64,000 nucleotides of DNA from Winogradskyella pelagia (GTDB taxonomy: Bacteria > Bacteroidota > Bacteroidia > Flavobacteriales > Flavobacteriaceae), in assembly GCF_017581965.1 (NCBI RefSeq), contig NZ_JAGEVF010000001.1, positions 62,001 to 126,000 on the forward strand. The letters are read 5' to 3'. Below, piece after piece: positions 1-64,000 of the stretch. A program made the position numbers and the translations under genes. The first letter of the stretch is position 1. Each line of letters opens with the position of its first letter. The notes beneath the pieces were generated by a model that was not told the DNA's origin, made no database searches, and was given only the letters and a program-made list of their open reading frames with translations.

Positions 1-3000
1 ATTGGCATGTCTATGGTAAACAACATCGCCTGAAACTATGCCAGAAACTAAAAGACTAGAAAACTCATTAGAATCAGAATTTAGCACAAACTGCCCGTTA
101 TTAGTAACGTTGCCGTTAACCGTAATTGCATTTGCTTTGTCCAAGTTTAATGTCGCTCCGGTATTTACTTCTAGATTATTTACTGTGAAGTTTGAAGTGG
201 CGTTGTATGACCCATCTAAAACTAGAGCATTTTCTGCTCCTGTACTTGAGTTTGGAGCATTAGGTGTCCAATTGTTGTTTTGAAACAACAGACCATTAAA
301 TAAGTTTACGGTATAATCCTCGACTTCTCCGAAGCCAAATACTTCACATTCTGTTGGTATCGCATTATATTTCATGGCTACCCTCATTCTTGTGGCTCCA
401 TTTGGAATATTAGATGGCACTGTAAAGTTGCCGCTGACAGAAGCTGCTGTGGTTGGTGCTTGCGAAAATACTAACTCTCCAGTATCTGAAAAATCACCAT
501 CTCTGTTGTAATCTATCCAAACTGCATAACCCTCAGAAAAAGTTCCTCCAGGCCATGTTGGTGTTATCGTAATGCTATATTGCGTGTTTTTACTCATGTA
601 AGTTGAAATACTTGTAAAATCAGTATAGGATTGTCCTGTTGAACTATTATCTATTGTGTTAACTTGAACTCGACCTATAAATTCTTCACTAGGATTATTC
701 CCCTGTGATGGGCAATAATTTAATGGAGAAGCTGATAAGCCAATTTGATCAATAGCCATATCACTTGCAAAACCGTTTCCGGTTGTACCGACAAAACGTA
801 GTTTAATGATTTGATTGTTATAAGAACTCAAATCTATGGTCTCAGAATTCCAAGTATTACCTAAATCTCCTCCTGTTGAAAAAATATTTACCCAGTTATT
901 TCCGTCATCATTAGTAATCTCAACATCTAAGGTCCCTTGATTTGCTCCAAATAAGTGATAGTTAAATGTTAACAAACCATTATTTAAAATATTAAGGTCA
1001 AAACAGGGGCTTTCTAAAATAGCTGTTGCATTAGATCCAATTTCACCAGGACTACCATTTAATGAAGCTTCAAGGAATAAATAATTTCCACCACCAGTAA
1101 TATCATCTGATGGACCTGTATTGCCAGAAGGTGTTCCACCAGCGTCTACAATCCAATCACCGTCATCGCCAGAGGCCTGCGTCCAATCTCCTAGGTCAGA
1201 ATCAAAAGTCTCTGCATACGGAAACGTGTTAACCAAAGTCCCTGTACAAGTGATTACGTCAAGCGTTGTAAACACAAAGGAACTTGAATAAGCAGATGTT
1301 GAAGACCCACATCGTGTTCTTACTTGCACTTCGTATTCAGTTAATTGCGTTAAACCATTAATTGTGAAACTTTCAGTAGCTACATCAGTAATTTCATTCC
1401 ATACTGATGTGCCTGTCTCTCTGTATCTCAAATCATAAGTGGCAGATGGAATGTCGTCCCAGATCACCGTTGCGCTTGTATCTAAAATAGAACTTGTAGT
1501 TAGACCTGTTGGCGTAGTGGTAACACATGGTATTGTAAGGCCGATGACTTTAAAATCATCTATAAAAAAGCCTTCTCCGTTAGCTGAATAATTTTCGAAA
1601 TTATTATTGGAATCTGATTCCATTCTAAATCTAAACGATACGTTAGGCGACCCAAATATAGATGGATTGTTAGTCGCATCGATTACGATTTCTTCCATCA
1701 CCCATTTGTCCATGCGGTCACCATCATATAAATGTCCAGAGCTATTATTGCCTTGGAAAGGTTCGTTAGCATTTGGTTTATTAGCATGGTCATTGGTACT
1801 AGCTGTTGAAGATGGCTTAGTATATTTGCCGTTTAAATTTATCCAGGTTGTACCATTAGTCGATGCTTGCAGCTCAACGAAATCAAAATTACGCTCTAAG
1901 TCCCACTTAGTGTAAAACTGAACTAAGACCTCATTAGAATTGGATAAATCGTAGGTATTAGAGGTTGTTAAAGTCTTTTCGGTTCCATTAGCATATGGTA
2001 CGGCATTACCTGTTCTTAATGCGTTAGAATTTGAGTACGCATCAGCCGTGGTATTACTCCAACCACTATTATTCCACCCGGTTAATCCGTCAGTATCTGG
2101 GTTGTGAGCAAAAATCACTGTTGGCTGATAGTATTTTTCAATCGTAGCCTCATAAAAAACACCATCGTCATTAGATAAAGCTATCGTGAATTCAATTTTT
2201 TCATTAGGTTGAATTCCTGGGTCTAGTGTCATTGAAGCTGAAACATTGCGCTGCTCTAATACAGATATCCCAGATTGAGTTCCTGGTGAACTAATATTTG
2301 TGATATTTGAAGAAACTGGTGTCAAGGTTAAGGTAAAATCACTTGGCGCTTGACCTACCCGTTCAATTCCAAAATTTAGTGTTGGATTTAAACCTGTAAT
2401 ATCACTCTGAGTTAAATCGTGAAATTTTGCATATTTTCCACCATAATAAGCATTCATCAACGAAATACGCATCGATTGCTTTGCTATTGGAATAATCGTT
2501 GAAGGTGTTGGCCAAAACCATTCGCCTCCATGCTCTGGTGTAGTTGCTATGATGTTCTGTCCTGAGCCAACAGAAGTATTTCCGTCAGCACTTCCTCCTA
2601 GCATCCAATCATCCGCAATACCATTAGCTGGTGTAAATATTGTAGCACCCGAAACGTAGCGGTTATACTTGGTCATATCTTCATGCCAACTGTGCATTTC
2701 ATCCTCTCTACCAGAAACAAAAGTTGGGTTTCCACCATAAGGGTGCGGAATAGAATTAGCAAAAGAGTGATTCCAAATAGCTGTTTTAAAACTACGATTA
2801 AGAATAAAATCAACCATGATTTGTGTTTCCGGTTCAGAAGCTCGAGACGGTCCTCTGTAAGAATCACTGGTAGGTGTACCTGAAGATCCAATACCTGCAG
2901 AACCCCAGAAATAATCAAAGTTTCTGTTTAAATCGACACCTCTATTATTACTTGTATTAGTAGTACCTCCTGTATTTGGTCTTAGATTTTTACGTTGCAT

Positions 3001-3957
3001 ACCGCCTCCATCTCCAGAAAGGACACTATCTAAGTGTTCATTCCAACGCAAACCATCAGGGTTAACGACAGGAACAAAATAAAGTTCATTGTTGTCTACT
3101 AAGTTTTTGATTGCTAAATCGGTATCATAATTCTCTATGATGTACCACATAAAATACATATTGTTCATTAAGGCACTGACCTCACGTGAGTGGATCATAG
3201 AAGTAAATAAAATCTGTGGTTTAGTTCCTTCTGCAGTTGAACTTTCATTACCAGTTATCCTTATATAGTAAATGGTTTGCGGGTCCCAACGTGTGCCACC
3301 TTGACCTGAATACGTCGCAGGACCATTATCTTGCAGGTTAGTAATAGTATTTGCCGGATTTCCCCAGGTTCTTTGACCTGTAGGGGAAGCATCTTGTTTA
3401 ACTGAGACAATATCTAAGCCATTATTCACAGAAAAATCTCTCATGTCATCGAGTTCAGATAAAACTTGACCAAGAGTATAACAACCTCCCATAGAACCAA
3501 GCTCAAAATTCGCTGGCTTTACCCAGTCTTTCTCATTGAGTTCGGAGAATTGTAGATAATTATCAATTGTAGAATTTGAGATAGACCCTCTCTGTTGCAT
3601 ATTAGCGCTACCATCTGCTAAAGCTCGTGCATCTTCTAGTTGTGCAGCAAGTATTGCTGTAGGTAAATCTTGTTTTGCTCGCTCGGCATAAAAGGTAGAA
3701 ATATCACTTATTTTAGTCTGATAGGAAACACCTAGGCTATCTAAAGTATCTCTGTCTGAATCGGAGATATCTATAGTTATATTATTCCCTTGTTCTTCAT
3801 GCGTAATTCCGCAACGTAGGTCAACACCTTGTTGTGCCAACAAGTTAAGGGTTGACGCATCTGGGTTAAAAATAGTAATTCTTGAAAAGCCATCTTGCGA
3901 AAAGCTAAATTGAACAATAGATAGAAGTGTTACAATTAAGTAGGTAATTTTTCTCAT
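1..3957 (-). CDS. Secreted modular M14 zinc carboxypeptidase, 3' part missing
   Basis: This is a large secreted peptidase whose C-terminus lies beyond the left window edge; about 1,319 residues are visible and the frame is open to position 1. A signal peptide covers about residues 1-20. The M14 zinc motif HSRE is at residues 256-259, followed by the typical VDLNRNF box and a later NHSF that fits the third zinc ligand, so it should remove C-terminal residues from peptides. Downstream are a beta-sandwich region, a fibronectin type III domain (about 815-900), a MAM/jelly-roll-like region (about 910-1080) and a GEVED domain (about 1090-1200). Multidomain flavobacterial proteins of this type usually end in a T9SS sorting domain, which cannot be seen here. 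It is divergent from the ABC gene, with 205 bp between them. Confidence 0.88.
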   Translation of the reverse strand, partial: MRKITYLIVTLLSIVQFSFSQDGFSRITIFNPDASTLNLLAQQGVDLRCGITHEEQGNNITIDISDSDRDTLDSLGVSYQTKISDISTFYAERAKQDLPTAILAAQLEDARALADGSANMQQRGSISNSTIDNYLQFSELNEKDWVKPANFELGSMGGCYTLGQVLSELDDMRDFSVNNGLDIVSVKQDASPTGQRTWGNPANTITNLQDNGPATYSGQGGTRWDPQTIYYIRITGNESSTAEGTKPQILFTSMIHSREVSALMNNMYFMWYIIENYDTDLAIKNLVDNNELYFVPVVNPDGLRWNEHLDSVLSGDGGGMQRKNLRPNTGGTTNTSNNRGVDLNRNFDYFWGSAGIGSSGTPTSDSYRGPSRASEPETQIMVDFILNRSFKTAIWNHSFANSIPHPYGGNPTFVSGREDEMHSWHEDMTKYNRYVSGATIFTPANGIADDWMLGGSADGNTSVGSGQNIIATTPEHGGEWFWPTPSTIIPIAKQSMRISLMNAYYGGKYAKFHDLTQSDITGLNPTLNFGIERVGQAPSDFTLTLTPVSSNITNISSPGTQSGISVLEQRNVSASMTLDPGIQPNEKIEFTIALSNDDGVFYEATIEKYYQPTVIFAHNPDTDGLTGWNNSGWSNTTADAYSNSNALRTGNAVPYANGTEKTLTTSNTYDLSNSNEVLVQFYTKWDLERNFDFVELQASTNGTTWINLNGKYTKPSSTASTNDHANKPNANEPFQGNNSSGHLYDGDRMDKWVMEEIVIDATNNPSIFGSPNVSFRFRMESDSNNNFENYSANGEGFFIDDFKVIGLTIPCVTTTPTGLTTSSILDTSATVIWDDIPSATYDLRYRETGTSVWNEITDVATESFTINGLTQLTEYEVQVRTRCGSSTSAYSSSFVFTTLDVITCTGTLVNTFPYAETFDSDLGDWTQASGDDGDWIVDAGGTPSGNTGPSDDITGGGNYLFLEASLNGSPGEIGSNATAILESPCFDLNILNNGLLTFNYHLFGANQGTLDVEITNDDGNNWVNIFSTGGDLGNTWNSETIDLSSYNNQIIKLRFVGTTGNGFASDMAIDQIGLSASPLNYCPSQGNNPSEEFIGRVQVNTIDNSSTGQSYTDFTSISTYMSKNTQYSITITPTWPGGTFSEGYAVWIDYNRDGDFSDTGELVFSQAPTTAASVSGNFTVPSNIPNGATRMRVAMKYNAIPTECEVFGFGEVEDYTVNLFNGLLFQNNNWTPNAPNSSTGAENALVLDGSYNATSNFTVNNLEVNTGATLNLDKANAITVNGNVTNNGQFVLNSDSNEFSSLLVSGIVSGDVVYHRHAN

Positions 3958-4162
3958 TAGTTTGGGGTTAATGGATTTTATCGGTGCTAATATAAAATTT
4001 ATATTCATATTTTATCCATAAAATGCATATTTATTCGATGAAATGCAGGGTTAAAATTCATACAGAATAGTAAATCATTGATTTTATGCGTATTAAACCA
4101 TTATCTAATTTTTAGATAAAACCACGTATATGGATTAAATTCTGAAAAAATTATCTTTACAT

Positions 4163-5863
4163 ATGACAAATTCTCTTCTTTTAAAGGTTGAATCCTTAGC
4201 AATTTCCTTTAAAAACAAGGACCGTTACACGGAAATAATAAAATCTATTTCCTTTGAATTGCCTGTAAATTCGATTACAGCTATCGTGGGTGAATCTGGA
4301 TCTGGGAAATCTGTTACCGCTTTAGCGCTTATGGGATTACTCCCTCCAAAGCTTTCAAAACTTACAAGTGGAAATTTATTGTTTATGGGAAAGCAACTAA
4401 TTGGACTCCCTAATGAGCAATTCCGTAAAATCAGAGGAAAAGACATTGCAATGATTTTTCAGGAGCCTATGAGTTCATTAAATCCATCCATGCGCTGTGG
4501 GAATCAGGTTGCAGAAATTCTTAAAGAACATTGTGCCCTGAGCGAACTAGAAATTAGACAAGAAGTGCTTAATTTGTTTGAACAAGTAAAGCTGCCTAAT
4601 CCAAATAGAATATACAAAGCATACCCACATGAAATTTCTGGCGGACAAAAACAACGCGTTATGATTGCTATGGCCATAGCTTGTAAGCCCAAACTTCTCA
4701 TTGCAGATGAACCAACTACAGCACTCGATGTTACCGTGCAAAAAGAAATCTTAGACCTCCTTAAAGACATTCAGGGAAAAACGAAGATGAGCATTCTATT
4801 TATTTCTCATGATTTAGCTCTGGTTTCTGAATTAGCTCATAATGTCATTGTGATGTATAAAGGAGAAATAGTGGAACAAGGCACCAAATCTTCTATTTTC
4901 AATACCCCAGAACATCGCTACACCAAAGCACTAATTGGTGCAAGACCTTCAACAAATCAAAGATTAAAATCTCTTCCGACCATTTCTGATTTTATGTCTA
5001 ACTCGTTTAGAACCCAAATCATCACTAAAAAAGAACGACAGAAAAAACACAATGAATTATATGCCCAAAAGCCACTGCTAGAAATTAATGACGTTAAGAA
5101 AACATACGTGTCAAAAGTAGGCTGGTTTAAAAAAGATAGTCACTTTAACGCTGTAGATGGTGTCAGTTTCAATGTTTATCCTGGCGAAACTTTAGGTTTA
5201 GTTGGCGAATCTGGTTGTGGAAAATCTACATTAGGTAATGTGATTCTTCAACTAGATAAAGCAACTGCCGGAACCATAGTCTACAATGGTAAGGATATTA
5301 CGAATTTAAGTAAACCTGAAATGAGACAACTCCGAAAGGATATCCAAATAATTTTTCAAGATCCTTTTGCCTCGCTCAACCCAAGGCTTAGAGTTGGTGA
5401 AGCCATTTTAGAACCAATGAAAGTTTATAATATAGGAAACAACTCTAAAGATCGTAAACAACGTGTTTTGGATATTTTAGTTAGTGTCGGTCTTACTGAA
5501 GAAGCTTTTGACCGGTTTCCACATGAATTTTCTGGTGGCCAAAGACAGCGTATTGGCATTGCCAGAACCATTGCCCTAAAACCCAAACTTATCATCTGTG
5601 ACGAATCCGTTTCTGCATTGGATATCTCTGTACAGGCCCAAGTCTTAAATTTACTAAATGACCTTAAGGTTAAATTTGGCTTTACCTATATTTTTATTTC
5701 TCATGACCTCAGCGTTGTAAAATATATGGCAGACCAATTAGTAGTAATGAACAATGGGGAAATTGAAGAAATTGGAGAAGCAGATAGCGTGTTTGCAAAT
5801 CCACAAAAGGATTATACAAAACGGCTCATAAATGCCATCCCCGGCCGTATCGAAAAAGCTTAA
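4163..5863 (+). CDS. Double-ATPase ABC transporter protein, oligopeptide/dipeptide type (DppD-DppF fusion)
   Basis: The protein carries two complete ABC ATPase domains in one chain, as in YejF and other fused peptide-import ATPases, and would power uptake of peptides or similar solutes from the cytoplasmic side. Domain 1 has Walker A GESGSGKS (43-50), signature SGGQ (about 159) and Walker B LLIADEP (about 178-184). Domain 2 has Walker A GESGCGKS (348-355), signature SGGQ (457-460) and Walker B with D480-E481. Between the two lies the oligopeptide-family linker. No permease or solute-binding protein is encoded next to it, so the partners must be elsewhere. The GH3 gene follows after 34 bp and is probably cotranscribed. 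Confidence 0.9.
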
Positions 5864-5897
5864 CTTATTTCTATTAAAACTATAACCGCTCAATAAC

Positions 5898-8186
5898 ATG
5901 CAAGTAAAAATCACATTATATCTATTAATAAGTCTAATTGTTTCGAGCTGTATGGATCCTAAAGAAGATATATCCAATATTTCAATAGAACATGAGAGTA
6001 TTTCCCATAAAGTAGATTCGCTGATGTCATTAATGACTTTAGAGGAAAAAGTTGGACAAATGAATATGTATTCTGATTTTTGGGAGGCAACTGGACCTCT
6101 GCCAACTGAAGCAACGTCAAAATATAAATTCGACCACTTAAAAAAAGGGATGGTAGGTGCTATGTTAAATGTTCATGGTGTAGAACACATCAAAAAAATT
6201 CAACAAATTGCTGTTGAAGAGTCTAGACTTGGCATACCGCTTCTTTTTGGCTATGACGTTATTCACGGGTTTAAAACAATTAGCCCTATTCCACTTGCCG
6301 AAGCAGCGAGTTGGGATTTAACTGCTATTGAAAAATCTGCTAGAATTGCAGCTATTGAAGCTTCAGCGACAGGACTTAATTGGACTTTTGCTCCCATGGT
6401 TGATGTTACAAGAGATGCACGTTGGGGCCGAGTAATGGAAGGAGCAGGGGAAGATCCTTATCTAGGTAGTAAAATAGCGATTGCCAGGGTTAAAGGATTT
6501 CAGGGAGAAAATCTCAGCGACCTAAATACCATAGCAGCATGTGCCAAACATTTTGCGGCCTATGGATTTGTTGAATCTGGGAAAGAATATAATTCTGTAG
6601 ATATTGGAACGTCTACCTTATACAATATTATTTTGCCGCCTTTTAAATCAGCTGCTGATGCTGGAGTAAAGACGTTTATGAATTCCTTTAATGATCTTAA
6701 TGGAATCCCTGTTACAGCAAGCAAAGAATTACAAAGAGACTTGCTAAAAGGGCAATGGAACTTTCAAGGTTTTATAGTTTCTGACTGGGCATCTATTAAG
6801 GAACTTATTTCTTGGGGATACGCAAAAAACGAAAGTGAAGCTGCAAAATTGGCTGTAAGCGCAGGAAGTGATATGGACATGGAAGGATACGCATACATTA
6901 ATGCGCTAGTGGACCTTGTAAAAGAAGGGGGGGTTGATGAACAAAAAATAAATGATGCCGTTTCAAGGATTTTGAGATTGAAATTTGAATTAGGCCTTTT
7001 TGATAACCCCTACAAATATTGCAATGAGGCGGTTGAAACAGAAAAATTAGGACATAAAACGCATCATACAGCCGCATTAGATATGGCAAAAAAATCTATT
7101 GTTCTTCTTAAAAATGAAACCAATATTCTTCCCTTAAAAAAAACCGGACAACGAATTGCCTTAATCGGACCATTGGCAAATGATAACCACAGCCCACTCG
7201 GAAATTGGCGAGCGGCAGCAGAACCTAATAGTGCAGTTTCCGTTTTAGAAGGAATGGCTTCTTTTAAAGGAAATTCCATTGTTTATGAGAAGGGTGTCGA
7301 TTTAGTAAATGGTGATATCTCATTTGCAAAAGAAGGTGAAATAAATATGACAGATACAAGTCAAATAAAAACAGCTGTCAAATCCGCTTTAAATGCAGAC
7401 GTCGTTATTATGGTGCTTGGTGAACATGGATTTCAGAGTGGTGAGGCTAGAAGTAAAACCAACTTAAATCTACCTGGGCTTCAGCAAAAATTATTAAAAG
7501 CTGTTTATGAGGTCAATCAAAATATAGTTCTCGTCTTAAATAGCGGAAGGCCATTGGCCATTGATTGGGCGGCAGAACATATACCCAGTATAATTATGGG
7601 TTGGCAACTAGGCTCTCAAAGTGGAAATGCTATTGCTCAAGTTTTATACGGTGATTATGTGCCAAGTGCTAAGCTGCCCATGAGCATTCCAAGAAGTGTT
7701 GGTCAAATACCAATATACTACAATCATAAAAACACTGGAAGACCAACTAATAGAGAAAATAATGTATTTTGGTCGCACTATTTAGACTCTGAAAATTCCC
7801 CCTTGTATCCGTTTGGGTTTGGCCTTAGCTATACCGAATTTAAATACGGAAACTTAAAAACAAATCAGGACAAATATACCGTTGATGATATAATAGAAAT
7901 TTCAGTTAAAGTTTCAAATATTGGATCTTTTGATGGCAAAGAAGTGGTTCAGCTCTACATCAGGGATTTGCTTGCATCTATAACAAGACCAGTTAAAGAA
8001 TTAAAAGGATTTAAATTAGTGAAATTTAAAAAAGGAGAAACTAAAAAAGTCACCTTTAATTTGTCAAAAGAGGATCTTGGTTTCTATAACAATACAGGAG
8101 AATTTGTAGTTGAACCTGGTGAATTTGAAATATTCATAGGTGGAAGTTCTGAAAGTAGACTAAATACAACTATTACACTTAAATAG
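5898..8186 (+). CDS. bglX: Glycoside hydrolase family 3 beta-glucosidase, lipoprotein
   Basis: This is a BglX-type beta-glucosidase (762 aa, normal length) that releases terminal beta-linked glucose from oligosaccharides. The N-terminus is a lipoprotein signal with the lipobox Cys at residue 18, so it is membrane-anchored, probably facing the periplasm or cell surface. The family block RDARWGRVMEGAGEDPYL and the KHFAAYG motif are present, and the nucleophile is D296 in VSDWAS. A (beta/alpha)-barrel is followed by the GH3 C-terminal sandwich and a fibronectin III-like domain near residues 670-750. It lies 34 bp after the ABC gene. GH3 specificity varies (glucosidase, xylosidase, N-acetylglucosaminidase), so the substrate is inferred; the BglX-like motifs favour glucosidase. 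Confidence 0.9.
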   Translation: MQVKITLYLLISLIVSSCMDPKEDISNISIEHESISHKVDSLMSLMTLEEKVGQMNMYSDFWEATGPLPTEATSKYKFDHLKKGMVGAMLNVHGVEHIKKIQQIAVEESRLGIPLLFGYDVIHGFKTISPIPLAEAASWDLTAIEKSARIAAIEASATGLNWTFAPMVDVTRDARWGRVMEGAGEDPYLGSKIAIARVKGFQGENLSDLNTIAACAKHFAAYGFVESGKEYNSVDIGTSTLYNIILPPFKSAADAGVKTFMNSFNDLNGIPVTASKELQRDLLKGQWNFQGFIVSDWASIKELISWGYAKNESEAAKLAVSAGSDMDMEGYAYINALVDLVKEGGVDEQKINDAVSRILRLKFELGLFDNPYKYCNEAVETEKLGHKTHHTAALDMAKKSIVLLKNETNILPLKKTGQRIALIGPLANDNHSPLGNWRAAAEPNSAVSVLEGMASFKGNSIVYEKGVDLVNGDISFAKEGEINMTDTSQIKTAVKSALNADVVIMVLGEHGFQSGEARSKTNLNLPGLQQKLLKAVYEVNQNIVLVLNSGRPLAIDWAAEHIPSIIMGWQLGSQSGNAIAQVLYGDYVPSAKLPMSIPRSVGQIPIYYNHKNTGRPTNRENNVFWSHYLDSENSPLYPFGFGLSYTEFKYGNLKTNQDKYTVDDIIEISVKVSNIGSFDGKEVVQLYIRDLLASITRPVKELKGFKLVKFKKGETKKVTFNLSKEDLGFYNNTGEFVVEPGEFEIFIGGSSESRLNTTITLK

Positions 8187-8232
8187 TCCTGATTATTAAA
8201 ATAAAAAATATTCACACCATAACTAATATAAG

Positions 8233-8358
8233 TTATAGCATGAATATCTTCTTAGTTAATTTTAAAACATTGGAGACTAACTGCAATGTACTTTTAAAAT
8301 TAGAAACGACGCTGTTGTCGTTAAAAGTAGGTTCTGGTAGATTTGGGTCTGTTTTCAT
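8233..8358 (-). CDS. Possible 41-residue small protein
   Basis: On the minus strand an ATG at 8358 opens a 41-codon frame ending in TAA at 8233. The product has an acidic, Pro-rich start (MKTDPNLPEP) and a basic, hydrophobic C-terminus (LKLTKKIFML). I recognise no family and see no convincing ribosome binding site, although flavobacterial sites are weak anyway. It lies just downstream of the repeated TAGATTTGGG elements. It may be a chance ORF. Confidence 0.2.
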   Translation of the reverse strand: MKTDPNLPEPTFNDNSVVSNFKSTLQLVSNVLKLTKKIFML

Positions 8359-8432
8359 AAGCGGTTATTTATGATAGATTTGGGGCAAATCATAAATTAA
8401 GTTTATGGTAAATTTGGTTAACTAGATTTGGG
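8338..8432. repeat. Three exact copies of TAGATTTGGG
   Basis: The 10-mer TAGATTTGGG occurs at 8338-8347, 8375-8384 and 8423-8432, with a weaker relative TAAATTTGGT at 8409-8418. Three identical 10-mers in under 100 bp are unlikely by chance. Each contains a TAnnTTTG match on the plus strand; on the minus strand the element reads CCCAAATCTA. The function is unknown. Confidence 0.5.
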
Positions 8433-8541
8433 AGTGCTAATATGAGATAAAATTCAATTAAATCGGTTAAAAACCATTATAAATCGATAAAGTGCATATT
8501 TTTTTAACATTTATAAGAATTACAAACCAAATAATCCACAA

Positions 8542-8567
8542 AAAAACCACTTCAAAAAGTGGTTTTT
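8542..8567 (-). terminator. Rho-independent terminator of scoAB
   Basis: An 11-bp perfect stem (AAAAACCACTT and its complement) with a four-base loop is followed on the minus strand by a T run. It lies 20 bp past the scoB stop codon. Confidence 0.85.
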
Positions 8568-8587
8568 CTGTCTAAGAAAACTGTTAG

Positions 8588-9241
8588 TTATATTTTCATT
8601 TCCGGAATATTACCTTCTATAATAAGGTTTCCCGCTGTGGCTTTTTCTATATCTTCTACTGAGACACCTGGCGCACGTTCTAAAAGTTTAAACCCATCTT
8701 CTGTTACTTCGAGAACTGCCAAATTTGTTACAATCTTTTTTACACAGCCTACACCTGTCAAAGGCAATGAACAACTTTTTAAAAGTTTAGATGCTCCTGC
8801 TCTATTGGTATGCATCATAGCAACAATTATATTTTCCGCGCTCGCCACAAGATCCATAGCACCTCCCATACCTTTTACCATTTTACCTGGAATTTTCCAA
8901 TTAGCGATATCGCCATTTTCTGAAACTTCCATCGCACCAAGGATTGTTAAATCTACATGTTGTCCTCTTATCATCGAAAAACTCATTGCCGAATCAAAAA
9001 AACTTGCTCCTGGTAATGTGGTAATGGTTTGCTTACCTGCGTTAATAATATCAGCGTCCTCTTCGCCCTCAAAAGGAAATGGCCCCATACCGAGTACACC
9101 ATTTTCACTTTGAAACTCAACTTCAATATCTTCTCTTACAAAATTGGCAACCAAAGTAGGTATACCTATACCTAGATTTACATAGTAGCCATCCTTAACT
9201 TCTTGAGCTATTCGTTTTGCTATTCCGGTTTTATCTAACAT
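8588..9241 (-). CDS. scoB: Succinyl-CoA:3-ketoacid CoA transferase, subunit B
   Basis: This is the catalytic beta subunit (217 aa) of a family I CoA transferase, which moves CoA from succinyl-CoA to acetoacetate or a similar 3-oxoacid in the cytoplasm, allowing use of ketone bodies and branched-chain or aromatic breakdown products. The active-site glutamate is E46 in the SENG motif, followed by the GMGPFP loop, and the GGAMDLV block near the middle is typical. It follows scoA with one base between them, so the subunits are translated from one message. AtoA-type butyryl/acetate transferases look similar, so the exact donor is inferred. Confidence 0.93.
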   Translation of the reverse strand: MLDKTGIAKRIAQEVKDGYYVNLGIGIPTLVANFVREDIEVEFQSENGVLGMGPFPFEGEEDADIINAGKQTITTLPGASFFDSAMSFSMIRGQHVDLTILGAMEVSENGDIANWKIPGKMVKGMGGAMDLVASAENIIVAMMHTNRAGASKLLKSCSLPLTGVGCVKKIVTNLAVLEVTEDGFKLLERAPGVSVEDIEKATAGNLIIEGNIPEMKI

Positions 9242-9242
9242 A

Positions 9243-9944
9243 TTATTTACGTGGTCTTACTGTTCTTTGCTCTATTCGTTTTTCAAAATGTGCCCCTTTA
9301 AAAATGCGTTGCACAAAAATTCCAGGAATGTGTATTTGGTTTGGGTCAAGTTCTCCTACAGGTAATAATTCTTCAACTTCCACCACGGTAATTTTAGCAG
9401 CACCGCACATATTTGGATTAAAGTTTCTGGCTGTTCCCTTAAAAACTAAATTTCCGGCCACGTCACCTTTCCAAGCTTTTATAAATCCAAAATCTGCATC
9501 AAAAGCATGCTCTAAAACATGCATCTTTCCATTAAATGCTCTAGTTTCCTTCCCTTCCTCTACTTCTGTTCCATAGCCAGCAGGTGTGTAGAAAGCTGGG
9601 ATTCCTGCCTGAGCTGCTCTACAGCGCTCAGCGAGGGTGCCTTGTGGAATTAATTCTACCTCTAGCTCTCCAGATAGCATCTGGCGCTCAAACTCATCAT
9701 TTTCACCTACATATGACGAAATCATTTTCTTTATTTGCCTTTGCTGAAGGAGTAGCCCTAAGCCAAAATCGTCAACACCAGCATTATTAGAAATACAAGT
9801 TAATCCCTTTATATTTCGCTTTACCAATTCGGCGATAGAATTTTCTGGAATTCCCGAAAGACCAAAACCACCAAACACAAAGGTCATATTGTCTTTTACA
9901 CCATCTAATGCCTCAGAGACATTAGCCACTGTTTTATTAATCAT
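9243..9944 (-). CDS. scoA: Succinyl-CoA:3-ketoacid CoA transferase, subunit A
   Basis: This is the alpha subunit of the CoA transferase and pairs with ScoB. The [10 protein letters not shown] segment near residues 25-34 is the CoA-binding glycine loop, and a block beginning [12 protein letters not shown] follows. I choose the ATG at 9944 (233 aa, [13 protein letters not shown]) over an upstream start at 9995, because the 17 extra residues are hydrophobic and not part of the family. The gene begins 81 bp after the PBP1A stop and may have its own promoter there. Confidence 0.92.
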
Positions 9945-10025
9945 AAAACTAAATATTTGTTTACCGAAAAATACAAAACTGAAGGCAGAAATCATTACAA
10001 TTTCCGATAAGAAAACTAAGTGAAT

Positions 10026-12374
10026 TTAGAAGTCGACCTCGATTTCATCGAGAGGGTTTGATTCTTCTTTAAGGTCTCCTTCCTCTACAAAATCACAGTT
10101 TACATTGATACTCAATTCTTCAGGTTTATCAAACTCATCTTGTGAAACACTGAGGGTTGCGTCAGCATAACAGGCCTTCATATACAAGCCCCAAATTGGC
10201 AATGCCATAGACGCACCTTGTCCATAAGTAATAGAACTAAAATGAGCGGCTCTATCTTCTGCACCTACCCAAACGCCTGTTACCAAATTTGGCACCATAC
10301 CCATGAACCAACCATCACTTTGGTTTTGAGTGGTACCCGTTTTACCGGCAATAGGATTTGTGAGTTCATAGGGGTATCCTGTCATTATTTCCCTGTAAAG
10401 TGCATTCCATTTATCAAAGCCCTTATGTCTTAAACGACGGCCTGATCCAGCTTGGGTAACACCTTCCAGAAGATTAACCGTCACATAAGCCACTTCTTCA
10501 CTCAAAACATCGCGACTTTCTGGTACAAATTGATAGAGAATGGTCCCGTTCTTATCTTCAATCCTCGTAACCATTACGGGCTTATTGTAAACTCCTTTAT
10601 TAGCAAAGGTAGAGTAGGCTGCCACCATTTCATAAATACTAATATCTGGTGTCCCTAAGGCAATTGCTGGTACAGGTAAAATATCTTGTTCAACCCCTAA
10701 CTTCTTAGCCATTTCTGCAACAGGTTGAGGTCCTATCTCATTCATCAATCTTGCAGTTATTGTGTTTGTAGAGCTCGCTAAAGCTTCTTTTAAGGTTTGA
10801 ACACCAGAGTAATTACCATCTGAGTTTTTAGTGGTCCAAGGCTCCGGATTCCCAAATTTATTGGCCTCAATAGTAATTGGTGATCTTGGGAATGAATCGC
10901 AAGGCGACAGTTGTAACTGATCTATGGCCGTAGCATACACAAAAGGCTTAAAGGTTGAGCCTACTTGACGTTTACCTTGTTTCACCATATCATATTGAAA
11001 ATGTTTGTAGTTCATGCCACCTACCCATGCTTTAACATGACCCGTTTGCGGATCCATAGACATCATTCCTGGTCTAAGGAAAGATTTATAATAACGCATT
11101 GAATCTATAGGTTTCATAATGGTGTCTACCTCACCAGCCTTGCCATCAATCCATTTAAATACCTTCATTTCAATGGGTTCATAGAACGTTGCTTCAATCT
11201 CCTTTTCGGACAATCCTTGATTTTTTAAAATTCGCCAACGCTCTCCTCTCCGCATACCATCCTTTAATAATTTATTAATTTCAGCATTAGTCAATTCTAA
11301 AAACGGTGCTGTAGCGTTACGTTCTGGCGTGTTCTGATGGTCGAATTCTGCCTGAAGTCTAGGCATATGAAGTGCAACAGCCTCCTCAGCGTATTTCTGC
11401 ATACGAGAGTCTATTGTTGTAAAAACCTTGAGCCCATCGCTATTGATGTTGTATTTGGTGCCATCGGGCTTTCTGTTCTTTTCATCATTTACCCAGTTTT
11501 TCATAAAAGCTCTTAAATACTCTCTAAAGTATGTAGCTATTCCCTCTCTGTGCGTCTCTGGAGTAAAATTTAAATCAAGGTCCGTATTTTGTAGGGAATC
11601 CTTAACCTCCTGAGAAATATATTCATATTTAGCTAATTGAGCCAAAACAACATTTCGCCTATTCTTTGTTCCAACAGGGTTTCTTGATGGAATTGGATTA
11701 TATAAGGACGAATTTTTAAACATCCCAACCAACATGGCAGATTCTTTTAAATCCAATTCTTTTGGTTCTTTACCAAAATAGATTCTAGCTGCTGAACGTA
11801 TACCATCGCCGTTATTACCAAAATCATAAATATTAAAGTATTGCGCTATAATTTCTTCTTTGGTGTATTGACGCTCTAATCGAATGGCAATAATCCATTC
11901 CCTGACTTTTTGCAAACCGCGTTGAAACTTATTTTTAGAAACTTGATCTGTGAAAAGCTGCTTTGCTAATTGCTGTGAAATAGTACTAGCACCTCCTCCC
12001 CTTCCTGTCAAAGCTCTTAGAAAACCTCTTGCATCAATACCTGAATGATTATAAAAACGAATATCTTCAGTTGCAATTAAAGCATCTACTAAGTTCTTTG
12101 GTAAATCGTCGTAGGCTACGGGAGTTCTATTGTCGTTGAAGTAAAATTTACCCAAAGTTTCTCCATCTGAAGATATGATTTCAGTTGCTAAATTGGTTTC
12201 TGGATTTTCTAATCTTGTATGGTCTGGCATCTCGCCAAGAAATCCCCAAGACGCTAATAAAAACAATAATAATACAGCTACAATTCCTCCCGCAAAGACC
12301 ATCCAAAACCAGCGGATGTATTTTGAAAAGTCTAACGTGTCTGAATTAGATTTTTGTGTTTTCTTTTTTGCCAT
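10026..12374 (-). CDS. Class A penicillin-binding protein 1A
   Basis: This bifunctional peptidoglycan synthase (782 aa) polymerises lipid II and cross-links the stem peptides in the periplasm. A cytoplasmic basic tail is followed by one membrane anchor (about 20-45). The GT51 glycosyltransferase has catalytic E103 in ATEDIRFYNH and the GRGGGASTISQQ block (about 124-135). The transpeptidase has the nucleophile in S473-T-F-K476, the SxN motif S535-T-N537 and K678-T-G680. A TTG six bases upstream is in frame, but ATG at 12374 gives the normal N-terminus. It starts eight bases after the gldH stop, so it is the third gene of ricT-gldH-PBP1A. The last 30 residues are acidic. Confidence 0.95.
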   Translation of the reverse strand: MAKKKTQKSNSDTLDFSKYIRWFWMVFAGGIVAVLLLFLLASWGFLGEMPDHTRLENPETNLATEIISSDGETLGKFYFNDNRTPVAYDDLPKNLVDALIATEDIRFYNHSGIDARGFLRALTGRGGGASTISQQLAKQLFTDQVSKNKFQRGLQKVREWIIAIRLERQYTKEEIIAQYFNIYDFGNNGDGIRSAARIYFGKEPKELDLKESAMLVGMFKNSSLYNPIPSRNPVGTKNRRNVVLAQLAKYEYISQEVKDSLQNTDLDLNFTPETHREGIATYFREYLRAFMKNWVNDEKNRKPDGTKYNINSDGLKVFTTIDSRMQKYAEEAVALHMPRLQAEFDHQNTPERNATAPFLELTNAEINKLLKDGMRRGERWRILKNQGLSEKEIEATFYEPIEMKVFKWIDGKAGEVDTIMKPIDSMRYYKSFLRPGMMSMDPQTGHVKAWVGGMNYKHFQYDMVKQGKRQVGSTFKPFVYATAIDQLQLSPCDSFPRSPITIEANKFGNPEPWTTKNSDGNYSGVQTLKEALASSTNTITARLMNEIGPQPVAEMAKKLGVEQDILPVPAIALGTPDISIYEMVAAYSTFANKGVYNKPVMVTRIEDKNGTILYQFVPESRDVLSEEVAYVTVNLLEGVTQAGSGRRLRHKGFDKWNALYREIMTGYPYELTNPIAGKTGTTQNQSDGWFMGMVPNLVTGVWVGAEDRAAHFSSITYGQGASMALPIWGLYMKACYADATLSVSQDEFDKPEELSINVNCDFVEEGDLKEESNPLDEIEVDF

Positions 12375-12382
12375 AGTCAATA

Positions 12383-12880
12383 TTACTCAACGGGTTCTAA
12401 TCTAAATCCTACTTCGGTTATACCCTCTAAATCGGTTATACCATTTACCATTCCATTTTGGCGCATTGCGTGTTGAAGAATGACCTGGTATTTGCCGTTT
12501 TCCTCAAATCTGAATGAAGTGTTATAGCCTTTAAACCAAAGTTTATTTTCCTTAACATCGGTAAAGCCAACACCTAATAACTCTCCACTTGGTTTGGCCA
12601 TTTTATACTCTAAGGTGTCTTTCACTGTTTTGCCATTAGGATAATTTAATTGAGCAATGAGAAAAAGATTGTTATACTTATAGTCGTTGTTATTTCTAAT
12701 GTTAATGAAGAGATTATAGTTATTTACCGTGTCTGGTGCTTTGAACTCAAAACTGGCAACGGAGTCTTTGTGCCATTTATTCGGAAAAGACTTATAAGAA
12801 TCAAAAACCGCTTTAGAATCACAAGCCGCAACAATAAAGCACATCAAAAGGACAACAAATCCTCTAATTCTTCTTGGCAT
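12383..12880 (-). CDS. gldH: Gliding motility lipoprotein GldH
   Basis: GldH is a flavobacterial lipoprotein required for gliding motility in Flavobacterium johnsoniae and linked there to T9SS function. The 165-residue product has a lipoprotein signal with Cys at residue 20 (FIVAAC), followed by the family's beta-sandwich-like domain with conserved stretches around FNVRN-like NLFINIRNNNDYKYNN and the C-terminal LEGITEVGFRLEP. An upstream in-frame ATG at 12958 would add 26 polar residues ahead of the signal and is rejected. The chosen ATG at 12880 overlaps the end of ricT by 17 bases, implying translational coupling. Confidence 0.92.
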   Translation of the reverse strand: MPRRIRGFVVLLMCFIVAACDSKAVFDSYKSFPNKWHKDSVASFEFKAPDTVNNYNLFINIRNNNDYKYNNLFLIAQLNYPNGKTVKDTLEYKMAKPSGELLGVGFTDVKENKLWFKGYNTSFRFEENGKYQVILQHAMRQNGMVNGITDLEGITEVGFRLEPVE

Positions 12881-14042
12881 TTGATTTCTGATTTCTATTT
12901 CGATTACGTTTTCGGTTCTTATTAGAATTACGTTTTCTTTTTGATTTTGGATTATCAAATCGTGTTAAACTGTCTTGTCCTACAACGTTTTCAAATTCTG
13001 CTTTAGTATCCTTAAGATGCTCTGCTGCATATTCCTCTAAACTTGCAACCTTTATTCTTTTCTTGTTTTTTTCTAAGATTTCATTGGCTTGCTCAGCAGA
13101 GATAATATGCCAATTCATCCATTCACCCTCATATGCATACCACATTAACCCCTTAAAAATATCCGTCTTTTGACAGACTGCAGTACCTTTTTCAGTATAC
13201 AGTTTAGTATCGTTTTTAGGGAATGCTTTTAATGCATCAAGATAGGCGTCTAACTCATAATTAAGGCAGCATTTTAATTTACCACATTGTCCCGCCAACT
13301 TAAGTGGGTTGAGGGATAATTGTTGGTATCTAGCTGCAGATGTGCTTACAGACCTAAAATCCGTTAACCATGTAGAGCAACAAAGTTCGCGTCCACATGA
13401 GCCAATACCACCGAGTCTTGCGGCTTCTTGCCTAAACCCAACTTGGCGCATTTCTATACGTGTTTTAAACTCTCGAGCAAACACCTTAATTAATTCTCTA
13501 AAATCCACGCGTTCTTCTGCGGTATAATAGAAGGTGGCTTTGCTACCATCGCCTTGATATTCAATATCTGAAATCTTCATTTTTAAGTTGAGGTCAATGG
13601 CATATTGCCTCGCCTTCACTTTCATTGGTTCTTCCTTGTCGCGTGATGCCGACCAAATATCAATATCTTTTTGGGATGCTTTTCTATATACTTTTAAAAC
13701 ATTTTCCTCGTCATTGATATCTACCTTTTTTCGCTTCATTTGAACCCGAACGAGCTCACCTGTTAAAGTAACCATACCAACATCGTGGCCAGATTTGGCC
13801 TGTGTAGCTACAATATCACCTATATTTAAGCTGAGGTTTTCTGTATTTTTATAATAATGTTTTCTGCCGTTTTTAAACCGTACTTCTACACCATTAAAAG
13901 GTTCTTGGCCATTGGGAAGAGACATGTTGGCTAACCAATCGAATACCGTTAGCTTATTGCAGCTATCTGTACCACAGGTTCCATTATTCTTACATCCTCT
14001 TGGTTGGCCGTCTTTGCCAGTTGAACAACTGTTACAAGCCAT
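12864..14042 (-). CDS. ricT: RicT/YaaT (PSP1) family protein
   Basis: This PSP1-domain protein is related to Bacillus RicT (YaaT), part of an Fe-S-containing complex that affects RNA processing and phosphorelays; its role in Bacteroidota is not established. Two Cys-rich blocks typical of the family are visible, GSCGRELCCSTWL and GQCGKLKCCLNYE, along with an N-terminal cluster (CNSCSTGKDG) that resembles a further metal site. The C-terminal 45 residues are low-complexity, rich in Lys, Arg and Asn, and may bind RNA. It heads the operon with gldH and PBP1A; the same neighbourhood is common in flavobacteria. Confidence 0.9.
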   Translation of the reverse strand: MACNSCSTGKDGQPRGCKNNGTCGTDSCNKLTVFDWLANMSLPNGQEPFNGVEVRFKNGRKHYYKNTENLSLNIGDIVATQAKSGHDVGMVTLTGELVRVQMKRKKVDINDEENVLKVYRKASQKDIDIWSASRDKEEPMKVKARQYAIDLNLKMKISDIEYQGDGSKATFYYTAEERVDFRELIKVFAREFKTRIEMRQVGFRQEAARLGGIGSCGRELCCSTWLTDFRSVSTSAARYQQLSLNPLKLAGQCGKLKCCLNYELDAYLDALKAFPKNDTKLYTEKGTAVCQKTDIFKGLMWYAYEGEWMNWHIISAEQANEILEKNKKRIKVASLEEYAAEHLKDTKAEFENVVGQDSLTRFDNPKSKRKRNSNKNRKRNRNRNQKSNAKKN

Positions 14043-14145
14043 AAAATCTTTATATAATCCGGTTTACATTGTATGCAAACCGTGTCTTGTTAATACTAAT
14101 TTATAGGTAAAGATAGTATTATTAAAACGACTTGTAAAGCGATTA

Positions 14146-15150
14146 TTAACTAAACTCAATTTCGTAATTGAGTCTATCAGACATGGATTTCAATTCTGAT
14201 TTAGATTTAAAAATATTTTTGAAAAGTATTTTGCCCCAACCAATTTCTTTTGAATACGAATTAAAAGACTCTTCTCTCCAATTAAAACCTTCTTTCCAAA
14301 ACGAATTTGGTGAGACATAGCAAAACGTATAGTTAAAGATGAAGCTAGATTCATTTTTGCCTGAGAGATCTTCTAAGCTGTGTGGTGCTAAAAGTGTAAT
14401 ACCATTTTGGTTGCTTATGGCTCTAAGTGTATTTATAAGTTCCGTATAATCCTCTTTTAAAGAAGAAATATCAAAATCGTTATACTCAGTATTTCCAATC
14501 TTTCTAATTGGCCTTATTTGAAGAATATCAAAGCTATTAGGGCTATAATGTTTAAAAATATCTTTAAGCTCGTAAAAATTATCTTTATTAAAAGTATAGT
14601 TAATTCTTACCTTGAAGTCATAGGACTGTTTGAGCTTTTCAAAGGCCAAAAACGCATTTTGGAACTTTTCATAACTGGCCTTTTTCATAAAATTCTCATA
14701 GGATTCTCTATGCACGCCATGAAGTGAAATGGTGAACTCATTTAAGCCTGCCTTTAATAGTTCTTCAATTTTCTCTTCGGTTAGTAAATTGGCATTAGTT
14801 GTTATGGAAATATAAGGTACTTTATAAGCTTTGCCTAGTTCTACAAGTTGAGGTAGATTTTTATATAATGTAGGTTCTGTACCACAACCTAACTGCAACT
14901 TCAGCGCCCTTTTGAATACCGCCTTAGCAACCAATTCTAAATCCTCTTCTTTAAATTGCCCTTTTAAGGTTTTAACATAATCGGAGTCGGTAAAATAACA
15001 CATCTTACAGCGAAGGTTGCAGGCCATAACAGGGTCGAGGTTAACGGCTAAATAACGCTTATTGAACTTGTGGAGTAAAAAAAGACCTAGAAACTTAATT
15101 CTATGGTTTTTAATCATTCGGTTTAACTTCAGTAGTTTATAAACGTCCAT
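14146..15150 (-). CDS. Radical SAM protein
   Basis: This enzyme would cleave S-adenosylmethionine at a [4Fe-4S] cluster to start a radical reaction. The cluster motif is C44-x3-C48-x2-C51 in MACNLRCKMCYF, followed by the SAM-binding region with the EPTLYKNL segment (a GGEP-loop equivalent) and a TIM-barrel pattern to about residue 260. Only one Cys (in FCYVSP) is apparent in the C-terminal tail, so a full SPASM auxiliary cluster is not supported. The first 25 residues are basic. It follows trhO after 26 bp on the same strand. The substrate is unknown; the FTISLHGVHRESYE stretch resembles MoaA/SPASM-type peptide-modifying enzymes. Confidence 0.85.
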   Translation of the reverse strand: MDVYKLLKLNRMIKNHRIKFLGLFLLHKFNKRYLAVNLDPVMACNLRCKMCYFTDSDYVKTLKGQFKEEDLELVAKAVFKRALKLQLGCGTEPTLYKNLPQLVELGKAYKVPYISITTNANLLTEEKIEELLKAGLNEFTISLHGVHRESYENFMKKASYEKFQNAFLAFEKLKQSYDFKVRINYTFNKDNFYELKDIFKHYSPNSFDILQIRPIRKIGNTEYNDFDISSLKEDYTELINTLRAISNQNGITLLAPHSLEDLSGKNESSFIFNYTFCYVSPNSFWKEGFNWREESFNSYSKEIGWGKILFKNIFKSKSELKSMSDRLNYEIEFS

Positions 15151-15176
15151 ATCATTTAAGTGGTGATACTAATACC

Positions 15177-16256
15177 TTAGCGTTCGGTCTGTGTTGCATT
15201 GAAATGCTCATTGATATTCCTTAGGTTTTTATTTGCCCTTAAATGATCAGCTCTTCCTTTCTTAAAAATATCATTACTATTGCCCTGTCCTTTTCGCAAG
15301 GCTTTTTGCTCTTCATAAGGAAGTCTATTAATTTCCATACAAGGTGTAGAGCAACAATTTTCCATTTCCTCTCTACATGCATTACATTGTATAAATAACA
15401 AGTGGCACGCCTCATTAGCGCAGTTGGTATGTATATCTGCAGGCTTACCGCACTGATGACAACTTGCAATTACATCATCTGTAATGCATTCGGCACGTCT
15501 TTCGTCAAATACAAAATTCTTTCCTATAAACTTATTTTCAAGACCCTTTGATTTTACCTCTCTTGTGTAATTAATTATTCCACCTTCTAGCTGAAAAACA
15601 TTCTTAAATCCTTTATGCTTGTAATAGGCACTTGCTTTTTCACAACGAATACCGCCTGTACAATACATAACCAGTTTCTTATCTTCTTTGTGTTCTTTTA
15701 AATCCTCTTCAATTATATCTAGTGATTGCCTAAAGGTATCAACATCTGGCGTAACTGCATTTTTAAAATGACCTATTTCACTCTCGTAATGGTTTCGCAT
15801 ATCAACTAAAACCGTATCAGGATCTTCTATAAGTTGGTTGAACTGCTCTGCACCAACATGAACTCCCTTATTGGTAACATCGAACGTCTTATCGTTTAAA
15901 CCATCTGCAACAATTTTACGCCGCACTTTTACTTTAAGCTTCAAAAACGAAAAATTATCTTGCTCAATGGCAATATTTAACCTCACGTTTTCTAAAAACG
16001 AGATGGTGTCTAAATGCTGTTTAAATGTATTAAAGTTTTCTGCAGGTACCGATAGTTGCGCATTAATACCTTCGCTCGCAATGTATATGCGGCCTAAAAC
16101 ATCTAACTCATCCCATGCTAGAAACATGTGATTTCTAAAAATTTCAGTGTTTTTAATTAGTGCGTACTTGTAGAAAGAAATCGTCAAGCGATCTTTGCCT
16201 GCTTCTTCTATAAGAGCAGTTCTTTCCTTAGCACTTAAGTTATTGTACAGTTGCAT
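15177..16256 (-). CDS. trhO: tRNA uridine(34) hydroxylase, rhodanese family
   Basis: TrhO (YceA) uses oxygen to hydroxylate U34 in a set of tRNAs, giving ho5U. The 359-residue protein has an N-terminal ferredoxin-like domain (1-110), a rhodanese domain with catalytic loop C199-T-G-G-I-R-C205, and a C-terminal tail with many Cys residues (for example ASCHQCGKP and CNACREEMENCC) that probably bind zinc. Length and motif order match the family. It is the first gene of a pair with the radical SAM gene and is isolated from upstream transcription by the terminator at 16334-16365. Confidence 0.94.
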   Translation of the reverse strand: MQLYNNLSAKERTALIEEAGKDRLTISFYKYALIKNTEIFRNHMFLAWDELDVLGRIYIASEGINAQLSVPAENFNTFKQHLDTISFLENVRLNIAIEQDNFSFLKLKVKVRRKIVADGLNDKTFDVTNKGVHVGAEQFNQLIEDPDTVLVDMRNHYESEIGHFKNAVTPDVDTFRQSLDIIEEDLKEHKEDKKLVMYCTGGIRCEKASAYYKHKGFKNVFQLEGGIINYTREVKSKGLENKFIGKNFVFDERRAECITDDVIASCHQCGKPADIHTNCANEACHLLFIQCNACREEMENCCSTPCMEINRLPYEEQKALRKGQGNSNDIFKKGRADHLRANKNLRNINEHFNATQTER

Positions 16257-16333
16257 GCTATACCAATTTTAAGGTTAAAGAATTAGAGTACAAAGGTATT
16301 ATTTTAAACTACTTAGGGAAGAAAGATAAAGAA

Positions 16334-16365
16334 AAAAGCACTTCGAAAACTTCCGAAGCGCTTTT
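16334..16365 (-). terminator. Rho-independent terminator, minus-strand orientation
   Basis: In the minus-strand RNA the arms AAAAGCGCTTCG and CGAAGTGCTTTT pair completely with one G-U wobble and are followed by a run of T. On the plus strand the same position is an A-C mismatch, so the terminator serves minus-strand transcription. It begins six bases after the stop of the 74-codon ORF. Confidence 0.75.
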
Positions 16366-16370
16366 CTAGA

Positions 16371-16595
16371 TTAACCAAAATTAAAACTATTAACGATGTC
16401 AATCCTAATGGGCTTTTCAATTACTGTAGAATTTACAATAACTGGAACACCTAATATTTTCAATTTTGAACTGATGGAATTAAAATGTTTTAAACCATCT
16501 TTTCTAACTACTAACTTAAAGGAAATTTCATAGCAATTTTTTCCTCTTACAATAGTAAGATGTGAAAACTTTAAAATGGTTGCGTTGCAAAACAA
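16371..16595 (-). CDS. Small hypothetical protein ahead of a terminator
   Basis: This is a 74-codon minus-strand frame with a TTG as its only usual start; no in-frame ATG exists. The product has a plausible folded composition, including the segment YEISFKLVVRKDGLKHF and a hydrophobic KILGVPVIVN strand. I recognise no family. The main support is external: a good terminator in the same orientation starts six bases after its stop, and no other gene could supply that transcript. The transcript might instead be a small noncoding RNA. Confidence 0.45.
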   Translation of the reverse strand: MFCNATILKFSHLTIVRGKNCYEISFKLVVRKDGLKHFNSISSKLKILGVPVIVNSTVIEKPIRIDIVNSFNFG

Positions 16596-16614
16596 AAAAA
16601 AGTAAAATAAATGG

Positions 16615-16622
16615 TATTTTTG
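16615..16622 (+). promoter_or_regulatory. recA promoter -7 box
   Basis: TATTTTTG matches the Bacteroidota -7 consensus TAnnTTTG and lies 28 bases before the recA ATG. No TTG element is found at the usual distance upstream. Confidence 0.45.
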
Positions 16623-16650
16623 ATGTTCTAATTAAAAGAAAAGATAACAA

Positions 16651-17652
16651 ATGAGTAGCGAGAAAGAGGCCAAATTAAAGGCATTAAAACTTACCTTAGA
16701 TAAATTAGATAAAGCCTATGGTAAGGGAACGGTAATGAAAATGAGCGATCAAGCCATTGAAGATGTTGATGCTATTTCTTCAGGTTCTTTAGGTTTAGAT
16801 ATTGCCTTAGGGGTTGGTGGCTATCCAAGAGGAAGGGTTATTGAAATTTATGGTCCAGAATCTTCTGGTAAAACAACCTTAACCCTACATGCCATTGCAG
16901 AAGCACAAAAAGCGGGAGGTATTGCAGCATTTATAGATGCAGAGCATGCGTTCGATAGGTTTTATGCTGAGAAATTAGGCGTAGATTTAGAAAACCTGAT
17001 TATTTCACAACCAGATAATGGAGAGCAAGCTTTAGAGATTGCAGACAACCTTGTTAGATCTGGCGCTATAGACATAGTGGTTATAGATTCTGTAGCGGCA
17101 TTAACGCCAAAAAGTGAAATTGAAGGCGAAATGGGAGATTCTAAAATGGGACTTCATGCACGATTAATGTCTCAAGCATTAAGAAAATTGACGGCTTCAA
17201 TTAGTAAAACCAATTGCACAATGATTTTTATAAATCAGTTGCGTGAAAAGATTGGCGTTATGTTTGGCAACCCAGAGACAACAACAGGTGGTAATGCCTT
17301 AAAGTTTTATGCTTCTGTTCGCCTTGATATTAGACGCTCTACTCAAATCAAAGATTCAAATGGTGCGGTGTTGGGAAATAAAACCCGGGTTAAAGTTGTA
17401 AAAAACAAAGTAGCACCTCCTTTTAGGATGGCCGAGTTTGATATTATGTATGGCACTGGTGTTTCTAAAGTGGGTGAAATTTTAGACTTAGCAGTAGCCC
17501 AAGATGTTGTAAAGAAAAGTGGGTCTTGGTTTAGTTATGAAGACACTAAATTAGGCCAAGGTAGAGATGCTGTTAAAAGTCTCCTTTTGGATAATCCCGA
17601 TTTAATGGATGAGCTGGAAGAAAAAGTCCGAACTTTTATAAATGAAGCTTAA
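16651..17652 (+). CDS. recA: Recombinase RecA
   Basis: RecA coats single-stranded DNA in an ATP-dependent filament, pairs it with homologous duplex and stimulates LexA-type self-cleavage where such repressors exist. The 333-residue protein has the Walker A loop GPESSGKT at 68-75, the Walker B strand [11 protein letters not shown] and the canonical LMSQALRKL and [20 protein letters not shown] (L2) regions. Length is normal, with a short C-terminal tail. It is a single-gene unit with a terminator five bases past its stop. I see no SOS-like palindrome upstream. Confidence 0.98.
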
Positions 17653-17656
17653 ACTT

Positions 17657-17686
17657 AAAAATCCTGAATATTCAGGATTTTTTTTG
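17657..17686 (+). terminator. recA terminator
   Basis: A perfect inverted repeat (AAAAATCCTGAA and its complement) is followed by eight or more T, five bases after the recA stop. Confidence 0.9.
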
Positions 17687-17745
17687 TTTAGACGCAACCT
17701 TTAGCAACAAATTGCATCTACAAAATGAAATAGATTAGAAAACAG

Positions 17746-18189
17746 ATGAAGAAACTGTTAATATTGGTTGTTTTATTATCTGCATTTTCATCCTGCAGTA
17801 TAGAGGATGATGGTGAAGATTTCTATTATGAAGTAATGCCAATAGAAAGTGTTGATTTACCTGAAAACTTTGTTTTCGGTGAAACGCACTCCATAGGCGT
17901 TACTTATCTTAGAACAAGTACTTGTCATGTGTTCTTCAACTTTGCAAATACCATTGATGGTAATGAAAGGACTATTGCCGTTGTCAACAGGGTAGTGACC
18001 GAACCAACTTGCGACCAAGATGATACAGAAGTAACAATTAATTTTAATTTTACTGTTTCATCAAATGAACCATATGTATTTAGGTTTTTCCAGGGTGAAA
18101 ATGAAGAAGGTGAAGACCAATATTACATGGTAGAAGTTCCTGTAGTGTCAGGAATTTCAGCATTAGGCAATACTAGTATTACTAATTAA
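17746..18189 (+). CDS. Small hypothetical lipoprotein upstream of an ECF sigma gene
   Basis: The 147-residue product has a clean lipoprotein signal with Cys at residue 17 (SAFSSC) followed by acidic residues. The mature part looks like one beta-sandwich domain with two further Cys (STCHVF and EPTCDQ), which may form a disulphide. I recognise no named family. It ends 12 bases before the sigma factor GTG, so it is probably the first gene of that operon and could be a target or input of the sigma system. Confidence 0.75.
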   Translation: MKKLLILVVLLSAFSSCSIEDDGEDFYYEVMPIESVDLPENFVFGETHSIGVTYLRTSTCHVFFNFANTIDGNERTIAVVNRVVTEPTCDQDDTEVTINFNFTVSSNEPYVFRFFQGENEEGEDQYYMVEVPVVSGISALGNTSITN

Positions 18190-18201
18190 TTTCAGAATCA
18201 T

Positions 18202-18747
18202 GTGAGTTTAAATCAACTCATAGAAAATTGTATTAAGCGAGATGCTAAAGCACAAAGTCAATTATACAAGCAATATGCTAGTAAATTATTTTCACTTTGT
18301 CTTAAGTACAGCCGCAATTATACTGAAGCAGAAGATAATCTGCACGAAACGTTCTTAACTGTTTTTAATAAAATAAGCCAGTATAACCACAAAGGTTCTT
18401 TTGAGGGGTGGCTAAAGCGTATTGCCATAAATACGGCTCTTCAAAAATATAGAGAACACGTCGGTGTTTTTGATATTGTTAATGAAGAATCTATTGAAGA
18501 TGTAAACATTGAGATTAATGACGATGAGCTAAGCCTAGATTTTTTATTAGGCATTATACAGGAACTACCAGACCGATATAGATTAGTTTTTAATCTGTAT
18601 GCCTTAGATGGTTACTCACATGCAGAAATAAGTGAATTGATAGATATTTCTGTAGGAACATCAAAATCTAATCTTGCAAGAGCAAGAATGATTTTAAAAA
18701 CAAAAATTGAAGAATATAAGGCGAATTTAAATTCGCAATCAATATAA
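18202..18747 (+). CDS. ECF-type RNA polymerase sigma factor
   Basis: This 181-residue protein is an extracytoplasmic-function sigma factor. Region 2 spans about residues 22-85, including YTEAEDNLHETF and the GWLKRIAINTAL block; region 4 spans about 115-165, with the helix-turn-helix in GYSHAEISELIDIS and SVGTSKSNLARAR. It would direct RNA polymerase to a set of envelope-related promoters. The start is GTG at 18202; an ATG two bases earlier is followed at once by TGA. The putative partner regulator follows after three bases. Confidence 0.9.
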   Translation: MSLNQLIENCIKRDAKAQSQLYKQYASKLFSLCLKYSRNYTEAEDNLHETFLTVFNKISQYNHKGSFEGWLKRIAINTALQKYREHVGVFDIVNEESIEDVNIEINDDELSLDFLLGIIQELPDRYRLVFNLYALDGYSHAEISELIDISVGTSKSNLARARMILKTKIEEYKANLNSQSI

Positions 18748-18750
18748 TAA

Positions 18751-20280
18751 ATGAGCGACAAAAAACACATAGACAGGCTCTTTCAAGAAAAATTTAAGGA
18801 CTTCGAGGCTGTGCCGAACGAAGCCATGTGGAGTCGTATAGAAAAAGACCTTCCTGGTAAAAAGAAGAAGCGCAGAACCGTTTTACTGTGGTGGCAATTA
18901 GGTGGTGTTGCAGCTGTTATTTTACTGTTTTTAACAATAGGGATATCAGTATTTAATTCAGAGAATAGCAACAATCAAGAATTCCCTGTGGTTAATACAG
19001 ACGCCAACAATAGTTCTACTAGTCCAGATGGAAGTAATACTACCTTTGACGGCACAATAAAAGATACAAATGCTATTTCTGATTCAGGCAGCAAAACTTC
19101 TAATCAAAATGATATTATAGTTGATTCTAGTGAGATTAAACAGGGCATAAATAATGCTGAGGGAGTTGCCAACAAAAAGGTAAACAAAGGAGCCGTGTCT
19201 CTCAATAATACAAACTCTACTACATCTAACGCATATAGCAAAGAAGTTGCTTCGGCGAAGGTGGTGGCCAGTAATTCTACAACCGAAAAGAATGCTACTA
19301 AAGTCTCTGAAAAACCTACTATCGAAAAAGACAAGGTTAATTCAGCAATAAAGGAAACTATTAGTGGTAGTAATAATGCCTTGGCGAATAAAAGTAGCAA
19401 AACTAAAGCAGCGGCTATAGATGCAACAAATACGAGTGTAGAAGACAATAAATTATTAAATAGTGAGATTTCCGTTGAAGAGGAAATTAAAAAACAATCA
19501 ATACAAGAAGCTATTGCCCAGCAAGATGACTTAATTAATGAAAAAGAAAAAGATGAGCCGAGCAGGTGGAGCATTTCTCCAAATGTTGCACCTGTTTATT
19601 TTAGCTCAATTGGTCAGGGATCTCCTATCAACGAACAATTTAATGAAAACACCAAGGGTAGTAATGTAAGCATGAGCTATGGTATCGCTGGAAGCTACGC
19701 AATATCTAGTCGAGTTAAGTTAAGAGTTGGCGTTAATAGTGTTAACCTTAATCAGACTACTGCAGATGTTTTTGCTTTTAGTGGTACAGAAATTGGAGGA
19801 GCTAGCCGTATGGCCAGAATGGATAACGTAGATTACAAGGGAGGCTCTAGCAACTACGCTATTATGAGTTCTGCCATGATGAACAGAGCAGTTTCTCCAG
19901 AGTTATTTAACTCTGAGCTGTCAGGAGAACTGGAGCAACGTTTTGGTTTTATTGAAGTCCCCTTAGAGTTAGAATATCGCGTGCTGGATAAAAAATTTGG
20001 AGTTAATGTGATTGGCGGGTTTAGTACCTTCTTCCTTAATAACAATGAACTCTACGCAGATGTACAGGGTAACTCAACTTTAATCGGCGAGGCTACCAAT
20101 ATTAATACAACAAGCTTTAGCGCTAATTTTGGATTGGGCATGGATTACAGCTTGTCTAAGCAATGGAATATCAATCTTGAACCTATGTTCAAGTATCAAA
20201 TAAATACCTTCAATAATACGTCTAGTGAATTTAGACCTTTCTTTATTGGAGTGTATTCTGGATTAAGTTTTAAGTTTTAG
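18751..20280 (+). CDS. Anti-sigma-like membrane protein with C-terminal beta-barrel domain
   Basis: The 509-residue protein has a cytoplasmic start resembling Bacteroidota anti-sigma proteins (about 1-40, with AVPNEAMWSRIE), one hydrophobic membrane segment (about 44-68), a long Ser/Thr/Asn/Lys-rich linker (about 70-270) and a C-terminal domain (about 272-509) whose alternating strands and terminal aromatic residue (LSFKF) look like a PorT/OmpA-like outer-membrane barrel. That would span both membranes, with the linker crossing the periplasm. Its position three bases after the sigma gene supports a regulatory role. Sequestration of the sigma factor is inferred. Confidence 0.8.
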   Translation: MSDKKHIDRLFQEKFKDFEAVPNEAMWSRIEKDLPGKKKKRRTVLLWWQLGGVAAVILLFLTIGISVFNSENSNNQEFPVVNTDANNSSTSPDGSNTTFDGTIKDTNAISDSGSKTSNQNDIIVDSSEIKQGINNAEGVANKKVNKGAVSLNNTNSTTSNAYSKEVASAKVVASNSTTEKNATKVSEKPTIEKDKVNSAIKETISGSNNALANKSSKTKAAAIDATNTSVEDNKLLNSEISVEEEIKKQSIQEAIAQQDDLINEKEKDEPSRWSISPNVAPVYFSSIGQGSPINEQFNENTKGSNVSMSYGIAGSYAISSRVKLRVGVNSVNLNQTTADVFAFSGTEIGGASRMARMDNVDYKGGSSNYAIMSSAMMNRAVSPELFNSELSGELEQRFGFIEVPLELEYRVLDKKFGVNVIGGFSTFFLNNNELYADVQGNSTLIGEATNINTTSFSANFGLGMDYSLSKQWNINLEPMFKYQINTFNNTSSEFRPFFIGVYSGLSFKF

Positions 20281-20325
20281 GTTAGTTAGATTAGGTTATT
20301 GTAACACAATTTAGCAATGATGGTG

Positions 20326-20356
20326 AAGCTGCTCTTGGTTAGGGCAGCTTTTTTTT
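20326..20356 (+). terminator. Terminator of the sigma operon, inside the end of plsC
   Basis: Arms AAGCTGCTCT and AGGGCAGCTT pair with one U-G wobble and are followed by a T run on the plus strand. The plsC stop codon (20339-20341) lies in the loop, so the two convergent units share this sequence. Confidence 0.8.
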
Positions 20357-21091
20357 ATTGTAACTAATTTTAAGATCTTCTAAAATAATGGATTTTGCTT
20401 TCTCATTTAATTCTCTTGTATGTTCAATGGTAAGGCCTTCTGTCTTTAAAAAACTGTGAATCTTCGCTCTTACCTGTCCTGGGCCTCCGCTAAAAAACGT
20501 ATAAGAAAAACGTTTTTTATTATCGTAAAAGGTTATAGGAACAACTGAAATTTGGTGCTTAATTGCCAATCTAAATGCGCCATCCTTAAATTCATCTAAG
20601 ATAATATGCTCTTCTGGCACTCCTCCCTCGGGGAAAATACAAATACTTAAACCCTGATGTAAACGACGCTGTGCTCTAAGAAAAACAGCTTGTCGGCTTT
20701 TGGCGCTACTCCTATCCACTAATATACAAGTGCGTTTATAGAAAAATCCAAATAGTGGGATTTTTGCCAATTCCTTTTTACCAACAAATACAAATGGATT
20801 TTTAACAGCGACTAGCATTAACATTATATCCATCATAGAGGTATGATTTGCTATAAACATGTAGCTTTTGCCAAGAATAGGTTTTTCTTCTCGTACTATA
20901 CGATATCTAAATCCCATTCCTATTAAAATAAACTTGGCCCAAAATCGAGCAAGTTTAAAAAAGAAAGGGTACCATTTCTCTCTAGAGATTGATATAACTA
21001 AAACAGGAAATAAAACCAATATTGGTAAGGCTACTAAAATATAGAACCAAATGCGGTAGAAAATCCAGAATGGATATTTAAAAATCCCCAT
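20339..21091 (-). CDS. plsC: 1-acyl-sn-glycerol-3-phosphate acyltransferase
   Basis: PlsC adds the second acyl chain to lysophosphatidic acid, giving phosphatidic acid for membrane lipids, at the inner membrane. The catalytic motif NHTSMMD has H83 and D88; the FPEGG substrate motif is near residue 150. One or two N-terminal hydrophobic segments (about 5-35) anchor it. Length (250 aa) is normal. The last codons overlap the plus-strand terminator of the neighbouring operon. Related lyso-ornithine-lipid acyltransferases share these motifs, so the acceptor is inferred. Confidence 0.88.
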   Translation of the reverse strand: MGIFKYPFWIFYRIWFYILVALPILVLFPVLVISISREKWYPFFFKLARFWAKFILIGMGFRYRIVREEKPILGKSYMFIANHTSMMDIMLMLVAVKNPFVFVGKKELAKIPLFGFFYKRTCILVDRSSAKSRQAVFLRAQRRLHQGLSICIFPEGGVPEEHIILDEFKDGAFRLAIKHQISVVPITFYDNKKRFSYTFFSGGPGQVRAKIHSFLKTEGLTIEHTRELNEKAKSIILEDLKISYNKKKLP

Positions 21092-21111
21092 GGAACCAAA
21101 ACTAAAAAAAT

Positions 21112-21119
21112 TATCTTTG
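21112..21119 (+). promoter_or_regulatory. trpS promoter -7 box
   Basis: TATCTTTG is an exact TAnnTTTG match, about 60 bases before the trpS ATG, in the divergent gap with plsC. Confidence 0.5.
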
Positions 21120-21178
21120 CATTCAGTTGTGATAGAAGTTTAATTTAATTGAAATTCCTTATTAGAAAGGAAGTTGGC

Positions 21179-22147
21179 ATGGCAAGAATCTTAACAGGAA
21201 TACAAAGTACGGGAACACCGCATCTAGGAAATATTTTAGGGGCTATTTTACCTGCTATAGAAAAGGCTAAAAATGAAGCCAATGATTCTTTTTTATTTAT
21301 AGCAGACTTACATTCCTTAACGCAAATTAAAGATGCCACAATGCTTAGGGAAAATACCTATTCTACGGCTGCAACGTGGCTTGCTTTTGGTCTTGATATT
21401 GATAGAAGTGTGTTTTATAGACAAAGTGATGTACCTCAGGTAACCGAATTAGCGTGGTATTTAAATTGCTTCTTCCCTTTTAAACGATTAGAACTGGCCC
21501 ATAGCTTTAAAGATAAAGCTGATAGATTAGACGACGTTAATGGAGGCCTATTTACCTATCCAATGCTTATGGCTGCAGATATTCTGCTTTACGATTCTGA
21601 AATCATTCCTGTTGGGAAAGACCAAGAACAGCATATTGAAATGACCAGAGATGTGGCTTCTAGATTCCATGCCAAAATGGGAGAAACCTTTGTACTTCCT
21701 AAGGCTGATATTCAAGAAGGCACCATGCTTATTCCAGGTACCGATGGTGCTAAGATGAGCAAGAGTAAGGGCAATATCATTGACATTTTCTTGCCAGAAA
21801 AGAAATTACGAAAGCAGATTATGTCTATACAAACCGATAGCACACCACTAGAAGATCCAAAGGACTGGAAAACCTGCAATTGTTTTGCACTTTATAATAT
21901 TTTAGCCAGCACTGAAAAGGTAGCTGAAATGAAAGCCAATTATGAAAAAGGCGGTTATGGTTATGGACATGCCAAGCAAGCGCTCTACGAATTAATCTTA
22001 GAACGTTTTGCAGAAGCGAGACAGCGTTATAACTATTATATGTCTAACCTCAATGAAGTTGATGCAGCATTAGCCAAAGGAGCTATAAAAGCAAAAATTG
22101 TGGCGGATGAAGTGTTAAATCGTGTAAGAGCCAAAGTTGGGTATTAA
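21179..22147 (+). CDS. trpS: Tryptophanyl-tRNA synthetase
   Basis: This class I synthetase charges tRNA-Trp with tryptophan. The 322-residue protein has the HIGH-box equivalent TPHLGN at 13-18 and KMSKS at 192-196, with Rossmann-fold blocks between (FIADLHSLT and the tryptophan pocket region LMAADILLYD). I chose ATG at 21179, preceded by AAGGAAGT, because an upstream in-frame TTG at 21149 adds ten residues not found in the family. It is a single-gene unit; the 165 bp after it, before dprA, show no clear feature. Confidence 0.97.
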   Translation: MARILTGIQSTGTPHLGNILGAILPAIEKAKNEANDSFLFIADLHSLTQIKDATMLRENTYSTAATWLAFGLDIDRSVFYRQSDVPQVTELAWYLNCFFPFKRLELAHSFKDKADRLDDVNGGLFTYPMLMAADILLYDSEIIPVGKDQEQHIEMTRDVASRFHAKMGETFVLPKADIQEGTMLIPGTDGAKMSKSKGNIIDIFLPEKKLRKQIMSIQTDSTPLEDPKDWKTCNCFALYNILASTEKVAEMKANYEKGGYGYGHAKQALYELILERFAEARQRYNYYMSNLNEVDAALAKGAIKAKIVADEVLNRVRAKVGY

Positions 22148-22312
22148 GTTTTGCAAAAAAATCATCAGCCCCTTACTTACCTATGCTGCAACGTTGCTAA
22201 TAATTCTCTCTAGACTAATGGATAGTGAAAAGAAGTGCGGATAGCATCATTTATTTAGCACTAATTGATACTGCAGCATCAATAGTGCATATAATTAAGA
22301 TTTACAAAAACA

Positions 22313-23434
22313 CTAAATAGCTTCAAACAGTTTTCCCGGCAAAGGCCTAATTACACCTTTAAGTTCCATGTTTAAAAGAATTCCTGCCACTTTATAACTA
22401 GGTATATTGCATTGCACTGCAATGACGTCTAATAGCTCTTTTCCGTACTTTTTTAAATATTTATAAATCTGTTTTTCTTCTTCGTTAAGCTCTACGAACA
22501 ATTGCTTTTGAACTGAAGTCTTTTTTTGAGAAGCAAATACATCATCTGTCTCTAATTTCCAATTTAGCAATAAAGGCACATCAAGGGGGTTAGACAAGAG
22601 GTGCGCCTTTTGATACTTTATTAAGTTATTGCAGCCAACACTTTGCGAATCGGTTGGTCGGCCCGGTACGGCAAAGACCTCTCTGTTATAGGAATTGGCT
22701 ATATCTGCAGTTACTAAACTTCCGCCTTTTTCGGCAGATTCAATAACAATTGTAGCCTCACTTAAACCAGCTATAATTCGGTTTCGCTTTAAAAAATTAT
22801 TACGATCAAAAGCATCCGTACTCCAAAAATCAGTAAAAAAACCACCGTGCTCCTCTATGGGTGCCATATATTTTTTATGTGCTCTAGGATAAATTTGGTT
22901 TAAGCCATGTGCTAAACATCCTATCGTTTGTAAATTATGTTTAACCGCAGCATTCTGGGCGGTGATATCAGTACCATATGCAAAGCCAGAAACAATAATT
23001 GGATTATACGGTGCAAGGGTTTCTATTAATTCATGACAAAATGAAATCCCGCTTGTTGTAATCTTTCGGGTTCCAACGACACTTATAATATAATGCTGAC
23101 CAATGTTAACATTACCTGATTGAAACAGTAGAATTGGTCCATCAATACAATGTTTTAGGCGCTCTGGATATGCCTCTTCAGTAAAATAATGAACAGTTAT
23201 ATCATTTTCTCTTATAAATCGTAGTTCTTGCTCTGCTTCATTTAAATAATCGGTCTTAAACAAACCTTCAGTTATTAAGGTTCCAATACCGTCAATCTTA
23301 AGTAAATTAGAGCGTTTTTCCTTTAAAACAGCTTCCGCAGAACCGCAATGATTAATTAGCTTTTTAGCTGTGGTGGGGCCAACCTTGGGAATGTGTTGTA
23401 AGGCTAAAGCATAAATTAATTGACTATCTGTCAT
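22313..23434 (-). CDS. dprA: DNA-processing protein DprA
   Basis: DprA binds incoming single-stranded DNA and loads RecA during natural transformation; it is also common in species not known to be competent. The 373-residue protein has an N-terminal helix-hairpin-helix region (about 10-60, HIPKVGPTTAKKL), a Rossmann-like DNA-binding core (SGFAYGTDITAQNAA, CLAHGLNQIYP) and a C-terminal winged-helix domain (about 310-373). Length and domain order are typical. It lies about 4.7 kb from recA but is not cotranscribed with it. Confidence 0.93.
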   Translation of the reverse strand: MTDSQLIYALALQHIPKVGPTTAKKLINHCGSAEAVLKEKRSNLLKIDGIGTLITEGLFKTDYLNEAEQELRFIRENDITVHYFTEEAYPERLKHCIDGPILLFQSGNVNIGQHYIISVVGTRKITTSGISFCHELIETLAPYNPIIVSGFAYGTDITAQNAAVKHNLQTIGCLAHGLNQIYPRAHKKYMAPIEEHGGFFTDFWSTDAFDRNNFLKRNRIIAGLSEATIVIESAEKGGSLVTADIANSYNREVFAVPGRPTDSQSVGCNNLIKYQKAHLLSNPLDVPLLLNWKLETDDVFASQKKTSVQKQLFVELNEEEKQIYKYLKKYGKELLDVIAVQCNIPSYKVAGILLNMELKGVIRPLPGKLFEAI

Positions 23435-23506
23435 TGTATTATACCAGTTTAAATCTTAATACTAAACTAATTTTTTTTGATGTTAATAACTAAATCTCCC
23501 GAAAGT

Positions 23507-23535
23507 TTTGTGGATATTGAAAATTTTTAACTTTG
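23507..23535 (+). promoter_or_regulatory. Promoter of the HU-SPOR gene
   Basis: TTTG at 23507-23510 and TAACTTTG at 23528-23535 are spaced by 17 bases and fit the Flavobacterium promoter consensus. The -7 box ends only six bases before the ATG at 23542, so the message may be nearly leaderless. Confidence 0.5.
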
Positions 23536-23541
23536 CTATTG

Positions 23542-24477
23542 ATGCAACTGGAGATTTACATAAAAGACTTATTATATCGCTATGACTGCGTTGTAGTGCC
23601 AAACCTTGGGGCTTTTTTAACCCAAAGGGTTTCCGCCAAAATTCACAACAGTACACATACATTATATCCCCCAAAAAAATTACTCTCATTTAATGAGCAA
23701 TTGCAAAAAAATGACGGTCTATTAGCCAATTATATTGCTGAGGTTGAGAAAATCCCCTATAATAAAGCCATCCATAAAATTGCCAAACAGGTAAAATCTA
23801 TAAAATCGTATTTAATCGAAGGTGAAACGATTCAGTTTGAGCATATAGGAGACTTAATGCTCAATACGGACAGTAATATTGTTTTTGAGCCTTCTAACCA
23901 CATTAACTTCTTAACGGATTCATTTGGCTTATCGCATTTTAATTCTGCAGAAGTATCTAGAGATGCATACAAAAAAGATATTGAGGTCTTTGAAGAAAAA
24001 GTGCCTTTGGTTATTACTCAAGAGAAACGTTCAGGGTCCTGGCTTAAATATGCCGCTGCTGCTGTTATTATTTTGAGCTTAGGTGGTTTTGGTGGCTACC
24101 AGTATTATTCTAATTCTATAGAATCCCATAATCAAATAGCCCAAGAGGAAGCCAATGCCCAACTAGATGAAAAAGTGCAAGAGGCGACATTTGTTATCAG
24201 TAATCCTCTACCAGCTATAACGCTTAATGTTGAAAAACAAACTGGAAATTATCATGTCGTTGCTGGAGCTTTTAGAATTCAGTCTAATTCAGTAAAAAAA
24301 GTAAATCAACTTAGAACAAAAGGGTACAAAGCTAGAGTAATTGGAAAAAACAGATATGGTCTTCATGAAGTTGTTTACTCAAGTTTTGAAACTCGCGATG
24401 AAGCTACAAAAGCCCTTTATAAGATTAGGCGTGAGCATAACCGTGATGCTTGGTTGCTCGTAAAAAAGTTAGATTAA
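23542..24477 (+). CDS. HU-CCDC81-like domain protein with transmembrane segment and SPOR domain
   Basis: The 311-residue protein joins three parts. Residues 1 to about 130 form an HU-like fold of the CCDC81 type (DCVVVPNLGAFL, followed by a strand-rich arm). A single membrane helix covers about 166-188. A SPOR domain, which in known proteins binds denuded glycan strands at the division septum, covers about 235-311 (NYHVVAGAF...). This places the HU-like part in the cytoplasm and SPOR in the periplasm. ATG at 23542 is preferred over an upstream alternative at 23533. No SPOR partner is adjacent; DNA binding by the HU part is inferred from fold only. Confidence 0.85.
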   Translation: MQLEIYIKDLLYRYDCVVVPNLGAFLTQRVSAKIHNSTHTLYPPKKLLSFNEQLQKNDGLLANYIAEVEKIPYNKAIHKIAKQVKSIKSYLIEGETIQFEHIGDLMLNTDSNIVFEPSNHINFLTDSFGLSHFNSAEVSRDAYKKDIEVFEEKVPLVITQEKRSGSWLKYAAAAVIILSLGGFGGYQYYSNSIESHNQIAQEEANAQLDEKVQEATFVISNPLPAITLNVEKQTGNYHVVAGAFRIQSNSVKKVNQLRTKGYKARVIGKNRYGLHEVVYSSFETRDEATKALYKIRREHNRDAWLLVKKLD

Positions 24478-24511
24478 TCTTACCTTTTCAAATTAATAAA
24501 TCTTTCGGTGT

Positions 24512-24519
24512 TATCTTTG
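24512..24519 (+). promoter_or_regulatory. Thioesterase promoter -7 box
   Basis: TATCTTTG is an exact TAnnTTTG match, 17 bases before the thioesterase ATG, giving a short leader. Confidence 0.5.
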
Positions 24520-24536
24520 CATAAATTTTAAATTCT

Positions 24537-25046
24537 ATGCACTCAAGAACAGCATTTCAATCTAAAACGGTGGTAACCGACTTGGTGCTTCCCAGTGAAA
24601 CTAATCCGATAAACAACCTATTTGGAGGAGAACTATTGGCACGGATGGACAGGGCAGCTAGCATTGCTGCTAGACGGCATTCTAGGCGTATAGTTGTTAC
24701 GGCTTCCGTAAATCACGTTGCCTTTAATCGATCAATTCCTTTGGGAAGCGTAGTCACAGTAGAAGCTAAGGTGTCAAGGGCTTTCAGTTCTTCTATGGAG
24801 GTGTATTTAGATGTCTGGATTGAGGATAGAGAATCTGGAGAGAGTATAAAAGCTAATGAAGCCATTTATACTTTTGTTGCGGTTGATGAAACCGGAAGAC
24901 CCATAAAAGTACCTGAACTTGTCCCTGAAACAGAATTAGAAAAACAACGTTTTGAAGGTGCTCTAAGACGGAAGCAATTAAGCTTGGTCTTAGCTGGTAA
25001 AATGAAACCCCAAGATGCGACTGAACTAAAGGCTATCTTTGAATAG
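24537..25046 (+). CDS. Acyl-CoA thioesterase, hotdog fold
   Basis: This 169-residue single-domain hotdog enzyme hydrolyses acyl-CoA to free fatty acid and CoA in the cytoplasm. The family signature is visible as NPINNLFGGELLARMD, with the conserved Asn, GG and Asp, followed by VNHVAFNRSIPLGSVV. It resembles the YciA/BACH group of medium- to long-chain acyl-CoA thioesterases; chain-length preference cannot be read. It appears to be monocistronic from its own TATCTTTG box. Confidence 0.9.
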   Translation: MHSRTAFQSKTVVTDLVLPSETNPINNLFGGELLARMDRAASIAARRHSRRIVVTASVNHVAFNRSIPLGSVVTVEAKVSRAFSSSMEVYLDVWIEDRESGESIKANEAIYTFVAVDETGRPIKVPELVPETELEKQRFEGALRRKQLSLVLAGKMKPQDATELKAIFE

Positions 25047-25128
25047 TGTATCCTACACTAGGCTAAGAACACCAATAATTTAAACCTTTTTGAAATTCTA
25101 AGGTCTTATCAGAGAACCAAATTTATTA

Positions 25129-25347
25129 ATGATGAGATTTTTAATTTATTCTTTAATCGTAGTTTTTGCACTAAACTTAAATTCTTGTGCAAGACGTGTT
25201 GTGCTAAAAGATTCTAATAGTATAACTGTTGTTCATAAACTTCCTAAACGGTACGATGTTGTGCGTGTTAAAGGGAAACGCCTTTACTTTTTTAATGGAA
25301 GGCATTACAAGAAAACCAAACGTGGATATGTGGTAGTAAGAGTGTGA
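25129..25347 (+). CDS. Small basic lipoprotein, unknown function
   Basis: The 72-residue product has a lipoprotein signal with Cys at residue 20 (LNLNSC), then a short, very basic mature part with two tyrosine/glycine-rich strands (RLYFFNGRHYKKTKRGYVVV). The YFFNGRHYKK pattern resembles small SH3-like cell-envelope repeats, but I cannot name a family with confidence. Two adjacent ATG codons could serve as start. Its stop codon directly abuts the stop of the convergent EnvC-like gene. Confidence 0.65.
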   Translation: MMRFLIYSLIVVFALNLNSCARRVVLKDSNSITVVHKLPKRYDVVRVKGKRLYFFNGRHYKKTKRGYVVVRV

Positions 25348-26568
25348 TTAAAACTTAGCCAACCACCCTTCTGGGTTAAGTACTTGGTTATCTTTATTTA
25401 TCCTGAATCCCAATAGCGTTTCTTGTCTTATTCTATTTGTAAATACCTTACCTATAACTTGACCTGTTGAAATCTTATCCCCTTTTTTCACATAAACATT
25501 TGAGAGGTTCATATAAACGGTAAGGTAACTACCGTGTCTAATCAAAACAGCGGGATTACCATTTTTAACAACAAGAATTTGGGAGACTTCACCGTTGAAT
25601 ACTGCTTTAACTTCAGCATTCTCCTCCGTTGCAATTTGAATACTCTTATAATTATTTGTAACGGAGCTATCGGTAAGTGAACGTCTCTTACCAAATTTTC
25701 CTTTTATAACGCCACGCGTTACGGGCCAGCCTAATTTTCCTTTATTTGATTCAAAATTAGAGGCTAGTCTCTTGGCTTCAGGAGTTAAGACAAAAGCACC
25801 TGTAGATTTAGTATTACCGGCTTTTTTGTTAGACGCAGCGATAGCTTCGTTAATTAAGCGATCAATCTCTTTATTTAAACGAGTGGCTTCTCTCTGTTTC
25901 TTTTTGATTTCGGCGTTGTATTTACTCATATCGGCTTTTATAGAAGCCATCAATGTTTCTCGCTGCTTCAGTTCTTGCTCCAATTCACGTTTGGCTACTC
26001 TATTCTCCTCTATAAGGTTTTGTTTTTCTTCTTTTCGTTTAGAAAGCTTGATATTTAACTCTTGAAGCTCCTTTGTTTTGGCCTTAATGGCTTCACCTTG
26101 CTCTTTTTGATAATTGGCATATTGTTTAATATACTGAAGGCGCTTATAGGCTTGTTTAAAATCTTGAGAAGACAATAGAAACATCACCTTACTTTGTTCG
26201 GATTTACTCTTGTAGGATTTTACAATCATTGCTGCATAGTCATCCTTGAGCTCTTGTAATTGGGTTCTTAAGCTTGTAATTTCATTTTGATTACTATTTA
26301 TTTCTCGAGTTAAAATATTCGCCTGCTCGTTTGTTATTCTTATTAGATTTCGCCTTACACTTACCTTATAGTTAAGGTCCTCAATAAGCGTTATTTCAGA
26401 TTTTTCCTCCTTCTTTTTGGAAAATAATAGAGCATTAATCTGTTTCATTTCCCTAAGCACTTGTTGTCTTTGTGCTTCGAGCTTTTTTTGCTTATCGCTT
26501 TGAGAAAATAGGTTTACAGAGCAAAATAAGCCCAAACAAAAAATTAGGAAAAAGCGACATTTAACCAT
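25348..26568 (-). CDS. EnvC-like coiled-coil protein with degenerate LytM (M23) domain
   Basis: The 406-residue protein has a signal peptide (about 1-22), a long coiled coil (about 24-250, rich in Glu, Lys and Gln) and a C-terminal LytM-fold domain (about 295-405). The M23 zinc and catalytic residues are missing: the HxxxD position reads YKSIQ, the YMH histidine is N354 in YMNL, and the terminal HxH is replaced by GFR. H345 in the RHGS turn remains. Like E. coli EnvC, it probably activates a separate amidase during cell separation rather than cutting the wall itself. It is the last gene of the operon, sharing TAATG with the DUF4292 gene. Confidence 0.85.
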   Translation of the reverse strand: MVKCRFFLIFCLGLFCSVNLFSQSDKQKKLEAQRQQVLREMKQINALLFSKKKEEKSEITLIEDLNYKVSVRRNLIRITNEQANILTREINSNQNEITSLRTQLQELKDDYAAMIVKSYKSKSEQSKVMFLLSSQDFKQAYKRLQYIKQYANYQKEQGEAIKAKTKELQELNIKLSKRKEEKQNLIEENRVAKRELEQELKQRETLMASIKADMSKYNAEIKKKQREATRLNKEIDRLINEAIAASNKKAGNTKSTGAFVLTPEAKRLASNFESNKGKLGWPVTRGVIKGKFGKRRSLTDSSVTNNYKSIQIATEENAEVKAVFNGEVSQILVVKNGNPAVLIRHGSYLTVYMNLSNVYVKKGDKISTGQVIGKVFTNRIRQETLLGFRINKDNQVLNPEGWLAKF

Positions 26569-27359
26569 TATCTAATTTGAATTTCTTTATAACCCTTTGG
26601 AATCTTAAACGGGAAACGCAATTCTTGATTTAAAGTGATTGATTTAAACTCTAATTCTACCTTAACCTCATCTGTATCTTCCACTGCGATAATATTTATA
26701 TTTTGAGGTAATACCTCATAGTCTACCTTTTGATAGCTGGTATAGTCTACTTGTAAAATACGTTTTTCTAATTGTTGAAACAATTGAAGACTATCCATCT
26801 TAAAGTGGGATGGATTAATAATATAAAACAACTCAAGTAGTGCATTTTGGTTTTTGGGCTGAAGTGCATAAGAATTTTCATTTACTTCAACTTTATGCGG
26901 TTGGTCTTGGAGATTGAATATAGCTTGTCCAAGTAATATATTTTGCACTTTGAGAAAATCTAATTCTACACCTACAAAATCACTGAGTAATTGATAATTA
27001 CCATCGAAATACTCATTGTCTTGCTTATTATAAAAACGTACACTGTCTGGTGTTATCATCATTCTAGCCAACCCTAAAGGTGCGCTAAGCCATATAATCT
27101 TATCTTTCTCCATTCTAAAATTAAAGGTCAACCCCTGGGCCTTATCACCTTCAACAATATCTATGCGCACTTTAGCTTGTAGGGTTTTGAAGTCTGCTTC
27201 ACTTTTTTGATGCTGTTTTACAACTTGTTTTACTGATAATTTATCACTTGCTTCACCAGATGCAATAACGCTTTTGGTAGATTTACAACCAGTAACTAAA
27301 AAAGCTATGGCAAGAATCAGTACTACGTTAAATTTTAAATATCGCTTAAAAATCACCAT
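26568..27359 (-). CDS. DUF4292 lipoprotein
   Basis: This 263-residue lipoprotein (lipobox Cys at 25, FLVTGC) belongs to the DUF4292 family, which has a LolA/LolB-like half-barrel pattern of beta strands; the stretch IIWLSAPLGLARMMITPDSVRFY is typical. A role in lipoprotein or lipid handling is plausible by fold but unproven. It starts directly after the TPR gene stop and overlaps the next ATG as TAATG, so TPR, DUF4292 and EnvC-like proteins are translationally linked. Confidence 0.82.
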   Translation of the reverse strand: MVIFKRYLKFNVVLILAIAFLVTGCKSTKSVIASGEASDKLSVKQVVKQHQKSEADFKTLQAKVRIDIVEGDKAQGLTFNFRMEKDKIIWLSAPLGLARMMITPDSVRFYNKQDNEYFDGNYQLLSDFVGVELDFLKVQNILLGQAIFNLQDQPHKVEVNENSYALQPKNQNALLELFYIINPSHFKMDSLQLFQQLEKRILQVDYTSYQKVDYEVLPQNINIIAVEDTDEVKVELEFKSITLNQELRFPFKIPKGYKEIQIR

Positions 27360-28721
27360 TTACTGTTGTACTTTGAGGGCTTGAGCCTTTTTAGCAAACG
27401 CTTCAGATTTACTAATATTATTAAGCTGTTTGTATGCTAGACTTAATTCTGAATAAAAATCTGCTTCCATTTGTGGGTTTTCAACCAAAAAATCTAGGCC
27501 CATCTCCAAATTATCAATTGCCATTTTGTGATTTCCTAATTTATTATTTGCTACACCATTTACCAAGTAAAGCATTGGTTGGGCAGGATATAACTCTAAA
27601 GCAGTATTACTATCTTCTACAACGGCATTGAAATCTTTAATGTCTAACTGAAGTAATAATACGTCTCTAATTAATTTGAAATCGTTGGGGTCTTGTTTAA
27701 GTGCTTCTTTAAAATTAGAAAGGGCTTTAACCTTATCACCAGCCTTTAAATAATATTGACCTAGTTCACTATGTGTTTGGGCGTCTTTATTTTCATCTAC
27801 CAAAGCAGTTATGTCTATCAAATCAGATTCGTACTCAGGGTTTTTAGCTACAAATGCAACAAAATCTTTTAAAACCTTAGCCTTTGCATCTGCATTTATC
27901 TCTGGACTAGTAAGTGCAATTTTTACTGAATTTATAGCTTCATCAACTTTATCGTCTTCCAAGTAAAACTTATACAGCGCTAAATGCACAAACTTTGAAT
28001 CTGGTTTAACTTTTAAAAGATGTTTAGCTGCTTTATAGGCCTTTTTCTTATCTCCAACTTGGCTATACCTATAGATTAGTTTTAAATGATTGTCCTCGTT
28101 ATTAGGGTTATTGGTAATGCGCTGTTCTAAGTTTTCTATTCTATCATCAGCGTTACCAGTGATTCTATAGATTTCATTTCGCATAGCGTCTCTAGATTGG
28201 CTAACGCCAAGCTCTGTATCTAATTCATCCAATAACTGAAGTGCTTGCCTATACTTCTCTTCCCTAAGATATAGTGCTGCTAAATCTTCCTTGTAATCAG
28301 GATGATACTTTACCAACTGCTTTATAGTTCTAATGGCATTATTGATATCCTCTTGCTGATAGTAGACATCATATAGCTCGTCTAAAAACCATTCATTATC
28401 AGGTTGCATGTTTATTGCTTTTTTTAAAGCATCTTCGGCGGCACCAAAGTTTTTTAACTTGTTATAATTTTTACCAAGCTCAAAATAAATAATAGGAAGT
28501 TTAGAGTTAAGATTTAAGCATTTTTGAAGGGCGTCTACAGCGCGGTCATAGTTCTCAATTCCCTTTTGCTTTAAGGCTTCGAAAAAATACTCTTGAAATT
28601 CATCTTCTACATTCCCTAAATCGTCATCTGGTCTATTGTTAAAATTAACTTGAGCCAAAGCAAGACTAGGTACTAAAATGAGTACTAAAATGAGTTTTGC
28701 TATGTTAGGTATTAATTTCAT
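27360..28721 (-). CDS. Periplasmic tetratricopeptide repeat protein
   Basis: The 453-residue protein has a signal peptide (about 1-23) without an obvious lipobox, then about ten TPR-like helix pairs over residues 40-450 (for example LPIIYFELGKNYNKL and AQTHSELGQYYLKA). TPR superhelices hold protein complexes together; the position before the DUF4292 and EnvC-like genes suggests an envelope scaffold. The specific partner is unknown. Confidence 0.82.
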   Translation of the reverse strand: MKLIPNIAKLILVLILVPSLALAQVNFNNRPDDDLGNVEDEFQEYFFEALKQKGIENYDRAVDALQKCLNLNSKLPIIYFELGKNYNKLKNFGAAEDALKKAINMQPDNEWFLDELYDVYYQQEDINNAIRTIKQLVKYHPDYKEDLAALYLREEKYRQALQLLDELDTELGVSQSRDAMRNEIYRITGNADDRIENLEQRITNNPNNEDNHLKLIYRYSQVGDKKKAYKAAKHLLKVKPDSKFVHLALYKFYLEDDKVDEAINSVKIALTSPEINADAKAKVLKDFVAFVAKNPEYESDLIDITALVDENKDAQTHSELGQYYLKAGDKVKALSNFKEALKQDPNDFKLIRDVLLLQLDIKDFNAVVEDSNTALELYPAQPMLYLVNGVANNKLGNHKMAIDNLEMGLDFLVENPQMEADFYSELSLAYKQLNNISKSEAFAKKAQALKVQQ

Positions 28722-28828
28722 AGTAGAAGATGTTTGCGTTTACCCTTAGACCATTCTCTGCGTGACATTAGAGTTTCAAAAGTTATTCCAAACTTTAAAC
28801 TATAAAATGTGTCTGCCTTCTCAGAAGC

Positions 28829-29845
28829 CTATTCTAGTGCGGAGTAATCTCCTATGCTAATTTTTGTAAAATTGCCATCATACTTAACAAAATTACCAAT
28901 CATAGCCTCGTCTAAATTAGCGTTTTTAATACTAGTTTGATTTTGTATTAAACTATTTTTAACGGTTGCATTCTCTATAACACAGTCTTTACCAATAGAA
29001 ACGAAGGGTCCGACTGTTGAATTGCGTAACACCGTGCCTTTACCAATATAACAAGGTTCAATTATCTTGGAGTTTTCTAAACTAACCGATTGGTCAACAA
29101 GGTCTTCATTATCTTGGCTTAAAAAACCAAGCATTTTAGCATTGGTTTCTAGAGTAACTGCTTTATTGCCACAATCCATCCATTCATCTACAGTCCCAGT
29201 TTTAAATATTCTGCCATCTGCCATCATGCGTTTAATACCATCATTAATTTGATATTCACCACCATTCATAACATTTTCGTCCAAAACCTGTTGAAGTTTA
29301 TCTTTTAGGACGGCAACATCTTTAAAGTAGTAAATACCTATTACAGCTTGGTCGCTAACAAATGATTCTGGTTTTTCAACCAGTTCTACAATCTCTTGGT
29401 TATCATTAAGTTTAACAACACCATATGCCTCTGGATTTTGTACTTTTTTGGTCCAGATTACACTGTCTGCATTGGGGTCGAGGTCAAACTCAGCCCTAAT
29501 CAAGGTATCTGCATAAGCAATCACCGCTGGACCAGATAATGAAGGTTTTGCACTCATAATAGCATGACCAGTGCCAAGAGGTTGGTCTTGTCTATAAATT
29601 GATGCTTTAGCTCCTAAATCTTCGGCTAACTCTGTTAAACTTTCTACAACATCATCACCAAAAAATGCCGGATCTCCCAAAACAAAAGCAATTTCTTCAA
29701 TTGGTTGTTTTAAAACTTTGGCAATATCTTTTACTAAACGATGTACTATAGGTTGACCAGCAACAGGAATTAATGGTTTTGGTACAGTTAAACTATGTGG
29801 CCTTAATCGAGATCCTCGACCAGCCATTGGGACTATTATTTTCAT
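28829..29845 (-). CDS. Sugar-phosphate nucleotidyltransferase with left-handed beta-helix
   Basis: The enzyme would form an NDP-sugar from a sugar-1-phosphate and NTP. The nucleotide loop is GRGSRLRP near residues 9-16, followed by KPLIPVAGQP; residues about 1-235 form the Rossmann-like transferase domain and about 255-330 form hexapeptide repeats (a left-handed beta-helix, with IGKGTVLRNSTVG). This resembles RmlA/GlmU-like or mannose-1-phosphate guanylyltransferase-like enzymes, and the substrate cannot be fixed. It is cotranscribed with dut (26 bp upstream) and is followed by 107 bp with no visible feature before the TPR gene. Confidence 0.88.
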   Translation of the reverse strand: MKIIVPMAGRGSRLRPHSLTVPKPLIPVAGQPIVHRLVKDIAKVLKQPIEEIAFVLGDPAFFGDDVVESLTELAEDLGAKASIYRQDQPLGTGHAIMSAKPSLSGPAVIAYADTLIRAEFDLDPNADSVIWTKKVQNPEAYGVVKLNDNQEIVELVEKPESFVSDQAVIGIYYFKDVAVLKDKLQQVLDENVMNGGEYQINDGIKRMMADGRIFKTGTVDEWMDCGNKAVTLETNAKMLGFLSQDNEDLVDQSVSLENSKIIEPCYIGKGTVLRNSTVGPFVSIGKDCVIENATVKNSLIQNQTSIKNANLDEAMIGNFVKYDGNFTKISIGDYSALE

Positions 29846-29871
29846 TTCTTTAAATATTCTTTTTTTAATTA

Positions 29872-30306
29872 TTATTTAGTTCCTGTGCTGCCAAAACCAC
29901 CTTCACCTCTATCTGTATCGGAAAGTATTTCTACCTCTTCCCATTCTGCACGTTCATGTTGGGCAATCACTAATTGGGCGATGCGCTCACCATTCTGAAT
30001 AGTGAAGTTTTCATTTGAAAGATTCACCAGAATAACACCTATTTCGCCCCTGTAGTCGGCATCTACAGTACCAGGTGCATTAAGTACTGTAATTCCTTTT
30101 TTTGCGGCTAGTCCGCTTCTTGGTCTTACTTGTGCTTCAATGCCAACTGGTAATTCTATAAACAAACCTGTACCTACGATAGTGCGCTCCAAAGGTTTTA
30201 GAGTTCTAGCTTCTGTTAAACTAGCTCGTAAATCCATACCAGCGGACGCTATGGTTTCATAATGGGGTAAAGGATGTCTGGATTTATTGATTATTCTAAT
30301 TTTCAT
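29872..30306 (-). CDS. dut: dUTP diphosphatase
   Basis: Dut hydrolyses dUTP to dUMP, keeping uracil out of DNA and feeding thymidylate synthesis. The 144-residue trimeric type shows all five motifs, including [18 protein letters not shown], the catalytic Asp region [17 protein letters not shown], and the C-terminal [10 protein letters not shown] arm. The ATG at 30306 is three bases after the DUF6090 stop; an in-frame TTG six bases earlier is not needed. Confidence 0.97.
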
Positions 30307-30308
30307 TC

Positions 30309-31052
30309 TCAATTATTTCTTTCAATTTCCTGTTCTAGGAGATTAATAATGGATAACAATTCTTTTCTCAATATAGGTCCTTCTTCGAAAATTGAACTCA
30401 TCCAACCACGCAAATGCTGCATTAGATTATTAAATCTTATAGATTCAATCATTTTAACATAGTTGGTTTTGATACTTTGATTGAGAGATTTATTATTTAG
30501 GTCGTAATTAAAATAACCCATAGACTCTCCTAATTGAAATGGATATAAATTTTGTTTTGTAAACTCTCTTACTCCTATTTCTTCTTCTTGATAATCTCTA
30601 ACAATATCCTGAATTCTTGAAATTTTGTTTTTTAAGGAATCGTTTGAGATAAGCTCTATTTTACCCGAATTTATTATTGAATTATATATTCCTTGATACG
30701 GGTCAAAGGTATAATTATCATTAACACCTTGCATTAAATTAATTAAGCTGTCGGTTGCTAACTCTTTTGGATTTACAGACATAATTGTCTCAATTACTCT
30801 CTTCCTATTAATGTGAAATTTATAAGCGAAATCAAATTTTACAAGGTTTTCTTTAAATTCTCCTAGTAAACTTTTAAGAATTTTTTGTTCCTCTTTTTTT
30901 AACTCACTATTATTGTTCCAAGTGTTCACTTGTAACGCTAAGAGAATCCCAATCATCACTAAAATAATCTCACCAATAGCATATTTAAAATAGCGACCCA
31001 TTTTATTTTCAATGAGCAATTGCTTTCTCATTTTATTGAAGAGTTTGATCAT
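30309..31052 (-). CDS. DUF6090 family membrane protein
   Basis: The 247-residue protein carries the strongly conserved DUF6090 start, with a basic amphipathic stretch, the [18 protein letters not shown] membrane segment (about 20-42), then an acidic, helical periplasmic domain. The family is widespread and often multicopy in flavobacteria, with no known function. It sits between the flippase (10 bp upstream) and dut (two bases downstream), inside what otherwise looks like a conserved operon, which suggests a later insertion. Confidence 0.8.
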
Positions 31053-31062
31053 TCGTATTATG

Positions 31063-32523
31063 TCAACGTTTTAAGATTTGTTTTAGTTGGTTCTTTTCCA
31101 ACATTATAACCAGTCCCAAAAATACAATTAACATTGCAATTCCTATAAGATATTCTCCTCGATATTGATAGAAGGATAGGGCTGATAAACTGATGGATAT
31201 GACTAAGTACAATCCTATTTTTTTTAGATTATAGGGTATTGGATAATACTTTCTTCCAAAGTAATACGACAATAGCATCATTGTGCCATAAGCCGCCAGT
31301 GTGGCTACTGCAGATGCCTTATAACTATAGGCCTCAATAAACACAAAATTAATAACGAGTGTTACAATAGCGCCTATGACAGAAATATAGGCTCCAAACT
31401 TAGTCCTGTCTGTGATTTTGTACCAAACAGAGAGATTGTGATAAATACCTAAAAAGAAGTTTGCTAAAAGTATAATGGGTACAATCCACATAGCTTCCCA
31501 ATAGGCTTCACTTCTTATAATAATTGGTTTCAATACATCTGCAAAAACAACCACCGCTAATAAAATAATTGAACCAAAGGCCACAAAGAATTCTAAAATA
31601 CTGGCATAGTTTTTTTGAGGATTTTTGGTTTTTGAATGACTAAAAAAATAAGGTTCAATCCCTAGGCGATAGGCCGTAGCAAATAAGGTCATAAATAATG
31701 CTAGTTTGTAACATGCCGAATACATCCCTATGTCGGTTTCGGCAATATTTGCAGGCAACAACGCTTTAAGCAATATTCTATCAAAGGTTTCATTAATAGA
31801 AAACGCTATACCTGCTATTAAAACTGGCAATGCATAACGCATCATTTGCTTCCAAAGTACGCTATCAAACCTATAAGTAATCTTAGCATAGAAAGAAAGC
31901 ATTACCAAAACTGTAAATGCACTTGCCACAAGATTAGCAATGAATATATAGCTGATTTCAAAGTTGGGTTTATATATAAAGTCAAAGATATTTCCTTCTG
32001 AGGCTAAATGCTTTAAAGCTAATAAGAAGAACAGGTTTAAGCCAATATTAATTATCACATTTAAAAGCTTAATAATGGCGTACCGCATTGGCTTTTCATT
32101 AGCTCTTAACCAGGCAAATGGAATTATGGCCAGAGCATCTAATAGTAATATCCAAATCACCAGATTGATATATTTTACATCTATATCAATGACATTGGCA
32201 ATTTGACTTTGAAATACCAAGGCCAAAATGAAAAAGCCAAAAGATGAGATAATTAAAGATATTGTTGATGTGCTAACGACTTTATCTTTATCTTCTTCCT
32301 TATTAAAAAAACGGAAAAATGCCGTTTCCATTCCGTAAGCCAAAACCACATTAAACAGCACAAAGTATGAAAAGATAATTGAGACTTTTCCATATTCTGA
32401 AGGATTGGCTAGAACGGCTTCGCTAGTATAGAGAGGCACCAATAAGAAACTTAACATTCTCGGAAGAACCGTTGCTAAACCATAAATAAATGTTTGCTTA
32501 AAAAGTTTTTGAAAGGCACTCAA
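31063..32523 (-). CDS. Polysaccharide/lipid flippase, MOP superfamily
   Basis: This is a multi-pass membrane protein with about 12-14 helices and the Wzx/MurJ-like start IYGLATVLPRMLSFLLVPLY, so it probably flips a lipid-linked glycan across the inner membrane. The frame opens at 32616, but that start lies inside the upstream terminator hairpin. The likely start is TTG at 32523 (486 aa, LSAFQKLFKQTF), which restores the usual N-terminus. It heads the flippase-DUF6090-dut-nucleotidyltransferase unit. The substrate is unknown. Confidence 0.85.
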   Translation of the reverse strand: MSAFQKLFKQTFIYGLATVLPRMLSFLLVPLYTSEAVLANPSEYGKVSIIFSYFVLFNVVLAYGMETAFFRFFNKEEDKDKVVSTSTISLIISSFGFFILALVFQSQIANVIDIDVKYINLVIWILLLDALAIIPFAWLRANEKPMRYAIIKLLNVIINIGLNLFFLLALKHLASEGNIFDFIYKPNFEISYIFIANLVASAFTVLVMLSFYAKITYRFDSVLWKQMMRYALPVLIAGIAFSINETFDRILLKALLPANIAETDIGMYSACYKLALFMTLFATAYRLGIEPYFFSHSKTKNPQKNYASILEFFVAFGSIILLAVVVFADVLKPIIIRSEAYWEAMWIVPIILLANFFLGIYHNLSVWYKITDRTKFGAYISVIGAIVTLVINFVFIEAYSYKASAVATLAAYGTMMLLSYYFGRKYYPIPYNLKKIGLYLVISISLSALSFYQYRGEYLIGIAMLIVFLGLVIMLEKNQLKQILKR

Positions 32524-32599
32524 GTTAAAAATGTGCTTGTTTGGGTTAAAAATATTAAATATAACCAGTAGACAATAACATATCGACCTGTTTATAAAT

Positions 32600-32631
32600 A
32601 AAAAAGTCGCACTCAACAGTACGACTTTTTT
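32600..32631 (-). terminator. Terminator of the 32.6 kb lipoprotein gene
   Basis: In the minus-strand RNA the arms AAAAAAGTCGTACT and AGTGCGACTTTTTT pair along 14 bp with one U-G wobble, with loop GTTG, followed by A/T-rich sequence. It lies 17 bp past the lipoprotein stop. Confidence 0.85.
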
Positions 32632-32648
32632 ATTTTTATGTCTAATTT

Positions 32649-33179
32649 TTAATTGTCTTCCTCATCTAGAGTGGCAAGGGTTGACCTATCTGGTCTTGTG
32701 TAAATCGATGGTGCACCATTCTCATAATATGCACCAGCTAATTCTTTATCCATTTCTAATTTATAAAATTTAGTTTCGCCATTTTCTAAATACGTAATAA
32801 CGCATTCGTTATCATTTAAATCAAACGGGTAATTCTCTGGTTTTTCTGGCTTACTAAATACATAGCCTTTAGTGGGATTTTTCATTATGGCAATATAGCG
32901 CCCATCCCGAAGGTGGAATCTACCTTTTAAGTTTCTAAAAAACACTTCTTCAACAGTGACATTTGAGCTCTTTTGTACAACAGGTAAATAAAGCAAATAA
33001 CCTGTTCCTCCGTAATCAATACCTGCGAACCATTCTTGGAAATAAACAGATTTGATTTTAAAAGGGACACTTTCTTCAAAGTTTGTTGTAGCCACTTGCT
33101 TAGGACTGGCACACTGAAATGAAAGACCGCATATAAAGGCAATAATAGCTGTCAGCCATATTTTATGTATTGTTCTCAT
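32649..33179 (-). CDS. Hypothetical lipoprotein
   Basis: The 176-residue product has a lipoprotein signal with Cys at residue 23 (GLSFQC). The mature part is predicted mostly beta strand, with conserved-looking blocks YFQEWFAGIDYGGTGYLLYLP and RYIAIMKNP, and ends in an acidic tail (LDEEDN). I recognise it as a flavobacterial hypothetical type without a function. It is bracketed by terminators, so it is transcribed alone. Confidence 0.75.
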   Translation of the reverse strand: MRTIHKIWLTAIIAFICGLSFQCASPKQVATTNFEESVPFKIKSVYFQEWFAGIDYGGTGYLLYLPVVQKSSNVTVEEVFFRNLKGRFHLRDGRYIAIMKNPTKGYVFSKPEKPENYPFDLNDNECVITYLENGETKFYKLEMDKELAGAYYENGAPSIYTRPDRSTLATLDEEDN

Positions 33180-33286
33180 GTAAAAGTAGGTTAAAATTTG
33201 GGAAGCAATATAAAATAATTAATAAGTTTTAACGATTAAAAGCTTTATTTTTCGATTAAATGTAATTATTTTGTAGGTGTTTTAAT

Positions 33287-33317
33287 AAAAAAGCCAGCTA
33301 AATAAACTGGGCTTTTT
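33287..33317 (-). terminator. Terminator of the ATP synthase operon
   Basis: Minus-strand arms AAAAAGCCCAG and CTGGCTTTTTT pair with a single bulged C and are followed by A/T-rich sequence, 67 bp past the atpG stop. Confidence 0.7.
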
Positions 33318-33383
33318 ATATCTCAATAATTAAACTCTATTATTTAAAACGATTGTTTTCTCTTAAGAACATTTGGCTAGCGC

Positions 33384-34244
33384 CTAATTGTTCAGTGCTT
33401 CCGCACCTCCAACAATTTCTAAGATTTCATTAGTAATAGCAGCCTGTCGTGCTTTATTATAAGTTAATTTAAGTTGATCTCTTAAATCTGTAGCATTATC
33501 AGTTGCTTTGTGCATTGCCGTCATACGAGCACCATGCTCAGATGCAAATGAATCTCTAATGGCCTTAAATAATTGCGTCTTTAAAGATTTAGGAATCAAA
33601 GTTTCAACTATTTCTTCCTTAGTAGGCTCAAAGATGTAATCTAAATTAGGATTGGTTTCGTCAGAAGCAGGCACTATAGGTAAGAACTGCTCAGTCATTA
33701 CAATCTGAGTGGCTGCATTTTTAAAACTATTATAAACCAATTCTACTTTATCAAACGCACCATCTACAAATTTATCCATTATCATTTGAGCAATCTCGGC
33801 TACATTATCAAAAGTTAAGTCATCGAATACTTCGCTTTTATTAGCGATAACACTTCCATTTTTAGAAAACGCGTCGTTTGCCTTTTTTCCGATTGCTAAT
33901 ACAGAAACATCTTTGTCTTTATAATGCTCTTCAACTACTGCATTAACTTGTTTTATTATATTAGAGTTGAAAGCGCCACATAAACCTCTATTTGAGGTTA
34001 TGGCAACTATCAGAACCTTTTCAATATCGCGTTGCTCAGCAAATTTTCCTCCACTTCCGGCGTCCAAAGTAGCACTTAAACTTTGCAACAACTCTGTTAA
34101 TTTATTAGAATAAGGTCGCATTGCCGTAATAGCATCTTGAGCCTTCTTTAACTTAGCAGCCGAAACCATTTTCATGGCACTGGTAATCTGCATCGTTGAA
34201 GACACCGAAGATATTCTATTTCGTATTTCCTTTAAATTTGCCAT
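33384..34244 (-). CDS. atpG: ATP synthase F1 subunit gamma
   Basis: The gamma subunit is the central rotor shaft of F1. The 286-residue protein has the typical N-terminal coiled coil (MANLKEIRNRISSV, then ITSAMKMVSAAKL), the TSNRGLCGAFN block and the C-terminal helix ending NKARQAAITNEILEIVGGAEAL. It is the last gene of the operon, with atpA 62 bp upstream. No atpD (beta) or atpC (epsilon) follows, as in other flavobacteria. Confidence 0.97.
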   Translation of the reverse strand: MANLKEIRNRISSVSSTMQITSAMKMVSAAKLKKAQDAITAMRPYSNKLTELLQSLSATLDAGSGGKFAEQRDIEKVLIVAITSNRGLCGAFNSNIIKQVNAVVEEHYKDKDVSVLAIGKKANDAFSKNGSVIANKSEVFDDLTFDNVAEIAQMIMDKFVDGAFDKVELVYNSFKNAATQIVMTEQFLPIVPASDETNPNLDYIFEPTKEEIVETLIPKSLKTQLFKAIRDSFASEHGARMTAMHKATDNATDLRDQLKLTYNKARQAAITNEILEIVGGAEALNN

Positions 34245-34306
34245 TTGTTTAAGATTGCGTCTTGTAGATTAGTCCTTCAGTAAAATACCCAAGACCTTAT
34301 TTCCAA

Positions 34307-35887
34307 TTATGCTTTATATCTAGCTGATAAATCTTTGGCTACGCTGGTTAACGTATCAATGACCTCATCAGTTAATTTTCCAGATTTCAAAGTATCTAAA
34401 GTTCCTCTATGCTTTGCGTTTAGAAGCTCTAAATAATCGCGCTCAAACTCCTTAACCTTTTCTACAGGCACATCTCTAAGCAAATTCTTAGAACCGGCAT
34501 AGATTACAGCTACTTGATCTTCTACAGTAAATGGATCGTTCTGAGCTTGTTTTAAAATCTCAACATTACGTCTACCTTTTTCGATTACATTTAAAGTTGC
34601 TGCATCCAAATCAGAACCAAACTTAGCGAAAGCCTCTAATTCACGGAATTGTGCTTGGTCTAATTTAAGGGTACCTGCTACCTTTTTCATTGACTTAATC
34701 TGCGCAGAACCACCAACACGAGATACAGAAATACCCACGTTAATTGCAGGACGAACACCTGAGTTAAATAAATCTGACTCTAAGAAAATCTGTCCGTCTG
34801 TAATAGAAATTACGTTAGTTGGAATATATGCTGATACGTCACCTGCTTGCGTTTCAATAATAGGTAAGGCAGTTAATGATCCACCACCCTTTACTATTGG
34901 CTTAAGAGAATCAGGTAAGTCATTCATGTTCTTAGCAATATCATCATCTGCTATGACTTTTGCTGCGCGCTCTAACAATCTAGAGTGTAGATAGAATACA
35001 TCACCTGGATACGCCTCACGTCCTGGAGGACGACGCAATAACAATGATACCTCACGGTAAGCAACTGCTTGTTTAGATAAATCATCATAAACAATTAAAG
35101 CTGGGCGACCAGTATCTCTAAAGTACTCTCCAATCGCAGCACCAGCGAATGGCGCATAAACTTGCATTGGTGCTGGATCAGATGCATTTGCTGCAACTAT
35201 CACTGTATATGCTAAAGCACCTTTATCTTCTAGCGTTTTAGCAATATTAGCTACGGTAGAAGCTTTTTGCCCAATAGCAACATATACACAAAACACAGGC
35301 TCGCCTGCATCGTAAAATTCTTTTTGATTTAAAATGGTGTCAATACAAACCGTTGTTTTACCTGTTTGACGGTCTCCAATAACCAACTCACGTTGACCTC
35401 TACCAACAGGAATCATAGCATCAATAGATTTGATACCAGTTTGTAATGGCTCATCCACAGGTTGACGGAATATAACACCAGGAGCTTTACGCTCTAATGG
35501 CATTTCATATAATTTACCACCAATAGGACCTTTTCCATCGATTGGAGTACCTAGAGTATCAACAACTCTACCTACCATCTCTTCACCTACTTTAATAGAT
35601 GCAATTCGGTTGGTACGTTTAACAGTAGCACCTTCTTTAATTTCCTTTGAAGGTCCCAAGAGTACAATACCAACATTGTCTTCTTCAAGGTTTAGAACAA
35701 TGCCTTCTAGCCCACCTTCGAATTCAACTAATTCTCCATATTGTGCATTAGATAATCCATAAGCGCGTACAATACCGTCACCTACAGTTAATACTGTTCC
35801 TACTTCGTCTAATGAAGCGCCTGCCTCAAATCCTGAAAGTTGTTGTTTTAAAATCGCTGATATCTCAGCTGGTTTTACGTCTGCCAT
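34307..35887 (-). CDS. atpA: ATP synthase F1 subunit alpha
   Basis: Alpha forms the F1 hexamer with beta and binds nucleotide at non-catalytic sites. The 526-residue protein has Walker A GDRQTGKT at 171-178, the [12 protein letters not shown] block (Walker B), and the [25 protein letters not shown] signature. Length is normal. It follows atpH after 33 bp. Confidence 0.98.
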
Positions 35888-35920
35888 TTTTTATGATCTT
35901 TAGCTATTAGCTACTTGCTA

Positions 35921-36451
35921 TTAGTTTAATGTAAATTCTCTTTTTAAATTACTTAGCTTGTTTGAAATACTCGCGTCGAATTGTGTATCACCAACCCTAA
36001 GAATGAATCCACCGATAATAGATTCGTCTATAATGTTTTCTACCGTTACAGCTTTATCGGTTAGGTCCTTAATTTTTGCTAGAACCTTTGATTCCATATT
36101 CTTAGACATTGCAATTGCGGTTGTCACAGTTGCAACTTCTTCATTATTGTGCTCTTTATAGAGAACCAAGTATTGATTAGCAATTTCCTCTAATGAAGCA
36201 AAACGATTGTTTTGGATCAATAACCCAAACAAATCCTTAGTAAGGCTATTTGTGTTTGGAAAAATCTTATCAATAACATTCTTCTTATCTTCCGCTCTTA
36301 CTATAGAATTTCTTAAGACTTCACCTAGTTCTTCACTTGAGTTGATGCCATTGGCAATTGACAACATATCGTCATTAACCTTATCAGCTTTTTTCCTGTC
36401 TAAAGCTAGGCTTAATAATGCTTTTGCGTATCGTATTGCAGCTCTACTCAT
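35921..36451 (-). CDS. atpH: ATP synthase F1 subunit delta
   Basis: Delta (OSCP) caps F1 and ties it to the b-subunit stalk. The 176-residue product has the N-terminal six-helix bundle (AAIRYAKALLSLALD) and the C-terminal IGGFILRVGDTQFDASISNKL signature. It starts five bases after the atpF stop. Confidence 0.95.
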   Translation of the reverse strand: MSRAAIRYAKALLSLALDRKKADKVNDDMLSIANGINSSEELGEVLRNSIVRAEDKKNVIDKIFPNTNSLTKDLFGLLIQNNRFASLEEIANQYLVLYKEHNNEEVATVTTAIAMSKNMESKVLAKIKDLTDKAVTVENIIDESIIGGFILRVGDTQFDASISNKLSNLKREFTLN

Positions 36452-36456
36452 TTGTA

Positions 36457-36957
36457 TTAGTTTAATGTTGCTTCACCCAACATTGACTCCACAAGTTTCA
36501 TTTGCTTATCCTTATTAGAAAGCTCATCCTTAATTACCTTCTCGGCAATATCAATTGAAAGGTTAGCCACCTGAGCTTTGAGCTCTGCAATAGCGGCATT
36601 TTTTTCGCTATCTATAGCCGACTGCGCTTGCGAAATAAGCTTACTAGCTTCTTCTCTAGCCTCCTCTTTGGCGTCTTCTATCATTTTATTCTTTAAATCA
36701 CGTGCTTCTTTTAGCATACCTTCTCTTTCTACTCGCGCCTCCTTTAATAATCTTTCATTATCCGCTTGAAGGTTCTCCATCTCTAGTTTAGCCCTCTCTG
36801 CAGAATCTAAAGCATCTTTTATACCTTCTTCTCTATCGTTTAGTGAGTTAAGAATAGGTTTCCAGGCAAATTTTACCATTAAAAATATGAGAGCAACGAA
36901 AAGAACCGTCTGCTTTACAAATAGGTCTAATGAAAAATTCTCTAATAACTGTTCCAT
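36457..36957 (-). CDS. atpF: ATP synthase F0 subunit b
   Basis: Subunit b is the outer stalk. The 166-residue protein has one N-terminal membrane helix (about 13-31) and a long charged, Ala-rich coiled coil (DREEGIKDALDSAERAKLEMENL...). It is separated from atpE by 85 bp that hold a strong hairpin. Confidence 0.95.
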   Translation of the reverse strand: MEQLLENFSLDLFVKQTVLFVALIFLMVKFAWKPILNSLNDREEGIKDALDSAERAKLEMENLQADNERLLKEARVEREGMLKEARDLKNKMIEDAKEEAREEASKLISQAQSAIDSEKNAAIAELKAQVANLSIDIAEKVIKDELSNKDKQMKLVESMLGEATLN

Positions 36958-36989
36958 TATTTAGTTTTTAAGTCTTTTTTGTTAATTTA

Positions 36990-37029
36990 AAACTACTCCC
37001 TGTAACCAACCGTTACAGGGACATAGTTT
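36990..37029 (-). promoter_or_regulatory. Hairpin between atpE and atpF
   Basis: A perfect 10-bp stem (TCCCTGTAAC and its complement, 36997-37006 with 37012-37021) has a five-base loop, and flanking AAACTA/TAGTTT bases can extend it. No strong T run follows on the minus strand, so it is more likely an mRNA-stabilising or partial-termination element, setting atpE message above the rest. Confidence 0.65.
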
Positions 37030-37042
37030 TTCTGCTTAAGGA

Positions 37043-37285
<243 letters not shown>

Positions 37286-37304
37286 TTAAACAAAAAATTC
37301 TATT

Positions 37305-38423
37305 CTAGTGGTGCTCTCCTTCTTCTACCGCCATACCAATAAACAATGCCGAAAGCATCGTAAAAATATAAGCCTGAAGAAAAGCGACCAAAACCTCAAT
37401 TACCGTAATAAACATTGCAAGGACCAATGACAACGTGGTAGAACCAAATGCCGTCATATCTTTTTGCATTAAAATACCTATTGAAATCAAACTCATTACA
37501 ACAATATGCCCAGCGGTAATGTTTGCAAACAAACGTACCATCAATGCAAATGGCTTAATAAGTAAGGTACCTGCTAATTCAATTATTGCCAATAATGGCC
37601 TAATTAAATAAGGTACTCCTGGCATCCACAACTGGTGACTCCAAAAGTGTTTATTACTAGAAAAGAGATAAATTATTAATGTTATAATTGCTAAGGCTGC
37701 TGTCACGGCCAATTGCCCCGTAACATTAAAACCAAAAGGCGATAACCCAACAAGGTTTAATATCCAAATAAAGAAAAACACAGTCATTAAATACCCTGTA
37801 AATTGCCTGTATTTAGGACCAATGTTTGGTTTTGCGATTTCATCCCTAACATAAATAACCAATGGTTCTAGAACGCGTCCAAAACCTGTTGGTACAGATT
37901 TTTTCTTGTATTGCTTTGCTAATCCACCAAACCATAGCATCATTAAAAATCCTATGAGTAAAATACCAAATACACTTTTGGTTATTGACCAATCAAAAGG
38001 TTTAGAAGCGTTTGTAGGATGATGCTTCTCATCAAACTTTACAGTGTCTGCCCCAGCTTCCAATTCGTAAATGACGCCGTGGTTTTTCACAAAACGACTT
38101 CCGCTTCTTTCAACTACAACTTCTCCACTATCATCATGGTGAAATTCTGATGACATAAACGCTGTTAGTCCATTTTCACCCCAAAGAATTACAGGAAGTG
38201 GAAATCCCACCTCATGCTTTACACCATTAGAAAAATAATCGAACAAATGAAAATCGTGAGAATCCTTTACGTGGTGTTGTATGTACTCGTTGATTTCTTC
38301 TGGTGTATTTACCGGGTCTCCTTTTTTACCTTCGGTGTCTCCCAAAGACTCTAAAGCAAAGGGGTAAGTTGACCACGCTAAACAGAAACTTATAAAAATT
38401 ATTTTCTTAAAAGATGCCTTCAT
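37305..38423 (-). CDS. atpB: ATP synthase F0 subunit a
   Basis: Subunit a carries the proton half-channels. The 372-residue protein is longer than in E. coli because of an N-terminal signal-like segment (about 1-24) and a His/Asp-rich periplasmic region of about 130 residues, typical of Bacteroidota. The membrane domain follows, with the essential arginine R297 in ALMVRLFANITAGH. It ends 34 bp before atpE. Confidence 0.95.
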   Translation of the reverse strand: MKASFKKIIFISFCLAWSTYPFALESLGDTEGKKGDPVNTPEEINEYIQHHVKDSHDFHLFDYFSNGVKHEVGFPLPVILWGENGLTAFMSSEFHHDDSGEVVVERSGSRFVKNHGVIYELEAGADTVKFDEKHHPTNASKPFDWSITKSVFGILLIGFLMMLWFGGLAKQYKKKSVPTGFGRVLEPLVIYVRDEIAKPNIGPKYRQFTGYLMTVFFFIWILNLVGLSPFGFNVTGQLAVTAALAIITLIIYLFSSNKHFWSHQLWMPGVPYLIRPLLAIIELAGTLLIKPFALMVRLFANITAGHIVVMSLISIGILMQKDMTAFGSTTLSLVLAMFITVIEVLVAFLQAYIFTMLSALFIGMAVEEGEHH

Positions 38424-38491
38424 TTACACTTCTTATTTAATAGTGAAGCTCCAAAAATTCGGCGCAAAGGTATATATTTTTTTTAGAGTAA

Positions 38492-38905
38492 TTAGCCTTT
38501 AGGTATGTTTTTTTTAGGCATTGTGGCTTTGAGGATTTTCGAGCAAAACAAGGCTTCAAAAAATAAGGCTATTAGTGTTGGTAATAGCATTGAAATTGCC
38601 TCGAGCTGGGTTATTGGTCTCGAATCAAAAAATAAAGCTCTAAATACGATTATAAATACAATTGGTTTTACTAAAACAGTAGCTAAATAAATGAATCCTA
38701 AATTATCTGAAACAGCCTTTTTCTTTGAAAAAAATGAAAGTGCAATTAACAATACTAATGAAAATACAGCATTAAAAATAAAGATGCTTTTTGTAGGGAA
38801 ATCGGGCCTTAGCCTTTCTGCTGAAATTACGGCATCTTCAACAAAATAAAGGATACCTAAGGTTGCTAAAAACAAAACAAGAATTGCAATAAGCTGTCTG
38901 TGCAT
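38492..38905 (-). CDS. DUF6168 family membrane protein of the ATP synthase operon
   Basis: The 137-residue protein has four predicted membrane helices (about 5-22, 42-60, 70-90 and 105-125) and a basic C-terminus. It is a DUF6168-type protein that sits between atpZ and atpB, where other bacteria carry atpI. Its ATG overlaps the atpZ stop as TAATG, so the two are made together. A role in assembling the c-ring or in Mg2+ supply, as proposed for AtpI, is only inference. Confidence 0.75.
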   Translation of the reverse strand: MHRQLIAILVLFLATLGILYFVEDAVISAERLRPDFPTKSIFIFNAVFSLVLLIALSFFSKKKAVSDNLGFIYLATVLVKPIVFIIVFRALFFDSRPITQLEAISMLLPTLIALFFEALFCSKILKATMPKKNIPKG

Positions 38906-39159
38906 TATTGGTCGGAGTTAAAATGTTTTAGTCTACTGATAACTGAATACATGGCGCCAAAAACCGAAATTAATGTAATGGTGTTTTCTAAAAAGGTAGT
39001 TGACAATTCTTGGTCTAACCATTTTCCAAATAGATTACCCAAATAGATAATTAAGCCCATTTGTAATCCAATGCTAGAAAAAACAGCCCAATTTTTAAGA
39101 CCCTTGCCTTTCCTTCTGGATGGTTGTTTGTTGCGTTTGTTGTGGCTTGATTGGTTCAT
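38905..39159 (-). CDS. atpZ: AtpZ/AtpI family protein
   Basis: The 84-residue protein has a basic N-terminal tail (about 1-25) and two membrane helices with the family block SSIGLQMGLIIYLGNLFGKWLD. AtpZ/AtpI proteins accompany F0F1 assembly. The ATG at 39159 gives a 65-base overlap with the end of the bactofilin gene in another frame; there is no later ATG before the first helix, so the overlap seems real unless a non-ATG start is used. Confidence 0.85.
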   Translation of the reverse strand: MNQSSHNKRNKQPSRRKGKGLKNWAVFSSIGLQMGLIIYLGNLFGKWLDQELSTTFLENTITLISVFGAMYSVISRLKHFNSDQ

Positions 39160-39544
39160 TTGGTAATGCCTTTACAGTACCCTTCATACTACAAGTAGCG
39201 TTGAATGTCGCTCCTGGTTCTACCGCCAGTTTACTCGTATGGACCTCACCCTCTATATGCGCCGTAGATTTAAGTGACAGTGTCCCGGTTAAAATAAGTT
39301 TTCCTGAAAACTTACCCTCAAAATCAGCATTTTCTCCTTGGAGCGTACCTTTTATGAAGCCCGATTTACCAATGACCACCTTACCAGATGTTTTTACGTT
39401 GCCCTCAATAGTTCCATCAATTCTAAATGGCCCTTGGCTAGCAACATCGCCGACGATTTTTGTGCCTTTTGCTATTATATTCTGTTGAGTACTCGTTTCC
39501 ATAGTTTCTTGTTTTGGGTTTTTTTCTGAAGAAAACATATTCAT
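39095..39544 (-). CDS. Bactofilin (polymer-forming cytoskeletal protein)
   Basis: Bactofilins polymerise through a right-handed beta-helix and mark sites of wall growth or envelope machinery. The 149-residue protein has a polar N-terminal tail, the short-repeat beta-helix over about residues 22-120 (KIVGDVASQGPFRIDGTIEG pattern) and a Gln/Thr-rich tail. Start could be ATG at 39544 or 39538. It starts ten bases after the sprE stop and its last 65 bases are also the start of atpZ. Confidence 0.92.
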   Translation of the reverse strand: MNMFSSEKNPKQETMETSTQQNIIAKGTKIVGDVASQGPFRIDGTIEGNVKTSGKVVIGKSGFIKGTLQGENADFEGKFSGKLILTGTLSLKSTAHIEGEVHTSKLAVEPGATFNATCSMKGTVKALPNEPIKPQQTQQTTIQKERQGS

Positions 39545-39554
39545 CGTTTTAATG

Positions 39555-42170
39555 TTATTCTAATTTTAAATACGCATTTAAATTTTTATGACGTTGAATA
39601 ATAGCATAATTAGGTGAAGAGATAGCAAAATAGTCTCTTGTGATTTTAGGTTTTAGCGGTCGGCCTCTTTTATCCTTTTTATCTGATTGTAATAACTGCG
39701 CAAATCCTCTTGCCCCCTGAATACTCTTCAATCCGTGGACTACAATAAACAATGTGTTTTGATCATAGATATCTTTAGATACAGATAAGTCAAAGTATTC
39801 GATCTTTGCCACCTCTTGCTCTAAAATAGTTACAAAAGCTTCAACATCCTCTTTTGTGTCAACGTTGAACTGATAAATAACATTAAAGTACTCGGCCTTA
39901 TCGTCTGGCACAAATTCTTTTTTCTCTAAAGTGGGAATTGCATTATCTAGTATGTCTTGCGCCTTATCTCCTTCTTCAGTATTTACATAATTTAAAGCAA
40001 TATAATTTACACTTTCCTTGTAGGCTTCAAAACCGTAAAGTCTTCCTTTAGCCGAAGCTTTTAAAATTTCAAATTTTGGTACATACCCATCGCCTTCCAA
40101 CCTCTTAATTTGCTTATCAGCTTCAGCAATGACCTCTGCGTATTTTTGCTCATTAAATTTTTTATAGAGGTTTGTATACAATGCTTCAGGACTATTTTCG
40201 TCTTTAGCCAGTTCTGATTGCGGATTTAGCAAAATCTCTGCATACCTAGAATCTGGATAACTTGAAATAATGTGAGATTTCATAGCCTCTGCATTTCGGG
40301 TTAGCCCTAATTCACTATAGATTTTAAATAGGTTGTATTTTGAAGGTAAGACTAAGCGTTCCTCTGGACTGTTTTTCAAAAGTGTTTCAAATCGAGATTT
40401 AGAGAGCTCTAATTCTTTAAACTTTTCTTTGTAAATGATTCCGAGCTGGTAATAAGCAAAATTGCGCTCTTTACTAATACTATCTATTTGACCTTGCTCT
40501 TTAGGAAGCGATGCAATATAAGTCTCAGGGTCGTATTTCTGGTCTTCAAAGGTATCCTTGGCACCTGATTCCTTTAAGGCAACTACATTATTAGCCTTTT
40601 GGTTAGAAAGTCTCCAATTATCTTGTAATTTTCTATCTCCCCAAATATTTAAAAACTCATTTTTACCGTAAGCAACTGTACTAGGATTATAGAAATAAAA
40701 ACTACTACCACTGCCATTTTGGTTGAACCCACCACCGGGAAGCGAATTAGGATTATTTAAGGTTTTACCGGCTCTTGTATTTGCAGCTGCGGTTTTTGCA
40801 GCTATAGTATTTTTTTGCCGTTGTTCCTCCTTCTCCTTTAGCTCTTGTTCTTTTATGGCTTGTTCTTTCAAAAAGTCTACATAATCACTGTAGATTGCTA
40901 ATTGTTCTTCTTTTGAGAGACTTACAATATTTAGTATACTGTCATTGGCCTGCGCCACAGCTTCGTAGTAAATGACATCATCGAGATTTTCTCGCTTTTT
41001 CTTTATTATCCTAAATGGTTTTGTATTGGGCTGCATAGCTGTCATTGTACTATCGTAATAAAACCCAGCTGTTTTATAAATATTTCGCTCAAAATACATA
41101 TTACCAAGAGTCTCGTAATTAAGTGCCCTTAAATAATTGTCGGATGTTGTTTTGCGCAAGGATTTATTGTAATAGGCTTCTGCCATGCTATCTGAGGCTT
41201 GACCTCTATGATACTCAGCAATTCTGTAATAAATCTTATCTAAAAACGGTCTGTTTTCCCTATTTTCTTCAAGGTCTACTAAATACTCCTCGAACTCCAA
41301 AAGATTACCGTCCAAGGTGTTAAAATTATTAGATTTTTCTAGATGAGCATTAATATAAAACGACCTAGGAATATTGCGATGCATTTCAATTATGGCATCA
41401 AATTCTACATTAGCGCTATCCTTTTGCCCGAATTCATTAAACAATTGACCTCGGATATAATGGTATCTTGCTTTTTCGCGATTTATCTTAGTGGTATTTG
41501 CTGCGATTGCCAATTGCCCAAGTGCGCTATCCCTAGCCTCAATATTGATGTAGGCTTGTGCTAAAGCTGCAGTGGCATCTGCCAAGTCTTGGCCAGTTAT
41601 AACACCTTCCTCCTCTTCTAACAATCGTTTTAATCGCTTAATAGCTACCTTATTGTTGTCTAGACGCATATTGGATTTCTCGCGCCAAATCTTAACCTGA
41701 TTTATTTTATCGCTTGTTGGATATTTATTGAGGATGTTATTAAAAGCCGCCAAAGCAGGTACGAAGCGCTGATCGTAGTATCTCGATTTTCCCAACAATA
41801 AATAAGCCTCATCTATCTGATAGTTCTTTTCTTTACCGTCTATATTCATTCCGTGCTTCTGAATAGCCTTAATGGCCTTTTCTTCCGCACGCTCGAAATC
41901 TTGATTTCTTGACTCTCCGGGTAAGAACACATCCTCGCTAATGTTCATCCGTTCTACTGGAAGCAATTCCCAGAAATTTTCAGTAAACTCGTCGTTAACT
42001 GCAAGCTTACCACGTTCTAAAGCTAGCTCTCCGTTGTAAAGTATATTGTAGCGCGTACCTAGTGCGTGAAAATTACGATTAATAAAGGTGTCTTTTTTAC
42101 GCGAGCAACTTTGGGCGATAATCGCCATTACACAGCAAAGAAGTAATGAAGTTTTGTAATTGAGTTTCAA
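39555..42170 (-). CDS. sprE: T9SS/gliding TPR lipoprotein, SprE/PorW
   Basis: SprE (PorW) is an outer-membrane-associated lipoprotein needed for type IX secretion and gliding. The 871-residue length matches. The lipobox Cys is residue 22 (IIAQSC), followed by the characteristic start KDTFINRNFHALGTRYN and TPR-like repeats (for example AYLLLGKSRYYDQRF and ALNYETLGNMYFERN), then a Gln/Asn-rich linker near 460-500. The start codon is TTG, since the first ATG (codon 15) would cut the signal. It heads the unit that continues into bactofilin and the atp genes. Confidence 0.9.
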   Translation of the reverse strand: MKLNYKTSLLLCCVMAIIAQSCSRKKDTFINRNFHALGTRYNILYNGELALERGKLAVNDEFTENFWELLPVERMNISEDVFLPGESRNQDFERAEEKAIKAIQKHGMNIDGKEKNYQIDEAYLLLGKSRYYDQRFVPALAAFNNILNKYPTSDKINQVKIWREKSNMRLDNNKVAIKRLKRLLEEEEGVITGQDLADATAALAQAYINIEARDSALGQLAIAANTTKINREKARYHYIRGQLFNEFGQKDSANVEFDAIIEMHRNIPRSFYINAHLEKSNNFNTLDGNLLEFEEYLVDLEENRENRPFLDKIYYRIAEYHRGQASDSMAEAYYNKSLRKTTSDNYLRALNYETLGNMYFERNIYKTAGFYYDSTMTAMQPNTKPFRIIKKKRENLDDVIYYEAVAQANDSILNIVSLSKEEQLAIYSDYVDFLKEQAIKEQELKEKEEQRQKNTIAAKTAAANTRAGKTLNNPNSLPGGGFNQNGSGSSFYFYNPSTVAYGKNEFLNIWGDRKLQDNWRLSNQKANNVVALKESGAKDTFEDQKYDPETYIASLPKEQGQIDSISKERNFAYYQLGIIYKEKFKELELSKSRFETLLKNSPEERLVLPSKYNLFKIYSELGLTRNAEAMKSHIISSYPDSRYAEILLNPQSELAKDENSPEALYTNLYKKFNEQKYAEVIAEADKQIKRLEGDGYVPKFEILKASAKGRLYGFEAYKESVNYIALNYVNTEEGDKAQDILDNAIPTLEKKEFVPDDKAEYFNVIYQFNVDTKEDVEAFVTILEQEVAKIEYFDLSVSKDIYDQNTLFIVVHGLKSIQGARGFAQLLQSDKKDKRGRPLKPKITRDYFAISSPNYAIIQRHKNLNAYLKLE

Positions 42171-42298
42171 TATTGCTATTCTTAGACTAACAGATAACTG
42201 AAAAGTACGGATATTAGTGTGTTATGGGGTAAAAATAAACATCTTTTTGAATTTTTAAGACTACTTATGAGGTTTTTCCCGTGTTAAACGCTCTGAAA

Positions 42299-42333
42299 AA
42301 AAAAGCTTGTAATCCTTTAATTACAAGCTTTTT
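42299..42333 (-). terminator. Terminator of the PadR-ABC operon
   Basis: Minus-strand arms AAAAAGCTTGTAAT and ATTACAAGCTTTTT form a perfect stem of about 13-14 bp followed by a T run, 28 bp past the ABC ATPase stop. Confidence 0.92.
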
Positions 42334-42360
42334 ATAGCTATTTAACAGAATGAAATATAT

Positions 42361-43083
42361 CTATTCCTCTTCTTCAACGGTCTCTAACCGCCCCGCAAAA
42401 TGTACCTCCAGTTCTTTTAAAGTCGCTGGACTGGTCTTTAAGTCCTTAACTACATCGCCCTTCTCAAGCACAACGATGCGCTCGCAAACATCTGTAACGT
42501 GCATTAAGTCGTGGCTAGAGATTAAGATGGTAACACCTTGTTTTTCGGCAAGATCTTTTAATATTTGTTTTAACCGTATCTGTGTTGTAGGGTCTAGATT
42601 AGCAAATGGTTCGTCAAGTACAATAACCTCTGGATTACCAATCAATGCGGCCACAATACCTGCCTTTTTCTGATTTCCTTTACTTAAGTCTCTTAGATAC
42701 TTCTTTTTGCCAATAATTTCGCCATTGAAGAAGTCTTCAAATTGTGAGGTCAATGCATCTACATCTGCTTTGTTCTGGCCCCTTAAATCACCAATAAAGT
42801 AGAAGTATTCCTCTGGTGTGAGGTAACCGATTAAGAAGCTTTCATCTATAAAAGCCGAAGTAAACGGTTTCCAATCCTCGCTTTCATCCACAACGATTTC
42901 GTTATTGGTAATACGACCTGTTGATGGTTTAATTAAATCTAATAATAGACTGAAATACGTTGTTTTCCCTGCACCATTATTTCCTACTAATCCAAAACTC
43001 TGACCTTTTGGAATAGTTAATTCTTCTATATTTAAAACAGTATTTCCGTTGTAAGATTTTGTAAGCTCTTTAGTGTATATCAT
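42361..43083 (-). CDS. ABC transporter ATP-binding protein
   Basis: The 240-residue ATPase powers the adjacent DUF5687 permease. It shows Walker A GNNGAGKTT (about 34-42), the signature LSKGNQKK, Walker B VIVLDEPFANLDP and the switch His in ISSHDLMHV. It belongs to the exporter-like class (Nat/bacitracin-efflux type). The C-terminus is acidic (TVEEEE). It starts 14 bp after the permease stop and is the last gene of the operon. Confidence 0.93.
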   Translation of the reverse strand: MIYTKELTKSYNGNTVLNIEELTIPKGQSFGLVGNNGAGKTTYFSLLLDLIKPSTGRITNNEIVVDESEDWKPFTSAFIDESFLIGYLTPEEYFYFIGDLRGQNKADVDALTSQFEDFFNGEIIGKKKYLRDLSKGNQKKAGIVAALIGNPEVIVLDEPFANLDPTTQIRLKQILKDLAEKQGVTILISSHDLMHVTDVCERIVVLEKGDVVKDLKTSPATLKELEVHFAGRLETVEEEE

Positions 43084-43097
43084 AACTTATTATGGTA

Positions 43098-44576
43098 TTA
43101 ATTGTCTTGACTAAAAGCGTCAATCATTTTGTATTTAGCATTTAAATAGCGTTGCGTAATCTGTTTCATTAATTTTTTATGAAGTACAATACCAACAACT
43201 CCTGCAACTATCAATATTGCTATTCCGGCCTCGAAACCAACAAGCCAATTAGCCAAAGCAAAAATAAGCATTGGTAGTATCATTAAGGGTAATCCTATTA
43301 TCCATTGCACGGCACCTGTACCTTGATAGTTAAATGCTGCACGCTGATTCAAATCAATCTTCTTTCTGTTGAAAGAACCACCATAAAGCATCACATGAGA
43401 ATTAACACCAATGTTATATATCGCTGCCGCAAAATGGGCAAGAAGGATTTTCCATCCAAAATATACGTATGGTATACTTAGAATAAACATTAAGGCAACA
43501 CTCAATACCATTAATATAAATTTGGAGCGCAAATATTGCTCATACTTTATATTTTGACTCATTAGCATTTTATAATAGCTACTATCCCAAGCTGGAATAA
43601 ACTGCCCAAAATTGATGAGAAAAATGCCTGTTACAAATATGCCTATAAACGGATAAATCCAAACTAAATCCCTATAAATCTCTTGCGGGTAGAAAAACAG
43701 ACCATATAACAATCCTATTACCATGATAAATACAGAAGATTTAGTACGCTTATTTCTCCAAATTAATTTAAGGTCTAGCTGCATAAATGGTGCGATATCT
43801 CCAAAGCGCTTAGTCCATGCCAAATCTGCTACTTTAACCTCTGTAACTTTAGACTTTAACGATGCGTCTAAGAATAATTTACCTTTTAAGATTTTAAAAT
43901 TAAACCCATAACAAAACAATAGTATGGCCAAGGGCGCTAAAATAAGTATTGGGTTATTGGCAATACCTATAAACGCATCACCAATTAAAGATGACATAGA
44001 AACAATGCTAAAGGCATCTAAAGCGTATAGTGTACCCACAACAGCAATTAATGGTAAAAACGATAGTTCAGTCTCCGCAGAAAAAGCCTCAATAATAAAG
44101 TTTAGGAAATTAATGATCAGCACAACACTAATGAGCGTAAACATCCATGTCAGTACCATTGACGAGTCTTTACCATCTGCAATAAGCATAATACTAAAAG
44201 GAATTATGGCAAATAATGGCAAGAAATTAAAAAAAGAAAAGGCTGATTTCCCTAAAACAAAATGAACTACCGTTGACCGTTTTATAGGTAATGTGAGTAA
44301 GGGTTTTACACTCATAACTGGCAATTTTTGTAAAAAGAACCGCATCATTAAGTCAACAATGATCCAGAAAAACATAAAGCCATTAACTACAACAAATGGA
44401 TCTTGTTCTGGGTAGACTTTCTTTAAAATAGGTAACAAGCCAAAGCCTAATGCCAAGAAAATCACAATAAAGTAAAGTGCCAAGAACACCAAAAGGATAT
44501 TAAGTGCTAGATTTTTTTGCCAATAAGAGGAACGGAAATATTGCTTCCATTCTAAATTTAAAAAATGCTTAATCAT
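43098..44576 (-). CDS. DUF5687 ABC transporter permease
   Basis: The 492-residue protein has about 10-12 membrane helices and the DUF5687 start (FLNLEWKQYFRSSYWQKNL). This family is the membrane half of a Bacteroidota ABC exporter; the substrate is unknown. The SVKPLLTLPIKRSTVVHFVLGKS segment is typical of its first cytoplasmic loop. It lies between the second membrane protein (42 bp upstream) and the ATPase. Confidence 0.87.
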   Translation of the reverse strand: MIKHFLNLEWKQYFRSSYWQKNLALNILLVFLALYFIVIFLALGFGLLPILKKVYPEQDPFVVVNGFMFFWIIVDLMMRFFLQKLPVMSVKPLLTLPIKRSTVVHFVLGKSAFSFFNFLPLFAIIPFSIMLIADGKDSSMVLTWMFTLISVVLIINFLNFIIEAFSAETELSFLPLIAVVGTLYALDAFSIVSMSSLIGDAFIGIANNPILILAPLAILLFCYGFNFKILKGKLFLDASLKSKVTEVKVADLAWTKRFGDIAPFMQLDLKLIWRNKRTKSSVFIMVIGLLYGLFFYPQEIYRDLVWIYPFIGIFVTGIFLINFGQFIPAWDSSYYKMLMSQNIKYEQYLRSKFILMVLSVALMFILSIPYVYFGWKILLAHFAAAIYNIGVNSHVMLYGGSFNRKKIDLNQRAAFNYQGTGAVQWIIGLPLMILPMLIFALANWLVGFEAGIAILIVAGVVGIVLHKKLMKQITQRYLNAKYKMIDAFSQDN

Positions 44577-44618
44577 AGCGTTTGGTTAGTTTTTGTGAAG
44601 AGTTAGTAGCTCTTATTT

Positions 44619-45305
44619 TCAATTTGTTACAAATGTAGGATAAGTTTCTTTAAGGAGCTCGTTTGCCTTGCTTGGTAGGATTTGAAGACTTATCACCGAA
44701 ATAATTACCGCGAAGGTAAATAAAGCAGAAACAAATATGGCGACAACCGTCGAAGTTGGCGTGCTGGATAAATTAAAGACATTAAAAATATTCAAAAGGC
44801 CAACAAAAACAACACCGCTTGCCTGCTGAAAAATAATATGTTCTAACAACCATTTTTTAGCTGTTTTCCGCCTTTTATTAAAAGCCCGATTTAGAAGAAT
44901 TGTTTTATAGCCAATCCATAACACAAAAAGGACATAAAAACCCAACAAAATGACTTCTGAAAGTTCAGACTTAAAAATCATGAGGAAAAAGAGAAAAAGA
45001 CTTAATGTAGCAATGAACTGTGGTACTTTAAACCACTCTTTAACCTCAGCAAAGAGAAATCTTCTATAATGCTTACCCATTGATTTCTCAGTTTCGGACA
45101 CTACGTCCATAAAACCAAATACTCCAAATTTTTTGAATTCAATATCCAAAGCCTCTTCAAAAGATAACTTTGGGTTGTCCTGCAATTGTGCTTCAATGCC
45201 ATTAGCCAAGTGATCCACAAGCTCCGTTTGTACATCGTACCATTCTACATAATGTTTTTGTGTAAATGTATATAATTGGTCTATATGGGCTTTAGTAAGC
45301 TTCAA
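44619..45305 (-). CDS. PadR-associated membrane protein 2
   Basis: The 228-residue protein has an N-terminal soluble helical domain (about 1-75, with WYDVQTELVDHLA) and about four to five membrane helices. It is a paralogue of the gene before it, sharing the pattern of aromatic-D-hydrophobic followed by E-hydrophobic-hydrophobic-DH. The layout resembles the HAAS/DUF1700 proteins found next to PadR regulators. The start is TTG overlapping the upstream stop as TTGA, a coupled start. Confidence 0.75.
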   Translation of the reverse strand: MKLTKAHIDQLYTFTQKHYVEWYDVQTELVDHLANGIEAQLQDNPKLSFEEALDIEFKKFGVFGFMDVVSETEKSMGKHYRRFLFAEVKEWFKVPQFIATLSLFLFFLMIFKSELSEVILLGFYVLFVLWIGYKTILLNRAFNKRRKTAKKWLLEHIIFQQASGVVFVGLLNIFNVFNLSSTPTSTVVAIFVSALFTFAVIISVISLQILPSKANELLKETYPTFVTN

Positions 45306-45979
45306 ACCGTTTCTTTGTTTAGTTTTTTATGAATAGCATTATATTCCTTGTACGTTTTTATATAAATTTTTATACCACCTATGGTGAACAAGACATTAGC
45401 GATAGTGGCCCAAAATACAATGATGTTCCGGGTGTTTATTGAAACGTCTATTAAACCACCTGGTTTTGGCAATTGATAGAACAATTGGGTCATTAGCATG
45501 GCAAAAATGACATAGAAAAAGCCATAAAAAACATAACCCGATTTCTTAATTCTTAACATGGTCACAGCATAATGAACAGTGAAAAATCCTAATGGGCCCA
45601 CAAAAAGCGCTATAGTTGTTAGATTGAATTGACCCAACGAACCGTTTTGTAATACGAGATAATATAAAAACACAAACAACAAGACAGCCAGTACACTTTT
45701 AAAACTCGTAAAAAGTGAGATAAAATTTTTAAAATAAGCAGCCCTAACTTTAGTGTTAATGGCTTTTAACCTTCTATTCTCTATGTCCTTTAGATTACCT
45801 AACCATCCTAATTTGTGAAGCGTATGCTTTAAAGAATTTTCAAAATCGTAACTCCCTTCTTTATTTTCCATATCACAAGCAATATGGTCTATCATCTCTA
45901 AGCGAATATCCCAATAGGAAATGCCATTTTCTTTGAGGTAATCTTCTATAAATTGAATATCTTCCTTAGTCATTTTCAT
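45302..45979 (-). CDS. PadR-associated membrane protein 1
   Basis: The 225-residue protein has the same plan as its neighbour: a soluble helical start (YWDIRLEMIDHIACDME, about 20-37) and about five membrane helices from residue 85 on. It begins four bases after the padR-like stop. In other bacteria such HAAS-type proteins are thought to sense or relay signals to the PadR regulator; here that is inference. The family name is not certain. Confidence 0.75.
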   Translation of the reverse strand: MKMTKEDIQFIEDYLKENGISYWDIRLEMIDHIACDMENKEGSYDFENSLKHTLHKLGWLGNLKDIENRRLKAINTKVRAAYFKNFISLFTSFKSVLAVLLFVFLYYLVLQNGSLGQFNLTTIALFVGPLGFFTVHYAVTMLRIKKSGYVFYGFFYVIFAMLMTQLFYQLPKPGGLIDVSINTRNIIVFWATIANVLFTIGGIKIYIKTYKEYNAIHKKLNKETV

Positions 45980-45983
45980 AACA

Positions 45984-46316
45984 TTATACCAATTTAGGGT
46001 TTACCAAACTTTGCATGGTTTTTATATAATCAGCAAGTTCTGATAGTTTATTTATAGTTTCTTTAGTGCCGTTTTCTGTAAGTTTATAATACTTGCGCAA
46101 CCTATTATCTACCTTAGCAACTTCAACATCGAGCAAGCCTTCCGCCTCTAGTTTGTGTAAGGCTGGGTATAAGGCGCCTTCTGTAATATTTAATTCGCCT
46201 TTGGTTATCGATTTAACCTTTTGAGTAATTTCGTAGCCATACATTTTATCGTGCTCAGTTAGCAGCTTTAAAATAATGGTATTTAAACTTCCCTTATATA
46301 ATTTTGAATTACTCAT
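45984..46316 (-). CDS. PadR family transcriptional regulator
   Basis: This is a 110-residue winged-helix repressor of the PadR type, with the N-terminal block SKLYKGSLNTIILKLL, the GYEITQKV recognition region and the beta-wing ITEGALYPALHKLEAEGLL. PadR proteins repress their own operon and lose DNA binding on ligand or signal. ATG at 46316 is used; an in-frame GTG at 46322 is also possible. It leads the membrane protein and ABC genes and lies 25 bp after the barrel gene. Confidence 0.93.
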   Translation of the reverse strand: MSNSKLYKGSLNTIILKLLTEHDKMYGYEITQKVKSITKGELNITEGALYPALHKLEAEGLLDVEVAKVDNRLRKYYKLTENGTKETINKLSELADYIKTMQSLVNPKLV

Positions 46317-46347
46317 AAACACTTTGTTACTGTCCTATTCTCTATTA

Positions 46348-46974
46348 TCATAAATCCACCACGAAAATCAACCCCATACTATTCAGGTATCTTATTTTCT
46401 GTTTATCGCTGATCCCTTGATTGGCATTAGTTTCAAATTTTCCAAAATCAGATTGCCCTGAAACATTGATACCAGCGCTAAATCCATCGAATAATTCAAA
46501 CAAAAGACCAACTCCAAACTGAGCACCAAAATTCCAGCCCTCATAGATATCTTCTTGAGTACCATTAAGAAAGCGATATTCATCCTTGATAATAGTATGG
46601 CCATAAAAGCCAAAATTGGCATAAAAACTTATTTTTTCTGAAAACTCAGAATTTAGAGTCAACAATACCGGTATTTTAAGTAATGATCTTTGATGGTAGA
46701 AATTCCCTAAAGCATTAAATCCATTTCCTGTCAATTCATAAAGTCCGAGACCTGTTGAAACACCTACTCTTTGGCTAATATTATAATTGAGTAGGATTTC
46801 TCCACTGTTGCTGTTAAGGTTGTAATTGGGTTCATTATCATTTTCTACGATGCCGAAACCAATGCCTCCATAAGCGATAAGATTAAACTTAGATGTTGTT
46901 GTTTCCTGAGCTTGACCAAGGCAAAAGGCCATTAGAAGAACTAGGATTAAATTGCATTTAACTTTCTTTTTCAT
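46348..46974 (-). CDS. Outer-membrane beta-barrel protein, hypothetical
   Basis: The 208-residue protein has a signal peptide (about 1-22) and an eight- to ten-strand barrel pattern (for example FNLIAYGGIGFGIV and ISFYANFGFYGHTI), with no Cys or known motif. This matches the generic PorT/OmpW-like barrels of flavobacteria. It probably starts the transcript that carries padR and the ABC genes, since the gap to padR is 25 bp and a TATATTTG box lies upstream. Confidence 0.75.
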   Translation of the reverse strand: MKKKVKCNLILVLLMAFCLGQAQETTTSKFNLIAYGGIGFGIVENDNEPNYNLNSNSGEILLNYNISQRVGVSTGLGLYELTGNGFNALGNFYHQRSLLKIPVLLTLNSEFSEKISFYANFGFYGHTIIKDEYRFLNGTQEDIYEGWNFGAQFGVGLLFELFDGFSAGINVSGQSDFGKFETNANQGISDKQKIRYLNSMGLIFVVDL

Positions 46975-47014
46975 TTTTATTTGTATAAAACGTTGAACAA
47001 ATTTTTAAGCAAAA

Positions 47015-47022
47015 CAAATATA
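47015..47022 (-). promoter_or_regulatory. Promoter -7 box of the barrel-PadR-ABC operon
   Basis: TATATTTG on the minus strand is an exact TAnnTTTG match, 40 bases upstream of the barrel gene ATG. Confidence 0.45.
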
Positions 47023-47131
47023 CATAATTTTCTTATGCATAAGTAACTTAAGCATTGTTAAGGATTTATTTTTATGAAAACTTTAATCTATTGAAGTGCT
47101 TCATTCATTGTTAGTCTATTCTTAGTTTGCT

Positions 47132-47139
47132 TATTTTTG
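47132..47139 (+). promoter_or_regulatory. Promoter -7 box of the flavin reductase gene
   Basis: TATTTTTG matches TAnnTTTG, 16 bases before the ATG at 47156; a TTG at 47108-47110 lies 21 bases upstream. Confidence 0.5.
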
Positions 47140-47155
47140 CAAAAAAAGAATAGTT

Positions 47156-48220
47156 ATGTCACAGTTTCACAAACTCGCCATAAAATCTATAAATCGACTT
47201 ACAGATAAATCTGTTGTCTTGAATTTTAACGTTCCCGAGGGATTATCAGAAGTATTTCAATTCAATGCAGGTCAATACATAACCTTAAAAACAACTATTG
47301 ATGGTGAAGACGTTAGGCGGGATTATTCTATCTGCGCTTCTAAAAACAGTGGAGACCTTAGCGTGGCCGTGAAATCGGTAGATGGTGGAACTTTTTCGGT
47401 ATATGCCAACACAACGATAAAAGCTGGCGACGTGCTCGAAGTGGCCGAACCTAATGGTAGGTTTGTTTTTGAAGCGCACCCACAAAAAACAAGGACAATC
47501 GCAGCTTTTGCAGCAGGGAGTGGAATAACACCAATATTAAGTATTGCTAAAACTTTACTAGAGGACGAACCATTCAGTAATTTTATATTGGTCTACGGGA
47601 ACAAAACACCACAAGACACTATGTTTTTAGAAGACTTGATGTCCCTTAAAGACAAGTATGGCAACCGCATTCATGTACATTTTATCTACAGCCAGTCTAA
47701 CGAAACCGATGCTCTTTTTGGAAGAATAGAAAAAAGTACCGTTAACCTTATTGTAAAAAACAAGTATAAAGCTATTACAATAGACAAGTTTTATTTGTGT
47801 GGTCCAGAGGCTATGATCAATACCGTTAAAGATGTACTACTCGAAAACCATATCAAAGAACACAATATCTTGTTTGAATTGTTTACTGCACCTGCAGCAT
47901 CTGAATCAGAAACACAAGAAGAAACAACTATAACCAATGGAATGACTTCCATAAAGGTACTTGTTGATGATGAAGATTTTGAATTTGAAATGGCACAAGA
48001 CCAAACCATTTTAGAAGCTGCTCTAAAACAAGATATTGATGCACCATATTCCTGCCAAGGAGGTATTTGTAGCAGTTGTATTGCCAGACTTACCGAAGGT
48101 ACTGCTAAAATGCGCCAAAATAATATTTTAACCGATGGTGAAGTTGCTGAAGGTCTTGTCCTTACCTGCCAAGCTCATCCAACTTCTGCTCATATAGTGG
48201 TTGACTATGATGATGTTTAA
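47156..48220 (+). CDS. FAD/NAD(P)H reductase with 2Fe-2S domain, PaaE-like
   Basis: This 354-residue electron-transfer protein has three parts: an FAD-binding beta-barrel (RRDYSICAS), a nucleotide-binding domain (FAAGSGITPILSI) and a C-terminal plant-type ferredoxin with Cys ligands C300, C305, C308 and C338. It would pass electrons from NAD(P)H to an oxygenase or desaturase. It resembles PaaE, but no other phenylacetate gene is near, so it probably serves another enzyme such as a fatty-acid desaturase elsewhere. Confidence 0.9.
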   Translation: MSQFHKLAIKSINRLTDKSVVLNFNVPEGLSEVFQFNAGQYITLKTTIDGEDVRRDYSICASKNSGDLSVAVKSVDGGTFSVYANTTIKAGDVLEVAEPNGRFVFEAHPQKTRTIAAFAAGSGITPILSIAKTLLEDEPFSNFILVYGNKTPQDTMFLEDLMSLKDKYGNRIHVHFIYSQSNETDALFGRIEKSTVNLIVKNKYKAITIDKFYLCGPEAMINTVKDVLLENHIKEHNILFELFTAPAASESETQEETTITNGMTSIKVLVDDEDFEFEMAQDQTILEAALKQDIDAPYSCQGGICSSCIARLTEGTAKMRQNNILTDGEVAEGLVLTCQAHPTSAHIVVDYDDV

Positions 48221-48229
48221 TTAAGGTGT

Positions 48230-49264
48230 TTAGCCCTTAATTTTTGGGCAGATTGAGGTTATCTTTTCTACTATTTGCTGTGGTGAAACCGATGCTGCAG
48301 CATCTTCATACCCTCTTGGATATTTGTTGCCATAAACCGAAGTTGGTATTAATGGAAATTTGTCCCTGTCTGCTGTGAGTGCATAAGATTCTGGTTGGTT
48401 AAAAGGTTCAAAACCGGCATACGGATGGGTAACGCCCCAAACAGTGACAACCTTAACGCCATACATGGCGGCCAAATGGCCATTACCGGAGTCCATTGAT
48501 AACATAAGGTCCATATTTGATATTAAAGCCAATTCATCTTTAAAACTAAGTTTGCCCGCAACAGAGCTCACGTTGTTATAAGATTCTTCAAGAGTATTCA
48601 ATATTTCTATTTCTCGCTGGCCTCCACCAAACAAAATTATATTATAGTCTTCAGCAAGTTGACTTATAACCTCCTCCATTAAACTTAAAGGGTACATTTT
48701 ACCCTTATGTGCTGCAAATGGGGCAATACCAATATTACAGATTCCATTTTTACCTAAAAAGACTTTGGCTTTTGTGTCTAAGGAGGGTTTCGATAAAACT
48801 ATTGGGTTGGATAAATCAACATTGCAACCTAGAGCTTTAAACACTTCAGCATACCTTGCTGTTGTTGGTTTTAATGGTTTAAAAATGTTTCCTGTTGTTA
48901 GAGCCTTTTTCTCCTGCCTACCTTTATCTATGGTCAACGCTCTCTTATTAAAAAGAAATACCTTAATGATTTTTGTACGAAGTACATTGTGGAGGTCTGC
49001 TATGGCATCAAAATCTAGTTTCAAAAGTGCTCTAGACAGCCTGTACAAACCTGGTATTCCTTTGTGTTTTCCCTTAAAGTCGGGAGTAAAAACGCTAACA
49101 TTAGGAATTTCTTTAAAGATAGGTTCAAAAAACGGCCTTGTGACTACCGTTACTTTGAGCCCTTTGTTCTGGTTTAACAAGGCCAATAAAACAGGCACTA
49201 TTATGGCTACGTCACCCATAGCAGAGAACCTTAATACCAAAATATGTTTGGGTCTCCGTATCAT
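48230..49264 (-). CDS. Glycosyltransferase family 9 (heptosyltransferase-like)
   Basis: The 344-residue GT-B enzyme resembles LPS heptosyltransferases, which add ADP-heptose to the core oligosaccharide. The N-terminal KHILVLRFSAMGDVAI and the C-terminal SMDSGNGHLAAMYGVKVVTVWGVTHP blocks are characteristic. It lies 21 bp after the DUF4254 gene on the same strand, a pairing seen in many Bacteroidota. The sugar is not certain. Confidence 0.92.
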   Translation of the reverse strand: MIRRPKHILVLRFSAMGDVAIIVPVLLALLNQNKGLKVTVVTRPFFEPIFKEIPNVSVFTPDFKGKHKGIPGLYRLSRALLKLDFDAIADLHNVLRTKIIKVFLFNKRALTIDKGRQEKKALTTGNIFKPLKPTTARYAEVFKALGCNVDLSNPIVLSKPSLDTKAKVFLGKNGICNIGIAPFAAHKGKMYPLSLMEEVISQLAEDYNIILFGGGQREIEILNTLEESYNNVSSVAGKLSFKDELALISNMDLMLSMDSGNGHLAAMYGVKVVTVWGVTHPYAGFEPFNQPESYALTADRDKFPLIPTSVYGNKYPRGYEDAAASVSPQQIVEKITSICPKIKG

Positions 49265-49285
49265 TAAAATCTTAAATGGGGAAAA

Positions 49286-49894
49286 TTACTTTTGACCTCT
49301 TAATACAGGATTAAGCTCATCGTCATTATACATCTTCATTTGCTTGTACACCTTCATATACTTATCTCCTTTAGAGATATCTTCTAAAAGTTGATCAATA
49401 GCTTTACTTAAATCTTCTCGCTGCTCTAACAGAACGTTAAGCTTCTTCTCACAAGCCGCTTTATGAGCATCAGACGCATCCTCTCTTATCGTTTCTAAAT
49501 GCATATGGTAAATCTTTAACGCCAATATGGATAATCGGTCAATTGCCCAAGCTGGACTTTCTGAATTTACTGTTGCATAAGGTTTAACCTCAACGTCTTT
49601 GTATTTATCTAAAAAATAGCTATCTATATATTCTACAGTGTCTGTTCTATCTTGGTTAGATGCATCTATTTTACGTTTAAGTTCCAATGCTGCAACCGGG
49701 TCAATATTTGGATCTCTTATGATATCTTCATACGCCCACTGAACAGTATCAATCCAGCACTTCCTGTAAAGCAGGTGCGCAATGACATCTTCATTTTTAT
49801 TGTATTTGTTTGAAAAGGGCTGATCTACCGTGTTAAGAACCTTGTAGGTTTTTATGGCGTCTTGAAATATTTCGTTCGCTTTTTGTGAAAACAT
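49286..49894 (-). CDS. DUF4254 family protein
   Basis: The 202-residue, all-helical, cytoplasmic protein belongs to DUF4254, which is regularly found next to GT9 genes in Bacteroidota and has no established function. Recognisable blocks are LLYRKCWIDTVQWAYEDIIR and AWAIDRLSILALKIYHM. It is the first gene of the pair and probably supports core or O-antigen synthesis. Confidence 0.88.
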   Translation of the reverse strand: MFSQKANEIFQDAIKTYKVLNTVDQPFSNKYNKNEDVIAHLLYRKCWIDTVQWAYEDIIRDPNIDPVAALELKRKIDASNQDRTDTVEYIDSYFLDKYKDVEVKPYATVNSESPAWAIDRLSILALKIYHMHLETIREDASDAHKAACEKKLNVLLEQREDLSKAIDQLLEDISKGDKYMKVYKQMKMYNDDELNPVLRGQK

Positions 49895-49917
49895 GTTGAA
49901 TTGAAATTTAATCTATG

Positions 49918-49925
49918 CAAATATA
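49918..49925 (-). promoter_or_regulatory. Promoter -7 box of DUF4254-GT9
   Basis: TATATTTG on the minus strand matches TAnnTTTG exactly, 23 bases upstream of the DUF4254 ATG. No clear TTG element is seen upstream. Confidence 0.45.
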
Positions 49926-49967
49926 GTTTGAATTATTAACTTACAGGCTCTATAACACTCCCTTACA

Positions 49968-50630
49968 ATGAAGATTCATAACCTTTCTGAAAAGCCTTCT
50001 ATTCTCAACACTTTTATTTCCGAACTCAGAGATATTTCGATACAGAAAGACAGAATGCGATTTAGGCGCAATATTGAAAGAATTGGTGAAATAATATGTT
50101 ATGAACTGAGTAAGTCATTACATTATAAGCCACATAGTATTAAAAGCCCTCTAGGGTCTCAAACTTCAGAATTACCTCAAGACGATATTGTACTGTGCTC
50201 TATTTTACGCGCAGGTATTCCTTTGCACAATGGTTTACTCAACTATTTTGATAAGGCCGATAATGCTTTCATTTCAGCATACAGAAAGCATGACACAAGT
50301 GGTTTTAATTCATTTAAAATTGAAGTAGAATATCTTGCTTGTCCCAACTTGGAGGGCAAGACTCTTATTTTGGCCGACCCCATGCTAGCTACTGGTCAAT
50401 CAATTGTTTCAACTCTTAAAGCTTTACAGTCCTTTGGGACACCAAAAAAGATTCATCTTGTAAGTATCATTGGTGCCAAGCCAGGTATTGAATACGTTTC
50501 TGAATACGTTTCCACGGACGTTATACTTTGGATAGGAACCATTGATAAAGAACTCAACAGTCAATCATACATTGTACCAGGATTAGGTGACGCTGGAGAC
50601 TTAGCCTATGGGCAAAAATTACAGCAGTAA
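49968..50630 (+). CDS. upp: Uracil phosphoribosyltransferase
   Basis: Upp salvages uracil with PRPP to UMP. The 220-residue protein shows the LCSILRAGIPLHNGL block and the PRPP loop D137-P-M-L-A-T-G143 (LADPMLATGQS), and ends in the uracil-binding VPGLGDAGD. The C-terminus overlaps the convergent DUF6427 gene by 12 bases. Confidence 0.95.
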   Translation: MKIHNLSEKPSILNTFISELRDISIQKDRMRFRRNIERIGEIICYELSKSLHYKPHSIKSPLGSQTSELPQDDIVLCSILRAGIPLHNGLLNYFDKADNAFISAYRKHDTSGFNSFKIEVEYLACPNLEGKTLILADPMLATGQSIVSTLKALQSFGTPKKIHLVSIIGAKPGIEYVSEYVSTDVILWIGTIDKELNSQSYIVPGLGDAGDLAYGQKLQQ

Positions 50631-51536
50631 ACTAACAACAGGAACTACAACAAATAAAACTGGGAATATTTCTTTAAACCAGCGTTCAGAAATTACCTCT
50701 AAATAATTCGCCATAATTATTGAAAACGGTGCAAACAAAAAGATAAATTCACTACCGTTTTTATTAGGGGCAATAATAGCAACGAAAATAGCTAAAAAGG
50801 ATGCCCAGCCAACTAGAAAGTAAGATGGTCTAATTTTTTTATTCTTATCCTTCAAACCATTAAAAAAATAAAGTGTAGTCCATAGAAAAGAGGTGAAAAT
50901 TATTGTTAATTTTAAAATACTTGCCTTAGTGTTGTATGGTGTAAAGTCTAAGCTGGCAAATCTTTCAAAATTAGAGGGTAATAAATAAACATCATGCATT
51001 AAAATATTATAGGATACCAATAACAACACAAAAGTTGAAATACCAATAAAGGGTACTGCCAGGTTCTTAATATTATTTTGTGAGTGGTAAATTAAAGCTA
51101 CCATGACCAATGCAAAAAACAAAAAGGCCCAGAAATAAAATAGTGTAGCGCAAGCAATCCAAAAACCAGCATCAAAAAGTTTCTTCTTAATATGAAGATT
51201 AGAATGCAAACTAATAAGGCGTCTTAATGCGAATAACACAAACAGATTTGAAAGCAATAAATTAGAATGGCGTGTAGATTCTGGAAACATTAAAATCAAA
51301 AGACCAAAAGTCATTATAGAATAACTATTGCCTTGGGTCAGTTTATTCTTGGAGACTATAAAGTTTAAAAGAAAAACAAAGAAAATAACTAGAAGAAATT
51401 TTAGCACTATAGTCGGCGCTGTACTTAAATTATTTGTGACCTGCTGAAAGTTGACTGCCGTAAAAACCAGAGTTATCAGAATACCCACAATAATAAAATT
51501 AATGGGCTTTGATTTACTGAAAATACTTGTAATCAT
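50619..51536 (-). CDS. DUF6427 family membrane protein
   Basis: The 305-residue protein has about eight to nine membrane helices and matches the flavobacterial DUF6427 type (start SIFSKSKPINFIIVG). No function is known. Similar genes are regularly next to upp and a small DUF6341 gene. Its start lies only 40 bp from the divergent DUF6341 start, and the plus-strand promoter reaches into its first codons. Confidence 0.8.
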   Translation of the reverse strand: MITSIFSKSKPINFIIVGILITLVFTAVNFQQVTNNLSTAPTIVLKFLLVIFFVFLLNFIVSKNKLTQGNSYSIMTFGLLILMFPESTRHSNLLLSNLFVLFALRRLISLHSNLHIKKKLFDAGFWIACATLFYFWAFLFFALVMVALIYHSQNNIKNLAVPFIGISTFVLLLVSYNILMHDVYLLPSNFERFASLDFTPYNTKASILKLTIIFTSFLWTTLYFFNGLKDKNKKIRPSYFLVGWASFLAIFVAIIAPNKNGSEFIFLFAPFSIIMANYLEVISERWFKEIFPVLFVVVPVVSLLL

Positions 51537-51556
51537 TAACTCTTTTTGTATTTTTG
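51527..51556 (+). promoter_or_regulatory. Promoter of the DUF6341 gene
   Basis: TTG at 51527-51529 and TATTTTTG at 51549-51556 are 19 bases apart, a good match to the flavobacterial consensus, 20 bases before the ATG. The TTG overlaps the first codons of the divergent DUF6427 gene. Confidence 0.55.
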
Positions 51557-51576
51557 CATGATAAATTTAAAAAGTT

Positions 51577-51804
51577 ATGAAGGATTTCTTTTACGGAATA
51601 CAAGATTTATTTGTTGACGGACTGTTTTTACCTTTTGATATGCTTAGGTCTTTGGAGTTAGAAAGCTGGTTTGGAGCTAATGTTATGTCTTGGATTTTTA
51701 TGGCTATTGGTTTTGTTGCTTTTATTTATTGGATGATGCAATTGGCGAAGTTCAATTCCAACAATGAGGAGGACAAAAGCGTTACCGCTCACTCATACTT
51801 ATAA
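51577..51804 (+). CDS. DUF6341 family small membrane protein
   Basis: The 75-residue protein has an amphipathic start (FFYGIQDLFVDGLFLPFD) and one membrane helix (about 35-58), then a polar, acidic tail. This conserved flavobacterial family has no known function. Its end overlaps the convergent purD end by six bases. Confidence 0.85.
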   Translation: MKDFFYGIQDLFVDGLFLPFDMLRSLELESWFGANVMSWIFMAIGFVAFIYWMMQLAKFNSNNEEDKSVTAHSYL

Positions 51805-53070
51805 ATCAAATCCTATATCCTTACGATAATACATCTTATCAAAACATAATTTATTTATGCTTTGATAGGATTTTTTTATGGCTTCATTATAAGTATTACC
51901 ATAAGACGTTATAGCCATTACACGGCCGCCCGATGTTACAATTTTACCCTCTTTTGTTGTGGCACCTGCATGAAAAATTAAAGAATCCTCTACCTCTGTT
52001 ATACCATGAATTTCTTTGCCCTTTTCATAAGATTCTGGATACCCTCCAGAAACAAGCATTACCGTAGTTGCAGCTCTTTCATCAATTTCAATTTCAATAT
52101 TGGATAAAGACTGGTTAGACATAGCCATAAAAATTTCGACCAAATCTGATTTAAGCCTAGGTAGAACTACTTCTGTCTCGGGATCACCCATCCTCACGTT
52201 ATATTCTATAACCTTGGGTTCGTCTCCTACTTTAATTAAACCAATAAAAATAAATCCAATGTAGGGTAGATCATCTTCAATTAAACCTTTTACGGTGGGC
52301 TTAACAATTTTAGTCTCTATTTTTTCTAAAAAGTCCTGTGTTGCAAAAGGAACTGGTGAAATAGCTCCCATTCCTCCTGTATTAAGCCCTGTGTCACCTT
52401 CTCCTATTCGCTTGTAATCTTTTGCCGTAGGTAGTATTTTATAGTCTTTGCCATCAGTTAAAACGAAACAGCTCAATTCAATGCCGTCCAAGAACTCTTC
52501 AACAACGACCTTTTTACTGGCATTTCCGAACTTAGCATCAACTAGCATATGCTTTAACTCCGTCTTGGCCTCCTCCAAATCATCGATTATTAATACGCCT
52601 TTCCCTGCTGCAAGACCGTCTGCTTTTAAAACATATGGTGCGTTTAATGATTCCAAAAACTTAAAGCCCTCTTCAATATTTTGTGAAGTAAAGCTTTGAT
52701 AGTCAGCTGTTGGAATATGGTGTCTAGACATAAATTCCTTGGCAAACTCCTTACTTCCTTCCAATTCGGCAGCTGCTTTTTGGGGCCCTATAACTGGAAC
52801 GTGTTTTATTGCGGTATCGTTTAAGAAAAAATCATGGATGCCCTGGACCAAAGGGTCTTCTGGGCCCACAACAACCAATTCTATTTCATTTTTAATAACA
52901 GCATCCTTTATAGCCTTAAAATCCGTTACCGAAACTTGCAGGTTTGTTGCTATATCTGCCGTACCTGAATTTCCCGGCGCTACAAATAAGTTTGTGCAAA
53001 GCTTGCTTTGAGCCAGTTTCCATGCGAAGGTGTGTTCTCTACCACCAGAACCAAGGACAAGAATGTTCAT
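51799..53070 (-). CDS. purD: Phosphoribosylamine-glycine ligase
   Basis: PurD makes glycinamide ribonucleotide from phosphoribosylamine, glycine and ATP in purine synthesis. The 423-residue ATP-grasp protein has the N-terminal NILVLGSGGREHT, the ATP-grasp loop LKADGLAAGKGV and the GGMGAISPVPF and NVRMGDPETE blocks. ATG at 53070 is chosen over a more upstream in-frame start at 53091, whose extra residues (LKDIII) are not typical. It is divergent from the CapK-like gene. Confidence 0.96.
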   Translation of the reverse strand: MNILVLGSGGREHTFAWKLAQSKLCTNLFVAPGNSGTADIATNLQVSVTDFKAIKDAVIKNEIELVVVGPEDPLVQGIHDFFLNDTAIKHVPVIGPQKAAAELEGSKEFAKEFMSRHHIPTADYQSFTSQNIEEGFKFLESLNAPYVLKADGLAAGKGVLIIDDLEEAKTELKHMLVDAKFGNASKKVVVEEFLDGIELSCFVLTDGKDYKILPTAKDYKRIGEGDTGLNTGGMGAISPVPFATQDFLEKIETKIVKPTVKGLIEDDLPYIGFIFIGLIKVGDEPKVIEYNVRMGDPETEVVLPRLKSDLVEIFMAMSNQSLSNIEIEIDERAATTVMLVSGGYPESYEKGKEIHGITEVEDSLIFHAGATTKEGKIVTSGGRVMAITSYGNTYNEAIKKSYQSINKLCFDKMYYRKDIGFDL

Positions 53071-53097
53071 GATAATTATGTCTTTGAGCAAAAATAA

Positions 53098-54462
53098 TTG
53101 GTTTTAACCTCAAAAAACAATTATTTTGAACAAACCTTAAGGCAACCTATATACTTGCAACTTTTTGACCTTTCATTAAAATTATCAGGCTTTAAAATAG
53201 ATGAGGCCAAAGCTGCATTTGCCAAAATAAAGGCATTGGCAAATGAAGACCTCCAAAAATACCAAGAGAATAAAAAACGTGAAATCCTTAATTATCATTT
53301 AAAATACAACTCGTTTTATAAATCATTTGGGAAAAATATTGACGTTAATGATTGGAATTCGGTTCCTGTTTTAAGAAAGAAGGATTTACAGCAACCACTA
53401 GAAAATAGATTATCAGAAGGTTTTACAAAGAACAACATTTATATAAATAAGACCTCTGGTAGCTCTGGACATCCTTTTGTTTTCGCAAAAGATAAATGGT
53501 GCCACGCTTTGACATGGGCTGAGATAATGAATCGTTTTTCTTGGTATGGCATTGATTTTAATACGTCTACCCAAGCACGTTTTTATGGAATTCCTCTCGA
53601 TAAAAAAGGATATTACAAAGAACGATTCAAGGATTTTTTAAGTAACCGTTATCGTTTCTCAATTTTTGATCTTACGGATAAGACTTTAAGCGGTGCATTA
53701 AATAAATTCAAATCTACGCCTTTTGACTACATTAATGGTTACACCAGTGCAATCGTTCAATTTGCAAAGTTTCTTAAATCTAAAGATTTGATTTTAAAAT
53801 CTATTTGCCCTAGTTTGTCCGTTTGTATTGTAACTGCAGAGATGCTTTTTAAAGACGATAAAGATTTATTAGAACACCATCTAGGAGTCCCGGTAATAAA
53901 TGAATATGGTGCTTCTGAATTGGGTTTGATTGCTTTTCAAAATCTAAATAATGAGTGGCAATTAAATACCGAAACCTTATATGTTGAGGTTTTGGATGAT
54001 AATGATTCAGCTATTACTAATGGTAGTGCGGGACGACTAGTGGTAACGTCTTTGTACAACAAGGCGCATCCTTTTATTCGTTATGATTTAGGAGATGTTG
54101 GACAAATTTCCACTAAAAGTTCCAATATCACTCCTAAGCTTGAAAGCCTAATTGGCCGCACCAATGATATAGCCCTATTGCCTAGTGGAAAAAAGGCAGC
54201 AGGACTAACCTTTTATTATATTACAAAAAGCGTTATTGAGGATGATGGCAACGTCTCTGAATTTATTATTGAGCAGCATAGACCGAATTCCCTTAAGGTG
54301 GTTTATTGCTCAAAATTTGCGCTGACGGAAGCCAAAAAGAAATTAATAGCTCAGGAAATGGAGACCTATCTAGAACCAGGTCTCACTGTTAATTTTAATA
54401 GAGTAAAACAAATAGTAAGGTCTAAATCGGGTAAGTTGAAGCAGTTTAATAGGTTATTTTAA
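53098..54462 (+). CDS. CapK/PaaK-like adenylate-forming ligase
   Basis: The 454-residue enzyme belongs to the phenylacetate-CoA ligase-like branch of adenylate-forming proteins (CapK type) found in capsule and O-antigen loci. The ATP loop is TSGSSGHP, the A5-like block is INEYGASELG, and the ATP/hinge Asp lies in IRYDLGDVG. The frame starts immediately after a TAA with TTG at 53098 and has no ATG before residue 100, so TTG is the likely start. A role in activating an acyl group for sugar modification is inferred. The GT4 gene follows after two bases. Confidence 0.82.
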   Translation: MVLTSKNNYFEQTLRQPIYLQLFDLSLKLSGFKIDEAKAAFAKIKALANEDLQKYQENKKREILNYHLKYNSFYKSFGKNIDVNDWNSVPVLRKKDLQQPLENRLSEGFTKNNIYINKTSGSSGHPFVFAKDKWCHALTWAEIMNRFSWYGIDFNTSTQARFYGIPLDKKGYYKERFKDFLSNRYRFSIFDLTDKTLSGALNKFKSTPFDYINGYTSAIVQFAKFLKSKDLILKSICPSLSVCIVTAEMLFKDDKDLLEHHLGVPVINEYGASELGLIAFQNLNNEWQLNTETLYVEVLDDNDSAITNGSAGRLVVTSLYNKAHPFIRYDLGDVGQISTKSSNITPKLESLIGRTNDIALLPSGKKAAGLTFYYITKSVIEDDGNVSEFIIEQHRPNSLKVVYCSKFALTEAKKKLIAQEMETYLEPGLTVNFNRVKQIVRSKSGKLKQFNRLF

Positions 54463-54464
54463 CT

Positions 54465-55640
54465 ATGATTGATAAGAAAAAAGAAAGCCTCATGATTATA
54501 ACAAATTACTATCCTCCGGAGATAGGAGCTGCTTCTAATAGAATTTTTCATTTGGCTGAAGGTTTAAGTTCAGATTATACAGTTAAAGTTGTTACACCTT
54601 TACCAAATTATCCTACTGGCAGAATATTTAAAGACTATAGAAATAAGTTTACTTCCAAATCTATCGAGAACGGTATTCAAATACATAGATTGTGGATTTT
54701 TGCTTCAGTTTCAAAAAATAAAATATCGCGGTTATTAGCAATGCTTTCCTACAGTTTTAGTTTGATATTATACTTTTTAAGGCAACGCACACCTAATAAG
54801 GTGATAATCCAATCCCCTCCTCTAATCGTTGCTTTTATAAGTATCTTTCTACTTAAATCTAAGAAAAGAAAAATAATTCTTAACGTAAGTGATTTATGGC
54901 CACGCGCTGGCCTAGAATTAGGTGCACTAAAAAAAAATTGGTTTTATTCCGTTCTAAGGCAGATGGAAAGGTTCAATTATTTAAATTCTAATATCATATT
55001 AGGGCAAAGCAATGAAATCTTAAAACATGTTAGTGAAATAAATCCAAAGGCCAAAACTCATCTTTATAGAAACTATCCTATTATTGAATTAAAAGAAATT
55101 CCAACTATAGAAAAATCTAATAAATCCTTAACTATAGTATATGCTGGTCTTTTAGGTGTGGCACAAGGCATTCTTAAATTATGCCAAAACTTAGACTTTA
55201 CAGATATTGAGTTACATATTTATGGCTCTGGTGCTGAAGAAAAAGAGATTTTGGACTTTATGCAAAAGCATCCCACTTTACCTATTTTCATGCATGGTAA
55301 ATTAGATAGAAACCAACTTCATAACGAACTAATGAATTACGATTTGGCTATAGTTCCGCTAATAAAACGTATATACGGTTCTGTACCATCAAAAATTTTT
55401 GAGTTTTCAAAATTAGGCTTGCCCTTGCTGTACTTCGGTGGGGGTGAAGGTGAAAAAATTATCCACAATTATAAATTAGGTTGGGTAGCTGATGTCGGAA
55501 ATTACGAAAACTTAAACTCTATTATTGAAACAATTAAATCTAATGGTTTAGAGATACAGCAAAAAAAAGACATACAGGTTAGGGCTAATAAGGCATTTAG
55601 TTTTGAGGGGCAATTATTAGACCTAAAGAAGACTATTTAG
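54465..55640 (+). CDS. Glycosyltransferase family 4, WbuB-like
   Basis: The 391-residue GT-B enzyme has the N-terminal TNYYPPEIGAASNR acceptor block, a hydrophobic segment near 95-125, and the donor-binding SVPSKIFEFSKLGLPLLY block. It resembles WbuB-type transferases that add an N-acetylaminosugar in O-antigen or capsule synthesis. It is coupled to the CapK-like gene and converges with the WcaJ-type gene, overlapping by four bases. Confidence 0.88.
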   Translation: MIDKKKESLMIITNYYPPEIGAASNRIFHLAEGLSSDYTVKVVTPLPNYPTGRIFKDYRNKFTSKSIENGIQIHRLWIFASVSKNKISRLLAMLSYSFSLILYFLRQRTPNKVIIQSPPLIVAFISIFLLKSKKRKIILNVSDLWPRAGLELGALKKNWFYSVLRQMERFNYLNSNIILGQSNEILKHVSEINPKAKTHLYRNYPIIELKEIPTIEKSNKSLTIVYAGLLGVAQGILKLCQNLDFTDIELHIYGSGAEEKEILDFMQKHPTLPIFMHGKLDRNQLHNELMNYDLAIVPLIKRIYGSVPSKIFEFSKLGLPLLYFGGGEGEKIIHNYKLGWVADVGNYENLNSIIETIKSNGLEIQQKKDIQVRANKAFSFEGQLLDLKKTI

Positions 55641-56992
55641 TAGGCTTTATCCTCTCCCTTAACTGCATTCATAAAGGTTTGAAAAATGATTTTAAGGTCC
55701 AGCAAAAGTGACCAATTTTCAATATAAAAAATATCATATTTAACTCTTCCAATAATATCCTTATCACTTTCAACTTCGCCACGATAACCGCTTATTTGTG
55801 CGAGACCTGTAATTCCAGGTTTTACAAAATGGCGCACCATAAATTTATCTATTCGTTTTGCATACATATTTGTATGACTTACCATATGAGGCCTAGGACC
55901 AACAACCGACATATCACCAAAAAGAACATTGAAAAACTGTGGTAATTCATCAATGCTTGTTTTTCTAATAAACCTTCCTACTTTAGTAACACGCTGATCA
56001 TCTCTAGTCGCCTGATAGAGATGTGCATTTTTATTTGGTGTCATTGATCTAAACTTATAACAATCAAATTCTTTATAATTAAACCCGTTACGAGATTGTT
56101 TAAAGAACACAGGGCCTTTAGACTCAAGCTTAATAAGAATAGCAATGATTGGTGTAAGCCAAGACAGAATAAAGACTATTACTAGTCCAGAGAAGAAAAT
56201 ATCAAAGCTTCTTTTAACTATAGTATTAACAGAATCTTCGAGAGGTATTGTTCTAAGGGTTAGGATGGGGATATAATCGTAATAGTCGTATCTCAATTTT
56301 TTGGAGTAAATCTCCTTACTGTCTGGGATAAACTTTACAATTTTAAGATTGTTGTCTGCAAAGTCTACAACTTCGGCAATTTGAGAATTGGATAATTCAG
56401 AAATAGAACAGTAAATCTCATCAATTCCTTTTTCAAGAACGTATTCAAAACACCTTGTAAGGTTAAAGTCGTCCTGTTTAAAATTAAATGTTTTTTTATG
56501 AAGATAACCATATTCTGGGTTTTTATTAAAAAATTGCTCTAGAGCTACAGTCTTTTTGTTGTAACCAAAGATGACCGTATTCCTGTAATTTCCGCCAAAT
56601 GACGCGCGATAATTTTGAAGCAGGTAATATACAGTAAATTTTGCTGCAGATATTAAAATTACACTTAGAAGTACGTATTGGATAACGGGCTTGGGATAAA
56701 TCTTTAATTCGTAATAAATCCCAAAAAAAGCAAATACAATAATTAAGAAAAAAACAGATTGCTTTATTATTAGCGCTAGGATATTTACTGGTCTAGTATA
56801 ACGATATACTTGATAAAAATTAGAGTATACTGAAAGTAGTACCCAACTAAGAGATATATAAAGAATAAACGCTATTGGATCTTTGTCCATAAGAAGAAAC
56901 AGTATAGCAACACCATTAATTATACTTAAATCTATGAAATAAGAAATGGGTCTTAAATAGCCTGAATATCTTCCGTGTTTGAATAAGCTCAA
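55637..56992 (-). CDS. Undecaprenyl-phosphate sugar-1-phosphate transferase, WcaJ/WbaP type
   Basis: This enzyme starts glycan assembly by moving a sugar-1-phosphate onto undecaprenyl phosphate. The 451-residue protein has about four N-terminal membrane helices, a CoA-binding-like domain (about 140-240) and the catalytic sugar transferase domain (about 262-451) with KRSFDIFFSG, SIDELPQFFNVL (catalytic Asp-Glu) and VVGPRPHM. The start is TTG at 56992. It sits 126 bp from the GT4 gene, with a possible promoter in the gap. Confidence 0.93.
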   Translation of the reverse strand: MSLFKHGRYSGYLRPISYFIDLSIINGVAILFLLMDKDPIAFILYISLSWVLLSVYSNFYQVYRYTRPVNILALIIKQSVFFLIIVFAFFGIYYELKIYPKPVIQYVLLSVILISAAKFTVYYLLQNYRASFGGNYRNTVIFGYNKKTVALEQFFNKNPEYGYLHKKTFNFKQDDFNLTRCFEYVLEKGIDEIYCSISELSNSQIAEVVDFADNNLKIVKFIPDSKEIYSKKLRYDYYDYIPILTLRTIPLEDSVNTIVKRSFDIFFSGLVIVFILSWLTPIIAILIKLESKGPVFFKQSRNGFNYKEFDCYKFRSMTPNKNAHLYQATRDDQRVTKVGRFIRKTSIDELPQFFNVLFGDMSVVGPRPHMVSHTNMYAKRIDKFMVRHFVKPGITGLAQISGYRGEVESDKDIIGRVKYDIFYIENWSLLLDLKIIFQTFMNAVKGEDKAY

Positions 56993-57118
56993 ATCTTTTT
57001 AAACTTGATTAGAATTAAAGTAAAATAGTCTTGGTTTAAAGTTTTGTTGCAAAAGTCAAATTAACAAACCTGCTGTAAAATACAATCTTTTTTTTTATTA
57101 AGAATGAACAGTTAAAAT

Positions 57119-58228
57119 CTAAGTATTTTTGAACCTATCATAGCTATCAGTTACAAAATTTAAAATTTCCTTTTCAAATCGCTTTTTTGAAAAACGTTCC
57201 GCATTTGTTCTAATGTCTTGTGGGTCTAATTCCAGCTTTTCAAATTGGCCAATTGCATCAATTAAAGACTCAATATTTTGTTGCTTAAATAAAACTCCTG
57301 TTTTTTTGTCAATTACCGTTTCCTCAAGACCTCCCTTTCCAAGGCCAATAACAGGTGTGCCAGAAGCTTGTGCTTCAACAGGTATAATTCCAAAATCCTC
57401 TTCAGCCGCAAAAACAAAAGCTCTAGCCTTAGCCAAATAGCTTTTTAGCTCTTCTTCGGTTAAAAACCCAACGAGTTCAATATTAGTTTTGGCCATAGCT
57501 TTTATGTTTTTATATTCCGGCCCGTCCCCAGCAACTACTAGTTTTTTTTCTGGCAAATTATTGAAAGCCTTTACAATAAGCTCAATTTTCTTATATGGCA
57601 CCAATCTTGATGCGGTAAAGTAATAATTATCCTTTGTTTCTTCTACCCTAAACATGTCTACATCAACTGGAGGATATATTACATGAGCCTCTCGATTGTA
57701 CACTTTTTTAATACGGCCCTTTATGTAATTAGAATTAGCGACAAAAGCATCAACTCGGTTTGAATTTATGACATCCCAAAGCCTTATTTTATGAAGAACT
57801 CTCTTCGCGTAAATACCCTTAATTCTATTAAATCTAGAATCTCTAAGGTATTGGTGATATAAATCCCAAGCATAGCGCATGGGGGAATGACAATAACAAA
57901 TATGTAGCTGGTTTTGATTGGTCAAAACCCCTTTACTAATTGACGCTGAAGAACTTAATACTAAATCATAACTACTTAAATCAAATTGCTCTATTGCATA
58001 CGGGAACAATTGCAAAAACTTTCTGTGATTTGATTTGGCTGTTGGTAAGCTCTGGATAAAACTAGTATTAACAGATTCTCCTTTGAGAATATAGTCCCTG
58101 TCTGTCTCCGATAAGAAATCTACCAAGGCAAAGTGGTCAAAATCATCCCAAACATTGTTCAGGGAGTGTATAACCTTTTCCGCTCCACCATTAACATAAT
58201 ACCAATCATGAACTAGTGCTTTTTTCAT
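57119..58228 (-). CDS. Glycosyltransferase family 4
   Basis: The 369-residue GT-B enzyme has the start VHDWYYVNGGAEKVIH and the donor-site E-x7-E motif in AEEDFGIIPVEAQASG. It resembles mannosyl/rhamnosyl transferases of the WbaZ-like group that extend a lipid-linked repeat unit. Its first 23 bases overlap the end of the Wzy-like gene, so the two are translationally coupled. Confidence 0.9.
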   Translation of the reverse strand: MKKALVHDWYYVNGGAEKVIHSLNNVWDDFDHFALVDFLSETDRDYILKGESVNTSFIQSLPTAKSNHRKFLQLFPYAIEQFDLSSYDLVLSSSASISKGVLTNQNQLHICYCHSPMRYAWDLYHQYLRDSRFNRIKGIYAKRVLHKIRLWDVINSNRVDAFVANSNYIKGRIKKVYNREAHVIYPPVDVDMFRVEETKDNYYFTASRLVPYKKIELIVKAFNNLPEKKLVVAGDGPEYKNIKAMAKTNIELVGFLTEEELKSYLAKARAFVFAAEEDFGIIPVEAQASGTPVIGLGKGGLEETVIDKKTGVLFKQQNIESLIDAIGQFEKLELDPQDIRTNAERFSKKRFEKEILNFVTDSYDRFKNT

Positions 58229-59465
58229 AAATCAACTTTGACAAAAACCGATACGAGACAATAGCAATAAATATTCCTACAATAGGATAAATACCCGCCC
58301 CTTTCATATAATTAAATATTGGTAAAAATAAATTAAATATTGCGAGATAAATAAGTAATGGAGCATAAATAGTGTTGACTTTTGAATTGTTATAAATATG
58401 CCTCTGAAATGAACCTAATAGAAAAAAAACTAGAGTGGCGAACCACCTAAAATCTATATAAAAACTTCCAAAAGTAGTAAGATAAACTATTTTTCTTGGT
58501 GATGGGTTGGTATATTCAATTCCCTTGGCAAGTCCCATTCTTTGTGCAAATTTAAAAAAAGGATTAAACACATACATTCCATAGGATACGGGTAATTCGG
58601 ACTTATTGTATATATGATTAAACTCAAAAAAACCGTGATTTATGTATTGCCCTGTTTGAAGGGTTATAAAAGTTACGGCCCTCATAAAAGAATTAGAGTC
58701 TTCATTCTGTATATAGGCTATTGTTTTATCCTTTGGTCTTAGTAAATCATTATATCTACCTTCAAGAACATGCTTATATACGTTTTGATTTTCTGCTCGT
58801 GGAGATTCTCTTCCAATCAAAACAAAATATGAAATAGCCATTAGAGTCAATGCTGCAGCAAAAAACAAACCTAAACTCTTAACACCAACTTTAACCCTTC
58901 TGGAAACCAACACCGAAATAATAATAATTAAAGTAAGGTCAAAAAATGGTTTTCTCGTGCCAAATAATATAGCTTCTGGCACTACGAACCCTAAAAGTAA
59001 GATAGCGCAAATAAGATAAATTCTCAGAGTGTTTCTTTCATGGAGCGTTAATACAAATGGGAAAAAATAAAGCGACTTTAAAACAGCAGCCATTAAAAGC
59101 AGTACATTACTATTGGTGTTATTAATAAAACTCAGTCGTCTATTTTCAATAGGTGTATTGAAAAAGGACAGTTCACGGACATAAAATAAATCAATCCAAC
59201 GTAGGACAAAACTAATGGTTATAACCATTATTAAATACTTTATAAATAAAGGGTTGTTTATTCTAATTTCATTTTTTTCTATCCTATTTGGTATAGCAAT
59301 AAATCCAAAAACCATTGCTATATAACAGAGACAAATAAAACCCACGGTATATATGTTCACGTCTTCAACTACTTCTACTGGGATAAGACTAAAAGATAGC
59401 AGCCATAGCAAAATACCTAGAACTAGACTTCCATAGAATAAACGATATGTCAAAACATGTCGCAT
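58206..59465 (-). CDS. Wzy-like oligosaccharide repeat-unit polymerase
   Basis: The 419-residue protein has 10-12 membrane helices and a large periplasmic loop in the middle (about 215-310, with GRESPRAENQNVYKHVLEGRY), the usual plan for Wzy polymerases, which are too divergent to name by sequence. It lies between the flippase and a GT4 gene, which supports the role. It starts two bases after the flippase stop. Confidence 0.75.
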   Translation of the reverse strand: MRHVLTYRLFYGSLVLGILLWLLSFSLIPVEVVEDVNIYTVGFICLCYIAMVFGFIAIPNRIEKNEIRINNPLFIKYLIMVITISFVLRWIDLFYVRELSFFNTPIENRRLSFINNTNSNVLLLMAAVLKSLYFFPFVLTLHERNTLRIYLICAILLLGFVVPEAILFGTRKPFFDLTLIIIISVLVSRRVKVGVKSLGLFFAAALTLMAISYFVLIGRESPRAENQNVYKHVLEGRYNDLLRPKDKTIAYIQNEDSNSFMRAVTFITLQTGQYINHGFFEFNHIYNKSELPVSYGMYVFNPFFKFAQRMGLAKGIEYTNPSPRKIVYLTTFGSFYIDFRWFATLVFFLLGSFQRHIYNNSKVNTIYAPLLIYLAIFNLFLPIFNYMKGAGIYPIVGIFIAIVSYRFLSKLIYEKSTSS

Positions 59466-59467
59466 CC

Positions 59468-60727
59468 TTAAAAAACAATAAAATAATAAGCGCTTTCGAT
59501 TAAAAAAACCAAGGCTAACGAAAGGGATGACTTTGAGAATTTAATATCTTTTTTTCTTAGGGTATAGTATTGGATTTGGGCCGCAAAAAAAATGCAAGTA
59601 AAATGGGCATAAACAAGATTTGCGAAACTTATATAGTTTGAAAAGAATAGGAGCGGTAGAGTAAAGCATACAATTAATACCAAAAAAAGGCCATTATTCT
59701 TTCTGGCTAAATTCTCGCGGTCTATTACATTCGAGTTTAATGCAGTTGCAATCCACATTACCATCTGACACGACAAGAGAAAATATACCCCTTTATAGGT
59801 ATTATAGGTGTCCTTAAAAAATTGGGAGAGCGTATCCACAATAAAAGGGGCAACAAAATAAATTAAAAGAGATAATATTGAAATCCCAACAAAAAACAAA
59901 TGAAAGTATTTATCCAACACCTTAGGTTGTGATGTATATATTTTCTTAAAAAAGGCAATATTTATAACTTGATGAATCATCACCACGATAGCAGCAAGTC
60001 TAAAATAAAAAGCATAAATCCCAACTTCATTGAATGTAAAAAAATACTCTACAATTATCCTACCCGACGTTGTTATAAGAAAAATAAGAAAAGTAGACAG
60101 TAATATATGAATACTAAACCTTAGAATCTTCCGATACGCACTAATAAAGCCTTTATTATTAGAGTTTAAAAACCTGACTACTGCTAAAAACACATAAGTT
60201 AAAGCATAGCAAATTATAAAGTAATTGATTGTTTCAATGTTTTCTGGCATATAGCCCATCCAAAAACTAGCAATAAAGCCAAATAGAACCAAATATATCC
60301 CAGAATCTAAAACAACAGCTAAACTCGATTTTTCATGGGACTTTAACTGGGTGGAATAGAACATTTGATTTGATATAATATAGGACACATTAAAGGACAT
60401 ATAGAGCACCATATCCAATCCCCAAAACCAATAGGCCAACTGATTTACTATAAATGGTATCGTCAAAACAATAGGGTGAAACAAAAATCCTGCCTGCACA
60501 CTTTTGTCTTCTTTTTTAATGATAAAATATGGGTACGCCCCAGGAACACCAAGATTAAGAAGTGTATTAATCAACATTCCCAATCCGGCCAATGCATACT
60601 CCAAAATTCCATAATCTGTTGTATTAAGTACATCTGCTAAAAGTAACGGTACAAAATAAACGGCTGCTTTTGCAACAACAAAAACAGCCCCAAACCAAAT
60701 ATGCCTTTTAACCGTCCGAATAATCAC
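59468..60727 (-). CDS. Wzx-like flippase
   Basis: The 419-residue, about 12-helix protein belongs to the MOP/polysaccharide transport family; it would flip the lipid-linked repeat unit to the periplasm for the polymerase. The start is GTG at 60727 (IIRTVKRHIWFGAVF), 18 bp after the beta-helix lipoprotein. A second flippase is encoded at 31-32.5 kb, so this one is probably specific to this locus. Confidence 0.85.
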   Translation of the reverse strand: MIIRTVKRHIWFGAVFVVAKAAVYFVPLLLADVLNTTDYGILEYALAGLGMLINTLLNLGVPGAYPYFIIKKEDKSVQAGFLFHPIVLTIPFIVNQLAYWFWGLDMVLYMSFNVSYIISNQMFYSTQLKSHEKSSLAVVLDSGIYLVLFGFIASFWMGYMPENIETINYFIICYALTYVFLAVVRFLNSNNKGFISAYRKILRFSIHILLSTFLIFLITTSGRIIVEYFFTFNEVGIYAFYFRLAAIVVMIHQVINIAFFKKIYTSQPKVLDKYFHLFFVGISILSLLIYFVAPFIVDTLSQFFKDTYNTYKGVYFLLSCQMVMWIATALNSNVIDRENLARKNNGLFLVLIVCFTLPLLFFSNYISFANLVYAHFTCIFFAAQIQYYTLRKKDIKFSKSSLSLALVFLIESAYYFIVF

Positions 60728-60745
60728 AATTATTCAATCTTGGAT

Positions 60746-61786
60746 TTATTGGTTTTCCATAATTTCAACAATTACACCATTTGACTCTTCCTCTAATATA
60801 CTGATTTTAGCATTGTCGTTTTTCACAATCATTTTTTCAATTATAACAGGTCTCTGTTTATCTCCAGCATCAAAATGAGCGGTATATTTACCTTTAGAAT
60901 TTTCCTCATTTATTGTTATAGATTCAATAAAAGTATTATAACATTTATTAATCCAGAGAGCCTTAAATTCTTTTTCTTCTCCAATCTTAGCATCTTGCAT
61001 AGGGTCCATCCCATCAGAAGAACCCATACCAAACTTATCAATTAAAACTTTACCAATTACATGGTCGCTTCCTGTTAAATAAATACCGTGTCTGTCTGAA
61101 GACTTTATATGAATCTCACCAATATCTACATTAATTGGATTGTTATTCCAGCCATCCACGGCGAGAGCAGCATGAGTATACTTATCCTTGGCTGTATCAG
61201 AGCCCAAATCATCTACCTCCAAATACCCAATTTTAATGTCCTTACTGCCATAGTAAATCTGACAGCCTCTAGGTCTTGACTTTCGAAGGTTTAAAGTATT
61301 TGCTCTTATAAGAATTGAATCAATAGCGATATCTTCACTAGCCGTAATGCTTACTTTATCGTTAGAAATCAATGTTCCCTTGAGATTAATATTTTTAGAT
61401 TCTGAAAGACTGTCTTTATTTTTTATTATCTGAATCAAGTCAAATTCAGAATTATTAAATCGAAGATTTAAATTCTTTCTTGAATCAATGATAAGATTCA
61501 TTTTATAGTAACCTGAAGGTATTTGCATTTCAATCCCTTGATTCTCTGCTAAATCCATAATAGTTTCTAGTCTTGTATCTCCAGTGTGTGGATGTTTTAA
61601 TCTAGCCGTTTCGGCCGTAACCCCATAACGTCTTGCATCTCCAACAGGATAATTGTCGTCCAAAACATAAGCAGAGTCGTCAAAAACTTCTTCGATTTCT
61701 TTAGGGGTCTCCTGTTTTGCAGATTTATCGTCTTTACAGGCCGTTACAATAAGAGCTAACAATAAAATAAATCTAATATTTTTCAT
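60746..61786 (-). CDS. Right-handed beta-helix lipoprotein, copy B
   Basis: The 346-residue product has a lipoprotein signal (Cys 17, LIVTAC), an acidic/Lys-rich spacer, and a mature domain of repeated short strands typical of a pectin-lyase-like right-handed beta-helix. It shares blocks with the right-edge lipoprotein: YPVGDARRYG, DGWNNNP, GIYLTG and INKCYNTFIESI. The fold suggests a polysaccharide lyase, epimerase or binding surface, but no catalytic residues are obvious. It overlaps the O-antigen ligase end by 14 bases. Confidence 0.75.
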   Translation of the reverse strand: MKNIRFILLLALIVTACKDDKSAKQETPKEIEEVFDDSAYVLDDNYPVGDARRYGVTAETARLKHPHTGDTRLETIMDLAENQGIEMQIPSGYYKMNLIIDSRKNLNLRFNNSEFDLIQIIKNKDSLSESKNINLKGTLISNDKVSITASEDIAIDSILIRANTLNLRKSRPRGCQIYYGSKDIKIGYLEVDDLGSDTAKDKYTHAALAVDGWNNNPINVDIGEIHIKSSDRHGIYLTGSDHVIGKVLIDKFGMGSSDGMDPMQDAKIGEEKEFKALWINKCYNTFIESITINEENSKGKYTAHFDAGDKQRPVIIEKMIVKNDNAKISILEEESNGVIVEIMENQ

Positions 61787-62990
61787 AGTTTGTATTTTTG
61801 TGATTTAAAAAAAGTGGTATAACAAAAGTAAAAATAATAACGCCATGTTGTCTAAATAGATAAGACTCAAGTCCACATGCTATTGCAAAAAACAAAACAG
61901 TTATTAATCCAAGTTGATTAGATGTAAAGGCGCTTTTTATAAGAAGTGCCATTAAAACCAAAAATACGAGACCGCCTAGTATGCCAGATTTTAAAAATTC
62001 TGACAGGTATTGGTTGTGGTTGTTGTATTGGTTAAGCATACCTGCCTTAAAATTAATAATCTCGTATTGTTTGTTTAAAACATCTTGTCTGTCACCAATT
62101 CCCACTCCAAAGGGTAAAGCAGCGGCAATCTCCTTTGAAGCTAGATAATTGATTAAAAGCCGGTGCTCTAACGTGTTTTTGGTAACTGTAAACCTGTTCT
62201 TTGTAATAATGGTGTTTAAATCAAAGTCTAACGTGTTCCCAAAGGTTTGTATTCTCTGGTGAACAACAGGAATTTGAAATGCCAAGATGCCTAATAATAT
62301 ACCTAGCAATGCCGTTGCAAGCATTTTTTTTAAGTTATCTCGTTTCTTTATAATTAAAAACAGCCATAAAGCTATTAACAGTAAAACAGAGAGTTTATTT
62401 CCTAATATAACAATAATTCCAAGGGTTGATAACAAGATGATTGCATTTAAAAGGATGTTATTCTTAAGGGAAATCTCTCTTGAGCTTACAATTAACGGAA
62501 TTAGTAAAATAAAAATCAAATAGAATTGACTTACTCCTAATTTTTCTTCTAAGGTAAAATGAACAAATGTGCTTACAACTCGATTATCTATAAAAATATG
62601 AATAAATAGAAGGGCTAAAAACAAAATGGGAATAGTAAACTTTAAATACAGAAGTAATTTTTGAAACAGATTATTATTTTTAGGCTCTGCATAAATTACC
62701 AATGGCAGAAAAAGCAAAGGTAGCAAAACCTCAACACGTCTTAATCCTTCTGTGGTATTGGTTGAATACAACAAACTAAATACTTGTATAAGGAATAACA
62801 GTATAAAGCCAAGAACTATTTTATTAGCATAAAGTGTTTTGAATTTGGTTTTTAAATTGCTAGGGAGGTCAAACAAGAAGAGAGCAAGAAGCAAATAAGC
62901 TACAATATTGGAAACTGCATAGGACACAACAAATGATACAAGCATAAGGTAGCAGAGGATATAAAAAACATATTGTTTTTTAGTTACCAT
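61773..62990 (-). CDS. O-antigen ligase family protein
   Basis: The 405-residue membrane protein, with 10-12 helices, a large periplasmic loop near 240-325 and the YNNHNQYLSEFLKSGILGG block, fits WaaL-type ligases, which join the finished glycan to lipid A-core or another acceptor. ATG at 62990 is used (VTKKQYVFY), because an earlier in-frame ATG at 63071 would add a polar stretch that belongs to the upstream gene. It overlaps beta-helix copy A by 11 bases and copy B by 14 bases. Confidence 0.85.
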   Translation of the reverse strand: MVTKKQYVFYILCYLMLVSFVVSYAVSNIVAYLLLALFLFDLPSNLKTKFKTLYANKIVLGFILLFLIQVFSLLYSTNTTEGLRRVEVLLPLLFLPLVIYAEPKNNNLFQKLLLYLKFTIPILFLALLFIHIFIDNRVVSTFVHFTLEEKLGVSQFYLIFILLIPLIVSSREISLKNNILLNAIILLSTLGIIVILGNKLSVLLLIALWLFLIIKKRDNLKKMLATALLGILLGILAFQIPVVHQRIQTFGNTLDFDLNTIITKNRFTVTKNTLEHRLLINYLASKEIAAALPFGVGIGDRQDVLNKQYEIINFKAGMLNQYNNHNQYLSEFLKSGILGGLVFLVLMALLIKSAFTSNQLGLITVLFFAIACGLESYLFRQHGVIIFTFVIPLFLNHKNTNYEKY

Positions 62991-64000
62991 GTTCCAATTC
63001 ATTTTTAACGAGCACATTGGTAAGAACATTGTCATATATCGGCATATCCTTTGCAAGACTGTTAAATTCAATATTTTCTATAATGCACGGTTCCGGATAA
63101 AAGCCCAAATCAAATCTTGCACTATAGGTTCTAGAGCGGTCATTGGCATAAATCTGCAAGGTATCTATGGTGCAGTCATTGCATTTATTAAACCACGCTC
63201 CTACAAAATCGCGCTCTGAGCCTAGCTCGGCATCCTCCAAACCAAACATGTTTTTATTTGTGCCCAATCCAAAGTTTTCAATCTTAATTCTCTTTATGCT
63301 ATGGTTTTTTCCTGTAAGATACAATGCGGTCCTATCGGTATTTTTAATTAAAAGATTATCTATTGTAATACCTTCAGGATTATTATTCCAACCATGAACC
63401 TGAAATGCTGCTGCACTATACTTAAAAAAATCGTCTTCTGTTCCTCCTGTTTGTTCAATTTCTAATGTTCTTATTTCAATGTTTTTAGTGCCTAGGTAAA
63501 TGCTCATCCCTCTGTTCTTTTTTTTATAAAGGCTTTTAGCTTTATTAGATTTTATGAGTAATGTATCAAACTTTATATCGTTTGAATTACGCATAAAAAC
63601 CTTATCAAGAACTGTCAATTTTCCTTCAAAAACTAGCCTTTGGGATTTTTCATTGTCCTTATCAATAATTTGAAATGTTCCTGCTATAATAGCATCATCA
63701 AAAACTAATTTAACATCACTTAGCCCTTGAAGCAATAGATTGAGATAATAGGTGCCCTTAACAAACTTTAATGGGATTCCGTGGTCTGCTAACTCCATTA
63801 AAGATAAGAGATCCTTATCAGCATAATAATTGTCAGGATATATACCATAGCGTCGCACATCGCCTTTAGGAAAGCTGTCATTTAAAACATATGCCTTATC
63901 GTCAAAAGCATTGTTGAGTATTGGAGCTTCTAGCAAAATAATGGAATCATTGTTTTTACAGGTTAAAAACAATAAGAACAAAATAATGGTTGTAATCCTA
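62980..64000 (-). CDS. Right-handed beta-helix lipoprotein, copy A, 5' end missing
   Basis: This is the paralogue of the 60.7-61.8 kb lipoprotein. The frame is open to the right edge; the visible start (RITTIILFLLFLTC) is a lipoprotein signal with the lipobox Cys, so the initiation codon should lie within a few codons outside the window. The mature domain shares YVLNDSFPKGDVRRYG, GWNNNP and ALYLTG with copy B and has the same beta-helix pattern. Its stop lies inside the O-antigen ligase start, implying coupled translation. Confidence 0.75.
   Translation of the reverse strand, partial: RITTIILFLLFLTCKNNDSIILLEAPILNNAFDDKAYVLNDSFPKGDVRRYGIYPDNYYADKDLLSLMELADHGIPLKFVKGTYYLNLLLQGLSDVKLVFDDAIIAGTFQIIDKDNEKSQRLVFEGKLTVLDKVFMRNSNDIKFDTLLIKSNKAKSLYKKKNRGMSIYLGTKNIEIRTLEIEQTGGTEDDFFKYSAAAFQVHGWNNNPEGITIDNLLIKNTDRTALYLTGKNHSIKRIKIENFGLGTNKNMFGLEDAELGSERDFVGAWFNKCNDCTIDTLQIYANDRSRTYSARFDLGFYPEPCIIENIEFNSLAKDMPIYDNVLTNVLVKNELEHGN

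Follow-up and report, generated by a model that had tools for sequence, protein, structure and literature searches.

Why a ligase gene in a polysaccharide locus should be flanked by genes for two beta-helix lipoproteins is the question raised by the 64,000-nucleotide stretch of Winogradskyella pelagia DNA analysed here (the window); to our knowledge, O-antigen ligases are not known to depend on lipoprotein partners of their own. The locus is of the Wzx/Wzy polysaccharide type, with pseudaminic acid genes. On the minus strand it encodes an initiating sugar transferase (55637-56992; PF02397, E 5.1e-67), a group 1 glycosyltransferase (57119-58228; PF00534, E 2.5e-30), a polytopic protein that is polymerase-like by position and hydrophobicity only (58206-59465; no Pfam match at E 1) and is related to a 441-residue gene product upstream of BH1, and a flippase-like Wzx protein (59468-60727; PF01943 at 29.4 bits, cut-off 28.2). 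On either side of a Wzy_C gene (61773-62990, minus strand; 405 residues from the ATG at 62990) lie the downstream lipoprotein BH2 (60746-61786, minus strand; an ORF of 346 residues) and the upstream lipoprotein BH1 (62980-64000, minus strand; 342 residues), whose ORF is open at the window edge and ends 8 bases beyond it on the same contig (window-equivalent 62980-64008). Two larger upstream proteins (621 and 701 residues) were without a Pfam match at E 0.05, and phmmer found none for them in the PDB at E 1.

The ORF coordinates bear out the overlaps of 11 and 14 bases between lipoprotein and ligase genes on which the sequence-only reading had laid stress, the 11-base value presupposing the ATG at 62990 (the mechanical ORF has an earlier start, TTG at 63071, with further ATGs between). 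BH1 overlaps its own upstream neighbour, a polytopic polymerase-like gene, by 11 bases as well, and across the same 26 loci from the family survey described below 22/31 lipoprotein/Wzy_C junctions overlap as against 190/395 same-strand junctions (start taken as the first ATG, gaps below 500 bases). Because overlap is common in these operons, it carries little meaning by itself, and we dropped this uninformative feature as evidence of coupling.

The two lipoproteins are paralogues, as had been proposed, being 37% identical across residues 6-321 (E 3.9e-56, far beyond chance) and sharing GDxRRYG and GWNNNP blocks; the former reads GDARRYG in BH2 (residues 49-55; 61622-61642, minus strand) and GDVRRYG in BH1 (residues 49-55; 63844-63864, minus strand), and its D50, R52, R53, Y54 and G55 are invariant in 35/35 aligned members of the family. 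Their lipoprotein nature holds equally, with a lipobox around Cys17 in both and that cysteine column kept in 35/35. The 34 family members searched have no Pfam or NCBIfam match at or near cut-off: PF12708 (Pect-lyase_RHGA_epim) reaches E 0.16 at best, in one member, and PF13229 (Beta_helix) E 0.011 at best, in four members at E 1, both below the curated cut-offs and both leaving BH2 unmatched, while a profile search of the PDB returned unrelated names only (best KRR1, E 0.0059). An artefact or pseudogene is ruled out, both genes being open and conserved position by position. A phage or plasmid origin was likewise rejected, since tblastn searches of 50,697 records from phages and 72,556 from plasmids found no match to BH2; PHROGs profiles matched only one or two of the 34 members (best E 0.00044). 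The export signal of Bacteroidota surface lipoproteins is described as K-(D/E)2, or a close variant, immediately following Cys+1 (PMC5080379). BH2 (KDDKS) fits it and BH1 (KNNDS) does not; family-wide, [KR]-(D/E)2 occurs in 4/34 members, and 9-10/34 have at least two acidic residues between +2 and +6, the higher count following if the right lipobox cysteine of one upstream protein (locus L046) is read by eye.

The Wzy_C protein was modelled at pLDDT 90.5, and the model upholds its description as an O-antigen ligase: the best PDB match is WaaL 7tpg (Z 28.4, rmsd 4.0, 369 residues), followed by FtsW/RodA at Z 11.5. PF04932 is matched over its cut-off in the window's protein (E 1.3e-9) and found in 25/25 ligases searched, where the only other Pfam match at E 0.01 is a single stray one; PglL_A (PF15864) is absent among the matches of all 25 at that threshold and of the window's ligase at E 1. 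The key WaaL positions are given as Arg191, Arg265 and His313 of 7tpg (PMC10920833). The equivalents of the latter two, R277 and H325, are kept in 25/25 ligases, and the Arg191-equivalent column holds R in 16, K in 8 (the window's ligase among them) and F in 1. Fold and key positions thus support assignment of the predicted protein to the WaaL type (GT121). One named oligosaccharyltransferase, 9rmk, weakly matches the ligase profile (E 0.0053).

A profile search found the lipoprotein family in 14/397 sampled Flavobacteriaceae genomes, 17 having matched and three (G101, G102 and G150) being excluded as partial (E 1.2e-4 to 7.5e-4). Of broader samples, 3/395 phylum-wide and 3/395 order-wide genomes matched, the window's own included, the rest being partial at E 4.5e-5 or weaker; among sampled genomes, the family is seen only in Flavobacteriaceae. 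Since only five candidates per genome were fully scored, weak members may have been missed. At 26 distinct lipoprotein loci a Wzy_C gene is close by in 26/26 and directly adjacent in 24/26. One of these loci, in Winogradskyella thalassocola DSM 15363, is arranged like that of the window. Conversely, the clade I Wzy_C ligase occurs in 12/397 genomes, and the lipoprotein is present in 12/12 of them, with held-out scores well apart. Two more Wzy_C lineages are also accompanied by the family; the other ligases of the window genome are without it. The sequence-only reading had named confinement to one strain as an outcome that would refute it, and the association instead extends to these 26 loci and to every sampled genome with the clade I ligase. 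A general rule that ligases stand beside lipoproteins was tried and rejected, a crude scan of 44 loci of family-free ligases finding a directly adjoining lipobox protein in 3, one of them an AXE1-type esterase; the short loci around these 44 ligases contain no member of the lipoprotein family at E 0.1. The association is out of the ordinary. Lipoprotein distance correlates with ligase distance, a correlation that is not exclusive to the ligase. The titles and abstract openings found, from a literature whose subscription part was mostly outside reach, make no link between an O-antigen ligase and a beta-helix lipoprotein.

The beta-helix label is sustained by the model of BH2 (m8bc3a28fdfe2, pLDDT 82.8), a predicted right-handed parallel beta-helix with coils of parallel strands; as the only family member modelled, it lends its fold to BH1 and the others by homology. 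Fold comparison by VIA gave Z 18.1-22.8 among the 50 matches listed, which include lyase, epimerase and glycanase folds (6kfn at 22.8, AlgE at about 20, RbmB at 18.7, AlgG at 18.5) together with the non-enzymatic adhesin PfbA (about 20), and a Foldseek search with the same model found no match at E 0.001; fold similarity does not imply function. Several polar residues are conserved among the 34 members, namely D231 (28), R232 (32), H233 (25), Y236 (32), N280 (27) and D306 (29), all on neighbouring coils of the model, whose strand order we read as placing them on a common face. The best conserved residues, D50-R52-R53-Y54, are in the N-terminal cap, off the helix. R232 is absent in two members and D231 substituted in six, the lineage of loci L062 and L063 having lost D231/R232. 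DPHD, which we take to be the catalytic motif of alginate epimerases, occurs in 0/34.

The sequence-only reading was right on structure and association, and the roles it suggested, namely to bind, trim or present the glycan or to help the ligase choose an acceptor, are hypotheses. We tentatively favour, at a probability of about 0.42, a model where BH1 and BH2 are dedicated partners that process the glycan transferred by their ligase. A lipid-linked glycan, probably with pseudaminic acid, would reach the periplasm by way of the flippase and polymerase and be moved onto an acceptor by the Wzy_C protein. Either before or after this step, the lipid-anchored beta-helices would bind and process the same glycan (by cutting, epimerising or trimming), which would thereby mature at the outer membrane. 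Computation provides the fold predictions, the lipobox, the locus content and the exclusive tie to a ligase clade; from these we infer the glycan as target, catalysis, the order relative to ligation and the membrane side. The model draws on a fold common to polysaccharide lyases, epimerases and tailspike glycanases, on the conserved polar residues and the invariant lipobox, on the adjacency to the ligase, the clade I co-occurrence and the two further ligase lineages, and on precedents for beta-helix glycanases in polysaccharide clusters, WceF and RbmB. Against it count the absence of a recognised active site, the placement of the best conserved residues in the cap, the losses of R232 and D231, odd for a catalytic site, the Foldseek null result and a distance correlation not exclusive to the ligase. 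Non-catalytic lipoproteins whose groove keeps the glycan at the outer membrane, or passes it on unaltered, would fit the lipid anchor, the lack of a recognised active site and the disappearance of D231/R232 from one lineage, and also the presence of PfbA among the fold matches and the lectin-like autoagglutination that WceF shows with its own glycan (PMC7949094). Pure binding ranks close behind processing, while itself being rather unlikely: several polar residues from adjacent coils persist among proteins sharing 30-40% identity, and binding by itself leaves the tie to one ligase clade unexplained.

It is improbable that the lipoproteins are instead acceptors, the Wzy_C enzyme loading the locus's pseudaminic-acid glycan, or the outer part of an O-glycan, onto O-glycosylation sites of BH1 and BH2. 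PF04932 covers both WaaL and PglL, PglL-type transferases act on a protein encoded next to them, and 21/31 PglL-like genes have a pilin gene adjacent or close by (PMC3643930); a 2025 O-glycosylation review, moreover, calls the Bacteroidota OTase and outer-glycan ligase undiscovered (PMC12871550). The family carries 101 D[ST][AILVMT] sites as against 34 in shuffles, with at least one in 33/34 members, eight control motifs giving ratios of 0.48 to 1.29 and other protein sets 1.00 (340 proteins without membrane segments), 1.44 (14 lipobox proteins), 0.90 (12 PF12708 proteins) and 0.35 (30 SusD-like proteins). However, the motif comes no higher than fourth among 140 triplet classes, and second and fourth among 139 with shared columns discounted, so that much of the excess is inherited at shared positions, and we rejected it as decisive evidence. 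The motif is also that of the general O-glycosylation system, and ordinary O-glycosylation would therefore also account for the sites; PglL_A is lacking, the best fold match is WaaL, and an acceptor has no need of a conserved beta-helix face. We hold it just as improbable, or slightly more so, that the proteins are depolymerases of surface or secreted type, loosening the finished polysaccharide of their own cell, with an operon place reflecting co-expression and unrelated to ligation. Such a role is suggested by the likeness to RbmB (Z 18.7), a lyase with biofilm-disrupting activity (PMC11637428), yet it leaves unexplained both the adjacency to the ligase and the finding that sampled clade I ligases never occur without the lipoprotein, and these proteins are lipid-anchored rather than free.

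Overall, in some marine bacteria a ligase clade that was accompanied by one or two lipid-anchored beta-helix proteins wherever it occurred among 397 genomes, in a pattern recurring with two other lineages, points to an undescribed partner for the glycan attachment step. Should the lipoproteins act on the glycan by processing, holding or accepting it, there would be an extra step between polymerisation and display. The pattern is likewise relevant to the question of which ligase finishes Bacteroidota O-glycans: if the lipoproteins were acceptors, surface polysaccharide would be borne by lipoproteins and not by lipid A, and the Wzy_C enzyme would be a candidate for the missing outer-glycan ligase of that review (PMC12871550).

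Among known systems, WceF of Pantoea stewartii is, like the BH family, a right-handed beta-helix encoded within the biosynthetic cluster of its own glycan, there the exopolysaccharide stewartan; the likeness is one of fold and cluster setting, WceF being described as a tailspike-like trimer on exopolysaccharide, whereas the BH family is lipid-anchored, single-domain, often paired and ligase-tied (PMC7949094). RbmB of Vibrio cholerae cuts its own species' VPS as a secreted lyase in biofilm dispersal (PMC11637428). Its beta-helix is similar in size to that of BH2 (242 residues aligned), but it is secreted while BH1 and BH2 are lipid-anchored. We know of no RbmB beside a ligase. The alginate epimerases AlgG (the periplasmic one by PDB titles) and AlgE share the beta-helix with BH2, but the residues used by AlgE7 (Y149, D152, H154 and D178; PMC8824271) are not seen in the BH family. 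In PglL systems, as here, a Wzy_C-family transferase is next to an exported protein (PMC3643930), whereas the BH locus is a polysaccharide locus without PglL_A, and the gene next door codes for a beta-helix lipoprotein in place of a pilin. Closest in fold and key positions to the Wzy_C protein is WaaL (GT121), from which the predicted ligase differs in being linked to lipoprotein partners.

The lipoproteins BH1 (upstream; 342 aa; 62980-64000 plus 8 bases past the window end) and BH2 (downstream; 60746-61786) are encoded on the minus strand on either side of a Wzy_C gene (61773-62990, same strand), which BH1 overlaps by 11 bases and BH2 by 14. Both ORFs carry a lipobox with Cys17, share GDxRRYG and GWNNNP blocks and are paralogues by sequence comparison (37% identity, E 3.9e-56). 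Merging duplicates left 35 lipoprotein sequences from 26 loci, of which L043 and L044 are near-copies of each other; nine loci have two copies and 17 have one. A Wzy_C gene lies a few genes away at most in all 26, and immediately beside a lipoprotein gene in 24 (counting the split ligase of L044), a flippase separating the two in L046 and L051. In L044, a MAG locus, the Wzy_C gene is broken into two ORFs of 213 and 134 aa (11123-12327) beside an intact lipoprotein gene, and it is whole in L043; the split could be an assembly error.

The family was found in 5/60 genomes of a first search (its own included), all within the 37 of the genus, and matched in 17 of 397 Flavobacteriaceae genomes, or 14 once three partial matches are removed; a named collection gave 16 loci, including Gelidibacter, Gaetbulibacter, Aquimarina and Aurantibacter. 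Phylum and order samples (395 genomes each, some re-used) held no convincing further case. In a tree of 25 lipoprotein-linked and 33 other ligases, 19 linked ligases form one clade (clade I; 100/100), five form a second (100/99), next to a sister group in which the lipoprotein is absent, and the L059 ligase sits on a third, long branch of unsure placement; a second tree, built in quick mode only, agrees. A clade I profile found 12 of the 397 genomes at E <= 4.2e-131, with the next match at 3.3e-56; all 12 carry the lipoprotein, and the remaining two lipoprotein genomes (G227 and G389) have other ligase lineages. Since the same sequences had built the profile, each clade I sequence was also scored held out, giving 336-482 bits versus at most 197 for ligases without lipoprotein. 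PF04932 matches the window genome at four further places, none with a family member nearby; one of these matches is weak and falls in a cell-division/murein neighbourhood.

Crude distances for the upstream or single copy of 25 loci correlate with those of the ligase (r 0.35, p 0.002). Wzx (0.40), GT437 (0.46) and the PseI-like synthase (0.26) likewise correlate with it; GT1 (0.03) and the initiating transferase (0.05) do not. Where a locus has two copies (nine loci), the upstream one tracks the ligase (0.61), and the downstream one tracks ligase (0.52), Wzx (0.71) and initiating transferase (0.56) alike. Because other genes correlate too, the ligase link rests more on co-occurrence than on these correlations. 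The lipoprotein tree places 8/9 downstream copies together in a single 11-row clade (95/95), and the upstream copies are spread over three groups or more.

The surrounding locus reads, in transcription order, PseB, PseC, PseF, PseG, formyltransferase, PseI, a Capsule_synth-like protein (score just below cut-off), a 701-aa protein, an Asn_synthase-like protein, a 621-aa protein, hexapeptide transferase, acyltransferase, a polytopic polymerase-like gene, BH1, Wzy_C, BH2, flippase, a second polymerase-like gene, glycosyltransferase and initiating transferase. The five Pse proteins score over curated NCBIfam cut-offs, and a PseI/NeuB-like synthase occurs in 24/25 loci examined. Because the formyltransferase (L003, the contig past the window, 14970-15851) stands between PseG and PseI and no PseH-type acetyltransferase was seen among the ORFs of the Pse region past the window, the sugar is possibly an N-formyl pseudaminic acid derivative. 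Besides the ligase there are two mutually related polytopic genes (within window 55637-59465 and at L003 3998-5323), called polymerase-like from position and hydrophobicity alone, neither with a Pfam match. The 621-aa (L003 7081-8946; lipoprotein-like start) and 701-aa (10492-12597) proteins of the same operon read beta-helix-like; neither matches a Pfam family at E 0.05 or a PDB entry. Among the loci compared, the 621-aa protein has a counterpart in G028 and the 701-aa protein in none. A plus-strand gene bordering the locus (window 53098-54462) has a weak AMP-binding match (E 0.048) and relatives adjoining the loci of G002, G015 and G028.

The Wzy_C model (pLDDT 90.5, 25 input sequences) matches WaaL 7tpg with Z 28.4 across 369 residues, FtsW/RodA following at 11.5. 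Its invariant R277 and H325 align to Arg265 and His313 of 7tpg, and K199 aligns to Arg191 in a column of R 16, K 8 and F 1. PMC10920833, which names these residues, reports that the clan's polymerase families, with one exception, carry Asp or Glu where the ligase has this His. 'Ligase' is thus the better label on sequence and model grounds; it is neutral as to the acceptor, since the Pfam family also includes protein transferases (PMC3643930). PF04932 is matched in 25/25 linked ligases (that of L044 excluded), and the HN motif, present in 50/51 other ligases too, is no speciality of the lipoprotein-linked clade.

The BH2 model (pLDDT 82.8, eight input sequences) is a predicted right-handed beta-helix, for which Foldseek returned nothing at E 0.001 and VIA aligned 237-270 residues at Z 18.1-22.8 among the 50 matches listed. 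Alginate lyase 6kfn (22.8) is the top match among those listed, which also include AlgE, AlgG, RbmB, the adhesin PfbA and the Sf6 and HK620 tailspikes; such values, obtained with a predicted model, tell fold rather than function. Across 34 members no Pfam or NCBIfam family reached cut-off. GDxRRYG occupies what we take to be the position of the N-terminal cap motif in pectate-lyase-type proteins.

We tentatively favor the lipoproteins as glycan-processing partners (probability about 0.4). That they purely bind glycan is rather unlikely and yet stays close behind, because no active-site signature is recognised in the lipoproteins and D231/R232 are lost in one lineage. Weakly supported is a role as acceptors, with the Wzy_C enzyme glycosylating the lipoproteins themselves: the O-glycosylation motif D[ST][AILVMT] exceeds shuffles in the family (101 vs 34), where eight control motifs give ratios of 0.48 to 1.29, but its class is only rank 4 of 140, or ranks 2 and 4 of 139 with shared columns discounted. 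The motif's ratio is 1.44 in 14 lipobox proteins, 1.00 in 340 proteins without membrane segments, 1.03 in 33 window ORFs without signal, 0.90 in 12 PF12708 proteins and 0.35 in 30 SusD-like proteins. The site excess hints that the lipoproteins may be heavily O-glycosylated. In the SusD-like proteins (L165-L194) the motif is rarer than in shuffles (17 vs 48), as if avoided.

Beta-helix glycanases are already known in polysaccharide clusters, as with WceF (PMC7949094) and RbmB (PMC11637428); what appears novel here is a lipoprotein family, often paired, that is tied to a ligase clade.
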